The position numbers and the translations under genes are program-made. Below the pieces are notes generated by a model that was given only the letters and a program-made list of their open reading frames with translations, did not search any database and was not told the origin of the DNA. From NCBI RefSeq assembly GCF_000981225.1, contig NZ_LAJC01000025.1, positions 1 to 64,000 on the forward strand: a stretch of DNA of 64,000 nucleotides. The letters are read 5' to 3'. Shown in pieces: positions 1-64,000 of the stretch (position 1 is its first letter; every line of letters begins with the position of its first letter). Source of the DNA: Allosalinactinospora lopnorensis (GTDB lineage: Bacteria; Actinomycetota; Actinomycetes; Streptosporangiales; Streptosporangiaceae).

Positions 1-166
1 TCAGCTCCGGAACGACGCGGGGGTGCGCCCGGGCGTCTCGGGGATCGGGGACGATCGGCGCCAGCGTGCCGTCGAAGTCGAAGGCCAGCACCGCTCCGGA
101 AGGGGCACTGAGCAGGAGGTCCAGTGCGGCTGAGCCGGCAGTGGTCCGAGGGCGGGGCAGAGTCAT
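1..166 (-). CDS. otsB: Trehalose-6-phosphate phosphatase, N-terminal part (cut by window edge)
   Basis: Only the first 55 residues are visible; the gene runs off the left edge. The HAD-superfamily nucleophile motif DFDGTLAPI lies at about residues 32-40, followed by PDPRDARAHP, as in OtsB proteins that dephosphorylate trehalose-6-phosphate to trehalose. The ATG at 166 is the first start in frame. The synthase gene otsA lies on the same strand 3.4 kb away, so the two trehalose genes are near each other but not adjacent. Family assignment rests on the HAD motif plus this context. Confidence 0.8.
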   Translation of the reverse strand, partial: MTLPRPRTTAGSAALDLLLSAPSGAVLAFDFDGTLAPIVPDPRDARAHPRVVPEL

Positions 167-260
167 GGGTCGCGCCGGAGAAGGTAGGAAGTGTCGGAGA
201 AAGACCATGATGCCGGACGGCATCGGGCTGCCGTGGGACGGATTCCTCCCTACGGCGCCG

Positions 261-584
261 TTACAGTTGGATACCAAGCATACGCGCAGTGCGCCTGCGC
301 CGGCGGTTGGCGCGCAGCCTGCGGAGTCGTTTCACGGTCATCGGGTCGTAGGCGAGGGCTTCGGGGCGGTCGACGAGACCGTTGAGAAGTTGGTAGTAGC
401 GCGTGGGCGAGAAACCGAACTCCTCGCGTATGGCCTGCTCCTTGGAGCCCTCCAGCTTCCACCACTGGCGTTCGAAGGCGAGAATGCGCTGGTCGCGGTC
501 TGCTAGGTCGGGCTCCTCGGTGGATGCCGCAGCACGCCCTGAGGAATCGGACGGTTCTCGGTCATATGGGCCGGCATCTGACAT
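261..584 (-). CDS. DUF3263 domain-containing protein
   Basis: This is a 107-residue basic protein. The core ILAFERQWWKLEGSKEQAI, then FGFSPTRYYQLLN and LVDRPEALAYDPMTVKRLRRLR, matches DUF3263, a small actinobacterial family of unknown function. The C-terminal third is strongly arginine-rich, which suggests nucleic-acid binding (inference). It lies between otsB and the divergently transcribed SAM hydrolase gene. The first 30 residues are variable and acidic, so the start at 584 is less certain than the core. Confidence 0.85.
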   Translation of the reverse strand: MSDAGPYDREPSDSSGRAAASTEEPDLADRDQRILAFERQWWKLEGSKEQAIREEFGFSPTRYYQLLNGLVDRPEALAYDPMTVKRLRRLRANRRRRRTARMLGIQL

Positions 585-657
585 TGGGCGCCTCCTCGTC
601 CGGATTGGCGCGACTTATGGTAGCGACTCATGACCTTCGCTGAGGAGATGAATCCTG

Positions 658-1515
658 TTGAGTTCCCCTGCGGGTTACAGTTGCCTGTCCTTCCTCACCG
701 ACTACGGGCGCGAAGACGGCTTCGTGGCCGTTTGCCACGGTCAGATGCTTGTGCACGCTCCCGCCGCGCGCGTCGTGGACATAACGCACGAGGTGCCGCC
801 GGGGGACGTCCGGCGTGGGGCGACGGTCCTCGCCGAGACCGTCCCCGAGCTGCCGCCGGGGGTCCATGTGGCGGTCGTCGACCCCGGCGTGGGGACCGAG
901 CGGCGCAGCGTCGTGGTGTTGGCGGGCGGGCATGCCCTCGTCGGCCCGGACAATGGGCTCCTGGTATGGGCGGCCGGGGCCCTTGGCGGGATCGATGCCT
1001 GCTACGAGATCGACAACACCAGCCTGTGGCGACACCCGGTGTCGGCGACCTTCCACGGCCGGGACATCTACGCGCCGGTCGGCGCCCGGATCGCCGCGGG
1101 ACTGGAGCCGTCGCGGGCGGGAACCGAGTTCCCGGCGTCTGCCCTGGTCCGGCTGCCGGAGCCCCGCCGGGAGGTCACCGGCGGGACTGCCCGGGGCGAG
1201 GTGCGCGCGATCGACCGCTTCGGCAACTGCCAACTGACCGTGCTGCGGGAGGACCTGGTACGCGCGGGCGGCGGGAGTGCTGAACCCGCCGGTTCCTTCC
1301 GGGTGCGTACCCCCGGCGGGCGGTGGACGGTCCCGTTCGGCACCACCTTCGGTTCGGTCGGCCCCGGCGAGCCGGTGGTCCTGGTGGACTCCGCGGGCTA
1401 CATCGCGGTCGCCGAGAATAGCGGGGACGCCGCCCGTCGCTTCGGTCTCTCCGTCGGCGCGGCCGTGGACCTTGAACCTGTGACCAGGGAGAGTCGCTCC
1501 GATACGGTCGGTTAG
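658..1515 (+). CDS. SAM hydrolase / SAM hydroxide adenosyltransferase family (DUF62)
   Basis: This 285-residue protein has the DUF62 hallmarks: FLTDYG near residue 12, DITHEVPPGDVRRGA, VDPGVGTERR, GPDNGLL, TFHGRDIYAPV and a C-terminal domain with VPFGTTF. Known members hydrolyse S-adenosylmethionine to adenosine and methionine using hydroxide; halogenases of the same fold make halo-deoxyadenosine. I see nothing specific for a halogenase. Translation starts at TTG 658, about ten bases after GAGGAG. A SAM-sensing riboswitch lies 4 kb downstream, but no operon link is visible. Confidence 0.88.
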   Translation: MSSPAGYSCLSFLTDYGREDGFVAVCHGQMLVHAPAARVVDITHEVPPGDVRRGATVLAETVPELPPGVHVAVVDPGVGTERRSVVVLAGGHALVGPDNGLLVWAAGALGGIDACYEIDNTSLWRHPVSATFHGRDIYAPVGARIAAGLEPSRAGTEFPASALVRLPEPRREVTGGTARGEVRAIDRFGNCQLTVLREDLVRAGGGSAEPAGSFRVRTPGGRWTVPFGTTFGSVGPGEPVVLVDSAGYIAVAENSGDAARRFGLSVGAAVDLEPVTRESRSDTVG

Positions 1516-1633
1516 ACCGGTGCTCGTCCCTCGGCGCCGGCCGCAGGCGCGTCCGTGGCAGAATGATCAGCGCCCGCACGCCTGGTCAGGGCCGCATCCA
1601 GCTCTCCCGACCGCTTATGGAGGAACCACCGCC

Positions 1634-2827
1634 ATGCCCACGAGTACCGCCGGTGTCCTCGCGCCTGGAATGTGTGGAGCGCTCGTGGCGGTGCATCTCG
1701 CGGCCGCGGCACCGGCCGCGGCCGGCGGCCAGCAGGATCTCCGCTACGACCAGCAGGGGCTGCAGACCGTCGGCGCCGCCGAGGCGTGGGAGCGGAACAG
1801 GGGCAGTGGGATCGCGGTCGCGGTGCTCGATACCGGGGTGGACGACTCCCATCCCGACCTCGAAGGCGGGGTGGCCATCGGCGACGATTTCACCGGTCAG
1901 GAGCTCGGAACGGGGGACGGCGGCTACGGGGAGCACGGCACCGCACTGGCCGGGATCATCGCCGCCAGCGGGCACGGCCAGGAGCACTCGGGCGGTGTCC
2001 TGGGCGTGGCACCGGAGGCCGAGATCCTGTCGGTGCGGGTCGCCGCGGACGGAGGCGAGGACCCCGAGGTCTCCGAGGAGGCCCTGGAGCGCGGGATCCG
2101 ATACGCCGTCTCCGAAGGAGCGCAGGTCATCATGCTGCCGGACAGTGACGCGGGCGAGGAGGAGCAGAAGGCGGTCGGCCACGCTGCCCGGAACGGCGTG
2201 GTGGTCGTCGCGCCGGTCGGATCCGGCCTCGCGGACCACGACCGGGTGCTCGCCGTCGGCGCGGTCGACAACGGCCTGGCCTCCCAGGAGGCCGCGGCCG
2301 GGAACGGTGGTGCCGCGTTGAGCGCTCCCGGGACAGAGGTGCCGGCGCCCGCTGCCGGTGGCGGCTACACCGAAGTGAACGGGGACGCGGCGGCGGCCGC
2401 GTTCGTGGCCGGGGCGGCCGCGATGCTCCGCGCCGAACATCCGCAGCTGCTCCCGGGTCAGATCACCGAGGCGCTGGTCGAGGGTGCCCAGCCCGCCGCG
2501 GGCGAGGACGGCATCGGTGTGCTGCACGTCCCGGGCGCGATGGCCGCCGCCGGGGAAACGGCGGAGGACGTGCCCCTCTACAACGAGGATCTCGTGGCGG
2601 ATGAGGACGAAGACCCGCTGGTACCGATGTGGGCCTGGGGAGTCGGCGGTGCCGTCCTGCTGATCGTCCTGATCGCTGTAGGGGCCGTCCGGATGAACCG
2701 CTCGCTGAGCAACCCCTACGACCTGCCGCGGCGAGACGACGCTGCGCAGCCCGCGGAACCGGCGGAGGCCGATGCGGGGCGGACCGGCGGGCGCGGACGC
2801 CGCCGCGGCCGGCGCCGGGCGCGCTGA
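1634..2827 (+). CDS. Mycosin-like S8 (subtilisin) fold protein without catalytic serine, membrane anchored
   Basis: This 397-residue protein has a short hydrophobic signal segment (about 11-31), a subtilisin-like domain (about 45-305), one transmembrane helix (about 331-353) and a basic Arg/Gly-rich tail. That is the architecture of MycP mycosins of type VII secretion. The Asp motif VAVLDTGVDDSHPDL (Asp66) and the His motif EHGTALAG (His101) are present. Where subtilases read GTSMAxP, this protein reads GDAAAAAFVAG, so the nucleophile position (252) is Ala, and the oxyanion-hole Asn region reads APVGSG. It is therefore probably an inactive pseudoprotease. ATG 1634 follows GGAGGAA by nine bases. 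No other ESX genes are in the window. Confidence 0.8.
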   Translation: MPTSTAGVLAPGMCGALVAVHLAAAAPAAAGGQQDLRYDQQGLQTVGAAEAWERNRGSGIAVAVLDTGVDDSHPDLEGGVAIGDDFTGQELGTGDGGYGEHGTALAGIIAASGHGQEHSGGVLGVAPEAEILSVRVAADGGEDPEVSEEALERGIRYAVSEGAQVIMLPDSDAGEEEQKAVGHAARNGVVVVAPVGSGLADHDRVLAVGAVDNGLASQEAAAGNGGAALSAPGTEVPAPAAGGGYTEVNGDAAAAAFVAGAAAMLRAEHPQLLPGQITEALVEGAQPAAGEDGIGVLHVPGAMAAAGETAEDVPLYNEDLVADEDEDPLVPMWAWGVGGAVLLIVLIAVGAVRMNRSLSNPYDLPRRDDAAQPAEPAEADAGRTGGRGRRRGRRRAR

Positions 2828-2996
2828 CCAGGTACAGCTACGCGCTGCGGGCAACTGGTCTGGTCCGCGCGGCTTCCCGGGTAACCGTTGAACGCCTTAT
2901 ACCCTGGCGGTACCGGTGACTCCGAGAGTGACCGGTATGGTCCAATGGGATTCCAGGGGTTGACGTCGGGCCTGTTCGGGAACAGGCTGTGGAGGC

Positions 2997-3569
2997 ATGT
3001 CCCCCAACAACGGTCCCTCCCCATTGCCGTCCCGTGCCGGCGGGCGCTCCGAGCCGGCCGGTGATGAGCACTCCGGCGGCTGGGTACACCTGGTCGACTA
3101 CGACCCGAAATGGCCCTACCTGTTCCAACGCGAAGCCGAGCGCATCCGCGAGTTCCTGGGCGGGAAGGCGCTGCGCGTCGAGCACGTCGGATCCACGGCG
3201 GTTCCGGGGCTGGTGGCCAAACCCTGTGTGGACGTGTTGCTCGTCGTGGCCGACGCCGCGAACGAGGACGCCTACCTGCCCAGCCTGGAGCAGGCGGGCT
3301 ACACGCTGCACATCCGGGAGCCCGGCTGGCATGAGCACCGGGTGTTCAAGGGGCCGGATGTCAACATGAACCTGCACGTTTTCAGTGACGGTTCCGTCGA
3401 GGTGGACCGGATGCTGCGCTTCCGCGACCGGTTACGTGCGGACAGCGACGACCGCGGGCTCTACGCACAGGCCAAGCGCGCGCTTGTTGAGAAGAAGTGG
3501 GAGCGGGTGCAGGATTACACGGACGCCAAGTCCGGAATCGTCGAGGAGATCATCGCCCGGACGGGGTGA
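2997..3569 (+). CDS. GrpB family protein (nucleotidyltransferase-like, UPF0157)
   Basis: The 190-residue sequence matches the GrpB/UPF0157 family: VHLVDYDPKWPYLF, then RVEHVGSTAVPGLVAKPCVD with the GS and D pattern of minimal nucleotidyltransferases, and later HEHRVFKGP and NLHVFSDGS. A homologous domain is fused to dephospho-CoA kinase in some actinobacteria; this copy stands alone. The substrate is not known. GGAGG lies only one base before ATG 2997, so the start is uncertain. A 16-bp palindrome, CCTGTTCGGGAACAGG, is just upstream at 2971-2986. Confidence 0.8.
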   Translation: MSPNNGPSPLPSRAGGRSEPAGDEHSGGWVHLVDYDPKWPYLFQREAERIREFLGGKALRVEHVGSTAVPGLVAKPCVDVLLVVADAANEDAYLPSLEQAGYTLHIREPGWHEHRVFKGPDVNMNLHVFSDGSVEVDRMLRFRDRLRADSDDRGLYAQAKRALVEKKWERVQDYTDAKSGIVEEIIARTG

Positions 3570-3599
3570 GGCCTCCTCGACGAAACGGACGGGAGAGAC

Positions 3600-5059
3600 T
3601 TACTGCAGCGCGCGCAACTGCTCGTTGAACCAGCGCTGCGGCGACATCGCGGACGCGGACTCGACGAGGCGATCGCAGCGGGCACGCCGCTTCTCCGCGG
3701 ACATGGACAGGCCCGTATGCAGCGCCTCCGCGGTCTCGGTGATGTCGTAGGGATTCACCAGCAGCGCGTCGCGCCCCAGATCGTCGGCGGCCCCCGCTTC
3801 GGTCGACAGCACCAGCGCGCAGCCGTTGTGCGACAGCACCGGTCCTTCCTTCGCGACCAGGTTCATACCGTCGCGGATCGGGTTCACCAGCAGCACATCG
3901 GCCAGCTGGTAGGCGGCCAGGGAGCGCGGGTAGTCGTCGTTCACCTCGAGGACCAGAGGGGTCCAGTCGGGCGTGCCGAATTCCTCGTTGATCTCCTCGG
4001 CGGTGCGCCGCACGGAGTCGGTGTATTCGCGGTACTCCGGCACATCGCCCCGGCTCGGGTAGCGAACGCCAGGTGGGTGACGCGGCCCCGCCATTCCGGC
4101 CGCGTGGCCAGCATCTCGCGGTAGGCGTCCAGCCCCCGCACGATGTTCTTGGACAGCTCGGTGCGGTCCACGCGCACGATGAGCCTCGTGTCGCCGACAC
4201 GCTCACGCAGCTTCGCCCGGCGCTCGGCGACGTCCTCGGCCGCCGCGCGCTCGCGCAGCGCCTCGCCGTCGGCGCCCAGACCGTGCACGCCGACCTTGAC
4301 GATGCGGCCTCCGTACTCGATGGTGCGCTTATCCCGGTCGATCTTCGCGCGCAGGAACGTCTCGCAGCACCCGACGAAGGCGTCGGCCCACCGCCGGCTG
4401 AGGAACCCGAGGTGATCGGCGCCCAGCATGCCTTCGAGCAGCTCGCGCCTGATGTCGTTCGGGAGCATCCGGAAGTACTCCGGCGGTGCCCACGGTGTGT
4501 GCTGGAAGTGCGCGATCCGCAGGTCGGGGCGGCGGCCGCGCACCATGCGGGGGACGAGGGCGAGGTGGTAGTCCTGTACGGCGACACGCGCGTTGTCATC
4601 GGCCCCTGTGATCAGGGCTTCGCAGAAGGCCGCGTTGTAGTTGCGGTAGTCCTCCCACTCGGCGCGGAAGGCGGCGTCGAACCCGGGCTTGTTCGGGGTG
4701 TCGTAGAGGAGGTGGTGGACGAACCACAGTGTGGAGTTGGCCACCCGGGTGTAGGCGTTGCTGAACGTGTCGGGCGGTATGTCGAGCATGCGCACCCGCA
4801 TGCTGTCCAGGTCGAATCCGGCCAGATCGAGCCGACCCTCAGGGGCCGAGGCCGCGGCCTTGCGATCGGCTTCGGAGAGCGCCGCGCACACCCACAGGGT
4901 GTCCGTCTCCGCCGCGACCGAGCTCAGCCCGGACACCAGCCCGCCGCCTCCGCGCCGATGTGTGAGCGAGCCGCCGTCACTGATCGAAAAGGACACCGGT
5001 CCCCTGTTGGAAGCGACGAGGATCTGCGCCTTGTCCACCTGATCGTCCACCTCTCGCAC
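3600..5059 (-). CDS. otsA: Trehalose-6-phosphate synthase, reading frame broken by one base
   Basis: The product joins UDP-glucose and glucose-6-phosphate to trehalose-6-phosphate, the substrate of OtsB. The N-terminal frame (from GTG 5059) has LVASNRGPVSF, RRGGGGLVSGL, the substrate-loop motif VQDYHLALVPRMVR and RVDRTELSKNI. The frame breaks after THLAFA. The next frame continues with YPSRGDVPEYREYTDSV, VNPIRDGMNLVAKE and LVNPYD to the stop at 3600. Restoring one base near 4061-4063 (GC|TAC read as GCNTAC) gives 486 residues, the normal family length. The other half is intact, so a consensus error is more likely than a true pseudogene. GTG codons a few residues inside could also be the start. 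Confidence 0.85.
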
Positions 5060-5111
5060 GGATTCGGGATGAACCGCTCGTCAACCCCGGGCTACTGCCA
5101 ACCTACGCCTC

Positions 5112-5142
5112 CACCTCCGCAACGGATTCGGCGACGGAGGTG
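5112..5142. other. Hairpin in the otsA-thrC divergent intergenic region
   Basis: CACCTCCG at 5112-5119 pairs with CGGAGGTG at 5135-5142. The rest of 5060-5405 has no supportable gene; it should hold the promoters of otsA (leftward) and of the riboswitch transcript (rightward). I could not assign -35/-10 boxes with confidence. Confidence 0.35.
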
Positions 5143-5405
5143 TATTAGGTCTCGCCCTTCTCGGCCCACCACAAACCCGCCCTTTCGCGCCGGCCCTTTG
5201 CCCCCGGCCGGCTTTTCCGCCATATGCGTCCCCAGCCCTGCTCCGGTGCCGCGGGCCGGGCCCGGCGACCCTGCGGCGAGCGGCGCCTGTCTCACGGGCT
5301 GAGAAGCTCCCTTGCAGGTAGGCCTACCCCCGATGGAAAACCGGACACGCTGTCGGTTAAAGTGACCAACGGATCTTCACTGGAGTCGAACACAACCGCA
5401 TATTG

Positions 5406-5546
5406 CTCATCCAGAGGGGTGGAGGGACCGGCCCTGCGAAGCCCCGGCAACCATCTCGGCATGCGTTTCTCGCGGCACCTGCGAGGCGGCCGAGGCAGGT
5501 GCCAACTCCGGCCTGGAGTCAGATCGGCTCTGAGGGAAGATGAGGG
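5406..5546 (+). promoter_or_regulatory. SAM-I (S-box) riboswitch
   Basis: The S-box signature is clear: AGAGGGGTGGAGGGACCGGC, then GAAGCCCCGGCAACC (5438-5452), then AGGTGCCAACTCC (5497-5509). P1 closes by pairing CTCATC (5406-5411) with GATGAG (5539-5544). The candidate ribosome-binding site GAGGGGAGA (5542-5550) overlaps the 3' strand of P1, and no separate terminator hairpin fits before the ATG at 5559. Repression of translation when SAM is bound is therefore the likely mechanism (inference). Methionine/SAM supply controls the downstream genes. Confidence 0.93.
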
Positions 5547-5558
5547 GAGACGCCTCGC

Positions 5559-6824
5559 ATGGTGATGACCGCCACCGAATCCGGGACGAGTGCCAGCCGT
5601 TCTTTCGGACCCGCTGTAGCCCTGTCCTGCCGGGAGTGCGGAGAGCGCTACGATCTGGGCCCGCGCTTCGCGTGTGACTTCTGTTTCGGCCCGCTTGAGA
5701 TCGCCTATGAGTTCGGCGAGGTCAGCCGCGAGTCCATCGGCCGCGGCCCGAACAACATCTGGCGCTACGCCGGGCTGCTGCCGGTTCCGGACAGCGTCGC
5801 GGAACTGCCGAACATGAACCCCGGCCTGACCCCGCTGGTCCGGGCCGACCGGCTCGCCGCCGAAGTGGGCCTGCGGTCCCTGCACATCAAGGACGACTCC
5901 GCCAACCCCACCCACTCGTTCAAGGACCGCGTGGTCGCCATGGCGGTCGAGGCCGCGCGCACGTTCGGGTTCACCACCCTGTCCTGCTCCTCGACCGGCA
6001 ACCTCGCCGGGGCCGTGGGCGCCGCCGCGGCCCGTGCGGGCTTCCGCTCCTGCGTGTTCATTCCGGCCGGGCTGGAAGAGGGCAAGGTCGTGATGGCCGC
6101 GGTCTACGGCGGGCGCCTCGTGGCGATCGACGGCAACTACGACGACGTCAACCGCTTCTGCTCCGAACTCATCGGCGACCCCGCCGGTGAGGACTGGGGC
6201 TTCGTCAACGTCAACCTCCGCCCCTACTACGCGGAGGGATCCAAGACCCTGGCCTACGAGATCGCCGAGCAGCTCGGCTGGCGGCTGCCCGAGCAGATCA
6301 TCGTCCCGATCGCGTCGGGGTCGCAGCTCACCAAGGTCGACAAGGGGTTCCGCGACCTCATCAAGGTGGGCCTGGTCGAGGACCGGCCCTACAAGATCTT
6401 CGGCGCGCAGGCCACGGGGTGCTCCCCGGTCGCGCAGGCCTGGGAGAACGGCCACGAGGTCGTACAGCCGGTCAAGCCCGACACCATCGCCAAGTCCCTG
6501 GCGATCGGCAACCCCGCCGACGGCCCGTACGTGTTGGACGTCTGCAACCGCACCGGCGGCTCCGTGGCGCACGTCAGCGACGCCGAGATCGTCGACTCCA
6601 TCAAGCTCCTGGCACGGACCGAGGGGATCTTCGCCGAGACCGCGGGAGGCGTCACGACCGGCGTGCTGCGCAAGCTGGTCGCCGAGGGGACGCTCGATCC
6701 CCAGGCCGAGACCGTTGTCCTGAACACGGGCGACGGCCTCAAGACGCTCAACGCGGTGGACGCCGGTGTCACCGCGACCATCAAGCCGTCCCTCGACGCG
6801 TTCAAGGACGCCGGGCTGCTCTGA
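5559..6824 (+). CDS. thrC: Threonine synthase family PLP enzyme (threonine or homocysteine synthase)
   Basis: This 421-residue fold-type II PLP enzyme begins with a zinc-ribbon-like segment (Cys24, 27, 39, 42), has the Schiff-base lysine in NPTHSFKDR (Lys122), CSSTGNLAGAV for phosphate/PLP contact, and SGSQLTKVDKGF. The family converts O-phosphohomoserine to threonine. The context is unusual for threonine synthesis: there is no hom or thrB, the gene lies directly under a SAM-I riboswitch, and it is followed by a sulfur-carrier-like protein. Making homocysteine from O-phosphohomoserine with carrier-bound sulfur would explain this arrangement (inference). ATG 5559 is used; ATG 5565 is possible. 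Confidence 0.88.
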   Translation: MVMTATESGTSASRSFGPAVALSCRECGERYDLGPRFACDFCFGPLEIAYEFGEVSRESIGRGPNNIWRYAGLLPVPDSVAELPNMNPGLTPLVRADRLAAEVGLRSLHIKDDSANPTHSFKDRVVAMAVEAARTFGFTTLSCSSTGNLAGAVGAAAARAGFRSCVFIPAGLEEGKVVMAAVYGGRLVAIDGNYDDVNRFCSELIGDPAGEDWGFVNVNLRPYYAEGSKTLAYEIAEQLGWRLPEQIIVPIASGSQLTKVDKGFRDLIKVGLVEDRPYKIFGAQATGCSPVAQAWENGHEVVQPVKPDTIAKSLAIGNPADGPYVLDVCNRTGGSVAHVSDAEIVDSIKLLARTEGIFAETAGGVTTGVLRKLVAEGTLDPQAETVVLNTGDGLKTLNAVDAGVTATIKPSLDAFKDAGLL

Positions 6825-6890
6825 GCAGCTGCCGCAGGGGGATCTTCGCCCACTTCGCCGATTCCGACCGAGCAAGGAGTACCCACCGCC

Positions 6891-7165
6891 ATGAGCGTCA
6901 GCGTCCGCGTTCCGACGATCCTGCGCACCTACACCAAGGACGCGGCCGAGGTCACCGCCGAGGGCGACACCCTCAAGGCGGTCCTGGCCGATCTGGAGGC
7001 CAACTACCCGGGCATCCAGGCCCGGATCCTCGACGACTCCGGCAAGGTCCGCCGTTTCGTCAACGTGTATGTGGGCGACGAGGACGTGCGGTTCACCGAG
7101 GGGTTGGACACGGCTGTCGCTGATGGCAGCCAGATCTCGATCATCCTGCTGTCGCCGGTGGGTGA
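6891..7165 (+). CDS. MoaD/ThiS-type sulfur-carrier protein, C-terminus frameshifted
   Basis: This ubiquitin-like protein (VRVPTILRTYT, GDTLKAVLADLEANYPG, RFVNVYVGDEDVRF) follows the ThrC-family gene by 66 bases. As written the frame misses the diagnostic tail and would read on to 7271. If one C is restored in the CC at 7145-7146, the protein ends IIPAVAGG and stops at 7163-7165, giving 91 residues with the C-terminal Gly-Gly that is adenylated and thiocarboxylated in this family. The frame break is very probably a sequence error. Co-transcription under the SAM riboswitch suggests it donates sulfur for homocysteine formation (inference). Confidence 0.85.
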
Positions 7166-7309
7166 ACGCGGTCCCACCGTTGCCGTCCTGGCAGCATCGC
7201 GGAACCCGCGCTCGCCGGCTGCTCCGGTGCGCGCGGGTTCCGTGTGTTCGGCCACGGTGACCTGCGGGTGACCGGGTTCGTGAGCACGGGTGAAAACGCG
7301 GTCAAGGTG

Positions 7310-7336
7310 TTTGCACTCCCTTGGGGAGAGTGCTAA
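7310..7336 (+). promoter_or_regulatory. CIRCE operator 1 upstream of groEL
   Basis: TTTGCACTC (7310-7318), nine bases, then GAGTGCTAA (7328-7336) is a CIRCE element with one mismatch from the consensus left arm. It overlaps a plausible promoter, TTGCAC at 7312-7317 and TAAAAA at 7334-7339. HrcA binding here would repress groEL at normal temperature. hrcA is not in this window. Confidence 0.8.
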
Positions 7337-7346
7337 AAAAGGAGCG

Positions 7347-7373
7347 TTAGCACTCTGAGTTGATGAGTGCTAA
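7347..7373 (+). promoter_or_regulatory. CIRCE operator 2 upstream of groEL
   Basis: TTAGCACTC (7347-7355), a nine-base spacer, then GAGTGCTAA (7365-7373) is a perfect CIRCE inverted repeat, 10 bp after the first. It would lie in the groEL leader, 128 bases before the start codon. The rest of 7374-7501 shows no gene. Confidence 0.93.
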
Positions 7374-7393
7374 TTCCGGGATCGAGACGATGA

Positions 7394-9133
<1,740 letters not shown>

Positions 9134-9274
9134 AGGTCCTTCGCTGGGTCTTCGCGGTCCTGGATACGCGTCCCGAAACCTGCGACGACAAGGGCGGTTC
9201 CCTGCGGGGGCCGCCCTTGCTCGTCTCCGGGCCCTTGCTCTCCGGTTTCCGCGCCGAGGCGGCGGCCTCACGGA

Positions 9275-9847
9275 TCAGGCCCTCCGGTAGAGGGTGAAAT
9301 CGGCCCCGCTGTTGAAGCCGCGGGTGTGCACCCGTTTGAGCGGTGCGGGGGCGAACTCCCCGGCGAATACGGGGAGCCCCGCGCCCGCGACGACCGGGTA
9401 GCGCTTCACGAGCATCTCGTCGATCTCCGGCAGCAGGGCCCCGGCCAGGTGTGCGCCGCCGATCAGGCAGATTCCCAGGTCGCCCTCCTCCCGTTTGAGC
9501 GAGCGGACCAGCTCCCGCGGATCGTCGCGGACGATCCGCACCGCGGGGTCGGGGCTGTGCTCGATGGTCCGCGAGGGCACGTACTGCCGCATGTGGGCGT
9601 AAGGGCTGGTGATCCCCTCGTCCAAGGCGATCTGGTAGGAGATGCGCCCTTGCAGCAGGGTGTCGAAGTGCCGGTTCGCCGCGGTGATGCCGAACGTCCC
9701 GCGAACGTGGGTGGGCACGGTCTCCGGATACTCCCTTGCGGCGTACTTGGTGACGTCCGGGGCGAGCGGGAAGAAGTCGAACGACCCGTCCGGCCCGCAG
9801 ATGAACCCGTCAGCGGTCTGGGCGACGAAGTAGGTCAGTTTTCGCAC
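9275..9847 (-). CDS. Dihydrofolate reductase family protein (RibD C-terminal-like)
   Basis: The 190-residue protein starts KLTYFVAQTADGFICGPDGS and has LLQGRISYQIAL, DLGICLIGGAHLAGALLPEIDEMLV and PVVAGAGLPVFAG, the pattern of the RibD-C/DHFR-like NADPH-dependent reductases. Actual substrates of this group are mostly unknown. It starts at GTG 9847 after GGGGAGG. It is transcribed divergently from a TetR gene, with a large inverted repeat between them, so that regulator probably controls it. Confidence 0.85.
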   Translation of the reverse strand: MRKLTYFVAQTADGFICGPDGSFDFFPLAPDVTKYAAREYPETVPTHVRGTFGITAANRHFDTLLQGRISYQIALDEGITSPYAHMRQYVPSRTIEHSPDPAVRIVRDDPRELVRSLKREEGDLGICLIGGAHLAGALLPEIDEMLVKRYPVVAGAGLPVFAGEFAPAPLKRVHTRGFNSGADFTLYRRA

Positions 9848-9883
9848 GGGGCCTCCCCAGAAGGGAATCGCGGGCAGATGACA

Positions 9884-9925
9884 ACTACAATTGAAGTACT
9901 TCAGTTATAGTACTTCGACTGTAGT
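9884..9925. promoter_or_regulatory. Likely TetR operator (long inverted repeat)
   Basis: ACTACAATTGAAGTACT (9884-9900) and AGTACTTCGACTGTAGT (9909-9925) are inverted repeats matching at 15 of 17 positions across an 8-base AT-rich centre. The site lies between divergent reductase and TetR genes, 28 bases before the TetR start, where it would cover both promoters. Confidence 0.75.
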
Positions 9926-9952
9926 GATTGTCCAGAGGTTTCCGGAGGGGCC

Positions 9953-10531
9953 ATGGCAAGGAATCCGGAGCGGCGGACCGCCCTCCTCGAGGCGGCGATC
10001 GGGGCGCTCGCGGAGGAGGGGGCGCGCGGGCTCACCTTCCGCGTGGTCGACGTCCGCGCGGGTGTGCCCGTCGGCACCGCCTCCAACTACTTCTCCAGCC
10101 GCGACGACCTGCTGACCCGGGTGGGCGGGCACCTCTACGTGCGCTTCGCGCCCGAGTCCGCGGAGGTCGCCGAGGCGGTGGAAGGCGAGCGCAGCCGGGA
10201 GCGGGTCGCCGAACTGATGCGGTGGATGGTGCGGCGCCTCTCCGAGCGCCGGAACGTCTACCTCGCGCTGATGGAGCTGCGGCTGGAGGCCACCCGCCGG
10301 CCCGCGCTGCAGGAGACGCTCACCCGGCGGGTCCGTGCTGACCTTGAGGCCAACATGCGGTTCCACGAGGACACGGGGATGCCCGGGGGCCGTTCCGCGG
10401 TGCTGATGCTCTACCTGGCCCTGACCGGCCTGCTGGTCGAGCACCTGACCCTTCCCGGTGTGCTTGAGGAGGAAGGGCCGCTGGAGTCGCTGATCGACAC
10501 CGTGGTCGAGCGGATCGTCCCGGAGCGTTAG
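9953..10531 (+). CDS. TetR/AcrR family transcriptional regulator
   Basis: This 192-residue protein has an N-terminal helix-turn-helix: [20 protein letters not shown], then VDVRAGVPVGTASNYFSSRDDLL as the recognition segment. A helical ligand-binding domain follows. ATG 9953 follows GGAGGGG. It probably binds the inverted repeat at 9884-9925 and represses itself and the divergent reductase gene. The ligand is not predictable. Confidence 0.9.
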   Translation: MARNPERRTALLEAAIGALAEEGARGLTFRVVDVRAGVPVGTASNYFSSRDDLLTRVGGHLYVRFAPESAEVAEAVEGERSRERVAELMRWMVRRLSERRNVYLALMELRLEATRRPALQETLTRRVRADLEANMRFHEDTGMPGGRSAVLMLYLALTGLLVEHLTLPGVLEEEGPLESLIDTVVERIVPER

Positions 10532-10582
10532 CGGCGGGACCTCGGAGGGGTCTCCTCGGCCCCGCGGTGTCCGGAGCGCGGA

Positions 10583-11572
10583 TCAGCCCAGCGAGGCCAT
10601 CTTGGCGCTGTCCTCGGCACCGAACCGCTCCTCCAGTTCCTCCGGTGCGGCGTCCACGTCGACCTGGGAGAGCGGAGCGCCGCGCGCCGTCTCGATGGCG
10701 CCCAGGCGGCGCAGCGCTCGGTCGTTCGCGTACTCCAGGAGCTCGCCGGGCGGAAGCAGGTACCGCTCCTCCACCTGGGAGTTCATCTCCTCGCCGAACC
10801 GGACCGTGGCCTGCACGTGCGGCAGCAGCTCCTCCAGGCGTTCGGAGATCACCCGCCAGTTGTCGTCGTCGGCGGCCACGTGCCGGCGGCAGGTGAAGGT
10901 GCCCCATGCCATGTGGCGCCGCTCGTCGTCGCCGATGCGTTTGACGACCTCTCGCATCCCGGGGAAGATCCCGCGCGCCGTACAGATGTGGTTCCAGGCG
11001 TAGTACCCGGTGAGCGCGAGGGAGCCTTCGATGATGTGGTTGTAGGTCACCGACGCGCGGACCTGGTTGCGCGGGCTGGGGTCGGCGTCGAGCGCCTTCA
11101 GCGAAGCGGGCAGCTCCTCGTAGAACAGAGCGCGGTACCCCGGGTTGTTGTCCACATAGGGGTGCAGGTCCTCGGTGATGCCCAGGGCGTCCAGCCACAT
11201 CCGGAAGACCTGGACGTGCTTGGCCTCCTCGAACGCGAACTGGGTGAGGTACATCTCATCGCCGATGCGCCCCTCGGCGGCCATGGCGCGGACGAACGGC
11301 TGGATGTCCTCGGTGACGGCCTCCTCTCCCGCCACGAACTGGGCGCACAACCGCAGGACGCGTTCCCGGGCCTCATCGGGGAGCTCCTTCCAGTCCTGGG
11401 CGTCCTGGCTCATGTCGATGTCGCTGGGATCCCAGAACTTGGCATTGCCTTTGCTGAAGAGCCGCAGAGGGAAGGAATCCCAGTTCAGGCCGCCTGGGCG
11501 TAGCGAGTGGAAACCCTGGCGATGCTGTTGGGGGGCGGTGTCGCCGGGGGCGTGCAGAGGGTGCTCGGCCAT
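10583..11572 (-). CDS. R2-like ligand-binding oxidase (R2lox)
   Basis: This 329-residue ferritin-fold protein closely follows the R2lox family typified by M. tuberculosis Rv0233. [12 protein letters not shown] and [11 protein letters not shown] are family signatures. Predicted metal ligands are Glu83, Glu116, His119, Glu182, Glu217 and His220. The Val86/Tyr177 pair matches the positions that form the Tyr-Val ether cross-link in R2lox, and radical-transfer residues of true ribonucleotide reductase R2 are not expected. R2lox uses a Mn/Fe centre and holds a long-chain fatty acid; its cellular substrate is unknown. ATG 11572 follows GGAGGT. Confidence 0.93.
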
Positions 11573-11645
11573 CGGGTACCTCCGTGCTATCCGGTTTCCC
11601 CCAATGATTCGCCGTATGTTACTCGGCTGTAAAGGAGATGGGGGG

Positions 11646-12092
11646 ATGATTGTTGGCGTCGGACGCGGGAGCCGGAACGGGCGTTCCCCGGGGGTCGCGA
11701 GGCGGTACCTTCGTGGAGTGGCGTCCCCGCGAGGTCGAGACCGGGCCCGGCTCCCGGTGCCCGCCGGACCGGCGATCGCGCTGGCCGGCGCCGCTCTGGC
11801 GGGGGTCGGCTACCTGTCCCTCATGGTCGATCTGCTCGGAGTCCCGGGAGGAAACGTGTTCTGTGGCGATGCGACCAGTCCCGGTTACTCGGACTGCGCC
11901 GCCCAGATGGGGCTCTTCGCGATCGCGTCGCTCATCCCCGCGATGCTCGCCCTGATCCTTATGGCCGCCGCGTTCGCCACCCCGGTGATCCGGCGGAACA
12001 CGGAGCTGCGTGCCCAAACCCTGGGCTACGCCCTCGTCGCGTGGGGGATCGCCGGATTCACCTACATCCTCGGCGGCCTGCCGTCGCTCTAG
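11646..12092 (+). CDS. Small hydrophobic membrane protein
   Basis: This 148-residue protein has a basic N-terminus and three predicted membrane helices (about 41-62, 86-112 and 124-145). A cysteine pair (about residues 72 and 83) lies in the first loop, possibly outside the membrane. I do not recognise a family. ATG 11646 follows AAGGAGA by seven bases, a strong start. It is divergent from the R2lox gene. Confidence 0.7.
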
Positions 12093-12172
12093 AGGACCGG
12101 TGCGCCCGCACTGGACGCGCGGCTCTCCGGCGCGGACAGTCGTGGACGCGTGCGCCCTCAGACGGCAGCATT

Positions 12173-12595
12173 GTGAGTGTGTCATTCGAACTCACGCCCG
12201 ACCTGCGGGAGAAGCTCGACAGTGAGCGCATCGTCTGGCTGACCACGGTGTCGCCCATGGGGCAGCCGATGCCCCGGCCCGTGTGGTTCCTGTGGGACGG
12301 CGAGGCGCTCGTCGTCTACACCTCGCGCGAAACGGCGAAGCTGCGGCACATCGACGCCAACCCCCGGGTGACGGTCCACTTCAACGCCGACCGCGACGGC
12401 AGCGACGTCGTGGTGCTGATCGGACGCGCCGAGCGGGTCGCCGACCCGGTGCCCCCGTCGCGTTACCCCGGCTACCTGGACAAGTACAGCGACGGGCTTT
12501 CGACGATCGGCTACACGGTGGAAAAGCTCGACCTCATGCTGCCGGCGGCTCTGCGCGTCGTCCCGCACCGCTCCTGGAGTCCCCCGGAACCCTAG
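12173..12595 (+). CDS. PPOX class F420-dependent oxidoreductase (TIGR03667-like)
   Basis: This 140-residue split-barrel flavin/deazaflavin enzyme has ERIVWLTTVSPMGQPMPRPV, FLWDGEALVVYTSRETAKLRHI and NPRVTVHFNADRDGSDVVVL, typical of the pyridoxamine-phosphate-oxidase-like family that uses F420 in actinobacteria. The substrate is unknown. Two GTG starts (12173, 12179) are possible; no strong ribosome-binding site separates them. Its 3' end overlaps the convergent helicase gene by four bases. Confidence 0.88.
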   Translation: MSVSFELTPDLREKLDSERIVWLTTVSPMGQPMPRPVWFLWDGEALVVYTSRETAKLRHIDANPRVTVHFNADRDGSDVVVLIGRAERVADPVPPSRYPGYLDKYSDGLSTIGYTVEKLDLMLPAALRVVPHRSWSPPEP

Positions 12596-14244
12596 ATCTC
12601 CTCTCCCGCGAGCACATCGCCGGCGTCGGCGATGCGGTAGGCGTACCCCTGCTCCGCCAGAAAGCGCTGGCGGTGCGCGGCGTACTCCTGGTCGAGGGTG
12701 TCGCGGGCGACCACCGCGTAGAAGCGGGCGGTCCGCGAGTCGGACTTTGGGCGCAGCAGCCGGCCCAGCCGCTGCGCCTCCTCCTGCCGGGAGCCGAACG
12801 ACCCCGACACCTGGATCGCGACCCCGGCCTCGGGCAGGTCGACGGAGAAATTCGCGACCTTGGAGACGACCAGTGTGCGCAGCTCGCCGCTTCGGAACGC
12901 GCCGAACAGCCGCTCGCGCTCTCTGACCCGGGTCTCGCCCTTGAGGACCGGGGCGTCCAGCTCGGCGCCGAGCTCGTCCAGCTGGTCGATGTAGGAGCCG
13001 ATGACCAGGACCTGCTCCTCTCCGTGGCGCTGCACGAGCTCCCGGACCACCGCCGTCTTGGCGCTGACCGAAGCGCAGAAGCGGTAGCGCTCCTCCGGTT
13101 CCGCCGTGGCGTAGGCCAGGCGCTCGGACTCGGTGAGGTCCACCCGGATCTCCACGCAGTCGGCCGGTGCGATCCACCCCTGGTGCTCCATCTCCTTCCA
13201 CGGGGTGTCGTAGCGCTTCGGCCCGATCAGCGAGAACACGTCGCCCTCGCGGCCGTCCTCGCGCACCAGCGTCGCCGTCAGGCCCAGGCGGCGGCGTGCC
13301 TGCAGCCCGGCCGTCGTCCGGAAGACGGGGGCGGGCAGCAGGTGCACCTCGTCGTAGATGATCAGGCCCCAGTCACGCGCCTCGAACAGCTCCAGGTGGC
13401 TGTGCACACCCTTCCGGCGCGACGACATCACCTGGTAGGTCGCGATGGTGACCGGCCGGATCTCCTTGCGCGTACCGGAGTACTCGCCGATCTCCTCCTC
13501 GGTGAGTGTGGTACGGCGCAGCAGCTCATCGCGCCACTGGTGCACCGAGACGGTGTTGCTGACCAGGATCAGCGTGGTCGCCCGGGTCAGTGCCATCGCG
13601 GCCGCGCCGACGAGCGTCTTGCCCGCCCCGCACGGCAGCACCACGACGCCCGAACCGCCCGCATGGAAGCTGTCGGCCGCTTCGCGCTGGTAGCCCCGCA
13701 GCACCCAGCCGCCCTCGTCCAGGTCGATCCGGTGCGCCTCCCCGTCGACGTGGCCGGCCAGGTCCTCGGCCGGCCAGCCGAGTTTGAGCAGCGCCTGCTT
13801 GAGATTGCCGCGTTCGCTGGGATGCACCGCGACCGTGTCGTCCTCGACCCGTTCGCCCAGCATAGGCGCGACCTTCTTGGACCGGACGACCTCTTCCAGC
13901 ACGGGCCGATCCAGGGCCTGCAGCACCAGGCCGTGGACCGGGTGCGCGAGCAGCCGCAGCCGACCGTAGCGGTCCATCGTCTCGGTGATGTCCACCAGCA
14001 GCGGGTGGGGGACCGGAAAACGGGAGTAGCCGATGAACGCGTCGACGACCTGCTCGGCGTCGTGCCCGGCGGCGCGGGCATTCCACAGTGCCAGCGGGGT
14101 CACCCGGTAGGTGTGCACGTGTTCGGGTGCCCGCTCCAGCTCGGCGAAGGGGGCGATCGCCCGGCGGCACTCGTCGGCCAGTTCGTGGTCGACTTCGAGG
14201 AGGAGGGTCTTGTCGGATTGAACGATGAGCGGTCCGTCGGCCAC
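12592..14244 (-). CDS. XPB-type DNA repair helicase
   Basis: This 550-residue superfamily 2 helicase has an XPB-like N-terminal domain, then Walker A LPCGAGKTLVGA, the DEAD-like box IIYDEVHLL, LGLTATLVREDG and, in the second RecA domain, QVSGSFGSRQEEAQRLGRLLRP. It is the bacterial counterpart of the TFIIH helicase XPB, with 3'-5' unwinding in DNA repair. GTG 14244 is chosen because AAGGAG lies just before it; the frame stays open 31 codons further upstream. In mycobacteria XPB neighbours the helicase-associated gene that here starts at 27138; the integrated element now separates them. Confidence 0.93.
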   Translation of the reverse strand: MADGPLIVQSDKTLLLEVDHELADECRRAIAPFAELERAPEHVHTYRVTPLALWNARAAGHDAEQVVDAFIGYSRFPVPHPLLVDITETMDRYGRLRLLAHPVHGLVLQALDRPVLEEVVRSKKVAPMLGERVEDDTVAVHPSERGNLKQALLKLGWPAEDLAGHVDGEAHRIDLDEGGWVLRGYQREAADSFHAGGSGVVVLPCGAGKTLVGAAAMALTRATTLILVSNTVSVHQWRDELLRRTTLTEEEIGEYSGTRKEIRPVTIATYQVMSSRRKGVHSHLELFEARDWGLIIYDEVHLLPAPVFRTTAGLQARRRLGLTATLVREDGREGDVFSLIGPKRYDTPWKEMEHQGWIAPADCVEIRVDLTESERLAYATAEPEERYRFCASVSAKTAVVRELVQRHGEEQVLVIGSYIDQLDELGAELDAPVLKGETRVRERERLFGAFRSGELRTLVVSKVANFSVDLPEAGVAIQVSGSFGSRQEEAQRLGRLLRPKSDSRTARFYAVVARDTLDQEYAAHRQRFLAEQGYAYRIADAGDVLAGEEI

Positions 14245-14376
14245 GGTTCTCCTTCCACCAGCCGGTTCAGGGGAGGTGGGATCGGCTGCGGAGGTGGGGC
14301 TGTGCTCGTGTCCGGAGACGGCCCGGGCACGCGGCATTCCAGGCTATAAGCTCCCTCCCGGTCCTCATGCGGCCGC

Positions 14377-14886
14377 TCAGATCACGGAGAGGATGGCCGC
14401 GATGGCCCCGATGATGAGGACGAACAGGCCGATGTAGACGATGGTGCAGGCCCAGGTGTAGCCGATGAAGCGCTCGACCTCCGGGGGGTCGTTGGTCTTG
14501 GTCAGCGCCATACTGCCGAAGACGATCCCCGGGATGTTCACCAGCAGCGCCAGCAGCGGGATCCCCAGGAACCAGAAGAGCAGGGGAAAGGCAAGAGTCA
14601 GCACCGCACCGATCAGCGCCGCGACGGCGCTGCCCACGCGGGCGGGCGGGCCGGACGGGGGACTTGACGGCGTACCGTAGATGTCAGGTCTCGAAGTTCC
14701 GGAGTACGCCGGATGCTGACCGGACCCGGCCCCGTAGAAGGGCTCGTACCCAGGGGGCTGGAAGCGGGGCCGCTGACCGTTCCCTCCCGGCGGCCGGCCC
14801 TCCGGCGCCCCGAGGCCGGGAGCCCCGTGTTCCGGAGGCGGCTGGCCGTACCAGTACCCCTGGGGTTCGGGCCACTGCTTCCTCAT
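14377..14886 (-). CDS. DUF4190-type membrane protein with proline-rich N-terminus
   Basis: This 169-residue protein has about 80 cytoplasmic residues rich in Pro, Gly and Tyr (GYWYGQPPPEHG) followed by two membrane helices around GSAVAALIGAVLTLAFPLLF and TWACTIVYIGLFVLIIGAIA. The linker GIVFGSMALTKT is typical of DUF4190 proteins. Function is unknown. It lies between XPB and another small membrane protein. Confidence 0.75.
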   Translation of the reverse strand: MRKQWPEPQGYWYGQPPPEHGAPGLGAPEGRPPGGNGQRPRFQPPGYEPFYGAGSGQHPAYSGTSRPDIYGTPSSPPSGPPARVGSAVAALIGAVLTLAFPLLFWFLGIPLLALLVNIPGIVFGSMALTKTNDPPEVERFIGYTWACTIVYIGLFVLIIGAIAAILSVI

Positions 14887-15029
14887 GGGGTCCGCCCTTC
14901 CGTAGCGTTCCTGCGGCCGACTGGCCGTGTCGGAGTCGAGGGGGAACCAGAACGGTCGACCTGACCGGCCTACCCTCTATTGTGACCCAGGCGTTACGGT
15001 ACCGGCTCCGTTCTTGCGGCCTCCGAAGG

Positions 15030-15428
15030 CTAATAGGGGACCGGGGCCATGTCCTCGACCAGGGAGCCCGCCTGCGTGAGGAGCCAGAGGGAGAGGACGA
15101 ACATCACCACGAACATGACTGCGGCGGTGCCCAGGCAGTACCACGAGTACCGGGTGAGTGTCTCGGCCTCGGTGTAAAGGCCGCGGTCGCGTTTGTGCGC
15201 GGCGCGCACGGCGAAGACCGCGCCGATGACCCCGAACAGCCAGTTGGCGCAGCACAGAAAAGTCAGGGCGTGCAGGATCAGCGCCATCGTGGAACTGCTG
15301 GCACCGCTGGGGACGCGCTCGCCCCCTTGGGCCCGGCCTTCGCGCTCCCGCTGCTCCCGGGGCTGCGGCCGGTCCGGGCGGCCGTCCCGGGGCGAGGACG
15401 CTCCGGGCGGCAGCGACTGGTTGCTCAT
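15030..15428 (-). CDS. Small membrane protein, CD225/dispanin-like
   Basis: This 132-residue protein has a polar charged N-terminus (1-45), then two hydrophobic segments, LILHALTFLCCANWLFGVIG and YCLGTAAVMFVVMFVLSLWL. Between them, AVFAVRAAHKRDRGLYTEAE resembles the CD225/dispanin intramembrane-loop pattern. Function is unknown. It is the last host gene before the integrated element. Confidence 0.7.
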   Translation of the reverse strand: MSNQSLPPGASSPRDGRPDRPQPREQREREGRAQGGERVPSGASSSTMALILHALTFLCCANWLFGVIGAVFAVRAAHKRDRGLYTEAETLTRYSWYCLGTAAVMFVVMFVLSLWLLTQAGSLVEDMAPVPY

Positions 15429-15538
15429 GGCCTTCTCGCCGTTCCTCTCCGCGGATCCGTGACCGGGTACCCCCGCGTCGGCGGGCTCGGCCTGAGGGGG
15501 TACGTCGCCGACTCATGTCTACCGCGAAGCGGCGGCTG

Positions 15539-15601
15539 CTACACGGATTCCTCGGCGCAATCGAGGCGTGCCACGCCGGTGATGCGGTGTACGGCGAACC
15601 G
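15539..15601 (-). pseudogene. Displaced original 3' end of the helicase-associated gene (24666-27138)
   Basis: On the minus strand this 63-base segment reads RFAVHRITGVARLDCAEESV and stop. The functional gene on the other side of the element ends RFAVHRISGVAEIA. The first 17 bases, CGGTGTACGGCGAACCG on the plus strand, are identical in both places. This is what remains of the uninterrupted gene's end after the element integrated. Confidence 0.85.
15585..15601. repeat. attL core
   Basis: CGGTGTACGGCGAACCG is identical to 24694-24710. The host sequence lies to its left. Confidence 0.85.
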
Positions 15602-15704
15602 CACGAGGGGCGTGCGTCACCTGGAACGGAACCCAGCATTCGCCGTCTGACCTGCATTTTCGCCGTTCAGCGGTTCTCACTGATTCTCGCTGTTTTTCGC
15701 TCGC

Positions 15705-15727
15705 ATGTGCGCCCGATGTGCGCCGCA
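15705..15727. repeat. Integrase arm-type repeat, left copy
   Basis: A 23-bp sequence made of two direct ATGTGCGCC units separated by CG and followed by GCA. It is identical to 24616-24638 and lies about 100 bp inside the left core, as expected for integrase arm sites (inference). Confidence 0.65.
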
Positions 15728-15799
15728 CGGCGCACCGGTTAGTGCCTGCTAGCCGTTGTCCCCCGGGCGGGGTACGCTTACGACGGTTCTGGTACAACG

Positions 15800-15827
15800 A
15801 AGGCCCCGGCTACCATGCCGGGGCCTT
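15800..15827 (-). terminator. Terminator after the DUF397 gene
   Basis: AAGGCCCCGGC (15800-15810) and GCCGGGGCCTT (15817-15827) form an 11-bp perfect stem with a six-base loop, 16 bases past the DUF397 stop on the minus strand. The rest of 15429-15842 holds the attL region and no gene. Confidence 0.75.
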
Positions 15828-15842
15828 CGCTATGGGAGCGGT

Positions 15843-16046
15843 CTACAGTTCGCCAGTCCTGACAGCCTCCACCAATGCCGCCCACTCAACGGAGGGGAAG
15901 GCGAGGTGACCGGCGTCGGGACGAGTGGAGTCCCGAACGGCCGAAACTCCGGGCGCGTCAGCGACCTCTACGCACTCGTTCCGCGTAGCGCTGTAGCTGC
16001 TCTTACGGAAACCGAACTTCGGGTTCTGGTGGTTCTGGTACATCAC
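15843..16046 (-). CDS. DUF397 domain-containing protein (element-borne)
   Basis: This 67-residue protein has the DUF397 pattern FRKSSYSATRNECVEVADAPG, RDSTRP and FPSVEWAALVEAVRTGEL. These proteins are usually encoded next to XRE/DUF5753 regulators, as here with a nine-base gap, and some such pairs act in signalling or development in Streptomyces. A second pair occurs at 53863-55039. This copy lies inside the integrated element. Confidence 0.88.
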   Translation of the reverse strand: MMYQNHQNPKFGFRKSSYSATRNECVEVADAPGVSAVRDSTRPDAGHLAFPSVEWAALVEAVRTGEL

Positions 16047-16055
16047 GGTTCTTCC

Positions 16056-16907
16056 CTACTCATACCTCTTGATCAGGTCGGCCATACGGGCCGTTGAGGC
16101 TTCCGGATGATCCGCTCTGACACGGATGTCGTCCCATGCCTCCCGGTAGATCTCCACCAATGGTTCCTCCTCGTGATACAGACCATCGGTCCGGGTCTCG
16201 AAATACACGATCGACGGGTCGATCGGGTCCGGGAAATCCAGGATCGTGAACGGGCCGGTGATGCCGGGATGCAGGCCCCGCCCGAGCGGGAGCACCTGGA
16301 TTCGGATGGTGTTGGGTTCCTCTGAGAGGTGGACAAGCTTCTCAAGCTGGGCCCGCATGACGTCCTTATCACCTGCGGGACGCAGTAGTACCGCTTCGTC
16401 GACGACGGCCCACAGCTTCGGCGCATCCTCCCGGTCAAGGACCTCTTGCCGTTCCATCCGGGCGGCGACCGCGCGCTCTGTGGCGTGAGAATCGTGTTGG
16501 TGTACGGCCCGATCGGAGGCAGCGGCATACTCCGGCGTTTGGAGTAGGCCAGGCACGACCATCGTCTGATAGGTCGAGATCACCGACGCCTCAGCCTCGA
16601 ATCCGACGTAAGAATCGGTGATCACGTCGTCATAGCGCGACCACCATCCCTTCTCACGGCTTTGGCGTGCCAGCGTTACAAGAGCCTCGGTCACCTCGTC
16701 AGAGGCGCCGTACAGCTTGGCGAGCGCGCGGACGATCACGCTGTCGGGCCGCTTCCACTTGTTCAGCTCCATGTTCGTGAGCCGACCACGCGACCATCCC
16801 AGCCGTTCGCCGACTTGTTCGGCCGTGAGCCCCGACGCCTCCCGCAAGCGTTTCAATTCGGCAGACAGCCGACGTCGCCGGACGGTCGGGCTGTATCTGT
16901 CCGCCAC
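16056..16907 (-). CDS. XRE-type helix-turn-helix regulator with DUF5753 (element-borne)
   Basis: This 283-residue protein has an N-terminal HTH (RLREASGLTAEQVGERLGWS) and a DUF5753 domain recognised by MVVPGLLQTPEYA, RQEVLDREDAPKLWAVVDEA and LPLGRGLHPGITGPFTILDF. It starts at GTG 16907. It pairs with the downstream DUF397 gene. Its direction is opposite to the operon that begins at 17099, so it may set the state of the element's left half (inference). Confidence 0.9.
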   Translation of the reverse strand: MADRYSPTVRRRRLSAELKRLREASGLTAEQVGERLGWSRGRLTNMELNKWKRPDSVIVRALAKLYGASDEVTEALVTLARQSREKGWWSRYDDVITDSYVGFEAEASVISTYQTMVVPGLLQTPEYAAASDRAVHQHDSHATERAVAARMERQEVLDREDAPKLWAVVDEAVLLRPAGDKDVMRAQLEKLVHLSEEPNTIRIQVLPLGRGLHPGITGPFTILDFPDPIDPSIVYFETRTDGLYHEEEPLVEIYREAWDDIRVRADHPEASTARMADLIKRYE

Positions 16908-17016
16908 GGTCCGCGCTCCCTGCTTTCGATTTCGGCGTTTCCCTCTTGCGGCGATGGTAGATCACTCCCCTCACAAGGTTTTTGAGGGCAGCATCCCATC
17001 GATCCAAAACTTTGTA

Positions 17017-17045
17017 TTGAAAGTTCGGCGGATTGTGGCCACTAT
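17017..17045 (+). promoter_or_regulatory. Putative promoter of the 17099-18081 operon
   Basis: TTGAAA at 17017-17022 and CACTAT at 17040-17045 are separated by 17 bases. A start near 17052 would give a leader of about 45 bases. The match is moderate. Confidence 0.4.
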
Positions 17046-17098
17046 GGGACCTACCAGAACCACGCGGCCTAACCAGCCGCCGACCCCCAGGGGTTCGT

Positions 17099-17427
17099 AT
17101 GCATCTCCTCTATCTGCTCCTGATCCCGCTCGCTGCGTTGCTCGCGCCGGCCCGTCGCCCCGGTCGCCACGCGCGCGGCCATCGCCCGGAACCGGCTCCC
17201 CTCCCCGCGGCCTCTGAGGTGCCCTGTGCGGCCCGTGTCCGCCCTTACGCGCCGGTCCCCCGTGCACCGAACCGCCCCCGGCCCATGACGTGGCGCACCG
17301 GGCCGCCATGGTGCGGCCGTACCTGGTGGCCGCTGAGCGCCAGCGCGCGCAGGCGCGCGTCGACCGTGACCGGCTCGGTCTGGCCGTCCTTATGGACATC
17401 GCGCACACGGCGGAGGTGGCACGGTGA
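17099..17427 (+). CDS. Element-borne hypothetical protein, frame broken once
   Basis: The N-terminal frame has a hydrophobic stretch (HLLYLLLIPLAALLAP) and Pro/Arg-rich sequence. After about residue 53 the coding signal moves to another frame, which reads VAHRAAMVRPYLVAAERQRA and LAVLMDIAHTAEVAR to a stop at 17425-17427. That tail resembles small proteins of Streptomyces pSAM2-like integrative elements as I remember them. One added base in a C-run (17257-17261 or 17275-17279) joins them into 109 residues. The stop overlaps the next start (GTGA). Function is unknown. Confidence 0.55.
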
Positions 17428-17720
17428 GCACCAACATCATCGAAACGGCTCTGCGGGACTACTTCCGCGACGCGCCCACCAGCGGTGATCTGGCGAAGCT
17501 CCGCACGGCGCGGCGCCGTATCGCCGAGGCGAAGGCGCGTATCGCCGACGTCGCCGACCACCTCCGCGACTCCGAGCGGCGCGACCCCGACACCGGCGAT
17601 CACCCGCTCACCGACGACGGCGCGGCACTGGTCGCCCTGCAGATCGACACCGACCGGCTCCTCGGCCGCCTTGACGAGATCATCGGGTCTGCGGCGAACC
17701 GGGCGGAGGTGGACCGGTGA
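17424..17720 (+). CDS. Element-borne hypothetical helical protein
   Basis: This 98-residue, highly charged protein is mostly helical (AKLRTARRRIAEAKARIADV) and could form a coiled coil. No family is recognised. It starts at GTG 17424 overlapping the previous stop, and its own stop overlaps the next start, so translation is probably coupled through this operon. Confidence 0.65.
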   Translation: MSTNIIETALRDYFRDAPTSGDLAKLRTARRRIAEAKARIADVADHLRDSERRDPDTGDHPLTDDGAALVALQIDTDRLLGRLDEIIGSAANRAEVDR

Positions 17721-17914
17721 ACGACATCGACCCGGACCTGTACGTCCAGACCCAAGAAGCCGCTGAGATCCTGAACATCGCGCCTTCCACGATGCGCCAA
17801 TGGGCACGCGCCGGACGCATCCGCTACCTGCGCAACCCCAAAACCGGATGGCGCCTGTTCAGGGCCGGAGACGTCTACGCGCTGCGCGACTCCCGACAGG
17901 AGGCGCAGCAATGA
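17717..17914 (+). CDS. MerR-like helix-turn-helix protein (excisionase/regulator type)
   Basis: This 65-residue protein reads YVQTQEAAEILNIAPSTMRQ, WARAGRIRYLRNPKTGWRLF and RAGDVYALRDS. That is the winged HTH of excisionase and MerR-like proteins of integrative elements. It starts at GTG 17717 overlapping the previous stop. A second excisionase-like gene sits near the integrase (22691), so this one may be a regulator rather than the recombination directionality factor. Confidence 0.75.
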   Translation: MNDIDPDLYVQTQEAAEILNIAPSTMRQWARAGRIRYLRNPKTGWRLFRAGDVYALRDSRQEAQQ

Positions 17915-18081
17915 TGGACCTGACCCCTCACGAACGCCGCGAGCTGAAAGACCTCACCGAGCAACTGATCGAGGCCACCAACAACAACACCTACTGGCTG
18001 AACCAGGTACGCGAGACCTCCATTGAGCTACGCGACCGGCTCAACGCCTGGCTCGACGACGACCAGGAGCCAGACACCTAG
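17911..18081 (+). CDS. Element-borne small hypothetical protein
   Basis: This 56-residue acidic, helical protein (ERRELKDLTEQLIEATNNNT) starts at ATG 17911, overlapping the previous stop (ATGA), with AGGAGG seven bases upstream. It is the last gene of the left operon, followed 98 bases later by a strong terminator. No family recognised. Confidence 0.65.
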   Translation: MMDLTPHERRELKDLTEQLIEATNNNTYWLNQVRETSIELRDRLNAWLDDDQEPDT

Positions 18082-18179
18082 AACCCCGCGCGCCTCCTAC
18101 CCCGTCCAGATCCCGGGGGAGGCGCGCGGCCCAACCGCCGCCCGGCCCCCTCACTCCCTCGGAGACCGGGCGGCACCGG

Positions 18180-18213
18180 CCCCCGCCGAACCGTCCTTCG
18201 GCGGGGGTCTTCT
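18180..18213 (+). terminator. Rho-independent terminator of the left operon
   Basis: CCCCCGCCGAA (18180-18190) pairs with TTCGGCGGGGG (18197-18207) around CCGTCC, followed by TCTTCT. Confidence 0.85.
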
Positions 18214-18239
18214 CATGTCTAAGATGCAGGTGGGGAAGG

Positions 18240-18483
18240 GTACGCCCCGCGCGGGACCGGACACGCGGGTTACAACTAGTTGTAACCTGCCTGAGTCGCG
18301 GTACGCCCCGCGCGGGAAAGTTCACGCGTACTCCGGCAGGGTGCAAGTACTTGCACCCTGCGTACGCCCCGCGCGGGACCGGACACTCAGAGCAAACCAC
18401 TACTGCAGATCTGCAGCCGCAGGTCCGCCCCGTGCGCGGTGGCCAGTGGCCAGCGTCTTACCCGGAAAGCTTTGGCCACTCCG
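18240..18483. repeat. Four tandem 61-bp repeats, each with a different palindrome
   Basis: Units start at 18240, 18301, 18362 and 18423, exactly 61 bp apart. The first 17 bases of units 1-3 are identical (GTACGCCCCGCGCGGGA); unit 4 begins GTCCGCCCCGTGCGCGG. The second half of each unit holds its own palindrome: GGTTACAACTAGTTGTAACC (18268-18287), a perfect 26-bp palindrome centred on AGTACT (18336-18361), CTGCAGATCTGCAG (18403-18416), and in unit 4 AGTGGCCA/TGGCCACT arms around AAAGCTTT. A fifth, diverged unit starts at 18502. No ORF with convincing codon use crosses the array. Confidence 0.9.
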
Positions 18484-18501
18484 CCCCCGCTCGTCGTCGC
18501 G

Positions 18502-18546
18502 GTCCGGCCCCGTGCGCGGGGAGAAACGGTTTTCGGCGCCGTTTCC
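18502..18546. repeat. Diverged fifth copy of the array unit
   Basis: GTCCGGCCCCGTGCGCGG at 18502 resembles the start of unit 4, and GAAACGG (18522-18528) with CCGTTTC (18539-18545) forms a stem, but it is 79 bp from the start of unit 4 rather than 61. Confidence 0.6.
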
Positions 18547-18589
18547 CGCGGCCCTCTGCAAACGCGCAGGTCAGGGAGAAAAATCACCA

Positions 18590-19260
18590 GGGGTGCGGCG
18601 GGGTCGGTGGGCTGTCGCGTTTTCGCAGGTCACCGGGCCCCCGGGGGTGGTGGGGGTGCCGCCTGGGGGTGGGTGACCCCGTGCCTCCGGGTGTGCGCCG
18701 TGGTGGTGCGCGGTGTGAGGGGTGCTGCTCTGGGCGCGTGCCCTTGCGGGCGTGCTGCGCTGCGGGCTGGTCCAGGTGTCCGGCGTCGGACATCTCGGGG
18801 ATGTGCGTGAGGTATCGGCTGCTGTCCTGGTCGCTCGCCTTGATCGTGTGCTTCGCTTCGTGTCGTCGAGAGTTGTTCGTCGTCGAGCTCGACGTTGTTC
18901 GTCGTCGTTGTCGAGGTTGGTTTGGCGCGCGGCGTCGAGGTGGTTCGTTCGCTCGTTGGCGCTGGTTGTCGTCGAGGCGCGGCGGTCGTCGAGGGTGAGC
19001 TGGTGTTGGTCGGCATCATCCGGCGGACGGACGGGAGCGCAGCGCTGAGAGTGTGCGTGCGGCGTGCGCGTGCATCGGTTGGTGTTGGCGCGTCGCTTGC
19101 TCGTGTGCGGCGCGTTGTCGGCGTTCTGAGCGCGTTTCTGTGTTCGCTGTCGAGTTCGTGCTGATCGTTGCAGGCGAGTGAGCGTGAGGGGTGAGCGTGG
19201 CCTGGTCTGGGGTGGGGTGCTGGGGTGGCGGGGATGGTGGGGTGCCTACGCTCCGGGTGC
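18590..19260. other. GT-skewed non-coding stretch inside the element
   Basis: The plus strand here is strikingly rich in G and T and poor in A and C, with repeated short words such as GTCGTCGAG and GTTCGTCGTCG at 18865-19005. Minus-strand frames are open but give low-complexity Pro/Thr/Arg/His sequence with poor third-position GC bias. I cannot support a gene here. It lies between the left-operon terminator and the capsid-gene terminator. Confidence 0.5.
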
Positions 19261-19323
19261 CCGCGAAAGCACCCCGGCCCGTTTGGTGGTGCCCGCCACC
19301 AGTAGGGCCCCGGGGGGAGTGAC

Positions 19324-19387
19324 GACCCCCCGGGGGGTCGGGTGCCGCTGGCCGTGCCCAGGGGAGGCGCCCCGCGGCCAGCGGCAC
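19324..19387 (-). terminator. Terminator structure after the capsid gene
   Basis: GTGCCGCTGGCCG (19342-19354) and CGGCCAGCGGCAC (19375-19387) form a perfect 13-bp stem five bases past the capsid stop. A separate 16-bp palindrome, GACCCCCCGGGGGGTC, lies at 19324-19339. Confidence 0.75.
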
Positions 19388-19391
19388 GTCT

Positions 19392-20783
19392 TTAGGCTGA
19401 CACGTTCAGCAGAACGAATGCCGAGTCGTTGACGGAGTCGGCCCCGGTGCGCGCCCAGAGCAAGGCGCCCCGCTGCCCGGTCGGCCGCTGGTTGGCTCCC
19501 ACCAAGTTCGGGATCAATTCGAGTTGCGCGCCGATCCGGTCGACGATCACGAAGTTGGAGAAGTCGCCGTAGAGGAGGACTTTCTCTCCCGCGGTTTCGT
19601 GGTCGCCGGACATGTTCGACAGTTCGTTGAGCGGTTTCCGCAACAGCCGGTCATCTGCGATTCCTGGGAAGACCTTGCTTCCGTTGGCGGTTTCCTCTTG
19701 GCTCAGATGGTTGATTACCGCGATGTTGGCGGCCCATTGGGCATTCATGGAGAACCGGGCCGGTAGCGCGCTCTGCGTCGCGAAAACGTCCTCTGCCGCG
19801 AGGGTGGCCGCGGTTGCGGTGTCGACCTCGGAGGAGGTTCCGGTCAACGCGGTCACGATCCCGGTGGGTTGGCCGGTTCCGCTGCCCGTTGTGAACGCGG
19901 TTGCGTGGAGCTGCGCCAGCCCGTCCACGAGAAGCCGCTGTAGTTCCTGCATGAAGTTCACGGCGTCCATTCCCACCTCGAAACTGAAGGGAACGAACGC
20001 ATCCCCGAAGTGCACCGGAATGTTGGGCTGTTCCAGGGTCGGACTCGCGTCGGCGACTTCGGCGTGTTCGGATTTCCATTCCGCGGTCACGCCAGCGGAG
20101 GAAACGCCGTTCCACTCGCTTGATGCGACCTGAACGACCCGGGAGATCTCCCGGAGCGGGTTGTTGGAACCGTCCGAGGTGAGGATAATCGCCGGATCCA
20201 AGTGCATGGGCACCATGTGCCCGCCGCCTGCGCCGGTTCCGATCTCCATTTGCCGCATTTCGGACTGGAAATGGGCGACCCGGCGATAGGCTTCCTGCTC
20301 CTGCGGTTCCCACAGCAGATGCCCGCGCGTCGGGTCGGCGACCAGTGTCGCGAATGCCCGCGCATAGGCCGGGTCCCCGGTGGCGATGGCCCAGCGCGCG
20401 GCCACGGTTTGGGCGTAGGCCGGGCCGTCCCGCAAAAGCTTCTCGACACGCTGCGCGCCGTGGTCGGGGAGTTCGCCGGAGCGCGCGGCGGTGTCCACGT
20501 TCCGCATGGCCTGGTCGCGCAGCGCGGCGAGTGGCCCGTTGGTGGTGCGCGTGGGAGCGGCCCCATCGGGGTCGTAGTGGTGGGTGCCGTGCTCGGTGCG
20601 CAGATCCCCGCTGCCGTGGCCGGCGGCGTGCTGGCTGAGCCGGTGCAGCGTCGAGGAGCGATCAAACGCCCGGGTCAGCTCATCAAGCCGGGCCTCATCG
20701 GCCGCGGTGAGCTTCGCCTTGTTCTCCAGAGCTTCGAGTTCGCGCTGGATACGGCGCATGTCGTTGATCGGTGAGAAAGCCAT
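19392..20783 (-). CDS. HK97-type phage major capsid protein
   Basis: This 463-residue protein has a helical, charged N-terminal region (1 to about 180) and an HK97-fold body. Typical capsid features include NPLREISRVVQVASSEWNGV, PVHFGDAFVPFSFEVGMDAV, the helix NFMQELQRLLVDGLAQLHAT followed by TGSGTGQPTGIVTAL, KVLLYGDFSNFVIVDRIGAQ and LLWARTGADSVNDSAFVLLN. It forms icosahedral shells. No prohead protease, portal or terminase is adjacent, which is unusual for a prophage and typical of some satellites. ATG 20783 has only a weak ribosome-binding site. Confidence 0.9.
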   Translation of the reverse strand: MAFSPINDMRRIQRELEALENKAKLTAADEARLDELTRAFDRSSTLHRLSQHAAGHGSGDLRTEHGTHHYDPDGAAPTRTTNGPLAALRDQAMRNVDTAARSGELPDHGAQRVEKLLRDGPAYAQTVAARWAIATGDPAYARAFATLVADPTRGHLLWEPQEQEAYRRVAHFQSEMRQMEIGTGAGGGHMVPMHLDPAIILTSDGSNNPLREISRVVQVASSEWNGVSSAGVTAEWKSEHAEVADASPTLEQPNIPVHFGDAFVPFSFEVGMDAVNFMQELQRLLVDGLAQLHATAFTTGSGTGQPTGIVTALTGTSSEVDTATAATLAAEDVFATQSALPARFSMNAQWAANIAVINHLSQEETANGSKVFPGIADDRLLRKPLNELSNMSGDHETAGEKVLLYGDFSNFVIVDRIGAQLELIPNLVGANQRPTGQRGALLWARTGADSVNDSAFVLLNVSA

Positions 20784-20815
20784 GGTTCACCCGTCCTGTG
20801 TCGCGATTCGGGACG

Positions 20816-20917
20816 GGTGCCCTTGCTCGGGCGGCGCGTCCGCTAGCTTCAGCGGGTGCCCTGTGGCGGGCGGCGCGCTGGCGGCCACCTCCGCTAGGTG
20901 CCCTGTGGCGGGCGGCG
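20816..20917. repeat. Three imperfect ~40-bp repeats upstream of the capsid gene
   Basis: Copies start at 20816, 20855 and 20897. The last two share GGTGCCCTGTGGCGGGCGGC; the first reads GGTGCCCTTGCTCGGGCGGC. The first two are followed by CCGCTAG. They lie between the capsid start and the upstream operon, possibly in its control region. Confidence 0.7.
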
Positions 20918-20960
20918 TAGCGGAGCGGCCTATCCATCGAAGGAGGCAGAGCCTCACCTC

Positions 20961-21164
20961 TCAGGATACCCGGTGGATAACCACACCGTTCGGTGCGCTG
21001 ATCACGCTGCCATCGGTCGGGATGCACCGGGCCGCCCACGGACAGGTAGCCGCGTGCTTCACGACCACCACAAGCACCGCTGCCCCGGTGAGGGGACTCT
21101 GGCCACGCGACACCGCGAGGTCGGCCGGGCAGTCCTCACACGCCAGTTCGGCGAGATCGGTCAT
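20961..21164 (-). CDS. Small cysteine-containing protein (element-borne)
   Basis: This 67-residue protein has CEDC near its N-terminus and CPWAARC near residues 41-47, a possible four-cysteine zinc site. The start ATG 21164 overlaps the stop of the ATPase gene (ATGA), so it is translationally coupled to it. Function is unknown. Confidence 0.7.
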   Translation of the reverse strand: MTDLAELACEDCPADLAVSRGQSPLTGAAVLVVVVKHAATCPWAARCIPTDGSVISAPNGVVIHRVS

Positions 21165-22381
21165 CGCTCCCCCTGGGTTCCGAATCGGTTCACGCAGTAC
21201 CAGCCGCGGCATGGTTTGATCAGGCGGCCGGACTCTTCTAGGCGCGTAAGGTACTTGCGGGCGTTCTCTCCGAACTTCTCGACAACGTCCGCGGTGCGTA
21301 CGCCTTCGGTGCGTTCGCCGACGAATTCGAGGATTGCCGCGCTGGTCTCGCCGAGATCCCCCTGTTCCTCGCGGCGCCGCGCCGTCTCGGCGGACTCGGC
21401 GAGGGTGGCACCGTCCAGCGTCCATGTTCCGCCGCGCAACCGCAGGGCGTACTCGGCTTCGACCACATCGCGGCCGGTCACCTTGAGCAGGGCGTCTTGA
21501 GCCTGCCGCTTGCGGGCCAGGACAACGATGGTGTCGGCGGCCCCTGCGAGACCGTGAGTGCCGCTGACGCTGTCTACGAAGTCATCCGAGGTGGCCTTGC
21601 GGTCGTGGTGCAGCACAGTCACAGCAAGGCCGGGATGCTCGTCTGCGATGCCCTTCAGCGCGGCCCCCACCCTGTAGTCACGCTGGTAGGCGGACTCCCC
21701 CTGTAGGGCGGTCGGCATCACCCGCCCCAACGTGTCCACCACGACCAACGCCGTGTCGGGGTAGCGCTCAACGAACGCCGTGATCGTCGCGAGGATGGTC
21801 CCGGGCTGTACGCGGGTGATGTAGCAGAACCTCTCGGGGATCGAGGCGTCTGACAGCAGTTGGCGGCAACGGTCCTGCATCCTCCTGTCCCCGTCCTCCA
21901 ATGCGCAGTAGAGGACACGGCGCGGAGCACCTACGGGGATCGCGCCCAGGGCTCGGCCCCCCGCGGCGACCGCGAGCAACAGATCAAGGGCAAGCCAGGA
22001 CTTACCAGCTTTGGGCGGCCCCACTAGGAGCGCGAACCCTTCCGGGACGAGCCCGTCCACGGCGTAGACCAGCGGCGGGAACTCTTGGGAGTCCAGCCAC
22101 GCGCCGGTGCGGAGGTCCGCGAGGAGGTTGTTCCCGCCGTCTCCCGAACGGGTGTCACTACCGTCCCGAGTGTCACTTTCCCTGGTCACAGGGGTATCTG
22201 AGTTCGGGGTAGTGTCACTTTCAGATGTATCTGCCTCATCACTTTCCGTGGTAGTGACACTCGGGACACTTGTGACAGGGAGAGGGGTAGAGCACCGCGC
22301 GGAGCATTCGGCGCGAACCTCGTCCGCGATGTGCGGCGGGTCGGTGGGCATTACCACGTGGGTACTGGTCGGGCACGTCAC
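21161..22381 (-). CDS. RepA-like AAA family ATPase (element replication)
   Basis: After about 85 low-complexity Ser/Thr/Asp-rich residues comes a RecA-fold ATPase: Walker A LLVGPPKAGKSWLALDLLLA, LYCALEDGDRRMQDR, Walker B ALVVVDTLGRV, and VTVLHHDRK with GTHGLAGAADTIVVL. The C-terminal 70 residues look like a winged helix. This matches hexameric RepA-type helicases of plasmids and phage satellites. GTG 22381 overlaps the previous stop and follows GGGAGGT. It probably drives replication of the excised element (inference). Confidence 0.85.
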   Translation of the reverse strand: MTCPTSTHVVMPTDPPHIADEVRAECSARCSTPLPVTSVPSVTTTESDEADTSESDTTPNSDTPVTRESDTRDGSDTRSGDGGNNLLADLRTGAWLDSQEFPPLVYAVDGLVPEGFALLVGPPKAGKSWLALDLLLAVAAGGRALGAIPVGAPRRVLYCALEDGDRRMQDRCRQLLSDASIPERFCYITRVQPGTILATITAFVERYPDTALVVVDTLGRVMPTALQGESAYQRDYRVGAALKGIADEHPGLAVTVLHHDRKATSDDFVDSVSGTHGLAGAADTIVVLARKRQAQDALLKVTGRDVVEAEYALRLRGGTWTLDGATLAESAETARRREEQGDLGETSAAILEFVGERTEGVRTADVVEKFGENARKYLTRLEESGRLIKPCRGWYCVNRFGTQGER

Positions 22382-22647
22382 GCCGCTACCTCCCGCCGCT
22401 CGAATGAAGCCCAGCGGTATTTGTCCGGGGTGAGCCGGACGGGCGGCGGACACTCCAATGCCGGGTCACGGTGCCAGTCCGGGCACCTCGGACACGGGAT
22501 GGGGGGAAGGCGTAGTGCAGCCTCACGGCGACGCTGGAAGCGGTCGTTGTCCTCGCATACCCTGGCGTCAGATCCAGCCGTCGCCCGGTGTGTGATCTCT
22601 TCCGGCCCGTCGTTGCCCGCGGCGGGCCGTTCGTTTCTCGGGACCAT
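22378..22647 (-). CDS. Element-borne hypothetical protein with zinc-finger-like motif
   Basis: This 89-residue basic protein contains CPRCPDWHRDPALEC, which could bind zinc. It is the first gene of a three-gene overlapping operon with the ATPase and the small cysteine protein. No family recognised. Confidence 0.65.
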   Translation of the reverse strand: MVPRNERPAAGNDGPEEITHRATAGSDARVCEDNDRFQRRREAALRLPPIPCPRCPDWHRDPALECPPPVRLTPDKYRWASFERREVAA

Positions 22648-22690
22648 CCCGAACTCCTCTCAGTCGTTCGGGTCACCGGAATCGGGACGG

Positions 22691-22879
22691 TCAGGCAGCG
22701 TCGCCGGACTGCTGGTCGAGCCATTTTTCGATGTCTGACCAGCGGTAGCGGATGTGGCGGCCGACACGGCGCCACTTCGGGCCGATCTGGCGATACCGCC
22801 ACATGGCCAACGTCTTCATCGGGATCTTGAGGTACTCCGCGACCTCGGCAGGGTCCGCCAGTGATGCTTGCGGTTTCAT
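22691..22879 (-). CDS. Excisionase / DNA-binding winged HTH protein
   Basis: This 62-residue protein reads DPAEVAEYLKIPMKTLAMWR and VGRHIRYRWSDIEKWLDQQ, the helix-turn-helix-17/excisionase pattern. ATG 22879 follows GGGGGAAC. Its position divergent from the repressor-integrase pair, with operators between, is typical of a recombination directionality factor whose expression is held off by the repressor. Confidence 0.85.
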   Translation of the reverse strand: MKPQASLADPAEVAEYLKIPMKTLAMWRYRQIGPKWRRVGRHIRYRWSDIEKWLDQQSGDAA

Positions 22880-22899
22880 CGTTCCCCCATCATCATGAC

Positions 22900-22918
22900 G
22901 TGTTCCTTAAAAGAACAC
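22900..22918. promoter_or_regulatory. Repressor operator O1 (excisionase side)
   Basis: GTGTTCCTTAAAAGAACAC is an inverted repeat, TGTTC-N7-GAACA, 21 bases before the excisionase start. The same half-sites and spacing recur at 22988-23004. Confidence 0.65.
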
Positions 22919-22987
22919 CGTGAGATGCAAGTGGCTCACTTCGTCTCAGAGTGCCCCACTCTTGCGCGTTCCGCAAGCACTAGCTAA

Positions 22988-23004
22988 TGTTCTCCTATGG
23001 AACA
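22988..23004. promoter_or_regulatory. Repressor operator O2 and leaderless promoter of the XRE gene
   Basis: TGTTC-N7-GAACA covers the ATG (22997) of the XRE gene. TTGCGC (22962-22967), 17 bases, then TAATGT (22985-22990) would start the transcript at about the ATG itself. There is no Shine-Dalgarno sequence, so the mRNA is probably leaderless and self-repressed. Confidence 0.6.
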
Positions 23005-23449
23005 AGAACCAATGAGTCCCGTTGAGAACATCGGGAAGCGCGTCAAGCAGGTACGACTGCGCCAGGACATGACTGCCGAAGACGTCGCGCGAGAGCTTCG
23101 GAAACAGGGGGTGCCCTGGGAGCGCGCCACCGTCGCCAAGTTGGAGAACGGGCACCGGGCCAGCATCACGGTTACCGAGTGGCTAGCCCTCGCCTACGTC
23201 CTGTCGGTCAGTCCTCTGCACATCCTCGTGCCGCTCGACGACGATGCCCCGTTCCGGCTCACGCCCAACCGCGAGATTTCCGCGCTGGGCGCGCGCCGAT
23301 TCATCCGCGGTTTCCATCACCTTCCAGGGATGGACTGGCGCGCGTTCCTGACGGAGGTGCCGGACTCCGAGGTCATTGTGTCCGAAGGAAAGACGGGCGA
23401 GTGGACCATACGCCCAGCAGAGGAGGATGACGAAATTGCCGGTCGTTGA
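22997..23449 (+). CDS. XRE family repressor of the element
   Basis: This 150-residue protein has an N-terminal HTH (KRVKQVRLRQDMTAEDVARE, ATVAKLENGHRASITVTEWL) and an acidic C-terminal part. It is divergent from the excisionase and overlaps the integrase gene by 14 bases. It is the likely master repressor that keeps excision and replication genes silent, acting at the two TGTTC-N7-GAACA sites (inference). Confidence 0.88.
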   Translation: MEQEPMSPVENIGKRVKQVRLRQDMTAEDVARELRKQGVPWERATVAKLENGHRASITVTEWLALAYVLSVSPLHILVPLDDDAPFRLTPNREISALGARRFIRGFHHLPGMDWRAFLTEVPDSEVIVSEGKTGEWTIRPAEEDDEIAGR

Positions 23450-24650
23450 TCTCTGGCACCAGATGGAGAAGCAGCCGGACGGCTCGAAGAAGAAGGTCCG
23501 GTCCGCCAAGTACGGGCGCGGGAAGCGCTGGGCGGCCCGGTGCCGCGATAACAACGGCGACCAGAAGTCACCCACGTTCAAGACCAAGGCGGAAGCCGAG
23601 AACCACCTGAAGAACGTCGAGGGTGACCTGGTCCGCGGTCAGTACGTCAACCCCGCGGCCGGGAAGGTCACCTTCCGGGACTACGCGGAGCAGTGGCGGC
23701 GCAACGCGCTACATCGACCGTCCACTGCGGAGCGGGTAGAGCGCGCTTTGCGGAACCACATTTACCCCAAGCTCGGCAACCAGCGAATGTCGATGATCCG
23801 GCCGTCCCACATTCAAGCCTGGGTGAGCGGGCTTCAGGGCAGGCTCGCCCCGTCGACGATCCGCGCCTACTACGGGGACGTAGCCGCGATCTTCACGACC
23901 GCGGTCCGGGATGACGTCATCGCGCGTACCCCGTGCCGCGGGATCAAACTCCCCGAGGTGAGCGGAAAGAAGAAGCCAGTGATGCCAGTGGAGCAGGTTG
24001 CAGCGATCCGCGCCGCTCTCCCGGAACAGTTTCGTGCGGTGATCGACTTGGCCGCCGGCTCTGGGTTACGGCAGGGTGAGATGTTCGGCCTTGAGGTTCG
24101 CCACGTCGATTTCTTGCGGCGTGTGCTCACGGTGGAGCAGCAGCTATCGGAGCGGCCGGGGGAACGGGCGCGGGTGGTCCCGCCGAAGACGGACGCCTCC
24201 TACCGGGAGATCCCGCTTACGGAGCGCACCACGGACGTTCTGGCCGCTCACCTTGCGCAGTACCCGGCCGTTGAACTCGAAGTCGAGGACGCGACGGATC
24301 CGGACAACGTCCATACCCGCACCGCGGCGTTCGTGTTCACCACGCAGGCGCACCGGCCGGTGCGCCGAATGGAGTGGTCACGCATCCTCGCACCGGCAAT
24401 GAAGGCGGCCGGTTTGCCCAAACGATCCGGGCTGCATGCGATACGGCGGTTTTATGCCTCTTTGCTGATCCGTTACGGCGAGTCGGTGAAGACCGTTCAG
24501 GAGCGCATGGGGCACAGTTCAGCGGCAACCACGCTCGATACCTATGCCGGGTTGTGGCCGGACAGTGAGGATCGGACGCGCGAGGCGGTAGACGCCGGAC
24601 TTGCTGAACTTGACGATGTGCGCCCGATGTGCGCCGCAGAAGAGGGGTAG
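23436..24650 (+). CDS. Tyrosine-type site-specific integrase
   Basis: This 404-residue tyrosine recombinase has an AP2-like DNA-binding N-terminus, a SAM-like core-binding domain (VTFRDYAEQWRRNALHRPST), and a catalytic domain: Arg in GSGLRQGEMFGLEVRHVDF, the HAIRRFYASLLI box, GHSSAATTLDTYAGL with the nucleophilic Tyr. TTG 23436 is chosen because AGGAGG ends nine bases before it; ATG 23427 has the same site pressed against it. The last codons contain the right arm-type repeat, and the right core follows 43 bases after the stop. Confidence 0.95.
   Translation: MPVVDLWHQMEKQPDGSKKKVRSAKYGRGKRWAARCRDNNGDQKSPTFKTKAEAENHLKNVEGDLVRGQYVNPAAGKVTFRDYAEQWRRNALHRPSTAERVERALRNHIYPKLGNQRMSMIRPSHIQAWVSGLQGRLAPSTIRAYYGDVAAIFTTAVRDDVIARTPCRGIKLPEVSGKKKPVMPVEQVAAIRAALPEQFRAVIDLAAGSGLRQGEMFGLEVRHVDFLRRVLTVEQQLSERPGERARVVPPKTDASYREIPLTERTTDVLAAHLAQYPAVELEVEDATDPDNVHTRTAAFVFTTQAHRPVRRMEWSRILAPAMKAAGLPKRSGLHAIRRFYASLLIRYGESVKTVQERMGHSSAATTLDTYAGLWPDSEDRTREAVDAGLAELDDVRPMCAAEEG
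24616..24638. repeat. Integrase arm-type repeat, right copy
   Basis: Identical over 23 bp to 15705-15727 (two direct ATGTGCGCC units). It lies within the last codons of the integrase gene, 55 bp from the right core. Confidence 0.65.
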
Positions 24651-24665
24651 GTGTCTATGGCCTGT

Positions 24666-27138
24666 TCAGGCTATCTCTGCTACTCCGCTAATCCGGTGTA
24701 CGGCGAACCGGTGCACCGCCGCCCGCGTCGCGTCGTAGGCCGTGAGATAACCGCCGTCGACCTTGGCGGGCTCCACGATCCTGCTGCTCGCGCGGCCGTC
24801 GGCGTCGAGATAGCCGATCCATAGGCGGCGCCCCTGCTCCACCGCTGAGGTGAGGGCCGAGAGCGTCGCGGCGGTCGGTGAACGCGGTGGGTCGCCCTCC
24901 GGCGCGAGGACGGGAAGGCGGGCGGCCGTGGCGGCCTCGTCGCCGGCCCGGACCGCCCGGACCGCGGCCATCAGCAGTTCGGGTCCGGGAGGCACGGGCT
25001 CGGCGAGGTCGCGCGAGGTCGGGATGGCGCTCGCCCGGCGGGTTTCGGGGCGGCTGAGCTGAACCGCCCCGTCGGTGGCCTCAGGGACCGGATGGTACCC
25101 GAGGCCGCTCAGGCGTTCCAGCAGGGCCGGGCGCGTACTCCGGCTGGCGAGCACAGTAGGCGCGAGGCGCGTCAGAGCGAGGCCGGTGGCGCGGCGGTCG
25201 TTGAGCAGTTCGTCCAGGACCGCGGACTCGTCGCAGCGCAGGTAGCTCGACGCCGTCCCGACGCGCAGCCGCCCGTGCGTGCGCCCCACATCGGAGATGA
25301 GGTAGCGAAGCGGCTGCGGCAGCGGGGTGCTGGAGTGGCGCTCCAGCAGTTCGGTGAGGTCCGCAGCGCCGCGGCCGGCGTCCAGGGCACGGCGGACGGA
25401 ATCGGCGCTGAAGCGGTAGACGGTGGCACCCCCGGTGGACTCCACCTCGGCGGCGAGCGCGAGTTCGCGGGCGAGTTCGGGGACGAGGGGACCCGGAGCG
25501 ACGGCGGTCAGGTCGCCCTGGATCAGGACGTGCTCCAAGGGCTCGGGGAGCTCGGCGGCCAGGATCGACGCGGCACGGGAGCACTCGCGTTCGGCGATCG
25601 GGGAGTCGCTGTCCGCGATCTCCTCCAGGAATGCGCGTGCGGGCGGCGCAAGAGCACCGTCCCCCGTGAAACCGAGCGTGCGGGCCTCGTGCAGGGCCGC
25701 CTCCACCAGGGTGGAGTAGCCGGCCCCTTGGCGCCGCGGCCGCTGCCAGGCGAGGTACTCCGAGACGGACTCGGATGCCGGCGCCACCCTGCGGGAGCGT
25801 TCGCGAGCGCGTGCAGCACATCGAGCCGGACCTCGGGAGCCGAGCGGCGGTCCAGCCCTTCGCCCAGGATGTTCCGGGACCGGCCGCGATCGTCCTTGGT
25901 TCCGGCGATGGAGGCCACCCGGGTCGAGCGCAGCCAGGCCTCGGCCAGTTGCAGCCAGCGCCGCTCCGGAGCGGACTCCCGCCACAGGTCGTAGTCGGAG
26001 GTGGGCAGCCACTCCCCCTCGACATCGCCGTCCGCGGCGATCAGGCCGGCGGCGTGCGCCGTCTCGATCAGCACCGCGGCGGTCGGCTCGTCGGTCTCAA
26101 GTGCCTGGGCCGCGCGCCGCAGGTCGCGTATGCCCAGGCCACCGCGGCGCAGCACACTCGGAGGGGCGCTGGACCACTGTTCGAGAAGCTCGGCCACCGA
26201 GCGGATGACAGTGAACGCCTGTCCCGCGGCACTGCGGGTGACCGCCGCGGGGGAGCGCTCCGTCCCGGAGAGCGCAGGCGGGACCGGCTCGACGTTTCGG
26301 AACAGCAGCCCGTCGCGCAGGAACAGCGCGATTTCCCGGGGAAGGGTGACCGTGCTCTCGTCGGTGGGGAGCAGCAGCCCGCGGGCGAGGAGGCGTTCGA
26401 CCGGGGAGCCCGCCGCGGTGACGTCGATGGTTCGCCTGGCTCCTGAGACGGTGCCGTCCGGCGGACCCCACACGAGCCGGTCGAGAACGGGGCGGGTGTC
26501 CGGGCCGGCCTCGGCCAGCAGGGCACTGAGCCGCTCGGGTCGGGCGAGAGTCTCGGCGATCCGGTCGGCCGGGTCGCCATCGGCGTAACCGGTGTTCAGC
26601 CCGAGATTGCTCGCGAGCTGATCGCGGCGCTCCGCGCCGAGGTCGCCGAGCAGTGTCCGCAGCGGAGGGCCGAGACCGGCCGGCCGGAGCAGGATGTCCC
26701 GCAGCACTGTCACCGGCCGCAGGCGCTCGCCGTCGTCCCATACCAGGGCCATCCCCCTGAGACCGGTCAGGGCGGTGTCGAGCGCCTCACCGGGCTCCCC
26801 GAGACCGGAGGCGAGACGGTCGTAGTCGACACCGGTCGGGTCGGCTGAGGCAGAGCATCCCTGCTGAGCGGGGTGGTCGGGCGGTGTCAGGCGCTCGTGC
26901 GCGACCACCCCTTCGAGGACCTGAAGGCTGAACCGATCGAGCCGGTCCAGGACCGCAGCGCCGCGGGGCGTGAGGTACAGCGTGCCGCGAGGGCTCCGAG
27001 GTCGGCGGGGACCGGGGTGATCAGGTCCGGGCGCGCGGCGAACAGCGATGCGAGCTCGGAGTCGGACAGCTTCCGCAGCCAGGAGGTGAACGTGGGGGGC
27101 CGTCCTGTGCGCGCCGCGGGCTCAGCGTCGTCGGTCAT
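24666..27138 (-). CDS. Helicase-associated domain protein (Rv0862c-like), two frame breaks, C-terminus supplied by the element
   Basis: The start at 27138 gives FTSWLRKLSDSELASLFAAR and RPDLITPVPADLGALAAR. A break near 26953 moves to the frame with VLEGVVAHERL, and a second near 25787-25789 (CCC) moves to the frame with SVSEYLAWQRPRR and the C-terminal DNA-binding-like part (RRLWIGYLDADGRASSRIVE). Adding one base at each gives about 824 residues, as in this actinobacterial family usually found beside XPB. The last 14 residues come from the integrated element (RFAVHRISGVAEIA). Both breaks look like dropped G/C bases. The protein probably works with XPB in DNA repair (inference). Confidence 0.82.
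24694..24710. repeat. attR core within the host gene's 3' end
   Basis: CGGTGTACGGCGAACCG, identical to 15585-15601, encodes RFAVHR on the minus strand. The bases to its left are element sequence that restores a similar C-terminus. Confidence 0.85.
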
Positions 27139-27274
27139 CGCTCACCACGCTATGCCATGCCGGTCGGAGGCGGCGGGAGCAGAGCGCCCCGCTGGTGCCG
27201 AGGGCCCGGCCAGGTGCACGTCAAACCCCCGTACTCGCGGAAGAACCCGGACGATCTTGCGGCACTATGGGCCT

Positions 27275-28033
27275 ATGACCGAGCGGGCTGAGCAAGCGGT
27301 GCTGGATTACCTGTCGCGGGTCGGCCAGGCCACGTACGGGTATCTGTCGGCGCGGCGCCGCGCCGCCTATCTCGCCGAGCTGCGTTCGCGCATCGACGAC
27401 GCCTGTGCCGGTACGAGAGACCCTGAGCAGATCCGCCGGGTGCTGGCCCAGCTCGGAGATCCCGCGGACCTGGTGGCACGGGAGTGCGCGGCGGATCCCG
27501 ACGAGGACGCCGGCCACGGGGGGGACCAGGAGGATGAGAAGGCGGACGGTGGCGGGGCGGTACCGCGGCACGCCTACCGCCAACCGCCGCCGTGGCGGGG
27601 CGGCCCGGACAGGGGAGTGTTCCGGGGCTCGGACGGTACCGCGGTGCGCAGGCCGGCGGGCGGGACGTCCATCGAGGCGGTGACGGGGGTGCTGGCCGCG
27701 GCGCGGACGCGTCCCGCGGAGGTTTTCACCGTCGCCGTCTACCTGGTCAGCGGCATCATCGGCCAGATCGTCTTCGTGTGGGTCGTGGGGGCGGTGCTGC
27801 TGGTGCTCAGCGAGGTGTGGTCCCGCTTCGACAAGCGTGTCGCGGTGGGGATCCCGCTGGTCGCCACGCTCATCGGGATGACGCTGTGGCGGGGGGAGGC
27901 GCCCTACATCGACCAGATCATCCTGAACTCACTCATGGACACCGGGGTGATCGGGTTGCGGCTGGCAGCGGTGGGGTGCGCGGTATACCTGACCGTGCGT
28001 ATCACGCGCATTACGCGCTCCGCCGATATCTGA
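27275..28033 (+). CDS. HAAS-domain membrane protein
   Basis: This 252-residue protein begins with a HAAS-like helical domain (EQAVLDYLSRVGQATYGYLS, YLAELRSRIDDA, LAQLGDPADLVA), then a charged linker and three or four membrane helices from about residue 145 (VFTVAVYLVSGIIGQIVFVW onward). HAAS domains pair with PadR-type regulation in many Gram-positives, but no PadR gene is adjacent. ATG 27275 is the first start that fits the domain. Confidence 0.75.
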   Translation: MTERAEQAVLDYLSRVGQATYGYLSARRRAAYLAELRSRIDDACAGTRDPEQIRRVLAQLGDPADLVARECAADPDEDAGHGGDQEDEKADGGGAVPRHAYRQPPPWRGGPDRGVFRGSDGTAVRRPAGGTSIEAVTGVLAAARTRPAEVFTVAVYLVSGIIGQIVFVWVVGAVLLVLSEVWSRFDKRVAVGIPLVATLIGMTLWRGEAPYIDQIILNSLMDTGVIGLRLAAVGCAVYLTVRITRITRSADI

Positions 28034-28305
28034 CGGCCGCGGCCGAGCCTTCCCAGACGGGCCGTGCCGGTCATCTTCTGGCAAACCCTGAGAAATATCC
28101 TGGTTGGCCTGCGATTTCCTGTGCGTCGCGAGCGGCTTCCCCAGGTGATGATGATGACGCGTTCCGTTCCGTATTGGCGAGGGGAGCGCGGTGGGTGCCT
28201 TTTGCCGGGGCGACCACAAGGCGGCGCCAGGATTGACGGCACTCCAGTCCCGCCGGGTCCCGTCCCAAACTCCGCAACCTGCGGTGGCTGGGATCGCCGT
28301 CAATA

Positions 28306-28337
28306 GAGAGGCTCGGAGATCCGCATCCGAGCCTCTC
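28306..28337 (+). terminator. Hairpin downstream of the HAAS gene
   Basis: GAGAGGCTCGGA (28306-28317) pairs with TCCGAGCCTCTC (28326-28337), a 12-bp perfect stem. A second hairpin-rich stretch built on GGTCCCGGGAC follows at 28341-28380. In 28034-28610 I see these structures, the terminator at 28403 and no gene. Confidence 0.6.
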
Positions 28338-28402
28338 GTCCGGTCCCGGGACTGGCACCATTAGTCCCGGTCCCGGGACCGACGCCGCCGCTTCCCAGGG
28401 GC

Positions 28403-28425
28403 CGGCCGGTTATGGCCGATTTTTT
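28403..28425 (+). terminator. Intrinsic terminator with T-run
   Basis: CGGCC (28403-28407) pairs with GGCCG (28414-28418) around GGTTAT and is followed by ATTTTTT. This is one of the few T-tailed terminators in the window. Confidence 0.65.
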
Positions 28426-28610
28426 GTGGCTGTTTACGGTGATTCACCATCGTTCGATGCTCGCCTGCTGAGATCGCTGAGCACTAACCTGAAAGCGCCT
28501 CTGTGGGATGATGGGGCGCTAGGAGGCTAAGTGGACACCCGGCGTTGAACCTGGCCGATTCGCCCGGCTTCCTTCCTTATCAGTACGACGGCGAAAGCGT
28601 GAGGTCACAC

Positions 28611-28994
28611 GTGCCCACCGGCAAGGTCAAGTGGTACGACAGCGATAAGGGATTCGGCTTTCTGACCCGGGACGACGGCGGTGAGGTCTTCGTCCATTCC
28701 TCGGCGCTGCCCACGGGAACGACATCCCTGCGCGCGGGGCAACGGGTGGAGTTCGGCGTCGTCGAGGGCAGGAAAGGCGCCCAGGCGCTTCAGGTGAAGG
28801 TGCTCGACGCCCAGCGTTCGGTGGCCAAGGCGATGCGCAAGAAGCCGGACGAAATGGTGGTCATCGTCGAGGATCTGATGAAGCTCCTCGACGGCATCTC
28901 CGGTACCTACCGCAGGGGGAAGCACCCCGACCGGCGGGAGGCGGCCAAGATCGCCCAGCTTCTGCGGGTGGTCGCCGACGATCTGGAGGCGTAG
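28611..28994 (+). CDS. Cold-shock domain protein (CspB/Rv0871 type)
   Basis: This 127-residue protein has a cold-shock domain with RNP1 (KGFGFLTRD) and RNP2 (EVFVHSSAL) motifs at about 12-35, and a 60-residue helical C-terminal extension typical of the longer actinobacterial form. It binds single-stranded nucleic acid. GTG 28611 gives the canonical VPTGKVKWYD start and follows GAGG; the frame is open further upstream. Confidence 0.92.
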   Translation: MPTGKVKWYDSDKGFGFLTRDDGGEVFVHSSALPTGTTSLRAGQRVEFGVVEGRKGAQALQVKVLDAQRSVAKAMRKKPDEMVVIVEDLMKLLDGISGTYRRGKHPDRREAAKIAQLLRVVADDLEA

Positions 28995-29166
28995 CGCTCA
29001 TGTCCGCTCCCCTGTTGCGGCAACGGTGACACTCCCGGCCAGCGAGTGTGATACCCGTCACATTTGCAGGGCAGGGGGTGTTGTGACGCCCCCGACTTGG
29101 CGTAACGGTCGCCTATCAATCAGGGCCATGGTCATGTCGGTAGGTGTAATCAGCGAAAATGGAGAC

Positions 29167-29973
29167 GTGAGCCGTAGCCGTCGTTCCCCCGCACCAGACA
29201 AGGCATGTACCGAGGCGGTCGACATCGCCCGCGCCTCGGCCGTCGAAATCGCGTCTCCGGAGTGGGTTGGCGAACACCTCTCCGCGAAGGTCGAGTGCGA
29301 CCGCCTCGTCACCCACCTCTTCGCGTGTCTGCACCCCGCCTACTCCGGCTGGCACTACGCCGTCACGGTCGTCCGCGCCGCGCGCGCCAAGGTGGTCACG
29401 GTCAACGAAGTCGCGCTGGTCCCAGGCCCCGAATCGCTGCTCGCACCGGAGTGGGTGCCCTGGAAGGAACGCCTCCGCCCCGGCGACCTCGGTGTCGGGG
29501 ACCTGCTGCCCACCCCTGAGGACGACGAACGCCTCAAGCCCGGTTACGCGCAGGTGCCCGAAAGCGAGCTTGAGGAGGAGGGAGCCGATCACCAGATGAT
29601 CTGGGAGCTCGGCCTGGGCCGGACCCGCGTGCTTTCGGAGGCGGGCCGCAAGGCGGCCGCGGAGCGCTGGTACAACGACGAGTCCGGACCGGGCAGCGCC
29701 ATCGCGAAGGCGGCGCCGGCCACCTGTACGACCTGCGGTTTCCTTACCCCTCTGGCGGGGGAGTTCCGCCAGATGTTCGGGGTCTGCGCCAACGAGTACG
29801 CGCCCGACGACGGCCGGGTCGTGTCCCTGGACCACGGCTGCGGCGCGCACTCCGAGGCCGCTCAGCCGGTCGCGCACACCGAGCCGATCGCACCGGTCAT
29901 CGATGAGCTGGGTTACGACCACATCGTCTTCGACGACACCACGGAGTTGGAACTCGTCTCCTCCGACGGCTGA
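29167..29973 (+). CDS. DUF3027 domain-containing protein
   Basis: About 268 residues match the actinobacterial DUF3027 family: PDKACTEAVDIARASAVEIA, HYAVTVVRAARAKVVTVNEV, APEWVPWKERLRPGDLGVGD, then a CTTCGF cysteine pair and DHGCGAH, which may bind zinc. Function is unknown; Rv0883c beside serC in M. tuberculosis is the equivalent, matching serC 3.4 kb away here. GTG 29167 fits family N-termini; ATG 29128 is possible. Confidence 0.87.
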   Translation: MSRSRRSPAPDKACTEAVDIARASAVEIASPEWVGEHLSAKVECDRLVTHLFACLHPAYSGWHYAVTVVRAARAKVVTVNEVALVPGPESLLAPEWVPWKERLRPGDLGVGDLLPTPEDDERLKPGYAQVPESELEEEGADHQMIWELGLGRTRVLSEAGRKAAAERWYNDESGPGSAIAKAAPATCTTCGFLTPLAGEFRQMFGVCANEYAPDDGRVVSLDHGCGAHSEAAQPVAHTEPIAPVIDELGYDHIVFDDTTELELVSSDG

Positions 29974-30095
29974 GACGGGCAGGGGCGGGGCCGCGAAGCC
30001 GACATCTGCGGCGACTCGAACATTGTGCGGCCGATCGCGACCAGCGGCACGGTCTCATCCCGGCCTTTACCGGGAACGGAACGAAAAAGCGCATG

Positions 30096-30118
30096 CCGCG
30101 ACCACCGGCTGGTCGCGG
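30096..30118 (+). terminator. Hairpin after the DUF3027 gene
   Basis: CCGCGACCA (30096-30104) pairs with TGGTCGCGG (30110-30118) around CCGGC, 120 bases past the DUF3027 stop. No T-run follows. Confidence 0.5.
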
Positions 30119-30234
30119 AAAGCGGACAGCGCCGGGTTGGAAAAGCCACGGCACCCCGACGCGGTGGAAAATCGCTCCGTTAACGATCTACCGGTCGCGT
30201 ACCGTAGGTGCGCACCGACCCGGGAGGAGTCCGC

Positions 30235-33200
30235 ATGGACCCGACACTGGCCGATCCGTTCAACACAGCTGAACTGCGGCGACGTGTGCTAGACGGATGG
30301 GCCGACGCCCCTGCGCGGTTCCGGGAGGACGCCAACGCCGAGGAGGACTACGCGCTCGGCGGCTACCGCGACCGGGTCGTTGTGGAGCTCGCGCAGAACG
30401 CGGCCGACGCCGCGCGCCGCGCGGGGACACCGGGACGGCTGCACCTGACGCTGGACGGCGCCGTGTTCACCGCGAGCAACACCGGTGCGCCGCTCACGGC
30501 AGCGGGAGTGGAGTCCCTTGCTACGTTGCGCGCCTCGGCGAAGCGGGACGAAGGCGCCCCGGGCTCCACCGGGCGCTTCGGCGTCGGGTTCTCAGCCGTT
30601 GTGGCGCTGAGCGACGACGTCACCGTGGCCTCACGCGACGGCGCCGTGCGCTTCGACCTCGACCGCGCGCGTTCCGTGGTCAGCGAGGAGCTGCTGGAAT
30701 CCGGCCGCGCCCGCCCCGATCTCGTCGAGGAGATCCGGCGGCGCGGCGGCCATGTACCGCTGCTCCGGCTGCCCTTCAGCGCCGATGCGGGTCCACTGGA
30801 CGACTACACCACCGTGGTCACCCTGGTGCTCCGGGACGAGGAGGCGCGCACCCGGCTGGGCCGGTTGCTCGACGAGACCAGCGAGGCACTGCTCCTCGCC
30901 CTGCCCGACCTCGCCGAAGTGCGGATCACCACGGACAGCGGCGAACGCGTCCTCACCCGCGAGTCCGGGGGCGGTACCGGGGATGAGCTGACCCGGGTCC
31001 GCGACGCGGCGGGCGAACGGATCACCCGCTGGCGCACCGTCGCCCGATCCGGACGGTTCGACCCCTCGCTGCTCGCCGACCGTCCGACTGAGGAGCGTGC
31101 GCGCCTGGACTGGACGCTCACCTGGGCGGTGCCGGTGACCGCGGACGGGGCGGCGGCCGGGCTGCCGGAGGGCGTCACCCCGGTCGTGCACGCGCCGACC
31201 CCGAGCGACACCGGGCTCGACCTCCCCGCGCTGCTCATCGGCACCTTCCCGCTGAGCCCGGACCGCCGGGGCATCGCGCCGGGCCCGGCGTCCGAGACCC
31301 TCGTCGCCGAGGCCGCCGACTCCTACTGCGAGCTGCTGTGCCTGCTCGACGCGCGCGCCGCCCTGGATCTCGTCCCCGTGACCCTGGTCGGCCGCGGGGA
31401 GTTCGACAACAGGTTCCGGGCCGCCATCACCAAGCCGCTGCTCGACACACCGTTCCTGGCGACCGCCCGGGGCGAACCGGTCCGCCCGCGCGATGCCGTC
31501 GTGCTGGAAGGCGGCCCCGATGCCGCCGCGGTCCTGGCCGAGGTGATCCCCACGGCGCTTCCCGGTGAGTGGGACCCGCGGCATCCCGGGCTGGCGCAGT
31601 TGCGGCTGCGCCGCCTCGGCTTCGCGGAACTGGCCGACCTGCTGGCCGACCTCGACCGGGAGCCGCGGTGGTGGGCGCGGCTGTACGCGGCGTTCGGCGC
31701 GGCCGGGCGGCAGGGGGCCGATCTCGACGAGCTCGGGGCGCTCCCGGTGCCGCTGGTCGACGGGCGGCTGGTCCGGGGGCCGCGTTCCCTGCTGGTCCCG
31801 GTCGGCGCCGGGTTCGGTGCCGGTGCCCTCGAACTGCACACTCTGGCCTCGCTGGACCTGCGGATCGTGCACCCGCAGGCTGTGGATCCGCTCCTGGTGC
31901 GGCTCGGAGCGATCGAGGCGAACGAGGCCGCGGTTCTCACCGACCCGCTGACCCGTGCCGCCGTGGAGAACTCGCTCGAAGCCGACGACCCCGACGAGAT
32001 CGCGGTCCCCGTCCTGGAGCTGGTATCGGCTTCGGGGACGACGGTCGTCGACGCGCCGTGGCTGGCCGAGCTGGCGCTGCGCGACGACGAAGGCGGGTAC
32101 TCGGTCGCCGGCGAACTGCTGCTCCCCGCGAGCCCGCTCATGGAGATCCTCTCCGACGCCGCTCCGTTCGGCGTCGTCGCCGCCGACCTCGTGGAGCGCT
32201 ACGGCGCCGAGACGCTTGAGGCGGTCGGCGTGCTCTGGTCCTTCTCGCTGGTCCGGGCCGACGACGTCACTCTCGGCTCGGCGCTCACCGAGAGCATGGA
32301 CGAGCTCGACGGCCTCGAAACGTGGTCGGGGGAGGTCATGGAGCGGCTCGGCGCCCACGAGCTGCCGCCCGTGGTCCCCGAGCTGGTCGCGGTCGCCGAC
32401 CTGGAGTTCGTCCGGGAGGACCGCTGGCCGCAGGCCCTGGAGCTGCTGTCAGGGCCCCGGCTGCGCGCCGCGGTCGCCGAACCCACCCGCGTGCTGGGGG
32501 ACGACGGCCAGGTGGCCGACGTCCCCTCCTACACCGCCTGGTGGCTCCGTACGGGCGCCAGGCTGGACGGCCGGCGCCCGACGGAACTGCGCACCGCCGA
32601 CGCCGCCCCGGCGCTCGTCGGCCTGTACGACCAGGCTCCCGCCGGCATCGACGGGGAGCTCGCGCGGGCGCTCGGAGTACGCACCTCTCTGGATGAGCTG
32701 CTCGCCGAACCGGACGGTCCCGACGACCTCCTGGAGCGGCTGGCCGACCCCGGACGGCACGTGGAGCGTACGGCGCTGCGCGAGATCTGGACGTCGCTCG
32801 CCCGCGTTGACGCCGACAGGGTGACGCCGCCGGAGCGCGTGCGCGCGGTGCGCGGCGGGGCGATCGTGGTGGCCGACGCCGACGACACCGTCGTCGTCGA
32901 CGCCCCCGACCTGCTACCGCTGCTGGCGGACCACCCTGTGGTGCTCGTCCCGGGCGAGCACACCGTGCCCGTGGCCGACGTTCTCGACCTCGCGCTGGCG
33001 AGCGAGGAAGTGGAGGGGCGGGTCACGTCGTCGGGTGATGTCCGTCCGGTCCCCGAGGAGGTCAACGTCCTCCTCGACACCGCGGCACTCACCTACGTCC
33101 ACCACGAGGAGCTCACCGTCGACGGCGTCCCGGCCGAGTGGCGCTGCGACGGCACGGCCCTGCACGCCTCGACCACCGACGGCCTCGCCCGCGCCCTCTG

Positions 33201-33300
33201 CTGGGCGGCGGACCGGTGGTCCCGCCGGCACCTGGTGGCCGCCGTGCTCAGGGACCCGCAGGCGCTGCCCGTCCTCCTCGCGGAGACCGGTTTCGACTGA
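30235..33300 (+). CDS. Sacsin N-terminal ATP-binding-like (GHKL ATPase) protein
   Basis: This 1021-residue protein has a Bergerat ATP-binding fold at the N-terminus: VVVELAQNAADAARRAG (N box), FTASNTGAPL, and STGRFGVGFSAV (glycine lid). This is the Hsp90-like domain of sacsin. The remaining 800 residues are acidic, Leu/Ala-rich and without a motif I recognise. A chaperone-like role is inferred from the domain only. ATG 30235 follows GGGAGGAG. It lies between DUF3027 and serC, a conserved actinobacterial neighbourhood. Confidence 0.88.
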   Translation: MDPTLADPFNTAELRRRVLDGWADAPARFREDANAEEDYALGGYRDRVVVELAQNAADAARRAGTPGRLHLTLDGAVFTASNTGAPLTAAGVESLATLRASAKRDEGAPGSTGRFGVGFSAVVALSDDVTVASRDGAVRFDLDRARSVVSEELLESGRARPDLVEEIRRRGGHVPLLRLPFSADAGPLDDYTTVVTLVLRDEEARTRLGRLLDETSEALLLALPDLAEVRITTDSGERVLTRESGGGTGDELTRVRDAAGERITRWRTVARSGRFDPSLLADRPTEERARLDWTLTWAVPVTADGAAAGLPEGVTPVVHAPTPSDTGLDLPALLIGTFPLSPDRRGIAPGPASETLVAEAADSYCELLCLLDARAALDLVPVTLVGRGEFDNRFRAAITKPLLDTPFLATARGEPVRPRDAVVLEGGPDAAAVLAEVIPTALPGEWDPRHPGLAQLRLRRLGFAELADLLADLDREPRWWARLYAAFGAAGRQGADLDELGALPVPLVDGRLVRGPRSLLVPVGAGFGAGALELHTLASLDLRIVHPQAVDPLLVRLGAIEANEAAVLTDPLTRAAVENSLEADDPDEIAVPVLELVSASGTTVVDAPWLAELALRDDEGGYSVAGELLLPASPLMEILSDAAPFGVVAADLVERYGAETLEAVGVLWSFSLVRADDVTLGSALTESMDELDGLETWSGEVMERLGAHELPPVVPELVAVADLEFVREDRWPQALELLSGPRLRAAVAEPTRVLGDDGQVADVPSYTAWWLRTGARLDGRRPTELRTADAAPALVGLYDQAPAGIDGELARALGVRTSLDELLAEPDGPDDLLERLADPGRHVERTALREIWTSLARVDADRVTPPERVRAVRGGAIVVADADDTVVVDAPDLLPLLADHPVVLVPGEHTVPVADVLDLALASEEVEGRVTSSGDVRPVPEEVNVLLDTAALTYVHHEELTVDGVPAEWRCDGTALHASTTDGLARALCWAADRWSRRHLVAAVLRDPQALPVLLAETGFD

Positions 33301-35602
<2,302 letters not shown>

Positions 35603-35630
35603 GCGCCTGGCGGGTTCGCGGCGCCCGGTG

Positions 35631-37511
35631 TCACTGCAGCCCGACCACCTCGGTGGCGCTCGGCAGGGTCACCACCGCCGCGCCGGGGGCCAGGAACAGC
35701 GGAGGGGACTCGGTTGGCCAGTCGTAGACCCCGGCGTTCCCGTTCTCCACGTCGAGGTCCAGGGTCAGCGGGTCGGGCTTCCCGGCGGACCCCCACGGGG
35801 CGGCCGCCACCGAGACCTCGACCGAGTCGAGCGTTTCGGGATCGTTCGCGCCCGTCACGCACACCGACAGCACGGCGTCGTCCAGTGCCCGCCCGTAGGG
35901 GACCGGTGAGTACTCGGATTCGTCGTCCCGGTCGTTCGTACAGTAGTCGTGCAGCACGGCGGTGCGAGGGTCGCCGCCGTCGTTGGGGTGCCAGGCGTAC
36001 TCCAGCGGACCGCCCTCGGGCGCCCGTCCGACTCCCGTCTCGGTGAAGTGGTGGCCGGAGTCGAACCGGGTCCAGCTCGCCCTGTCCTTCGACGGCCCTC
36101 CGTGGGTGGTCCAGGCATTGGCGACGGAGAACTCCGAGGGTTCCTCGGAAACGGGTTCCCCGCTGCCGGTGTCGAAGAACTGCGTCGAACGGTCGTCGCT
36201 GTCGTCCATCGAGCGTTCGACGGCCAGCGCCGCGCCGTCCGCGGAGACGCTCAGGTCCGTGCCGACGGAGCCGACGACCCGCTCGTCCTCGAAACGCCAC
36301 AGTTCGTCCCCGTCCCGGTCGTCGAGCGCCAGCAGGGTGAAGGTCTGCCGCCCCCCTTTCCCCGCGGCCTGCGCGTCGTCGAACTCCTCCGGGGCCCCGC
36401 AGTACATGGCCAGCGCCGCGGCCTCGGGGAGCAGCGCGAAGTCGCCGAAGACGATCGAGGCCGGAGAGAGCGCGAGGGAGCATCCATCGGGTGCGGTCCA
36501 CCGCCACCGTTCCCGGCCGTCCTCCCGGTCCAGTACGATGACGCCGTCCTCGCCACGCAGCACGATCCCGTTCCGGGTGAGCCCCAGGGACTCGCCCACC
36601 CTGGTTCCGGGCCGGGAGACCCGGTCGGTCTCGCTGTACCCGGGTTCACCGGTCGCCGCGTCGAAAACCGCGACCGTGCGCTTGATCTCTCCGTCGGCTG
36701 TGTCCGCACCGGCCAGGAACGTCACCGCAACGGCCGTCCCGCCCGCGTCGGTGATCAGGTCCTGCGTCTGCGTCCCGAATCGCCGGTGGTGCCAGCGTTG
36801 TTTCCCGGTTTGGCCGTCCAGGGCGACCACGCTGTCGTCGAGTAGCACCACCATGCCGGGGCCGGTGCGCACGGCGTCACGCACCCGGGTCCCGTCAGGG
36901 GCCTGCCAACGCCAGCCCTCCTCGCTGACGGTGTCGGGAACATCGGCCGGTTCGCTTTGTGGGGGCTCTGCGGTGCTGGTGTCGACGGCGAGCACCGGAA
37001 CGGCGAAGTACGCGGGAAGCAGCAGCGTCGCCACGGCCGCGCCGGAGGCGGTGGCCGCCCCGACCCGGACGGGGCTGGCCGGAACCGGCCTCGGGTCGTT
37101 TTCGGTGGCGGCAGGTCTGCGGGCGGCGCAGGCGTGTGCGCCCAGAGCCAGCAGTACCACCAGTACCCCGGCGGCCAGCAGCGGCAATGCCTCGCCGAGA
37201 AGGCCGGTTCCGAACACCTCCCAGGACAGCCAGCCGCAGTAGCCGGCGACCACGAACGTGATGACCAGCGGGAAGCCCCACCGGTGCTGCTCGGGCGGGG
37301 CGGGCTTCCTGCCACGCGTGGACGCGACCAGGGTGCGGATTCCCCGGACCAGCGCCGGTACCAGGGTGGCAGCGGCCCCCAGCAGGGCGAGGCCGAGCAG
37401 GAACGGAAACGCTCCGTCCCTGTCTTCCTCCCACATCACCAGGGCGGCCAGCACGGCCGCGCTTCCCAGGACGAGCGCGGCTGTCGCGGCGTGGCGCACG
37501 TATCGGAACAT
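35631..37511 (-). CDS. Membrane protein with PQQ-type beta-propeller domain
   Basis: The 626-residue protein has about five N-terminal membrane helices (to residue 170), then an extracellular beta-propeller with repeats such as VVALDGQTGKQRWHHRRFG, GVIVLDREDGRERWRW and LLALDDRDGDELWRFED. These Trp-docking repeats are typical of PQQ-like propellers (BamB type) that usually bind no cofactor in such proteins. Function is unknown. It is convergent with the glycerophosphodiesterase gene, 28 bases away. Confidence 0.82.
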   Translation of the reverse strand: MFRYVRHAATAALVLGSAAVLAALVMWEEDRDGAFPFLLGLALLGAAATLVPALVRGIRTLVASTRGRKPAPPEQHRWGFPLVITFVVAGYCGWLSWEVFGTGLLGEALPLLAAGVLVVLLALGAHACAARRPAATENDPRPVPASPVRVGAATASGAAVATLLLPAYFAVPVLAVDTSTAEPPQSEPADVPDTVSEEGWRWQAPDGTRVRDAVRTGPGMVVLLDDSVVALDGQTGKQRWHHRRFGTQTQDLITDAGGTAVAVTFLAGADTADGEIKRTVAVFDAATGEPGYSETDRVSRPGTRVGESLGLTRNGIVLRGEDGVIVLDREDGRERWRWTAPDGCSLALSPASIVFGDFALLPEAAALAMYCGAPEEFDDAQAAGKGGRQTFTLLALDDRDGDELWRFEDERVVGSVGTDLSVSADGAALAVERSMDDSDDRSTQFFDTGSGEPVSEEPSEFSVANAWTTHGGPSKDRASWTRFDSGHHFTETGVGRAPEGGPLEYAWHPNDGGDPRTAVLHDYCTNDRDDESEYSPVPYGRALDDAVLSVCVTGANDPETLDSVEVSVAAAPWGSAGKPDPLTLDLDVENGNAGVYDWPTESPPLFLAPGAAVVTLPSATEVVGLQ

Positions 37512-37562
37512 AGGCGGAGCAGTTCAGCGGAGGCCCGCACACGCCCGGCTTCCGGGACGGTC

Positions 37563-38585
37563 TCAGCTCTTGCGGACCAGCAGCACGATCCCGCCGATGA
37601 GGAGGGCGGCCACGGCCGCCCCGACCCAGATGAGACCGGAGGCGCCGCCGGTCTCGCTCTTCTCGGAGGGGGCGGCGGCCGGATCGTCATCCTCGCCGGC
37701 CGGCTCGTCCACCGTAAGCTCCTCCGGCACCGGGATCTCCCAGACGGGGCTGCGCTCCCCCTCCGAGCCCACGAGCAGTGACGTGCCGTCCGGGCCGAAG
37801 GTGAGCGATTCGCCCTGTTCCGTCTCGGGCAGCTTGATGTGCGCCACGCTGCTGCCGGGCACCCCGTCGGAGGCGTCGTAGAACGTGACCGCCCAGTAGG
37901 TGCGGATCGCGTAGTAGGAGCCGTCGGAGGCGAACGCCGCGTCGGTGGCGTACAACGGCGCCGAGTCGATTCGGGTGAGCTCGTTGGGACCCTTTGGGTC
38001 CAGGGTCTCCGGGGCCGCGTAGACACCGCCGGCGACTTCCTTGCTGACGATGTAGAGGCGCTGGTCGCGCGGGTCGATCATCATGCCTTCCGCGTCGCGG
38101 CCGCCGTCCTCGTAGCGGAACGTGAACGTCTCCACCTCGATGGTCTGGTCGACCGGCTCCGCCGGTTCGGTCAGCCGGTACACGCGGATGTCCGGCCAGG
38201 CGCCCTGAAAGTTGTCGCCGATGTCGCCGACGTAGACGGCCGGGTCGCCGTTGTCGTCGACGCCGGGCGAGACGGCCTCCCAGTCGCGTGCCTCCATCCC
38301 CGGGCCGGAGAGGGAGACCGTCGCCTTCGTCTCGCCGTCGCCGTTCACCGCGTAGATCTCCGGGAGGAAGTCGCCGCTGTCGTTGTGCGTCCAGTAGACG
38401 TCGTCGTGCAGCTCCGAGGCCGCCATTCCACTGGATTCGGTGATCCGCGGATCCTCCAGGTGGAACGCCACCTCCGAACCCTCGGGAACCTCGTTCTCGG
38501 GCGACTCCTCCGGGGAGGGGGCGGCGCCGAGCGTCGCGCTCACCGCGGACGCGATCGATACCGCGAACGCGGCGCGTTTCCTCAT
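37563..38585 (-). CDS. Secreted beta-propeller-like protein with C-terminal membrane anchor
   Basis: This 340-residue protein has a signal peptide (about 1-21), an extracellular region with VYWTHNDSGDFLPEIYAVNG, YVGDIGDNF, DAEGMMIDPRDQRLYIVSKE and LLVGSEGERSPVWEIPV, an acidic linker, and a final helix GLIWVGAAVAALLIGGIVLL ending RKS. There is no LPXTG. The pattern resembles esterase-like phytase or WD40-like propellers. It may act with the adjacent propeller protein on the cell surface (inference). Confidence 0.78.
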   Translation of the reverse strand: MRKRAAFAVSIASAVSATLGAAPSPEESPENEVPEGSEVAFHLEDPRITESSGMAASELHDDVYWTHNDSGDFLPEIYAVNGDGETKATVSLSGPGMEARDWEAVSPGVDDNGDPAVYVGDIGDNFQGAWPDIRVYRLTEPAEPVDQTIEVETFTFRYEDGGRDAEGMMIDPRDQRLYIVSKEVAGGVYAAPETLDPKGPNELTRIDSAPLYATDAAFASDGSYYAIRTYWAVTFYDASDGVPGSSVAHIKLPETEQGESLTFGPDGTSLLVGSEGERSPVWEIPVPEELTVDEPAGEDDDPAAAPSEKSETGGASGLIWVGAAVAALLIGGIVLLVRKS

Positions 38586-38685
38586 GCACGTTATCTTCGC
38601 ATCCCCGGAAACTTCTCATTGCTTGCGACCGGCACCTTGTGGGCATGCTCCGCTCAACAGTGGCGCTCAAGGCGAGAGGATGGCC

Positions 38686-39411
38686 ATGAGGATCGTCGCC
38701 TGTCTCAACGGTGATCGCCGTCCCGGGGCGCACCCGGCCCTGCCGGTCTCGGCAGAGCAGTTGGCGGCAGACGCCCGATCAGTCGTCGACGCCGGAGCCG
38801 ACGAGATCCACGTCCATCCGCGCGATGCGACGGGGGCCGAGGCGCTGGAGCCTCAGGTCATCACCCCCCTGCTGAAGAGGCTTCGGGCCGAAATCCCCGG
38901 TGTGCCGATCAGTGTGACGACCGCCCTCTCCGCGGAGCCCGATCCGTGGCGCCGATACGACCTGGTGCAGCGCTGGGGCGGGCTCCCCGACTCGGCGACG
39001 GTGAACCTGCACGAACCCGGCTCCGTGGAGATCGCGCGGCTGCTGATCGACCGGCGGGTGAGGGTGGAGGCCGGTGTCTGGACGGCCGAATCGGCCCGCA
39101 TCCTGGCCGCCACAGGGCTCGCGGACGACTTCTTCACGGTCCTGGTCGAGCCGACCCAGGCCACTGTCAGCGAGGCGCTGAGGAACGCGTCGGCCATCGA
39201 AGCCGTCCTCGACAACGCCGGCATCGAACTCCCCCGCATGCTGCACGGAACCGACGACACCACTTGGCCGCTGCTCGACGCCGCGATCGCCACGGGCCGT
39301 GACATCCGTATCGGCCTGGAGGACACGCTGCGCGGCCCGGACGGCAACGAGACCGAGAACAACGCGGCGCTGGTCGCCGTGGCGGTGGAACGGGCCGCCG
39401 CGGCGGCCTGA
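38686..39411 (+). CDS. 3-keto-5-aminohexanoate cleavage (BKACE) family protein
   Basis: This 241-residue TIM-barrel protein has the metal-binding EIHVHPRDATGAEAL motif, then VPISVTTAL, SATVNLHEPGSVEIARLLID and IGLEDTLRGPDG. BKACE enzymes cleave beta-keto acids with acetyl-CoA; substrates vary widely, and this short form cannot be assigned one. ATG 38686 sits six bases after GAGAGG; ATG 38680 is in frame too. Confidence 0.85.
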   Translation: MRIVACLNGDRRPGAHPALPVSAEQLAADARSVVDAGADEIHVHPRDATGAEALEPQVITPLLKRLRAEIPGVPISVTTALSAEPDPWRRYDLVQRWGGLPDSATVNLHEPGSVEIARLLIDRRVRVEAGVWTAESARILAATGLADDFFTVLVEPTQATVSEALRNASAIEAVLDNAGIELPRMLHGTDDTTWPLLDAAIATGRDIRIGLEDTLRGPDGNETENNAALVAVAVERAAAAA

Positions 39412-39440
39412 AACGGCCCGGCGAGCCTCGGCCGGTGCGG

Positions 39441-39536
39441 TTAGAGGAACGCGCCGATGATGACGAGGAGCACGATGGCCGCCAGCACCGTGGGCAGCAG
39501 CCACCGCTGCTTGCGGTTGTTGGTGAGCATGCTCAT
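39441..39536 (-). CDS. 31-residue single-helix membrane peptide
   Basis: The short frame reads MSMLTNNRKQRWLLPTVLAA followed by a hydrophobic IVLLVIIGAFL end. A basic, polar N-terminus and one membrane helix make it a plausible small membrane protein. There is only a weak ribosome-binding site, and homologs would be needed to confirm it. Confidence 0.45.
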   Translation of the reverse strand: MSMLTNNRKQRWLLPTVLAAIVLLVIIGAFL

Positions 39537-39553
39537 GGGCCGTCCGCTCTTCG

Positions 39554-39580
39554 AGGCGTGCCGCACTGTGCGGCACGCCT
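39554..39580. terminator. 13-bp stem hairpin near the thpR 3' end
   Basis: AGGCGTGCCGCAC (39554-39566) and GTGCGGCACGCCT (39568-39580) are perfect inverted repeats around a single T, directly after the thpR stop on the minus strand. Confidence 0.65.
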
Positions 39581-40129
39581 TCAGAATAAGGGCCAGGAAG
39601 AGACGGTGCGGTAGCGGGGACGCGAGCCGGGACGGCTGTGCACGAGGTGCACATTGGTGGCGGTGAAAGGGGTGGACTCAAGCGGGTCCAGTCGCGTGCG
39701 CAGCTCGTTCAGGTCGGCCGGGGCGCGGCTGCGCGCCAGGGTGAGGTGCGGGACGTAGGGCCGCTTCTGCACGTTGATCCCCGCTTTGCGGGCGGCCCTG
39801 CGCAGCCCGTAGGAGAGCAGGTTCAGCCCCCGGACATCGCCGTCGATCCCGGCCCACAGCACCCGGGCCCGCGTTGTGTCACCGGGGAATGTTCCGGTCC
39901 CGCGCACGACGAGCGACAACGGGTGGTGCAGCGCGACCTCCGCCCCGAAACGCCGCCTGATCTCGGATAGGCGCTCGTCGGGCACCTCACCGAGGAAGAG
40001 CAGTGTCAGGTGCCGGTCCTCGCGCTCGGTCCACCGCAGCGCCGGCGCCCAGGGGCGGAGGAAGGCCACCGCCTCCTCCATCTCCTCCAGCACCCCCGCC
40101 GGCGGGTCGACGGCGACGAAGAACCTCAC
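39581..40129 (-). CDS. thpR: RNA 2',3'-cyclic phosphodiesterase
   Basis: This 182-residue 2H phosphoesterase has both HxTx motifs: DRHLTLLFLG (His40) and VPHLTLARSR (His128). It opens 2',3'-cyclic phosphates on RNA, as in tRNA metabolism. GTG 40129 gives the family-typical VRFFVAVDPP start and follows GGGGAGG. It overlaps the end of the MFS gene by four bases, so the two are probably co-transcribed. Confidence 0.9.
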   Translation of the reverse strand: MRFFVAVDPPAGVLEEMEEAVAFLRPWAPALRWTEREDRHLTLLFLGEVPDERLSEIRRRFGAEVALHHPLSLVVRGTGTFPGDTTRARVLWAGIDGDVRGLNLLSYGLRRAARKAGINVQKRPYVPHLTLARSRAPADLNELRTRLDPLESTPFTATNVHLVHSRPGSRPRYRTVSSWPLF

Positions 40130-41355
40130 GTCCTCCCCATACCAGGGGAACCCTTCCGCAGCCGCACCCCGAGCGCGCGGCAGAGCAGCACGGTCACCGC
40201 GAGTGTCACCAGGACCGTCACGCTGCCGCCGGTGGCGAGACTGACGCGGGGGCTGAACGTGTCGGCAAGGAACCCCACAATGGGCGCCCCAATGGGGGTC
40301 ATCCCGAGGAGCACCAGCATGTACATGCTCATCACCCGGCCGCGCATCTGCGGATCGACACTGAGTTGGAAGTGCGTGTTCAGGGAGGTCGTGAACGTCA
40401 TGAAGGCGATCCCCATGGGCACCAGCACCGCGATGAAGGGCAGGTACCCCGGTGCCAGGCCCGCGGCGATCTGCGCCACCGCGAACCCGAGCGCCCCGAG
40501 CAGCACCATGCGCAGCCGCGGCCGCTCCCTGCGGGCGGCCAGCAGCGCCCCGATCAGGGCGCCAACGGCGAGCGAGGCCGCCGCGACACCGAACGCGGCG
40601 GCGCCGGCCTGGAAGACGTTGTTCGTCATCAGTGCGATCTGCGTCTGCCCGCTGGTGCCGAACATCTGCAGAAACGCGGTCAGCCCCAGGAGGAGAAGCA
40701 GGTCGGTGCGGCCCAGGACGTAGCGCACGCCCTCGCGGATCTGCCCCTTGCCGCGCGGAGCCGGCTCGGTGACCTGCAGCTCGCGCGGACGCATCAGCCA
40801 GAGGCCGGTGAGGACCGCGAGGAAGGAGAGGGCGTTGATCAGGAAGACCGGGCCGCTGCCGATCGCGGCGATGAGCAGTCCGGCGACGGCTGGGCCGGTC
40901 ACCCGGCCCAGCTGGAAGCTCGCGCTGTTCAGCGCGATCGCGTTGGGCAGGTCGCGGTGTCCCACCATCTCCACGGCGAAGGTCTGCCGCGCGGGGTTGT
41001 CCACGACGGTGACGAGGCCGAGGACGAAGGCGAAGACGTAGACGTGCCATACCTCGGCGGCGCCGGTCGTGGCGAGCACGCCGAGGCCGAGCGCGAGCAC
41101 GCCCATGGCGGCCTGGGTGACGATGAGCAGCCGGCGCTTGTTCATCCGGTCGACGAGCGCCCCGCCCCACAGCCCGAACAGCAGCATGGGCAGGAACTGC
41201 AGGCCGGTGGTGAGGCCCAGTGCCATCCCGCTCCCGCCGCTGAGCTGGAGCACCAGCCAGTCCTGGGCGATCCGCTGCATCCAGGTTCCGGTGTTGGAGA
41301 CGACCTGGCCCATCGCGAACAGCCGGTAGTTGCGGACGGCCAGTGAGCGGAACAT
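40126..41355 (-). CDS. MFS transporter (12 helices)
   Basis: This 409-residue transporter begins FRSLAVRNYRLFAMGQVVSN, has LWGGALVDRMNKRRLLI as the loop 2-3 signature, QTFAVEMVG, NAIALNSASFQLGRVTGPAV and DPQMRGRVMSMYMLV, typical of the enterobactin-exporter/MFS_3 group. The substrate is unknown. ATG 41355 lacks a clear ribosome-binding site. It lies 80 bases after a MarR gene on the same strand, so drug or metabolite efflux under MarR control is likely. Confidence 0.88.
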   Translation of the reverse strand: MFRSLAVRNYRLFAMGQVVSNTGTWMQRIAQDWLVLQLSGGSGMALGLTTGLQFLPMLLFGLWGGALVDRMNKRRLLIVTQAAMGVLALGLGVLATTGAAEVWHVYVFAFVLGLVTVVDNPARQTFAVEMVGHRDLPNAIALNSASFQLGRVTGPAVAGLLIAAIGSGPVFLINALSFLAVLTGLWLMRPRELQVTEPAPRGKGQIREGVRYVLGRTDLLLLLGLTAFLQMFGTSGQTQIALMTNNVFQAGAAAFGVAAASLAVGALIGALLAARRERPRLRMVLLGALGFAVAQIAAGLAPGYLPFIAVLVPMGIAFMTFTTSLNTHFQLSVDPQMRGRVMSMYMLVLLGMTPIGAPIVGFLADTFSPRVSLATGGSVTVLVTLAVTVLLCRALGVRLRKGSPGMGRT

Positions 41356-41435
41356 GGCCGACCCGCGCGGCGGCCGGGGCCGCGCGCGGTCGGGATCCTC
41401 CTGCGGACCGGGCTCCGGGTCGGGCCCGGTGCCGG

Positions 41436-41891
41436 CTAAGACTGGCTCAGACGCTCCAGGATCTCCGCCGCCCTGCGCAGCGTCTCCTTCTCCTCCGGAG
41501 CCAGCTCCCGGAGCCGCTGGGCCAGCCATGCCTCGCGCCGGCGCTGGTCCACACGCACCAGCTCCCGCCCCTCGTCCGTCAGGGACACCAGTTGCTGGCG
41601 GCGGTCCTCCGGGTGCTTGATCCTGCGTATCAGCCCGCGTTCTTGTAGTCCCGTGACGATGCGTGTCATCGACGGCGGCTGCACCTTCTCGTGTTCGGCG
41701 AGCGCGCCGGGCGTCATCTGGCCGTGCCGGGCGAGTGTGTACAGAACGGCGCTCTGACCCAGAGAGAGGGAGGCGTCGGGACGCTGTGCGCGGAGTCTCC
41801 GGGCCAACCTGCCCACCGCCACGCGCAGCACTGCCGCCAGACCGGCGTCGGTCCGGGTCCGGCGGGAAAGGCGTGGCTGATTCGTTAGCAT
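41436..41891 (-). CDS. MarR family transcriptional regulator
   Basis: The 151-residue protein has the MarR winged helix: LSLGQSAVLYTLARHGQMTP, GALAEHEKVQPPSMTRIVTG, then the wing RIKHPEDRRQQLVSLTDEGR. It probably regulates itself and the downstream MFS gene through the inverted repeat that overlaps its start codon. Confidence 0.93.
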   Translation of the reverse strand: MLTNQPRLSRRTRTDAGLAAVLRVAVGRLARRLRAQRPDASLSLGQSAVLYTLARHGQMTPGALAEHEKVQPPSMTRIVTGLQERGLIRRIKHPEDRRQQLVSLTDEGRELVRVDQRRREAWLAQRLRELAPEEKETLRRAAEILERLSQS

Positions 41892-41912
41892 GGCTCATTA
41901 CTCTTGCTAACG
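41883..41912. promoter_or_regulatory. Likely MarR operator
   Basis: CGTTAGCA (41883-41890) and TGCTAACG (41905-41912) are perfect inverted repeats 14 bases apart, covering the MarR start region. Confidence 0.7.
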
Positions 41913-42051
41913 ATATAGGGGCGTGTCAAATTCCCCTGTCACCAGGGGCACCGGCCTGCTCCTCCGGGCGGGGCCGCATCACCCGCCGGCCGGCGGGATG
42001 CGGAGGTCGCGCTTCGATGAGCGCGGCCGGCCGATCGTCTAGCCTGAAACT

Positions 42052-42408
42052 GTGCCTAAACCCCGGCCTAAACCCCGCCAGCCCGACCCTGAGGTCCTGG
42101 AGAGCGATTACCGCGTTCCCACGGCGCTCGGTACAGCGGCGTGGACCGTGGCCCTGGTCGTGTTCATCGCAATGGGCGACCGCCTGGACGAGTCCGACAG
42201 GTGGTGGCTCTGGGTCTGCCTGATGGGGATAGCGCTGGGGCTCTTCGGGTTCCTCTACATCCCCCGGCTGCTCCGCAAGCACGACGAGGCCGAGCGCAAG
42301 CACCTCGCCAAGATGCAGGGGGAGCGGAACGGCGCGGCGGAGCCGGGGCCGGAACGGCCCGGCCAGGGCGAAGAGGCCGGGCAGTCCTTCCGGGGCGACG
42401 GGGATTGA
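42052..42408 (+). CDS. DUF2530 domain-containing membrane protein
   Basis: This 118-residue protein has LESDYRVPTALGTAAWTVAL, two membrane helices separated by DRLDESDRWWLW, and a polar C-terminal tail. It matches DUF2530, commonly divergent from a MarR gene in actinobacteria, as here. GTG 42052 lies six bases after TAGCCT (42040-42045), consistent with a leaderless transcript. Function unknown. Confidence 0.82.
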   Translation: MPKPRPKPRQPDPEVLESDYRVPTALGTAAWTVALVVFIAMGDRLDESDRWWLWVCLMGIALGLFGFLYIPRLLRKHDEAERKHLAKMQGERNGAAEPGPERPGQGEEAGQSFRGDGD

Positions 42409-42465
42409 CGCCGTTCTCCCGCAGGAGCGCCCAAATCAGTGCCGCATCTGTCCGATAATGGGCCC

Positions 42466-43953
42466 GTGCCTGATTCGCTCCGCCCAATTCCGCCCCGGCT
42501 CGCCGACCAACTCCGGCACGTTCTGATCGACGCGGACTACACCGTCCACGGTGTACGTGACCGGCTCGGCGACATGGCGGCGCGGGCCCTCGCTCGAGAA
42601 CAGCTCATCCCGGCGCTGCGCGCCACCGGCGGGGAGGAGCATCTGGGGCTGCTGCTGCGCCTGTGGTGGTTGCACGCCCCGGTGCCAGAAGCGTCGGTGC
42701 GCGCCATTCTGCCGCTCCAGGAACTCGCGGACGTCGGCCTGCTCACGGCGGACGGCGGCGAGGTCCGGGCCGCGGTGCACCTGGAACCCCGGGAGCTGGC
42801 GGACGAACGGCCGGGGTACGTGGTCTCCGATCCCATCGTCCGCCCCGGTGACGGCCAGCCCCGCTCCGACCATGTCGTGGGGGCCGGCGGCGCCTCGGCG
42901 ACCCTGTCGAAACTGATCGTGGAGGGGCCCGTTGAGCGCGCCCTGGACCTCGGCACGGGATGCGGCGTGCAGGCGCTGTACCTGGCCGGGCGGGCAGCCG
43001 AGGTGTGCGCGACCGACGTCAATCCGCGCGCGTTGCGGCTGGCCGAGATCAGCTGTGCGCTCTCGGGCGTCCACAACGTGCACATGCGGTCGGGTTCGCT
43101 GTTCGACCCGGTCCAAGGCGAGCGGTTCGACCTGATCACGTCCAACCCCCCGTTCGTGATCACGCCCGAGCCGGCGCGCTACACCTACCGGGAGTCCGAC
43201 CTCCCCGGTGACGGGCTGTGCGCCGATCTGGTCCGGCAGGCGCCCCGCTACCTCACCGACGGCGGCTGGTGCCAGATGCTGGCCAACTGGCTGCACGTCG
43301 ACGGCGAGGACTGGCGCGACCGGGTCGGCGACTGGACGGCCGGAACGGGGTGCTCCGGGTGGGTGGTCCAGCGCGACGTCCAGGACCCGGCGGAGTACGT
43401 GGAGCTCTGGCTGCGCGACTCCTGCGAGCACGGGACCCCCGAGTACACCCGTCGTTACGACGCCTGGCTGGACTACTTCGAGCGCGAGGGTGTCAGGGGG
43501 ATCGGCTTCGGCTGGATCTGCCTGCGCAACGATGTCGCCCAGGACGCGACCGTGCGTGTGGAGGAACTGCGCCACGAGATCGAGCAGCCGGTCGGCCGCT
43601 ACCTGCCCGACGTCGTCGACGGGGCCATGACCTCGCACCGCCTGACCGACGCGGCGCTGCTCTCGGCGCACGTGGCGCTGGCTCCGGGCGTGACCGAAGA
43701 GCGGATCGGCGTTCCGGGGACGCCCGACCCCGAGCGCATCCTGCTCCGGCAGCGCAACGGCCTGCAGCGGGTGGCGCAGGTGGGCACGGTCGAGGCGGGC
43801 CTGGCGAGCGTCTGCGACGGGACGATGCCGGTGGGGCCGCTGCTCGACGCCATCGCCGAGCTCACCGAACAGGACCCGGCGAGTGTGCGCGAACGCGTCC
43901 CAGACGTCCTGCGCTCCCTGATCGCCGAGGGGTTCTTCCGGGTGGCGCGCTAG
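42466..43953 (+). CDS. Class I SAM-dependent methyltransferase (N5-glutamine/RlmG-like)
   Basis: This 495-residue protein has an N-terminal helical domain, SAM motif I in ERALDLGTGCGVQALYLAG, and the catalytic NPPF in DLITSNPPFVITPE at about residue 227, as in methyltransferases that modify amide or exocyclic nitrogens. A winged-helix-like C-terminal region follows. The target (protein glutamine, rRNA or tRNA) cannot be told. GTG 42466 lies six bases after GATAAT, so the mRNA is probably leaderless. Confidence 0.85.
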   Translation: MPDSLRPIPPRLADQLRHVLIDADYTVHGVRDRLGDMAARALAREQLIPALRATGGEEHLGLLLRLWWLHAPVPEASVRAILPLQELADVGLLTADGGEVRAAVHLEPRELADERPGYVVSDPIVRPGDGQPRSDHVVGAGGASATLSKLIVEGPVERALDLGTGCGVQALYLAGRAAEVCATDVNPRALRLAEISCALSGVHNVHMRSGSLFDPVQGERFDLITSNPPFVITPEPARYTYRESDLPGDGLCADLVRQAPRYLTDGGWCQMLANWLHVDGEDWRDRVGDWTAGTGCSGWVVQRDVQDPAEYVELWLRDSCEHGTPEYTRRYDAWLDYFEREGVRGIGFGWICLRNDVAQDATVRVEELRHEIEQPVGRYLPDVVDGAMTSHRLTDAALLSAHVALAPGVTEERIGVPGTPDPERILLRQRNGLQRVAQVGTVEAGLASVCDGTMPVGPLLDAIAELTEQDPASVRERVPDVLRSLIAEGFFRVAR

Positions 43954-43999
43954 GCGGCCGCCACGGCGCCGGGGGTGTGTACCCGGTCGGGGAGAGGAC

Positions 44000-45105
44000 T
44001 CAGACCCCCCGGGCCAGGGCATCGTCGGCGCCAGGGACCTCCTTGACGTCGCGCTCGGCCGGGCCGATGTAGTGGGCGCTCGGACGCACCAGGCGGCCGC
44101 TGCGCTTCTCCTCCAGGATGTGCGCCGACCACCCGGCGGTGCGGGCGCAGGTGAACATCGACGTGAACATCGACGACGGGATCTCCGCGAAGTCCAGGAC
44201 CACCGCGGCCCAGTACTCGACGTTGGTGGCGATGACACGGTCGGGTTTGCGGGCGTGCAGCTCCTCCAGCGCGGCGTTCTCCAGCGCGATGGCGACCTCG
44301 TACCGCGAGGCGTCGAGCTCCTCGGCGGTGCGGCGCAGCACGCGGGCTCTGGGGTCCTCGGCCCGGTATACACGGTGGCCGAAGCCCATGAGCCGCTCGC
44401 CCTGGTCGAGGGCCCTGCTGACGTAGGTGCGCGCGTCGCCGATGCGCTCGGTCTCGTCGAGCATGTGCAGCACCCGGGCCGGGGCGCCGCCGTGCAGCGG
44501 GCCGGACATGGCGCCCACGCCGCCTGAGAGCGCGGCGGCGACGTCGGCACCGGTGGAGGCGATGACGCGCGCGGTGAACGTGGAGGCGTTCATGCCGTGC
44601 TCGGCGGCGGAGGTCCAGTAGCGTCCACAGCCTTGACGTGCCGCGGATCGGGGTCGCCGCGGAGCTGGATCATGAACTGCTCGACGACGGAGGCGCCTTC
44701 GCTGACCCGGCTTTGCGGTACCTGCGGCTGGTCGCCGCGCGCGGACTGGGCGATGACCGAGAGAGCGGCGGAGGTGGCGTGGGCGACGTTGTCCCGGGCC
44801 TCGTCCTCGTCGATGTCGAGCAGCGGTTTGAGGCCCCAGAGGGGTGCCAGGGTCGCCAGCGTGCTCTGCACGTCGACGCGGACGTCACCCGTGGTCACCG
44901 ACAGGGTGATCGGTTCGGCGTAGGGAAGTCCGGGGTCGAAGCTGTCGTCGACCAACAGCCCCCACACGCGTCCGAAGCTCACACGGCCGACGAGGCTCTC
45001 GATGTCGACACCGCGGTAGCGGAGGGCGCCGCCCTCCTTGTCCGGTTCGGCGATCTCCGTCTCGAACGCCACTACTCCCTCAAGCCCGGGTTTGAAGTCC
45101 GACAT
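44000..45105 (-). CDS. Citrate synthase, frame broken once
   Basis: The N-terminal frame from ATG 45105 (after GGAGGAA) has GLEGVVAFETEIAEPDKEGG, LRYRGVDIESLV and EGASVVEQFMIQLRG. The other frame continues MNASTFTARVIASTGADVAA, the active-site motif GERLMGFGHRVYRAEDPRAR and FAEIPSSMFTSMFTCARTAG to the stop at 44000. One base restored near 44621 (GC|TAC, read AYWTSAAEHG) joins them into 368 residues. It condenses oxaloacetate with acetyl-CoA. It is divergent from pdxH, an arrangement I also associate with Streptomyces. Confidence 0.88.
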
Positions 45106-45251
45106 GCCGGCTTCCTCCGTCTCCTCGGCCCATGGACGCGGGGTGGGTCCTCGGACCTTTTGCGGATGTTTCGGTAACACGTGAGGTCTCGCTGTTGGTA
45201 ACGCGTCCCAAAGTGGCGCGTACCCCACAGATCGTGTGAGGATGCTCCACT

Positions 45252-45916
45252 GTGAACCATCGTGACCTCGCTGATCTGCGGGAACCCTACGACGGTACGC
45301 CTTTGTGCCGGGACGACCTGTCCGCCCACCCCATGGAGCAGTTCCACATCTGGTTCACGCAGGCCCGTACTTCGGGTCTGGCCGAACCGAACGCCATGGC
45401 ACTGGCGACAGTCGGGCCGCGAGGCATTCCCCGGACGCGAACGGTTCTCCTCAAAGGATATAACCGGTCCGGTCTGCGGTTCTTTACCAACTACCGCTCG
45501 CGCAAGGGGGAAGCGCTGCTGGAGAACCCCTACGTGAGCGCCGTTTTCCCATGGCATCCCGTCCAACGCCAGGTCACGCTCGTGGGGCGGGCGGAAAGGC
45601 TCGGCGACGAGGAGAACGACGCGTACTTCCGCACGCGGCCGCGGGGATCGCAGGTCAGCGCGTGGGCGAGCGAGCGCCAGTCGTCGCGGGTGCCGAACCG
45701 GGCCGAGCTTGAGAGGCTCTACCGGCGGTTCGACGACGCCTGGGGGGCCGACGAGGAGATCCCGCGCCCGGACTACTGGGGCGGTTTCCGGATCAGCCGT
45801 TCGAGGTGGAGTTCTGGCAGGGGCGGGCCGATCGGATGCACGACCGGTTCCGTTACCTGCTCAGGACCGGGGAAGGGGCCGACAGTACGTGGGACATCGA
45901 GCGGTTGTCGCCGTGA
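45252..45916 (+). CDS. pdxH: Pyridoxamine 5'-phosphate oxidase, frame broken near the C-terminus
   Basis: PdxH makes pyridoxal phosphate from PNP/PMP using FMN. Seen are PMEQFHIWFTQA, PNAMALATVG, RTVLLKGYNRSGLRFFTNYR, RQVTLVGRAERL and RPDYWGGFRIS. The frame breaks at AGCCGTTC (45797-45798); adding one C gives PFEVEFWQGRADRMHDRFRY and WDIERLSP, stop 45914-45916, 221 residues. The C-terminal FWQGRxxRxHDR motif is the family's substrate-binding signature, so the break is almost certainly a consensus error. Confidence 0.92.
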
Positions 45917-46152
45917 ACCGCGGCCCCGGGGGCGGATTCGCCCGCACCGGTGGGAGGTGGGGTTCGCGCCACCACGCTATGATTAAAGCCATCGGTGGCC
46001 GCTCCCGCGGCCAGGGGCGAACGGTACCGGGGAATGCCGCCGGACATCCGAGAGATCGGGCCGGGGCCGCTTCGGAATCTGCTGTCTCTGGCCTGTGTTG
46101 AGAGATCTGCCGTTGCTTGACTCTCAACGGGCCCACGAGGGGAGGGGGAGCC

Positions 46153-46863
46153 TTGACCGCACACGGGCTCATCGACACTACGGAGATGTACCTCCGCACC
46201 ATCTTCGAGCTCGAAGAGGAGGGCATCGTTCCGCTGCGCGCGCGCATCGCCGAGCGCCTCCAGCAGAGCGGTCCGACGGTCAGCCAGACGGTCGCCAGGA
46301 TGGAGCGCGACGGTCTGCTCCGCGTCGAGAACGACCGGCACCTCGTGATGACCGGTGAGGGAAGCAGGCTCGCCACCCTGGTCATGCGCAAGCACCGGCT
46401 CGCTGAGCGTCTGCTGGTGGACGTGATCGGGCTGCCCTGGGAGGACGTGCACGTCGAGGCGTGCCGTTGGGAGCACGTGATCTCCGAGGCCGTCGAGGAA
46501 CGACTGGTCCGCCTGTTGAACGGCCCCTCTGTCTGCCCGCACGGCAACCCCATCCCCGGCCTCGATGAGCTGGGTCTGGCCGACTACGAGCCCGAGCCGT
46601 TCTCGGACGACTCGATCGTTCCGATGCTCGACGTCGCCAACGCCACCCAGAGCACGGTCACCGTTCGCCGCATCAGCGAGCAACTGCAGAGTGACACGGA
46701 TGTAATGCTGGATCTCAAACGTGCCGGGGTACGCCCCGGGCAGGAAGTGACGCTCGTCGCGAGCGACGGCGGTGTGCGAGTGATGGGTGGTAGCGGCGAG
46801 AATGACGGCCCGAGCGAACTGTCACGGCAGATCGCCGGTCATATCTTCGTGGCCAAGCCCTAG
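46153..46863 (+). CDS. ideR: Iron-dependent regulator, DtxR/IdeR family
   Basis: This 236-residue regulator has the N-terminal winged helix ([38 protein letters not shown]), the metal-binding dimerisation domain ([30 protein letters not shown], with Met, His, Glu and Cys ligands in place) and a C-terminal SH3-like domain. It follows IdeR/DtxR closely. With Fe2+ bound it represses iron-uptake genes. TTG 46153 follows a long GGGGAGGGGGAG; the site decides this start. Confidence 0.92.
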
Positions 46864-47059
46864 GCGCGCCCCGGGGCCTCCATAGTCCCCCCGGGGGAGC
46901 TGAAATGTCGCGTTGCTCTGCGGATATGTCCGGACTGTTGCTACGCTCAGCCCATGGCGGAGCTGGTGGGCGTGGTGTGGCACAGGCTCGGCGCACAAGG
47001 CCGGCGTGGGGCTCGTGGAGCACTATGAGTACAGTCCGTGACGACGAGGTGGCGGCTTT

Positions 47060-49305
47060 ATGACGCTGTGGGGGGATGCCTTCTCCGGCGATGATGCGCT
47101 CACCGGGTCTGCTGTTATGGAGCAGGCCCAGGTCGCCGTTGTCGTGATCGATCGCTTCAGCCACCTCCGTTACTGGAACGCGTTCGCCCGCGAGCTGTTC
47201 GGTTTCGTCGGCGGCCGTGACTACCGGGGGATGTCGCTCCTCGACATCGGCATCCACGAGGCCGACCACGAACGCGCCTCCCAGCTCGCCCGGAAGGTGC
47301 TCAAGGGCGAGACGTGGGAGGGCACGTTCGCCGTCGTACGCGGTGACGGCACCTGGGTCCACGTGCGCGCCCAGGCGGTCCCGATGCGGCAGGAAGCCGA
47401 CACGATCGACGGCGTCGTGCTCTTCGCGCACGAGGCCCTCCGCAACGGTCGGGTGGAGGAGCAGTACGGTCTCCTGGAACGGGTCGGGAGCCGGCTGGCG
47501 AGCTCGCTGGAGTTCGACTCCACCATGAAGTCGGTCGCCGAGATCCTGGTACCGCAGTTCGCCGACCACTGCTTCATCGACCTCTTCGAACACGACGGGC
47601 TGGTGCGGCGGGTCTCCGTGCACGCCCAGGGCTGGACGCCGCCGAACGGGACCTGGTTCGACGTCGGTGAAGAGGTCCTATATCCGGACCGCCACTTCAT
47701 ATCCACCGCGGTGCGGCGCATGGAGACCATGGTCATCAGCGACCTGGAACCCTCCATGTACGCCCCCAGCGAACGCTCGGCCCAGGTCGCTGAGCAGGTG
47801 GGGGTGACATCGGCCATAGCGGCACCGCTGCGTGCCCGCGGTGAACTCCTGGGCGTGATCACGCTCGCCCTCTCCCATCTCACCTACCGGGACAAGCGGA
47901 GCTACGACGGCTTCGACCGCGACCTGGTCGGCGCGATCGCCTCGCGTGTCGCGCTGGCCATCGACAACGCCCGGCTGTTCGAGGAGGAGCGCAGTACGGC
48001 GCTGGCGTTCCAGAACAGCCTGCTCCCGAGTTCGTTTCCGCAGTGCGACGGTTTATCGATCGCGCACCGGTACGTTCCGGCCAAGCCACTGGAATCGCAG
48101 GGACGGGGTATCCAGACCCAGGTCGGGGGCGACTTCTACGACGTGATCCCGCTATCGGCGGGGCGGGTCGGGATCGTCGTCGGTGATGTCGAGGGCAGGG
48201 GACCGCACGCCGCCGCGGTCATGGGCCAACTGCGTGCCGCGTTGCGCGCGTTCGCCCAGGCGGACCGGGAACCGGCCGACATCCTCCGCGAGCTCGACGA
48301 ATGGGTCCGCCAGCTCGGCCTGCCCGACGGCGACGGCGAGATCTGGGTGCCCAGCGTCAGCTGCCTGTACATGGTCTACGACGCGTGGTCGCGCGAACTC
48401 TCCTATGCCAACGCCGGCCACATGGCGCCGCTGCTCATCAGTGGTGGAGGGGTCGACGATCTCGCGCTGGAGGTGTCCGACACCCTACTGGGCGTGAAGC
48501 TCAAGGGTGTTCCCTACGATGACGCCATCTACCACCAGGCCGACACCACCCTCCCAGCAGGGGCCACGCTGGTCCTGTACACCGATGGCCTGGTCGACCG
48601 GCGGCCACTGGGCGGGACGGTCGACATCCAGCGGTCCCTGGCGCAGTTGTACGAGCGCGTGCGCGAGGTCGCGGACAAGGACGTCGAGCAGATCGCGGAG
48701 GCCGCCGTCACCGCGGTCCCGGGGGAGATCGACGACGACACCGCGCTGCTCGTCGTGCGCTCCCACCCGGAGGAGCTGGCCCTGGAGGAGGGCTGGTTCG
48801 CCGCGGAGCCGCCCACGGTCGGAGAGGCCCGCCACCTGGCGGCGACCACGTTCAAGAACTGGGGTATGGACCGCGACCAGGCCGAGCTGGCCTGCCTGCT
48901 GGTCTCGGAGATCGTCACCAACGTCGTCATCCACGCGACCCCGCACCCCGTCCGCCGGGAGTTCCACACCGAGGGCGTCACCGACACCGATTCCCCTTTC
49001 GATATCGGAGGCCTGGCGGGGGACTTCGACGAGGACTGGTCGGATCTGCTGGCGGAGGCGGCGGAGGAGGACACCGACGAGCAGAACGGGCGGGAGTTCC
49101 TGCTCCGGTTGCGGCGCGGGGCGTCGTCGGTCTGGGTCGAGGTGTTCGACCACGACCTGAGCTTCCGCGGATCCGCAGTGCCGGGGCCGACGACGAGGGC
49201 GGCCGGGGGCTGTACCTGGTCGACCAGCTCGCCAGCAGGTGGGGGTCGCGCCCGACACCAGAGGGCAAGGCCGTCTGGTTCGAGATTCCCATGCGGACGA
49301 AGTAG
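47060..49305 (+). CDS. PAS-GAF-SpoIIE phosphatase with HATPase domain, frame broken near the end
   Basis: Domains in order: PAS (about 15-130), GAF (150-315), PP2C-type SpoIIE phosphatase (330-560; GGDFYDVIPLSAGRVGIVVG, GDVEGRGPHAAAVMGQLR, YANAGHMAPLL, LVLYTDGLVDRR) and an RsbW-like HATPase (590-748; ACLLVSEIVTNVVIHA). Such proteins act on anti-sigma factor antagonists in response to sensed signals. At GGGG 49183-49186 the frame breaks; with one more G the end reads GADDEGGRGLYLVDQLASRW to the stop at 49303-49305 (748 residues), restoring the G2 box of the ATPase. Confidence 0.9.
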
Positions 49306-49322
49306 CCCCGCCCTTTTCGGGG

Positions 49323-50039
49323 TCAGCTGAAGCCCAGCCCCAGTACCAGGCTCAGCATTATGTGCAGCGCGATCGCCGGGACGAGGGAGCGCGCGGTCCG
49401 GCGCACGCAGTACAGCGTGGCGCCGATGCCCACGGCGAGGACGGCCCGCCCCAGGACCACCGGTACGGAGGAGCCGAGCAGGACGTTGAACAGGGGGAGG
49501 GCACCGAACAGCGCGGTGGACAGCGTGAACGCCTGCCATTCGGCGCGGAACCGGCGCCGCGCCCCGACCAGGAGCAGCCCGCGGAAGTGGACCTCCTGGG
49601 CGAATCCGGTCACGGCCACCGTCGCCAGGAGAGCGGCGACCTGGGGCAGGCTGAACACGCGGATATGGCTGATGGCCGTGGACTCGTACACGGCCAGTGC
49701 GATGATCGCCGCGACGGGGAGCAGACCGGCCCACCACATCCACCAAGGGGCCTCCGGGACCGAGGGCGGCTCGCGCCAGATGTCCCGGAACAGCCCGTAA
49801 CGCGCCGCGATCACCAGCGTGATGGCGCTGGCGACCGCCATAGGCACCATGCCCTGGAGCAGCGCCGAGCGCGGGTCGTTGAAGACCTCGCTGTAGGGGC
49901 GGAAACTTATCAGTTGGCCCAGCGCCAGGTTGAGGCCGACCCAGACGCCGACGAAGACCAGGAAGAACGCGACGAGCGACGGAATTCCCACCTGCGGGCC
50001 ACCGTACTCCGGGTCGTGCTGCCGACCTCGTCTCAGCAT
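49323..50039 (-). CDS. CPBP-fold membrane protein with degenerate protease motifs
   Basis: This 238-residue protein has about eight membrane segments and the CPBP (Rce1/Abi) layout, but the motifs are altered: motif 1 reads AQEVHFRG (QE instead of EE), motif 2 reads LFGALPLF (Pro where His is expected) and motif 3 reads HIMLS. A proteolytic role is therefore doubtful. ATG 50039 is chosen because upstream sequence is not hydrophobic and does not fit the fold. It is convergent with the SpoIIE gene. Confidence 0.75.
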   Translation of the reverse strand: MLRRGRQHDPEYGGPQVGIPSLVAFFLVFVGVWVGLNLALGQLISFRPYSEVFNDPRSALLQGMVPMAVASAITLVIAARYGLFRDIWREPPSVPEAPWWMWWAGLLPVAAIIALAVYESTAISHIRVFSLPQVAALLATVAVTGFAQEVHFRGLLLVGARRRFRAEWQAFTLSTALFGALPLFNVLLGSSVPVVLGRAVLAVGIGATLYCVRRTARSLVPAIALHIMLSLVLGLGFS

Positions 50040-50237
50040 CGTTCCACCGTCGTCGGGTCCGACGGGCACGCTCGGGGAAAAACGGGGTGATGTCGTGGGA
50101 AAGACGCCCCCGGGTGACTGACACCACAGCAGCACGTCACCTATACACACTAGGGTCGGTTGGGGCCACCGCGCCATTGCGTCGGCTACTGGGCCCTCCG
50201 CGTGACCGCTGCCCTCTCGATTTTCCGAGGAGGATCC

Positions 50238-50996
50238 GTGCACGAGTCCATTGCGGAACACTACGAGAACCTGGCCCGCGACTACGACGGCAACTGGGAA
50301 CACAGCGCCGAGTACGTGATGTGGATGAACGGGCTGATCGCCGGCACCCTTGATGTCCGTCCGGGGGAACGGGTCGCCGACATCGGCGGCGGTACCGGTA
50401 TCTTCCAGCGCGGCCTGCTCCCGGCCGTTTCCACCGACACGCCGCTTCTCTGCGTCGACCCGTCACCCCACATGCTCGAACAGGTGCCGGAGGATCCCCG
50501 GGTCCGTACGGTGCAGGCGGGTGCCGAGGACGTCGCGACCGGCCGGGTCCGGCTGCCCTACGAGCGGCTGGACGCGCTCCTGGTGAAGGAGACGGTGCAC
50601 CACGTCGTGGACGTGGCGGGGACGGTCCGGAGCCTGGCGGACCTGCTCGCGCCGGGCGGGCGGCTGCTGATCATCAGCCTGCCGCCGAAGCTGGACTACC
50701 CGCTGTTCCAGGCCGCTCTCCACCGGTTCGCCGAGAACCACCCCGAGCCCGACGCCATCGCCGATGCGATGCGGGCCGGGAACCTCGACACGACGCTCCA
50801 GTACCACGACTACCAGGTGACGGTCGACCGCGAGCACTACGTCCGGCTGGTGCGGGACAACAAGTGGATGTCGGTGCTCTCCACCTTCACCGAAGAGGAA
50901 CTGGACGCCGGTGTCGCGGAGATGCGCGCCAACCACCCCGAGGAGACGCTGCGGTTCACCGACCGGTTCGCGTTCGTGCTGGGGAAACGGAACTAG
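50238..50996 (+). CDS. Class I SAM-dependent methyltransferase
   Basis: This 252-residue protein has SAM motif I VADIGGGTGIFQRGL, the acidic CVDPSPHML, AGAEDV, then VKETVHHVVDVAGTVRSLAD and LLAPGGRLLIISLP. It belongs to the small-molecule methyltransferase group; no substrate can be assigned. GTG 50238 follows GAGGAGGA. Confidence 0.85.
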   Translation: MHESIAEHYENLARDYDGNWEHSAEYVMWMNGLIAGTLDVRPGERVADIGGGTGIFQRGLLPAVSTDTPLLCVDPSPHMLEQVPEDPRVRTVQAGAEDVATGRVRLPYERLDALLVKETVHHVVDVAGTVRSLADLLAPGGRLLIISLPPKLDYPLFQAALHRFAENHPEPDAIADAMRAGNLDTTLQYHDYQVTVDREHYVRLVRDNKWMSVLSTFTEEELDAGVAEMRANHPEETLRFTDRFAFVLGKRN

Positions 50997-51014
50997 CGCG
51001 CCCGCGCTCCTGGC

Positions 51015-51039
51015 GACCCCCTCTGCCGCGGAGGGGGTC
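51015..51039. terminator. Bidirectional terminator between convergent genes
   Basis: GACCCCCTC (51015-51023) pairs with GAGGGGGTC (51031-51039) between the methyltransferase and the 55-residue membrane protein. Confidence 0.75.
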
Positions 51040-51042
51040 GTC

Positions 51043-51210
51043 CTACCGCCAGGACCACGCCCACAGCAGCAGCACGAGGAAGATGAAGAAGACGACGATG
51101 CCACTGGTCTTCCAGGGGATGTGTACGCGCGGGCGGAGCTTGCGCACACCGATGACCAGAAGCAGGACCAACAGACCGAGGACGATCAAGCCGTCCCATG
51201 CGCCGCTCAT
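51043..51210 (-). CDS. 55-residue membrane protein
   Basis: The frame reads MSGAWDGLIVLGLLVLLLVI, then GVRKLRPRVHIPWKTSG and a second hydrophobic segment ending LLLWAWSWR: two helices joined by a basic loop. ATG 51210 has a weak AAAGGG upstream. No family is recognised. Confidence 0.55.
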   Translation of the reverse strand: MSGAWDGLIVLGLLVLLLVIGVRKLRPRVHIPWKTSGIVVFFIFLVLLLWAWSWR

Positions 51211-51250
51211 GAGCGTTTCGACCCTTTCGCTGTGACCCTTCGGGGGTGGC

Positions 51251-52393
51251 TCACAAGCCCAGCGAACGTCCCACGATCTCCTTCATGATCTCGGTGGTGC
51301 CACCGTAGATCGACTGGATCCGGGCGTCCTGCCACGCTTTCGCCACGGGGTATTCCATCATGTACCCGTACCCGCCGTGGAGCTGTAGGCAACGGTCCAT
51401 CACCTTGTTGCTGAGCTCCGTGGTCCACCACTTGGCCTTCGCGGCGTCGTCGACCGTCAGGTCGCCGCGGTTGAGCAGCGTGACCCCGCGGTCGACGTAG
51501 GTACGGGCGATGTCCACCTCGGTGGCCAGCTCCGCCAGGACGAACCTGGTGTTCTGGAACTTGCCGATGGGGCGCCCGAACGCGGTGCGGCTCTTGCAGT
51601 ACTCGACCGTCTCGGCGAGCATCGTCTCCGCGGCGGCCACCGCGGAGACCGCGATCGACAGCCGCTCCTGGGGCAGGTTGTCCATCAGGTGGACGAACCC
51701 CTGGTTCTGCCGCCCGATCAGGTTGGCGGCGGGCACCCGCACGTCGCTGAAGAAGAGCTCCGCGGTGTCCTGCGCCTTCAGCCCGGCCTTCTCCAGGTTG
51801 CGGCCGCGCTCGAAGCCCGGCATGCCGCGCTCCACGGCGAGGAGGGAGATGCCGTGCGCGCCGGCGTCGGGGTCGGTCCGGGCGACCACGATCACAAGGT
51901 CGGCGTTGATGCCGTTGGTGATGAAGGTCTTCTGCCCGTTCAGGACGAACGCGTCCCCGTCACGGACCGCGGTGGTCTGCACTCCCTGCAGGTCGCTGCC
52001 CGCGCCCGGCTCAGTCATCGCGATCGCGGTTATCAGCTCGCCGCCGCAGAAACCGGGCAGCCAGCGCCGTTTCTGCTCCTCGGTGGTCAGGTTCACCAGG
52101 TAGGGCGCGACGATGTCGTTCTGCAGGCCGAACCCGAGCCCGCTGGCGTGGGTACGGCAGATCTCCTCGGTGACGACCACGTTGAAGCGGTAGTCGTCGC
52201 TGCCCGAACCGCCGAACTCCTCCGGCACCCCCAGGCCCAGCAGCCCCACCTCGCCGGCCTTCGCCCATACCGAGCGCGGGACGATCCCCTCCCTCTCCCA
52301 CTCGGCGTGGAACGGGACGACCTCGCGTTTAAGGAACTCGGCCACCGATTCGCGGAAAAGCTCGTGGTCGGTGTCGAAGAGTTCCCTCTGCAT
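51251..52393 (-). CDS. Acyl-CoA dehydrogenase (long-chain-like)
   Basis: This 380-residue flavoenzyme has ITAIAMTEPGAGSDLQGVQT (FAD binding), FITNGINADLVIVVARTDP, CLQLHGGYGYMMEYPVAKAW and IYGGTTEIMKEIVGR. The IYGGT end lacks the Glu used by medium-chain enzymes; the catalytic base is probably the Glu in TMLAETVEYCKSR, as in long-chain and isovaleryl-CoA dehydrogenases. It makes trans-2-enoyl-CoA. It is divergent from a thiolase gene with twin operators between. Confidence 0.93.
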   Translation of the reverse strand: MQRELFDTDHELFRESVAEFLKREVVPFHAEWEREGIVPRSVWAKAGEVGLLGLGVPEEFGGSGSDDYRFNVVVTEEICRTHASGLGFGLQNDIVAPYLVNLTTEEQKRRWLPGFCGGELITAIAMTEPGAGSDLQGVQTTAVRDGDAFVLNGQKTFITNGINADLVIVVARTDPDAGAHGISLLAVERGMPGFERGRNLEKAGLKAQDTAELFFSDVRVPAANLIGRQNQGFVHLMDNLPQERLSIAVSAVAAAETMLAETVEYCKSRTAFGRPIGKFQNTRFVLAELATEVDIARTYVDRGVTLLNRGDLTVDDAAKAKWWTTELSNKVMDRCLQLHGGYGYMMEYPVAKAWQDARIQSIYGGTTEIMKEIVGRSLGL

Positions 52394-52462
52394 GGGCTGA
52401 CTCCTTTGCTCGTGCCGGCTCCGCGCCAGGGACAGCGGGGCGGACCTGTGGAAACCACCCTA

Positions 52463-52479
52463 ACCGAATAGTGTTCGGT
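52463..52479. promoter_or_regulatory. Operator copy 1 (ACCGAA-N5-TTCGGT)
   Basis: ACCGAATAGTGTTCGGT is a perfect inverted repeat with a five-base centre, 70 bases before the acyl-CoA dehydrogenase start. The second copy is 77 bp away. The regulator is not encoded nearby. Confidence 0.75.
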
Positions 52480-52539
52480 CTGAAATGAGCGCGGCGGAGG
52501 CGGTGGAAGGTACCCCCGGTGTCGTGCCGCCGGAATGAA

Positions 52540-52556
52540 ACCGAATATGGTTCGGT
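52540..52556. promoter_or_regulatory. Operator copy 2 (ACCGAA-N5-TTCGGT)
   Basis: ACCGAATATGGTTCGGT lies 37 bases before the thiolase start. Together the two sites suggest one TetR-type repressor controlling both divergent beta-oxidation genes (inference). Confidence 0.75.
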
Positions 52557-52593
52557 TCAACAGGTAGGTACAAGGCTTCTCCAGGAGGACACC

Positions 52594-53736
52594 GTGGCTG
52601 AAGCATTCATCGTCGGGGCTGTCCGCACCCCGGTAGGAACCAAGAAGGGCGCGCTCGCGGGCGTGCACCCGGCGGACCTGGGAGCGCACGTCCTCAAGGA
52701 GGTCGTGGAGCGTACCGGTGTCGACCCGGCGGCCGTCGAGGACGTCGTCATGGGCTGCGTGAGCCAGGTCGGGCCGCAGGCGCTGGACCTCGCCCGCACC
52801 GCCTGGCTGTCGGCCGGGCTGCCCGAGACCACGGCCGGGGTCACCATCGACCGCCAGTGCGGCTCCTCCCAGCAGGCCGTGCACTTCGCCGCGCAGGGGG
52901 TCATGTCCGGCACCCAGGACCTCGTCGTCGCCTCGGGCGTGGAGAACATGGGCATGGTGCCCATGGGGTCCAACGTGCAGTTCGCCATCGACAACGGACT
53001 GGAGCTCTACGGGGCGGGCTGGACCGACCGGTACGGTACCCAGGAGGTCTCGCAGTTCCGCGGCGCCCAGCTCATGTGCGAGAAGTGGGGCTACAAGCGG
53101 GCCGAGCTGGAGCGGTACGCCCTGGAGAGCCACCAGCGGGCCGCCGCCGCCCAGCAGGCCGGGCACTTCGACGCCGAACTCGCGCCGCTGGCGGGCGTGG
53201 CCCAAGACGAGGGCGTCCGCCCCGACACCACGCCGGAGAAGATGGCCGGACTCGCGCCGCTGCGCGAGGGATGGGAGCTCACCGCGGCCGTGGCCAGCCA
53301 GATCTCCGTGGGCGCGAGCGCCGTTCTGATCGCCTCGGAGCAGGCGGTCAAGGAGCACGGCCTCACCCCGCTGGCCCGGATCGTGCAGCTCTCCCTGGTC
53401 GGCGACGACCCGGTGTACATGCTCACCGCCCCCATCCCGGCCACCAGGATCGCGCTGAAGAAGGCCGGCCTGGGCATCGGCGACATCGACGTCACCGAGA
53501 TCAACGAGGCGTTCGCGCCGGTGCCGCTGGCCTGGATCGAGGAGATCGGCGCCGACCCGGCCAAGACCAACCCCAACGGCGGGGCGATCGCGCTCGGGCA
53601 CCCGCTGGGCGCCACCGGCGCGGTCCTGATGACCAAGCTGGTCCACGAACTGAAGCGCACCGGTGGCCGCTACGGCCTGCAGACCATGTGCGAAGGCGGC
53701 GGCCAGGCCAACGTCACCATCATCGAACGGGTGTAA
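52594..53736 (+). CDS. Acetyl-CoA C-acyltransferase (thiolase)
   Basis: This 380-residue thiolase has the nucleophilic Cys89 in DRQCGSSQQAV, the NEAFAPV loop, His336 in GGAIALGHPLGATGAV and Cys366 in TMCEGGGQAN. It cleaves 3-ketoacyl-CoA, or condenses acetyl-CoA in reverse. GTG 52594 follows AGGAGG. With the divergent acyl-CoA dehydrogenase it forms a fatty-acid-degradation pair. Confidence 0.95.
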   Translation: MAEAFIVGAVRTPVGTKKGALAGVHPADLGAHVLKEVVERTGVDPAAVEDVVMGCVSQVGPQALDLARTAWLSAGLPETTAGVTIDRQCGSSQQAVHFAAQGVMSGTQDLVVASGVENMGMVPMGSNVQFAIDNGLELYGAGWTDRYGTQEVSQFRGAQLMCEKWGYKRAELERYALESHQRAAAAQQAGHFDAELAPLAGVAQDEGVRPDTTPEKMAGLAPLREGWELTAAVASQISVGASAVLIASEQAVKEHGLTPLARIVQLSLVGDDPVYMLTAPIPATRIALKKAGLGIGDIDVTEINEAFAPVPLAWIEEIGADPAKTNPNGGAIALGHPLGATGAVLMTKLVHELKRTGGRYGLQTMCEGGGQANVTIIERV

Positions 53737-53756
53737 GCCCGGCGGCGCCCTTTTCC

Positions 53757-53818
53757 GCCGATATTGACGAAATCGGTCCTTCCCGGCGTTGGGAAGGACC
53801 GATTTCGTCAATATCGGC
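53757..53818. terminator. Perfect 28-bp inverted repeat after the thiolase gene
   Basis: Arms at 53757-53784 and 53791-53818 are perfectly complementary over 28 bp, including GACGAAATCGGTCCTTCCC, with a six-base loop GGCGTT. It lies 20 bases past the thiolase stop and before the convergent DUF397 gene, so it can end transcription from both sides. Confidence 0.8.
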
Positions 53819-53862
53819 GATGGTTGCGGAGGAATCGGCTACAGCTGTGCCGCGTCGGCCAG

Positions 53863-54150
53863 CTAGCCGACGAGCACCCTGCCCTTCATCGCGGCGAGCA
53901 GCGTCTCGGCATCGAACTCGCCGTCCTTGACGCCCGCCACGAAGGCGTCCCACTCGGCCCTGGTGAAGACCAGGGCGGGCTGATCGGGGTTCTTGGAGTC
54001 ACGCAGGGCGAACATGACCTCTTCGGTGGTCTTGTTCTCGGCGGCGACCGCGGTACCGTCCACCGCCGAGGCTTCGACGCAATCGCCCCCATTGGTGCTG
54101 TGGGTGCTCTTGCGCCACTGAGCGCGAGCGCGGTCGTGCAGCGCGGCCAT
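53863..54150 (-). CDS. DUF397 domain-containing protein
   Basis: This 95-residue protein reads AQWRKSTHSTNGGDCVEASA, ALRDSKNPDQPALVFTRAEW and DAFVAGVKDGEFD, a clear DUF397. ATG 54150 follows GAGGAGG. It lies 28 bases after the XRE/DUF5753 gene, its usual partner. The pair adjoins an RsbW-like ATPase and the RiPP operon. Confidence 0.9.
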   Translation of the reverse strand: MAALHDRARAQWRKSTHSTNGGDCVEASAVDGTAVAAENKTTEEVMFALRDSKNPDQPALVFTRAEWDAFVAGVKDGEFDAETLLAAMKGRVLVG

Positions 54151-54178
54151 CCCGCGCCTCCTCTCTCCACAAGGGGCC

Positions 54179-55039
54179 TTATTGTCCGTTGTGGATGAGC
54201 CCCCGCAGGAAGGCGACCGACTCATCCGGTTTGAGTGCTTTGGCGAGAAGATTCCCGAACATCAGGGTATACCGGCGCACCTCTTCGGGATCCTCGGGCA
54301 TCAGGCCACTGCTCGCCTGCTCCAGATAGACCAGGTCAGGCTCTCCGGGCTCGGGGAACTCCAGGAGGTTGAACTGACCGTCCATCCCGGCGTGGGCTCC
54401 CTGGGAGAACGGCAGCACACGAATGGTCACATTGGGCCGCTCGGCCAGATCGACCAGGCGCTGAATCTGCTCCCGCATCGTCGCCGGGCCACCGACCTGG
54501 CGCCGGAGCACCGCCTCGCAGAGCACCGCGACCACCTGGATCGGGTCGCCGTCGCGGGTGAGCAGTTCCTGGCGCGACATGCGCACGGTGACTTTCTCAT
54601 CCACGTCATCGGGCGCGGAGGTGATCGCGGTCTGTTCGATGACGGCGCGTGTGTAGGCCTTGGTCTGCATCAGTCCCGGGACGACGATCGGCTGGTACGT
54701 GCGCAGCACCGAGGCGGCGGCCTCCAGGCCGATGTAGGAGTCGAAGCCGGGCTTGAGGGTTTGGCGGTAGCGGTGCCACCAGCCGCGTTTGCGCGCGTCC
54801 TTGGCCAGCTGGATCAGCTCGTCGCGTTCGGCTCCATGCACGCCGTAGACGTCGAGCAGGATGGCCACATCACCCGGCTTGGGCCGCGTTAGCCCGTTCT
54901 CGTAGCGCCACACCGTGGTGTCCCGGGTGCCGATCTTGTCGGCGACCTGTGCCCTGTTCAGGCCGCTCTGTTGACGCAGCCGGGCCAATTCGGCCATGAG
55001 ACGGCGATGCCGCGCGGTCGGGCTCGGTCGTGGTGCCAC
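54179..55039 (-). CDS. XRE-type regulator with DUF5753 (chromosomal)
   Basis: This 286-residue protein has an HTH (RLRQQSGLNRAQVADKIGTR, TTVWRYENGLTRP) and DUF5753 features IVVPGLMQTKAYT, RQELLTRDGDPIQVVAVLCE and VLPFSQGAHAGMDGQFNLLE. GTG 55039 follows GGAGGAGG. It is the paralog of the element-borne regulator at 16056. It faces away from the ATPase-RiPP genes and may control them (inference). Confidence 0.92.
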   Translation of the reverse strand: MAPRPSPTARHRRLMAELARLRQQSGLNRAQVADKIGTRDTTVWRYENGLTRPKPGDVAILLDVYGVHGAERDELIQLAKDARKRGWWHRYRQTLKPGFDSYIGLEAAASVLRTYQPIVVPGLMQTKAYTRAVIEQTAITSAPDDVDEKVTVRMSRQELLTRDGDPIQVVAVLCEAVLRRQVGGPATMREQIQRLVDLAERPNVTIRVLPFSQGAHAGMDGQFNLLEFPEPGEPDLVYLEQASSGLMPEDPEEVRRYTLMFGNLLAKALKPDESVAFLRGLIHNGQ

Positions 55040-55277
55040 GGTCAGCCTCCTCCATACGTCGGGAGCCCTCACCTTACAAGGACGCATCTCGTTCAGTAGC
55101 GATCTGAATTATCTATTTCTGAAGTATTGCAGATTTAGTTATAGCAAGGCATCCTGGAGGCTCTGTACACACCGAGTGAGCGAGATGGTGGTTCGGGTGA
55201 CGACGAGACTTCTACTCCAGGACGAACAGGAACGAGGGCAGGGGCCGCCAGCCGCACCGGATGGAGGGAACGATGGC

Positions 55278-55766
55278 ATGAGCAACAACCACAAACCCCC
55301 GGCGCCGTTGCCTCGGCGCGGCATCGACGTCGTCGACCGGGCCCCGGCGAACGGGCGCGCCGGAGAACCCCACCGCGGCTTCACCACGGTGCTGTGGTGC
55401 TGTCCCGAACACGCGGTGCTGGTACGGCGGAACGTGCGCCTGGTGGCGGACCTGCCCAAGTCGGCCAGCGAGGTCCTTGAGCAGCTGGCCTCAGAGCTGT
55501 TCAACAACGCCTGGGTGCACTCCCGTTCGCGAGAGACCGGCACCGTGCGGGTGTCGGTGTTCCGGTTCCCGACCTGTACGCGGGTCAAGGTCACCGATGA
55601 CGGCCCGCGTCCGGACAGTCCGACGATTCCTCGGCTTCGACCGCTCGACGTCTACAGCGAGCACGGGTTCGGACTGTTCCTTCTCGACCGCGAGTCCGAC
55701 CGCTGGGGTGTGCTCCGTGAACCAACCGGGGGAACCTCCGTGTGGTTCGAGAAGGACCGCCCCTAA
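55278..55766 (+). CDS. RsbW-like ATP-binding protein (anti-sigma type)
   Basis: This 162-residue HATPase protein has the N box EQLASELFNNAWVHSRS, the G1 box VTDDGPRPDSP and the G2 box YSEHGFGLFLLDRESDRWG. Proteins of this kind near XRE/DUF397 genes are presumed serine kinases or anti-sigma factors. ATG 55278 follows GGAGGGAA. It lies 193 bases before the RiPP precursor gene. Confidence 0.85.
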   Translation: MSNNHKPPAPLPRRGIDVVDRAPANGRAGEPHRGFTTVLWCCPEHAVLVRRNVRLVADLPKSASEVLEQLASELFNNAWVHSRSRETGTVRVSVFRFPTCTRVKVTDDGPRPDSPTIPRLRPLDVYSEHGFGLFLLDRESDRWGVLREPTGGTSVWFEKDRP

Positions 55767-55959
55767 TCGCGGAGAGACCGCGACACAGTGACCGGCACGG
55801 CGGTGCGGGCGCCTCCCTCCTTCTCCCCTTGGCCCGTGCCGCCGTGCCCGTGATCGCCTCCGCGACCGATGCCGGATGCGGTCGGTGTGCGCGGGGAGGC
55901 GGGAACAGGGAACAAGCTGGGAGTTCGACGAGCCCCAACCCCTTGGAGGAAACTGGAGT

Positions 55960-56247
55960 ATGAACCCCCAGATGTTGGTCTCCAGGCACGCGCCCACCGA
56001 CGAGTACTCGACTTCCCCGGACGGCGGGCACCGGGGTGTGATCGCCCGCGCGGGCGACGTCTTCCCCCTAAGCCCGCCCGGGAACTTCGTGGTCCCGCCT
56101 TCCGAGCGGCCGAGCGGCGTCCGCCCTTGGGGGATGTGGTTCTCCCGCCCCGCCCCGATCCGAGCCGGCAAGCACGAGGGCGGGACCAATGAGACCACCG
56201 GCCACACCGACGGCTCCGGCCCCGGTGAGGAACGCGCCAGCGACTAG
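55960..56247 (+). CDS. ATP-grasp-modified RiPP precursor peptide (graspetide/imiditide type)
   Basis: This 95-residue peptide precedes an ATP-grasp ligase and a PIMT-like methyltransferase. The leader carries RPWGMWFSRPAPIR (about 55-68), matching the conserved PWG segment of putative ATP-grasp target RiPPs. The C-terminal core after KHEGG has Thr76, Thr79, Thr80, Thr83 and Ser86 as possible ester donors, Glu78, Glu90, Glu91 and Asp95 as acceptors, and an Asp84-Gly85 step suited to aspartimide formation. ATG 55960 follows GGAGGAAA. The product itself is unknown. Confidence 0.82.
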   Translation: MNPQMLVSRHAPTDEYSTSPDGGHRGVIARAGDVFPLSPPGNFVVPPSERPSGVRPWGMWFSRPAPIRAGKHEGGTNETTGHTDGSGPGEERASD

Positions 56248-56260
56248 GGAGAGCCCGGCT

Positions 56261-57251
56261 ATGACGGAGCGCGCCATGTCGGTGCTGATCCTGACCCACG
56301 AGGAGGACCGCACGGCCACCCGGGTGGCCGAGGAGCTGCAGAGTCGGCGCGTCGGCGTGGTGCGGGCCGACGCCGGGGATTTCCCGGTCCGCCTCCGGCT
56401 CTCCGCCGAGTGCGGCCCCGACACCTGGCGCGGCGTGCTCTCGGGGGCGGACCGGTGGCGGCCGGGAGGTCGATCTGGACCTCAGCGCCGTGCGCAGCGT
56501 CTACTACCGGCGGCCGACCCAGTTCGCCTTGGAGGAGGGCATGTCGGGGCCGGAGCGGCGGTTCGCCTACGGCGAGGCGCGCTTCGGCTTCGGCGGCGTC
56601 CTCCAGGCTTTGGACTGCCTGTGGCTGAATCCGGCCGTCGCCACGGCGGCGGCCGAGTACAAGCCGCGCCAGCTCGCCGCCGCGCGGCAGTGCGGCCTGC
56701 GTATCCCTCGAACGGTCATCACCAACGACCCGGAGTACGCCTACGCGTGGGCGTCCGATCTCGGACGGCCGTTCGTCTACAAGCCGCTGTCCGGGGTGTG
56801 GCACCCGGAGGCCGGCGAGATCCGCATCCTGTACACGGCCAGGCTCACCGATCCGGCCGTGGTGCGCGATCCCGCGCTGACACGCACCGCGCACATGTTC
56901 CAGGAATGGGTGGACAAGAGGCACGAGGCCCGCTCGGTGGTCGTCGGCGACCAGGTGTACACGGTGGCGATCCACGCCCGCAGCAACGAGGGACTCGTGG
57001 ACTGGAGGGCCGACTACGACTCGCACACCTACGAGCCGATCGAGCTTCCCGCCGACGTCCGCGACGGGTTGGTGCGGCTGCACCGAAACCTCGGACTCGT
57101 CTACGGGGCCTGTGATTTAGTGGCGACCCCGGACGGCGGGTGGGTGTTTCTCGAAACCAACGCCAACGGCGAGTGGGAATGGCTGGAAGGCGAAGGCGGC
57201 GCTCCCATCACCGGCGCCATCGCTGATGTGTTGCAGAAGGGCCAGGCATGA
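56261..57251 (+). CDS. ATP-grasp ribosomal peptide maturase, frame broken once
   Basis: The N-terminal frame from ATG 56261 has VLILTHEEDRTATRVAEELQ; the main frame has SVYYRRPTQFALEE, NPAVATAAAEYKPRQLAAAR, YKPLSGVWHP, FQEWVDKRHEARSVVVGDQV and VFLETNANGEWEWLE, the ATP-grasp metal site. It would form ester or amide links between side chains of the precursor. Between 56443 and 56455 one base is extra; removing it (for example one G of GGGGG) joins the frames into about 329 residues, the normal length for this maturase family. It lies 13 bases after the precursor gene. Confidence 0.85.
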
Positions 57252-58437
57252 GCAGTCCGCCGTCCGCTTCGGCGAACCGGCCGGCGCGTCTTGCCGATGC
57301 GCTGCGCGCTAAAGGGGATATCAGGACCCGGGTCTGGCGGGACGTCTTCGCGGCCGTGCCGCGCGAGGTGTTCGTCCCCTGCTTCGCGACCCACGAGACC
57401 GGGCCGCGCGGCACCGAGTACCGGCTCTACGAGGGCACCGACCCCGCGCAGCGGGACGCGTGGCTGGACCTGGTCTACAGTGACACCACCCTCATCACCC
57501 AGGTCGACGAGCGCCCCGTCGAGGAGGCCGTCACCGCCGGAGGCGGGGTCGGGCAGGCGACCAGCTCCTCCACCGCGCCCGGCCTGATGGCCAGGCTCCT
57601 CGAGGCCCTGGACGTCCACGACGGCCACGACGTGCTGGAGATCGGCACCGGGACCGGGTTCAACGCCGCGCTGCTCGCCCGGCGGCTCGGCTCCGAGCAC
57701 GTCACCACCGTCGACATCGACGCCGACCTCACCGCGAAGGCGCGGCGGCGGCTCACCGGCCTCGGCCTGGCCCCGGCTGTGCACACCGTCGACGGCCGGC
57801 GGGGATGGCCGGGCAGCGCCCCCTACGACCGGATCATCGCCACCTGCTCCGTTCCGTACCTGCCCTACGCCTGGGTGGAGCAGACCCGCGAGGGCGGGCG
57901 CATCCTCGCCAACATCGCCGGAGCCTCAACGGGGCGATGGTCCTGGCCGAGGTTCGTCAGGGCACCGCGCGGGGCCGGTTCCTCCCCCAGTGGGCGGGGT
58001 TCATGTGGGCACGCCCCGGTTTCGCCAAGGTCGGTGACATCCGGGCGCTCGACACCGAGGAGGGCAGCTACCAGACCACCGCCCCCGCCATCAGCGCCGA
58101 CGTTCTGCGCGACCAGGGGTTCACGTTCCTGCTGCAGCTCGCCCTGCCGGACGTGCGGCCCTACTGGGCGCGCCACGAGCACGACGGCGAGGTCACCGGC
58201 CTGATCGCTGCGGACGGGTCGTGGGCCGAACACGTCGCCCCCGTGGGCTCCCGCCCGGCGTTCGTGGAGCAGGGCGGGCCGCGCCGCCTCTGGAGCGTCA
58301 CCGAGGAGACGCATGCCTGGTGGCAGGCGCACGGAAAGCCCGACTGGAGCAGGTTCGGGATCACCGCCACGGCCGGCGGCCAGACGGTCTGGTACGAGTC
58401 CCCCGACAGTGACCAGCGGTGGCGGCTGCCGACGTGA
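57248..58437 (+). CDS. PIMT-like methyltransferase of the RiPP operon, frame broken once
   Basis: The first frame has DVFAAVPREVFVPCFATHET, VGQATSSSTAPGLMARLLEA (the isoaspartyl methyltransferase substrate motif) and VLEIGTGTGFNAALLARRLG (SAM motif I). One C restored at 57924-57925 gives NIAGALNGAMVL and continues with GRFLPQWAGFMWARPGFAKV and a graspetide-specific C-terminal domain to 58437, 396 residues. In imiditides such enzymes methylate an Asp, which cyclises to aspartimide. The start ATG overlaps the previous stop (ATGA), so the two are translationally coupled. Confidence 0.87.
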
Positions 58438-58501
58438 GGCGCCGGGAAGGCCGGTTTCGTCACCATCAGCGCCGGGTCCACCGGATTCCCCGCGTAGCCG
58501 G

Positions 58502-58562
58502 AACGATCATGGTGCTGGGGCCGCCCCTGGTGAGCCGGGGTGGTGTCGGCACCATGATCGTT
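58502..58562. terminator. Long hairpin between the RiPP operon and the convergent glycosylase gene
   Basis: AACGATCATGGTGC (58502-58515) pairs with GCACCATGATCGTT (58549-58562). An inner CCGCCCC/GGGGTGG stem (58521-58543) extends it. Confidence 0.7.
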
Positions 58563-58589
58563 GGGAGTGAGGGCGTGCCCGGCTCACCA

Positions 58590-59798
58590 TCAGCGGTGGT
58601 GGACTCCGTTGGGCAGGCCCAGCCAGTCGGCCATGCGTTTCAGTTCGGCGGTCAGCTCTTCGGCGGTCTCCGGCGGGGCGCCGTCCTCCAGGGTGGTCTG
58701 CTGGACCAGCAGGGCGCCGGCCCTGCGGTCGGCCTTGAGATCCACCCGGGCCACGAGCCGGTCGCCGAGCAGGAACGGCAGGACGTAGTAGCCGTGCACC
58801 CGCTTGCCGGGCGGGACGTAGATCTCCAGCCGGTAGCGGAAGCCGAACAGCGCTTCGACGCGGTCGCGCTCCCAGACGAGCGAGTCGAACGGGCTGAGGA
58901 GCGCGCGGGCGTCCACCCGGCGCGGGATCCGGGCGTCGGGGCGCAGGTAGGCCGGGCGCTCCCAGCCCTGCACGGTCACCGGGGCCAGCTCGCCCGCGTC
59001 GACCAGGTCGTTCAGGGCGTGCCGCGCCTCGGCGGCGCGGAGCCGGAAGTAGTCCCGCAGGCACTGCTCGGTTCCCAGACCGTGCGCCCGGGCGGCGATG
59101 CGCATCAGCTCGCGGCGGGCGTCGTCCGGGTCGGGGTCGGGCGCGTTGTGCACCTCGGCGGGCAGGACCCGTTCCGGCAGGTCGTAGCGGCGCTCGAACT
59201 GCCGGGTGCGGCCGTCGGTGGTGATCCGGCCGCACCAGAACAGGTACTCCAGCGCGCGTTTCACCAGCGACCAGTTCCACCCCCAGTGGTCCTTGGAACG
59301 CGGCTGGTCGTGCTCCAGGGCGGCCTCGATCTCCCGCGAGGTGGCCGGGCCGATCCGCTCCACCTCCGCGTACGTGGCCTTGATCAGCTCGGGAAGGTCC
59401 TCGGCGATCCGCCGGATGGCCCCCCACGCCTCGTCGCGGGCCCGGGCCATGCGCCACCGCAGCAGCCGGTGCGTGCCGGGCGGGATCAGGCTCGCCTCGT
59501 GCGCCCAGTACTCGACCAGGCGCCCGCCGCGCCGGGCGGCGGCACGGTCCAGCAGGGCGGGGTCGTAGCCGCCGAGCCGGGCGAAGACGGGCAGGTACTG
59601 GCTGCGCGCGAGGACGTTGACGCTGTCGATCTGGATGACCCCGACGCGGTCGATGACCCGCTGCAGGTGCCGCGCGGTCGCCCGGCCTGTCGGGCGGCGG
59701 TCGCCGAACCCCTGGGCCGCCAGCGCGACACGGCGGGCCTGGGCGGGGGAGAGGGAGGAGTCACCTGTCGAACGAGAAGGCACGCCGGAATCGTACAT
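58590..59798 (-). CDS. YcaQ-like winged-helix DNA glycosylase
   Basis: This 402-residue protein has [76 protein letters not shown] and [20 protein letters not shown]. These mark the HTH_42/YcaQ family, whose members AlkZ and YcaQ excise bases from DNA interstrand cross-links. AlkZ-type members in Streptomyces often give self-protection beside antibiotic genes; here it merely neighbours a RiPP operon. Confidence 0.88.
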
Positions 59799-59825
59799 CA
59801 GTACTAAACCTAGCGGTGCGCGCCG

Positions 59826-60454
59826 TCATCTGCCAGCGGGCACTCCTTGGGGAGGACCCTGGCCGTTGCCTCCCCCCGGAGGCCCCTGGCCGTTGCCGTT
59901 GTTCCCCCTCTGCGCGGGGGGACCGGAGGGCTGGTCGGGGGTCTCCTCGGTCGCAGGCGGGGCGGAGTCCTCGGGAGGAGGTACCGCTGCTTCCTCCTGC
60001 CGGTCGTCGGGTGGGGGTGTTTCCGCGGGAGGAGGCGCCATATGGGTGTCGTAGGGAGGATTGTCGTCTTCGGCGGGGGTGATCGTGCTCTGCGCGCTCT
60101 GGTCCGCTTCGGTGGAAGCGGAGGCCTCGCCGGGAGCCTCGCCGAGCGTCTCATCGGGCTGCTTGGCCGGGGCCTCGATGAGCGGCATCGTCAGATCGGG
60201 GCCGCCCGTCTCGGAGCCGGGATACTGCTGGAGGCTCGCCATTACCGCGTATCCCGATCCTGCGAGCAGCATCCCGCAGGCGGCGACGGCGAGGGTGACG
60301 CGCGGCCATCTCCGGGCGGGCCCCGGGGCGGAGCCGGAGGGATCTCGGCGCCGCCGGGGATGCGGAAGTCGATGATGGGTCTGGAATACGCGGCGGAGAC
60401 CCGTTTCTGCACGCCGCGTTTCGCGGGTTCGTCGTTCGGGAGGTGAAGGGGCAC
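59826..60454 (-). CDS. Single-pass membrane protein with Pro-rich extracellular domain (paralog 1), frame broken once
   Basis: The first frame from GTG 60454 reads SAAYSRPIIDFRIPGGAEIP; the second continues PARRWPRVTLAVAACGMLLA, the membrane helix, then an acidic, Pro/Gln/Gly-rich tail ending GNNGNGQGPPGGGNGQGPPQ. Adding one base at GGG 60339-60341 joins them into 209 residues. The DFxIPGGAE-PARxWPR-helix core is shared with the next gene. Function is unknown. Confidence 0.65.
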
Positions 60455-60628
60455 GGCGGTCTCCTGGAGGACGAGGCTGTGGTCGGCCTTGAAGGCCGCT
60501 GGGTGTCCGACGTGACCCGCGGAATACTAACCGTAGGCACTTGTCGCGAACAACCGGTAGCGCCGCATTGACGGCGCGCCGGGGCTCCACCGACCCCAAC
60601 GCGCCGCGGGCTCGTGCGCCGATGCGCC

Positions 60629-61218
60629 CTAATGGTGCGCGCTCTCGCCGCCGTGGGAGTTCCGGTGGTCCTCGTCCTGCCAGTAGTCCTCGCCCTTCGA
60701 CTCGCGGTCGGGGCAGTCGTAGTAATCCTCGATCCAGGCGCGGATACGCTCCTCGGGATCGGTTTCCTCCTCCGCTTTGTCGTCGGAGGGGGGCGGCTCC
60801 TCGGCGGGAGGCTCCGGCTCGGGGGAGGGCGGAGGGGGCTCGGGGGCTTCGGCGGATCTGACCGTGGTCTTCGCGGTCAAGCTGGCTTTGGAGAAGGCGG
60901 GCATCTCGGTCGGGGGCGGAATGGGCGGCAGTGTCGGATCGGGACCGCTGGCCTCCGCGGGGTCGGCGGAGGGCTGGAGGTTCGCCGCGGTCGTGTACGC
61001 CCCCGCGAACAGCGCCCCGCAGGCCGCGACGGCGAGGACGGCGCGCGGCCACTTCCGGGCGGGTCCCGGGCCGGGACCCGGTGGGAACTCGGCGCCGCCG
61101 GGGATGAAGAAGTCGGTGACCGGAGAGGCGTTCGCGATAGCGGCCCATCTCTTCTTCCGGTGCCGTCCTCTCTGGTAGTCGTTGTCGGCAGGGAAGTCAG
61201 AGGGGTCATGGGGGGCAC
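60629..61218 (-). CDS. Single-pass membrane protein with Pro/Glu-rich domain (paralog 2), frame broken once
   Basis: From GTG 61218 (after AGGAGA) one base added in the six-G run 61210-61215 gives a 196-residue protein: a basic KKRWAA segment, TDFFIPGGAEFPPG, PARKWPRAVLAVAACGALFA (membrane helix), then a Pro/Glu-rich stretch and WIEDYYDCPDRESKGEDYWQ near the end. It is the tandem paralog of the preceding gene with a different tail. Function is unknown. Confidence 0.62.
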
Positions 61219-61375
61219 GACAGTCTCCTGAAAAGGCACGGGATCGAGGGGAAATGTCAGAGGGTGACTCGCGGAATACTAGCCGTGGGGTTTGCCGCGA
61301 ACAACCGCTTCGATCTCAACAATCCCGTTGTTGTGCCGGGCCCGGAATCCTACCGGGCCCGATACGGTGCGCCAT

Positions 61376-63313
61376 TCACCCCATATTCCGGTGCACGTCC
61401 TTCTTCTCCGAAGGGCCGGGCGTGGCGGGAGCGATCAGTGGTCCTGGAACGGAGGGGTCGACGATTCCCTCTTCGAGCCAGGTGTAGTGGTCGTCCATGA
61501 CGCGACGCGCGAGCTTGCCGTCCACGTCGTCGGTGTTGGCCCACAGCGCCCCGAACAGCTCGTCGATACGGAGCCTGGACTGTCGGCAGAACGTGTCGGC
61601 CAGTTCGTAGGCGCCCTGGCCGCGCTGCGGGTACTCCCCACGGTCGGAATGCGCGCGCAGGATCACCGAGCTCATCGCGAACAGCTCCGCCCCGATGTCC
61701 ACGATCCGGGCGAGGAAGCCCTGCTTGGTCTCCAGCCGGCCCTGCCAGCGCGACATCCCGTAGAAGGTGCACCGCGCGAGCTTCCGGCTGGCGCGCTCCA
61801 CGAAACGCAGGTGCTCGGCGAGCGGGCCGAACTCGCTGAACGCCGACGGGACCTGTCCGCGGCCCGCGACCAGGGTCGGCAGCCACGTGGCGTAGAACCC
61901 GCCGGCCCGGGCCATCGCGCGAGCCTTGTCCGCCTTGTCGGCTTCCGGGTCGATGATGTCCCCGGCCACCGCCAGGTGCGCGTCCACCGCCTCGCGGGCG
62001 ATGAGCAAGTGCATGACCTCGGTCGATCCCTCGAAGATCCGGTTGATCCGCAGGTCGCGCAGCATTTGTTCAGCGGGAACCCCGCGCTCGCCGCGCGCGG
62101 CCAGCGAGCCCGCGGTCTCGAAACCGCGCCCGCCGCGGACCTGGACGAGCTCGTCGGTGAGCTTGAACGCCATCTCCGAGGCCCACAGCTTGGCGATGGC
62201 CGCCTCGATGCGGATGTCGTTGCGCTCGTCGTCGGCGAGCTGGCCGGAGAGCTCCAGCATCGACTCCATCGCGTAGGTCGTGGCGGCGATGAAGGAGATC
62301 TTCTTCGCGATTTCCTCGTGCTTGCCGATGGGTCGGCCCCATTGCACCCGCTCGCGCGCCCATTCGCGGCTGACCTTGGTCGCCCACTTGCCCGCTCCGA
62401 CGCATATCGCCGGCAGCGACAGCCGGCCGGTGTTGAGGGTGGACAGCGCGATCTTCAGCCCCTGGCCCTCGCGTCCGATCATGTTTTCCGCGGGGACGCG
62501 TACCTGGTGGAAGCGGGTCACTCCGTTCTCCAGGCCGCGCAGTCCCATGAAGCGGTTCCGGTTCTCCACCGTGATTCCTTCGGAGTCGCCCTCGACCACG
62601 AAGGCGGTGATCCCGCCGCGGTGCCCCTCGCTCTTGGGTACCCGGGCCATGACCACGAGCAGGTCGGCCACCACACCGTTGGTCGTCCACAGTTTGACGC
62701 CGTCGAGGATGTAGGCGGAGCCGTCCTCGGTGGGCGCGGCGGTGGCGTGCAGCCGTGCCGGGTCGCTGCCGACATCGGGCTCGGTGAGCAGGAACGCGCT
62801 GATGTCCGTGGTGGCGCAACGGGGGAGGTACGCGCGCTTCTGCTCCTCGGTGCCGAACATCTTGACCGGCTGCGGCACCCCGATCGACTGGTGCGCCGAC
62901 AGCAGGGCGGCGATCGCGGGGTTGACCGAGCCGACGAGGGTGAGGGCGCGGTTGTAGTAGACCTGGCTCAGCCCGAGCCCGCCGTAGGCCTCCGGGATCT
63001 TCATCCCGAGCGCGCCCAGTTCCTTGAGGCCGCGCATCACGTCATCGGGGATGCGCTCCTCCTCCTCGATGCGCTGGGCGTCGATGGTGCCGCAGTATTC
63101 GCGCAGCCGGTCGAGGAACTCCTCCCCAGTCCGCCGCGAGTCCTCGTCCGGTCGCGGGTACGGCTGGACGAGGTCCAGGCGCAGCCGGCCGAGATAGAGT
63201 TCCTTTCCAAAGCTTGGTCTGCGCCACTCGGCTTCACGCGCGGCCTCGGCGACCGCGCGGGCCTGCCGTTCGTCCACCTGCGCTTGGCCGGAATCGGGCT
63301 TGATCGCGGTCAT
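61376..63313 (-). CDS. Acyl-CoA dehydrogenase, large (VLCAD/FadE-like)
   Basis: This 645-residue protein has the acyl-CoA dehydrogenase core (SAFLLTEPDVGSDPARLHAT, WTTNGVVADLLVVMARVP, QVRGGRGFETAGSLAARGER, RINRIFEGSTEVMHLLIARE with the Glu of the FEGST box) plus about 180 extra C-terminal residues, as in very-long-chain enzymes and mycobacterial FadE proteins. ATG 63313 is taken; a TTG six codons upstream is in frame. Confidence 0.92.
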   Translation of the reverse strand: MTAIKPDSGQAQVDERQARAVAEAAREAEWRRPSFGKELYLGRLRLDLVQPYPRPDEDSRRTGEEFLDRLREYCGTIDAQRIEEEERIPDDVMRGLKELGALGMKIPEAYGGLGLSQVYYNRALTLVGSVNPAIAALLSAHQSIGVPQPVKMFGTEEQKRAYLPRCATTDISAFLLTEPDVGSDPARLHATAAPTEDGSAYILDGVKLWTTNGVVADLLVVMARVPKSEGHRGGITAFVVEGDSEGITVENRNRFMGLRGLENGVTRFHQVRVPAENMIGREGQGLKIALSTLNTGRLSLPAICVGAGKWATKVSREWARERVQWGRPIGKHEEIAKKISFIAATTYAMESMLELSGQLADDERNDIRIEAAIAKLWASEMAFKLTDELVQVRGGRGFETAGSLAARGERGVPAEQMLRDLRINRIFEGSTEVMHLLIAREAVDAHLAVAGDIIDPEADKADKARAMARAGGFYATWLPTLVAGRGQVPSAFSEFGPLAEHLRFVERASRKLARCTFYGMSRWQGRLETKQGFLARIVDIGAELFAMSSVILRAHSDRGEYPQRGQGAYELADTFCRQSRLRIDELFGALWANTDDVDGKLARRVMDDHYTWLEEGIVDPSVPGPLIAPATPGPSEKKDVHRNMG

Positions 63314-63486
63314 CGGTAGAGCACCTCGCAACGTGATCGCATTGGGGAGATCGCGAGATCCGGAGAATCCCGGACGTGTTGTCGTTCACATGACTACCCG
63401 TCAGTAGCCTCAATGAAGCATCGACCGCCCAACGGCGGCGGTTTCCCGCGTATCCCGCTGACCGGGGAGGCGACCGGCCGAACCGC

Positions 63487-64000
63487 TCACTTCTCGGGGC
63501 GGTGCAGCGGAATCCGTACCGCCACCGTGGTGCCCTCGCCGAGGGTGGAGACGATGTCCACCTCACCGCCGTGCGCGGCCGCGATGGCGTACACGATCGC
63601 CAACCCCAGCCCGCTGCCGCCGCCCGGCGCGCGGTTGCCGCGGTAGAAGCGGTCGAAGGCCCGGTGCTGGTCCTCCTCCCCCATGCCGGGCCCTTCGTCG
63701 GCCACCTCGATGACGGCGTGGCCGTCTTCGGCGCGCAGCCGGACGGTACTGGGCGTGTCCTCAGGGGTGTGCTCGACCGCGTTGCTCAGCAGGTTCGACA
63801 GGATCTGCCGGATGCGCGCCTCATCGGCCTCGCACTCCAGATGCTCCGGCACCTCCAGCGTGATCTCGCGCTCGGGGTGCAGCGCGCGGATGTCGTTGGC
63901 CACCTCGCGCATCACATCGGCCAGGTCGGCGGAGCCCAACTGCAGGGAACCGTCCCGGTCCAGCCGCGCGAGCTCCAGCAGCTCGGCCACCAGCCGGCTC
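63487..64000 (-). CDS. Sensor histidine kinase, C-terminal part (cut by window edge)
   Basis: The visible 170 residues hold the kinase ATP-binding domain: N box RQILSNLLSNAVEHTPED, G1 VIEVADEGPGMGEED, F box FDRFYRG, G2 GGGSGLGLAIVYAIAAAHGG. The end of the DHp domain (AELLELARLDRDG) is at the window edge. The sensor part and the partner response regulator lie outside. Confidence 0.92.
   Translation of the reverse strand, partial: SRLVAELLELARLDRDGSLQLGSADLADVMREVANDIRALHPEREITLEVPEHLECEADEARIRQILSNLLSNAVEHTPEDTPSTVRLRAEDGHAVIEVADEGPGMGEEDQHRAFDRFYRGNRAPGGGSGLGLAIVYAIAAAHGGEVDIVSTLGEGTTVAVRIPLHRPEK

Follow-up and report, generated by a model that had tools for sequence, protein, structure and literature searches.

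A tandem array of differing palindromes in a satellite-like element of Allosalinactinospora lopnorensis, a possible bank of sites for ParB-like proteins

The element and its palindrome array

The window, that is, the whole stretch of 64,000 nucleotides of Allosalinactinospora lopnorensis DNA that was analysed (contig NZ_LAJC01000025.1, positions 1 to 64,000), contains an element of ~8.9 kb with genes for an integrase, an AAA_25 protein, HTH proteins and a phage capsid protein (Table 1). The boundary drawn here rests on an exact 23-bp direct repeat, whose right copy falls within the 3' end of the integrase gene. An outer direct repeat of 17 bp (at 15585 and 24694) encloses this pair, and either of the two pairs may represent the attachment core. 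The scan of the element proteins recognised no further gene for head, portal, terminase or tail, and found neither a cas family nor a ParB-like gene nor TraB. With an integrase, few phage genes and an incomplete virion set, the element is satellite-like as predicted from its genes. A SAM riboswitch (RF00162, 69.6 bits) was detected at 5404-5546 on the forward strand of the window, outside the element.

Table 1. Predicted features of the integrated element and units of the palindrome array (window coordinates)
Feature	Position	Strand	Remarks
Integrated element	15705-24638		exact 23-bp direct repeat at 15705-15727 and 24616-24638
DUF397 protein	15843-16046	-	Pfam
XRE/DUF5753 regulator	16056-16907	-	Pfam
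Three small genes	17424-18081	+	Pfam: 98 aa (no family), HTH_17/MerR-like 65 aa (17717-17914), 56 aa (no family)
Terminator-like GC-rich stem-loop, then T-rich stretch	18180-18215	+	by eye; absent from consensus-scan matches
Array unit 1	18240-18300	+	flank, then 20-bp perfect palindrome GGTTACAACTAGTTGTAACC at 18268-18287
Array unit 2	18301-18361	+	flank, then 26-bp perfect palindrome at 18336-18361
Array unit 3	18362-18422	+	flank, then 14-bp perfect palindrome CTGCAGATCTGCAG at 18403-18416
Array unit 4	18423-18501	+	start +61; looser flank GTCCGCCCCGTGCGCGG; 8-bp-arm hairpin 18445-18480, arms AGTGGCCA (18445-18452) and TGGCCACT (18473-18480)
Array unit 5, irregular	18502-18570 (end approximate)	+	start +79; flank GTCCGGCCCCGTGCGCGG; hairpin GAAACGG-9-CCGTTTC, 7-bp arms, 18523-18545
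G-/T-rich stretch, apparently non-coding	18571-19391		between array and capsid gene; coding check reached 18640; 18-bp palindrome at 19323-19340
HK97-type major capsid protein (Phage_capsid)	19392-20783	-	Pfam 8.6e-36; PHROG major head protein
AAA_25 protein, likely replication	21161-22453	-	Pfam 1.2e-25; weaker PHROG matches to primase and helicase families
HTH_17 protein, excisionase-like	22691-22879	-	Pfam, PHROG
XRE-type regulator	22997-23449	+	PHROG, Pfam
Tyrosine integrase	23376-24650	+	PHROG, Pfam

On one side of the array are the small genes (end 18081) and the terminator-like stem-loop; on the other, the convergent capsid gene ends at 19392. It consists of three units of 61 bp, a diverged fourth and an irregular fifth (18240-18570). 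Exact copies of the flank GTACGCCCCGCGCGGGA start at 18240, 18301 and 18362, at a step of 61 bp; this period extends over units 1-4, and the flank is identical over 17 bp in three units only. The preliminary description, made from the sequence alone, had reported four units at 61-bp spacing in a mobile element, with perfect palindromes of 20, 26 and 14 bp and a hairpin with 8-bp arms. All of this is present, and the mobile element is the satellite-like one described above; the irregular fifth unit at 18502 had been missed.

None of 2000 dinucleotide shuffles of 18240-18560 attained the observed values for the sum of palindromes (42), the length of the longest one (26) or the number of those of at least 14 bp (three). 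When 321-bp segments were taken in 50-bp steps, at least two palindromes of at least 14 bp were found in the surroundings of the array only. The G+C content of the array is flat over the three codon positions (0.68-0.73), compared to 0.67/0.48/0.82 in the capsid gene, and by this measure the stretch is non-coding. A decaying or coding repeat was rejected on the basis of the shuffle test and the flat codon-position G+C. Folding as single-stranded DNA gave z values of -1.84, -4.55, 0.02, -1.32 and 0.07 for units 1-5; unit 2 is the only window unit that folds clearly better than its own shuffles.

In the own genome, the flank GTACGCCCCGCGCGGGA matched 61 times on the forward and 47 times on the reverse strand at ≤3 mismatches, compared to 46 and 52 matches of a backwards control, and the other places listed all had at least 2 mismatches. 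Neither palindrome 1 nor the inner 18 bp of palindrome 2 has a second copy in this genome at ≤3 mismatches; one backwards-read control pattern of the palindrome scan gave 10 matches on each strand. A host regulon, or decoys for a host regulator, is therefore disfavoured, and the decoy reading was rejected because the sites of units 1 and 2 are unique in the genome. The array had no match in phage records. Its exact flank gave three matches in viral contigs, which were judged to be chance. Against plasmids, the three best matches (E 8e-3 to 0.09) were korB/ParB genes aligned to 18473-18520; they were judged to be chance matches of GC-rich coding repeats from the one that was read, and the coincidence with ParB is noted. 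The corresponding best E values for the arrays of two related elements (L206 and L040, see below) were 0.4 and 0.2. No description of arrays of this kind was found in the open-access literature on intragenic parB palindromes or palindromic spacers, and we do not claim membership in any known family.

Arrays in related elements

Tandem arrays with 61-64-bp spacing, a GC-rich flank and differing palindromes of ~20-30 nt were found in five further elements (L040, L083, L086, L206 and L097). A sixth relative (L084) has a single flank copy and palindromes. Four loci occur in the collections under a second label (L083=L136, L086=L124, L084=L123, L206=L143). Named hosts are Actinomadura (L083, L084), Streptosporangium (L086) and Acidipropionibacterium jensenii (L206/L143). 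A search for the flank in relatives had been proposed at the outset: the exact flank pair is missing from the other 340 of 341 family genomes, and between elements the flank is conserved loosely. As for the palindromes, they differ and are intact in these elements as in the window. This agrees with the claim of the preliminary description that palindromy is kept and sequence is changed, and neither of the two outcomes it had named against itself (random decay without palindromes in relatives, or a coding array) was seen.

Relatives were collected through two genes of the element. At E 1e-30, 29 of 341 family genomes, among them the own one, have a relative of the capsid. Script scans covered stretches from 17 of the remaining 28 (L039-L055), and L040 and L051 were also read. 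A clear array was found in L040 alone, with 61-bp spacing, the flank GTGCGGCCCGTGCGGACGGGGGGACAGGC and differing hairpins; L051 has hairpins without a flank, and the others were judged by script. Coupling of the array to the capsid gene was rejected on this count (clear in 1 of 17 capsid relatives). The window capsid by itself had no relative among viral and genome contigs, and L206 also has a capsid gene.

AAA_25 relatives are present in 40 of 341 family genomes (own included), to which the best 80 of 316 genome loci, mostly from actinobacteria, and 18 viral loci were added. Direct repeats 40-109 bp apart were scanned in the AAA_25 loci (family, other genomes, viral), L040 and the window. The counts peaked at 61 bp with 18 hits, 14 of which are arrays of this kind (9 without repeated loci), namely those of the window, L040, L083 (L136) and L206 (L143). 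Perfect 18-of-18 matches at 61 bp belonged to these arrays in 11 of 12 cases, the exception being L172. The L086 (L124) array appears at 62 bp, and L206 additionally at 62 and 64 bp. Other spacings with high counts (42, 72, 45 and 54) are multiples of three, as coding repeats would give. The viral contig L097, with flank copies 61, 63 and 62 bp apart by hand count, was discovered via its flank and is therefore not an unbiased case. Most other AAA_25 loci have no array within the stretches scanned; since the collections were scanned with exact or degenerate patterns, the frequency of arrays is a lower bound. L088 and L085 show hairpin clusters without a clear flank repeat and were excluded from the six relatives.

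Several of these elements carry other genes and repeats. Proteins of more than 1000 aa are encoded by the AAA_25 elements of L083 (13355-16552), L086 (13391-16837) and L088 (12719-17177); those of L083 and L086 have an NlpC/P60 domain and look tape-measure-like by eye. L088, related and without a clear array, encodes a small terminase. The L083, L086 and L088 elements are possible satellites that alter the tail or packaging of a helper. A core like GTCCGACTGTCCG or its reverse complement recurs at 63-64-bp spacing in L157, L158, L160 and L161 near 10930, in L094 (211 and 10288) and in L091 (9121), mostly directly behind the AAA_25 match; these repeats are candidate iterons. Three near-identical palindromes GCACTTTCCCGGGAAAGTGC are located in L125 (3220-3320) of Amycolatopsis marina.

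Palindromes shared with and contained in parB-like genes

The array palindromes are mostly 19-32 nt long (extremes 14 and 54) with centres of 0-9 nt, and some of them recur elsewhere. A 23-nt palindrome, GCTTCGTCCAACTTGGACGAAGC, is identical in the L040 array and in the parB-like gene of L095, a 69-kb viral contig. Among 341 family genomes, two have its 19-bp core, with a single copy each in the L040 array and the L083 element. In family genomes and viral contigs, TTCGTCCAACTTGGACGAA was found in the L040 array, the L083 element and two viral contigs; in L095 it is part of the parB-like gene, and in L096 it follows a capsid-like gene. The L083 copy sits just before the array in a relic of a parB-like gene, which shares 67% identity with L095 over 79 aa and has an internal stop. 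The core CCAACTTGG is likewise common to L040 and the L083 gene relic. An open stretch after this relic, with the GGCAGATCTGCC-centred palindrome GGTGGCAGATCTGCCACC, is possibly a second parB-like relic; it matches no Pfam family and lacks relatives in phage records, and against this link the 12-mer GGCAGATCTGCC also occurs in a coding-looking stretch of L213. The firm link from arrays to parB is one palindrome type only.

For the window itself, no palindrome was found in parB-like genes. The core GCAGATCTGC of unit 3 recurs in L086 (twice), in L084 and inside an L097 flank copy. The 16-bp cores of units 1 and 2 matched 5 and 11 stretches in viral contigs, respectively. Ten of these 16 loci were inspected and all lie outside parB-like genes by eye, several of them in one phage in which the unit 2 core recurs. 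We judged these matches to be unrelated, and they lend no support to a bank of ParB sites. In one phage, GTGCAAGTACTTGCAC is present in many copies (L240-L248; viral contigs 3300009514_000019 and 3300009537), in the copies inspected mostly at gene borders by eye, and is perhaps the operator of a phage regulator.

The parB-like genes were then inspected for palindromes of their own. In 14 of 15 genes the best palindrome is located at the same linker behind the N-terminal part (12/13 when the near-identical L267-L269 are taken as one, 14/20 when five more distant hits are added). These palindromes (L095, L229-L234, L257, L258, L264, L265 and L267-L269) span 18-29 nt and are perfect or near-perfect. 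The genes stem from Mycobacterium, Staphylococcus, Pseudomonas and Vibrio phages, from Streptomyces and Microbacterium plasmid records, from viral contigs and from family genomes; further parB-like queries in phage records mostly returned the same phages. ParB_N was found by Pfam in 4 of 4 of these genes tested, and in the Mycobacterium phage gene a helix-turn-helix is annotated behind the linker. L229 has a second hairpin with a 7-nt loop and equal score. The five distant hits, L259-L263 (29-32% identity, partial), have no linker palindrome and stand outside the count of 15; by eye, L259-L261 are ParB-methylase-like proteins.

The position of the linker palindrome is constant and its sequence variable, and the differing arms stay complementary. 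Between close relatives both arms are changed, as in TTCGTCCAA/TTGGACGAA, TTCCGCCAA/TTGGCGGAA and CTCGTCCAA/TTGGACGAG. Shuffling of synonymous codons (60 shuffles per gene) produced a palindrome as good as or better than the observed one at least once in 5 of 10 genes, and the case for intragenic palindromes therefore rests on the shared position and the paired arm changes. We infer that ParB-like proteins bind the palindromes in their own genes, that the window palindromes are of the same class as the ParB-linked one, and that the element gains from them. If this reading is right, the DNA target of such a protein can be read from its own gene.

A possible bank of binding sites and alternative explanations

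Taken as a whole, the array is most readily read as a bank of sites, comparable to a centromere or to operators, for ParB-like proteins that differ in specificity, a tentative reading to which we give a probability of roughly 0.4. A bank of dimer sites is favoured because the array palindrome of one relative (L040) matches a palindrome inside a phage parB-like gene. The array would be a cis-acting site cluster of the element, with a constant flank that keeps the units in register, about six helical turns apart. Each palindrome is a predicted binding site of a site-specific, dimeric ParB-like (or similar) DNA-binding protein, and the palindromes would differ since each serves a protein of another specificity. 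Such proteins are probably encoded by plasmids, prophages or helper phages in the same cell; by binding them, the element would be able to borrow, sense or titrate them for maintenance, replication control or packaging. The preliminary description had suggested selection for hairpin or dimer-binding structure. Its dimer-site half leads through the L040/parB palindrome, and its hairpin half does not hold in general (z -1.32 to 0.07 for units 3-5). Against a bank of sites, several array hairpins have centres of 4-9 nt, which is less typical of dimer sites, and the centromere arrays known to us have one identical site in every copy. More doubtful is the wider proposal that actinobacterial satellite-like elements keep a bank of several specificities, each site derived from, or fitted to, the palindrome within the gene of a different ParB-like protein, by which several helpers would be recruited or sensed and which would change unit by unit. 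If it is right, a stock of several recognition sites could make a phage parasite compatible with a number of helpers.

Parts of this arrangement are known from other systems. A parS site lies within spo0J, and sopC of plasmid F is a tandem centromere bound by ParB with an inverted repeat in each repeat. Direct-repeat parS-like cis elements bound by ParB are described for Deinococcus (PMC7671480). The window array resembles such tandem centromeres in its tandem repeats in non-coding DNA and the inverted repeat in each. Unlike in these, where the copies share one site, the window palindromes differ per unit, and the window element lacks a recognised ParB gene. The nearest published parallel is SpdA2 of the Streptomyces plasmid pIJ101, which binds a palindrome (sps) inside its own gene; loss affects segregational stability (PMC4170104). 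As an actinobacterial mobile-element protein with an intragenic palindrome it represents the principle proposed here for parB-like genes. However, sps is one conserved 12-bp palindrome, usually in 2-3 copies, in contrast to a bank of different ones, and SpdA2 is not called ParB-like in the passages of PMC4170104 used here. With respect to the carrier, the satellites of Streptomyces phages in the Mulch/Flayer systems, with their own capsid gene (and a tyrosine integrase in the case of MulchRoom), are likewise small actinobacterial satellite genomes. They differ in having terminase and portal genes as well and no known primases, and palindromes are not mentioned in the main text (PMC10690885).

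Three other functions have to be weighed against a bank of ParB sites. In an origin of replication or a transfer site, the flanks would be iterons for AAA_25/Prim-Pol replication (or clt-like), and priming would start from palindromes extruded as single-strand hairpins. In favour, the arrays are located in non-coding DNA, several of them adjoin a small GntR-type gene (L040 by Pfam; L083, L086 and L084 by eye), and single-strand folding is strong in window unit 2 (see above) and the first L040 unit (z -3.70). AAA_25 and an integrase co-occur in 4 of 6 relatives (L083, L086, L084 and L206), a count that is biased because these four were found through AAA_25. However, most AAA_25 loci scanned have no such array in the stretches covered, the window AAA_25 has no tblastn match in L040, and units 3 and 5 do not fold better than shuffled sequence. 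The lack of TraB among the element proteins scanned speaks against a clt-type transfer site; near the L097 array there is an FtsK/SpoIIIE-like protein just below the Pfam cut-off. On balance, we regard an origin or transfer site as unlikely. A structured RNA array, in which transcribed units with a small GC hairpin and a variable hairpin would act as regulatory or scaffold RNA, is rather improbable. By eye, flanks of different elements do keep a short GC stem with changed bases (CCC-GCGC-GGG, CCCGT-gcgg-ACGGG, GCCCG-cgca-CGGGC), but the stem is lost in the second L086 flank copy. No Rfam family reached the gathering score in the window, L206, L040 and L097 arrays, no sigma-70-type promoter matched in 17900-19450 (a search that covers high-GC promoters poorly), the array lies between convergent genes, and several units fold weakly. 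Smaller still is the chance of a bank of packaging sites, in which every palindrome would imitate the pac-type site recognised by a different helper phage. The elements are satellite-like, with capsid genes in the window, L040 and L206 and the small terminase in L088, and in L233 the parB-like gene is the second gene behind that for the terminase large subunit. ParB-domain methylases are also reported upstream of terminase genes in Paracoccus phages, and a suggested packaging role is cited (PMC6536676). In four other annotated phages, however, the parB-like gene is in the early region near repressor genes, and in a Vibrio phage it is near neither terminase nor repressor genes. Were the array only an origin or an RNA, a recurrent 61-64-bp design with changing palindromes across several actinobacterial genera would still need explaining.

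A likeness to CRISPR had been dismissed at the outset. In substance this stands: the longest palindrome among 21 real spacers of the own genome is 8 bp, compared to 14-26 bp in array units 1-3. The likeness of period and flank to type I-E had been overlooked. The array shares with type I-E CRISPR and with RNA anti-CRISPRs (Racr) a 61-bp period, a GC hairpin in the repeat and an intergenic position in a mobile element. Type I-E arrays have near-identical repeats of 28-29 bp at this period; here units 1-4 follow the period, and exact identity of the flank covers 17 bp in three units. A Racr is defined by a solitary repeat with 90% identity or more to a CRISPR repeat (PMC10651486). The array differs from this in having several units with palindromes as spacers and a repeat that is no close copy of any of the ten real ones compared. 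An ordinary type I-E array was rejected on account of weak model scores and palindromic spacers; no cas genes were found next to the array among the element proteins scanned.

Degenerate repeats derived from CRISPR are known from CreA. A CRISPR mimic that extends the RNA anti-CRISPRs is also conceivable, in which degenerate type I-E repeats with self-complementary spacers would occupy Cas6e/Cascade of the host without guiding it. Two contigs of the own genome (G000), C4 and C7, carry type I-E arrays of the same 61-bp period with different repeats, and both have a Cas6e gene; the window is on C25. When 14 array repeats were compared with nine real I-E repeats, 8 came nearer to one of these than 95% of their own shuffles did, without correction and with shuffling that destroys the hairpin. 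In A. jensenii, the repeat of the array is similar to that of the host in reverse complement (p 0.017 and 0.117 for two copies), and 9 of 39 weak hits of the real-repeat model in eight loci fall in arrays. However, in the covariance model built from ten real repeats, array units reach ≤12.8 bits (E 0.33) and window units ≤11.8, and the best hit of the model lies outside the arrays and is tRNA-like by eye. Furthermore, no Cas6e match was found in the array-bearing hosts G301, G280 and G274, nor in G309; G301 has one leftover CRISPR repeat pair. The real spacers, with their short palindromes, also speak against a mimic, which we regard as improbable; a bank of sites for ParB-like proteins remains our preferred reading.

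Outside the elements compared here, a stretch (L276, 1500-1545) within a CRISPR-like array near cas3 on a Streptomyces anulatus plasmid resembles the L040 flank with 81% over 42 nt (E 0.5), which is probably a chance likeness.
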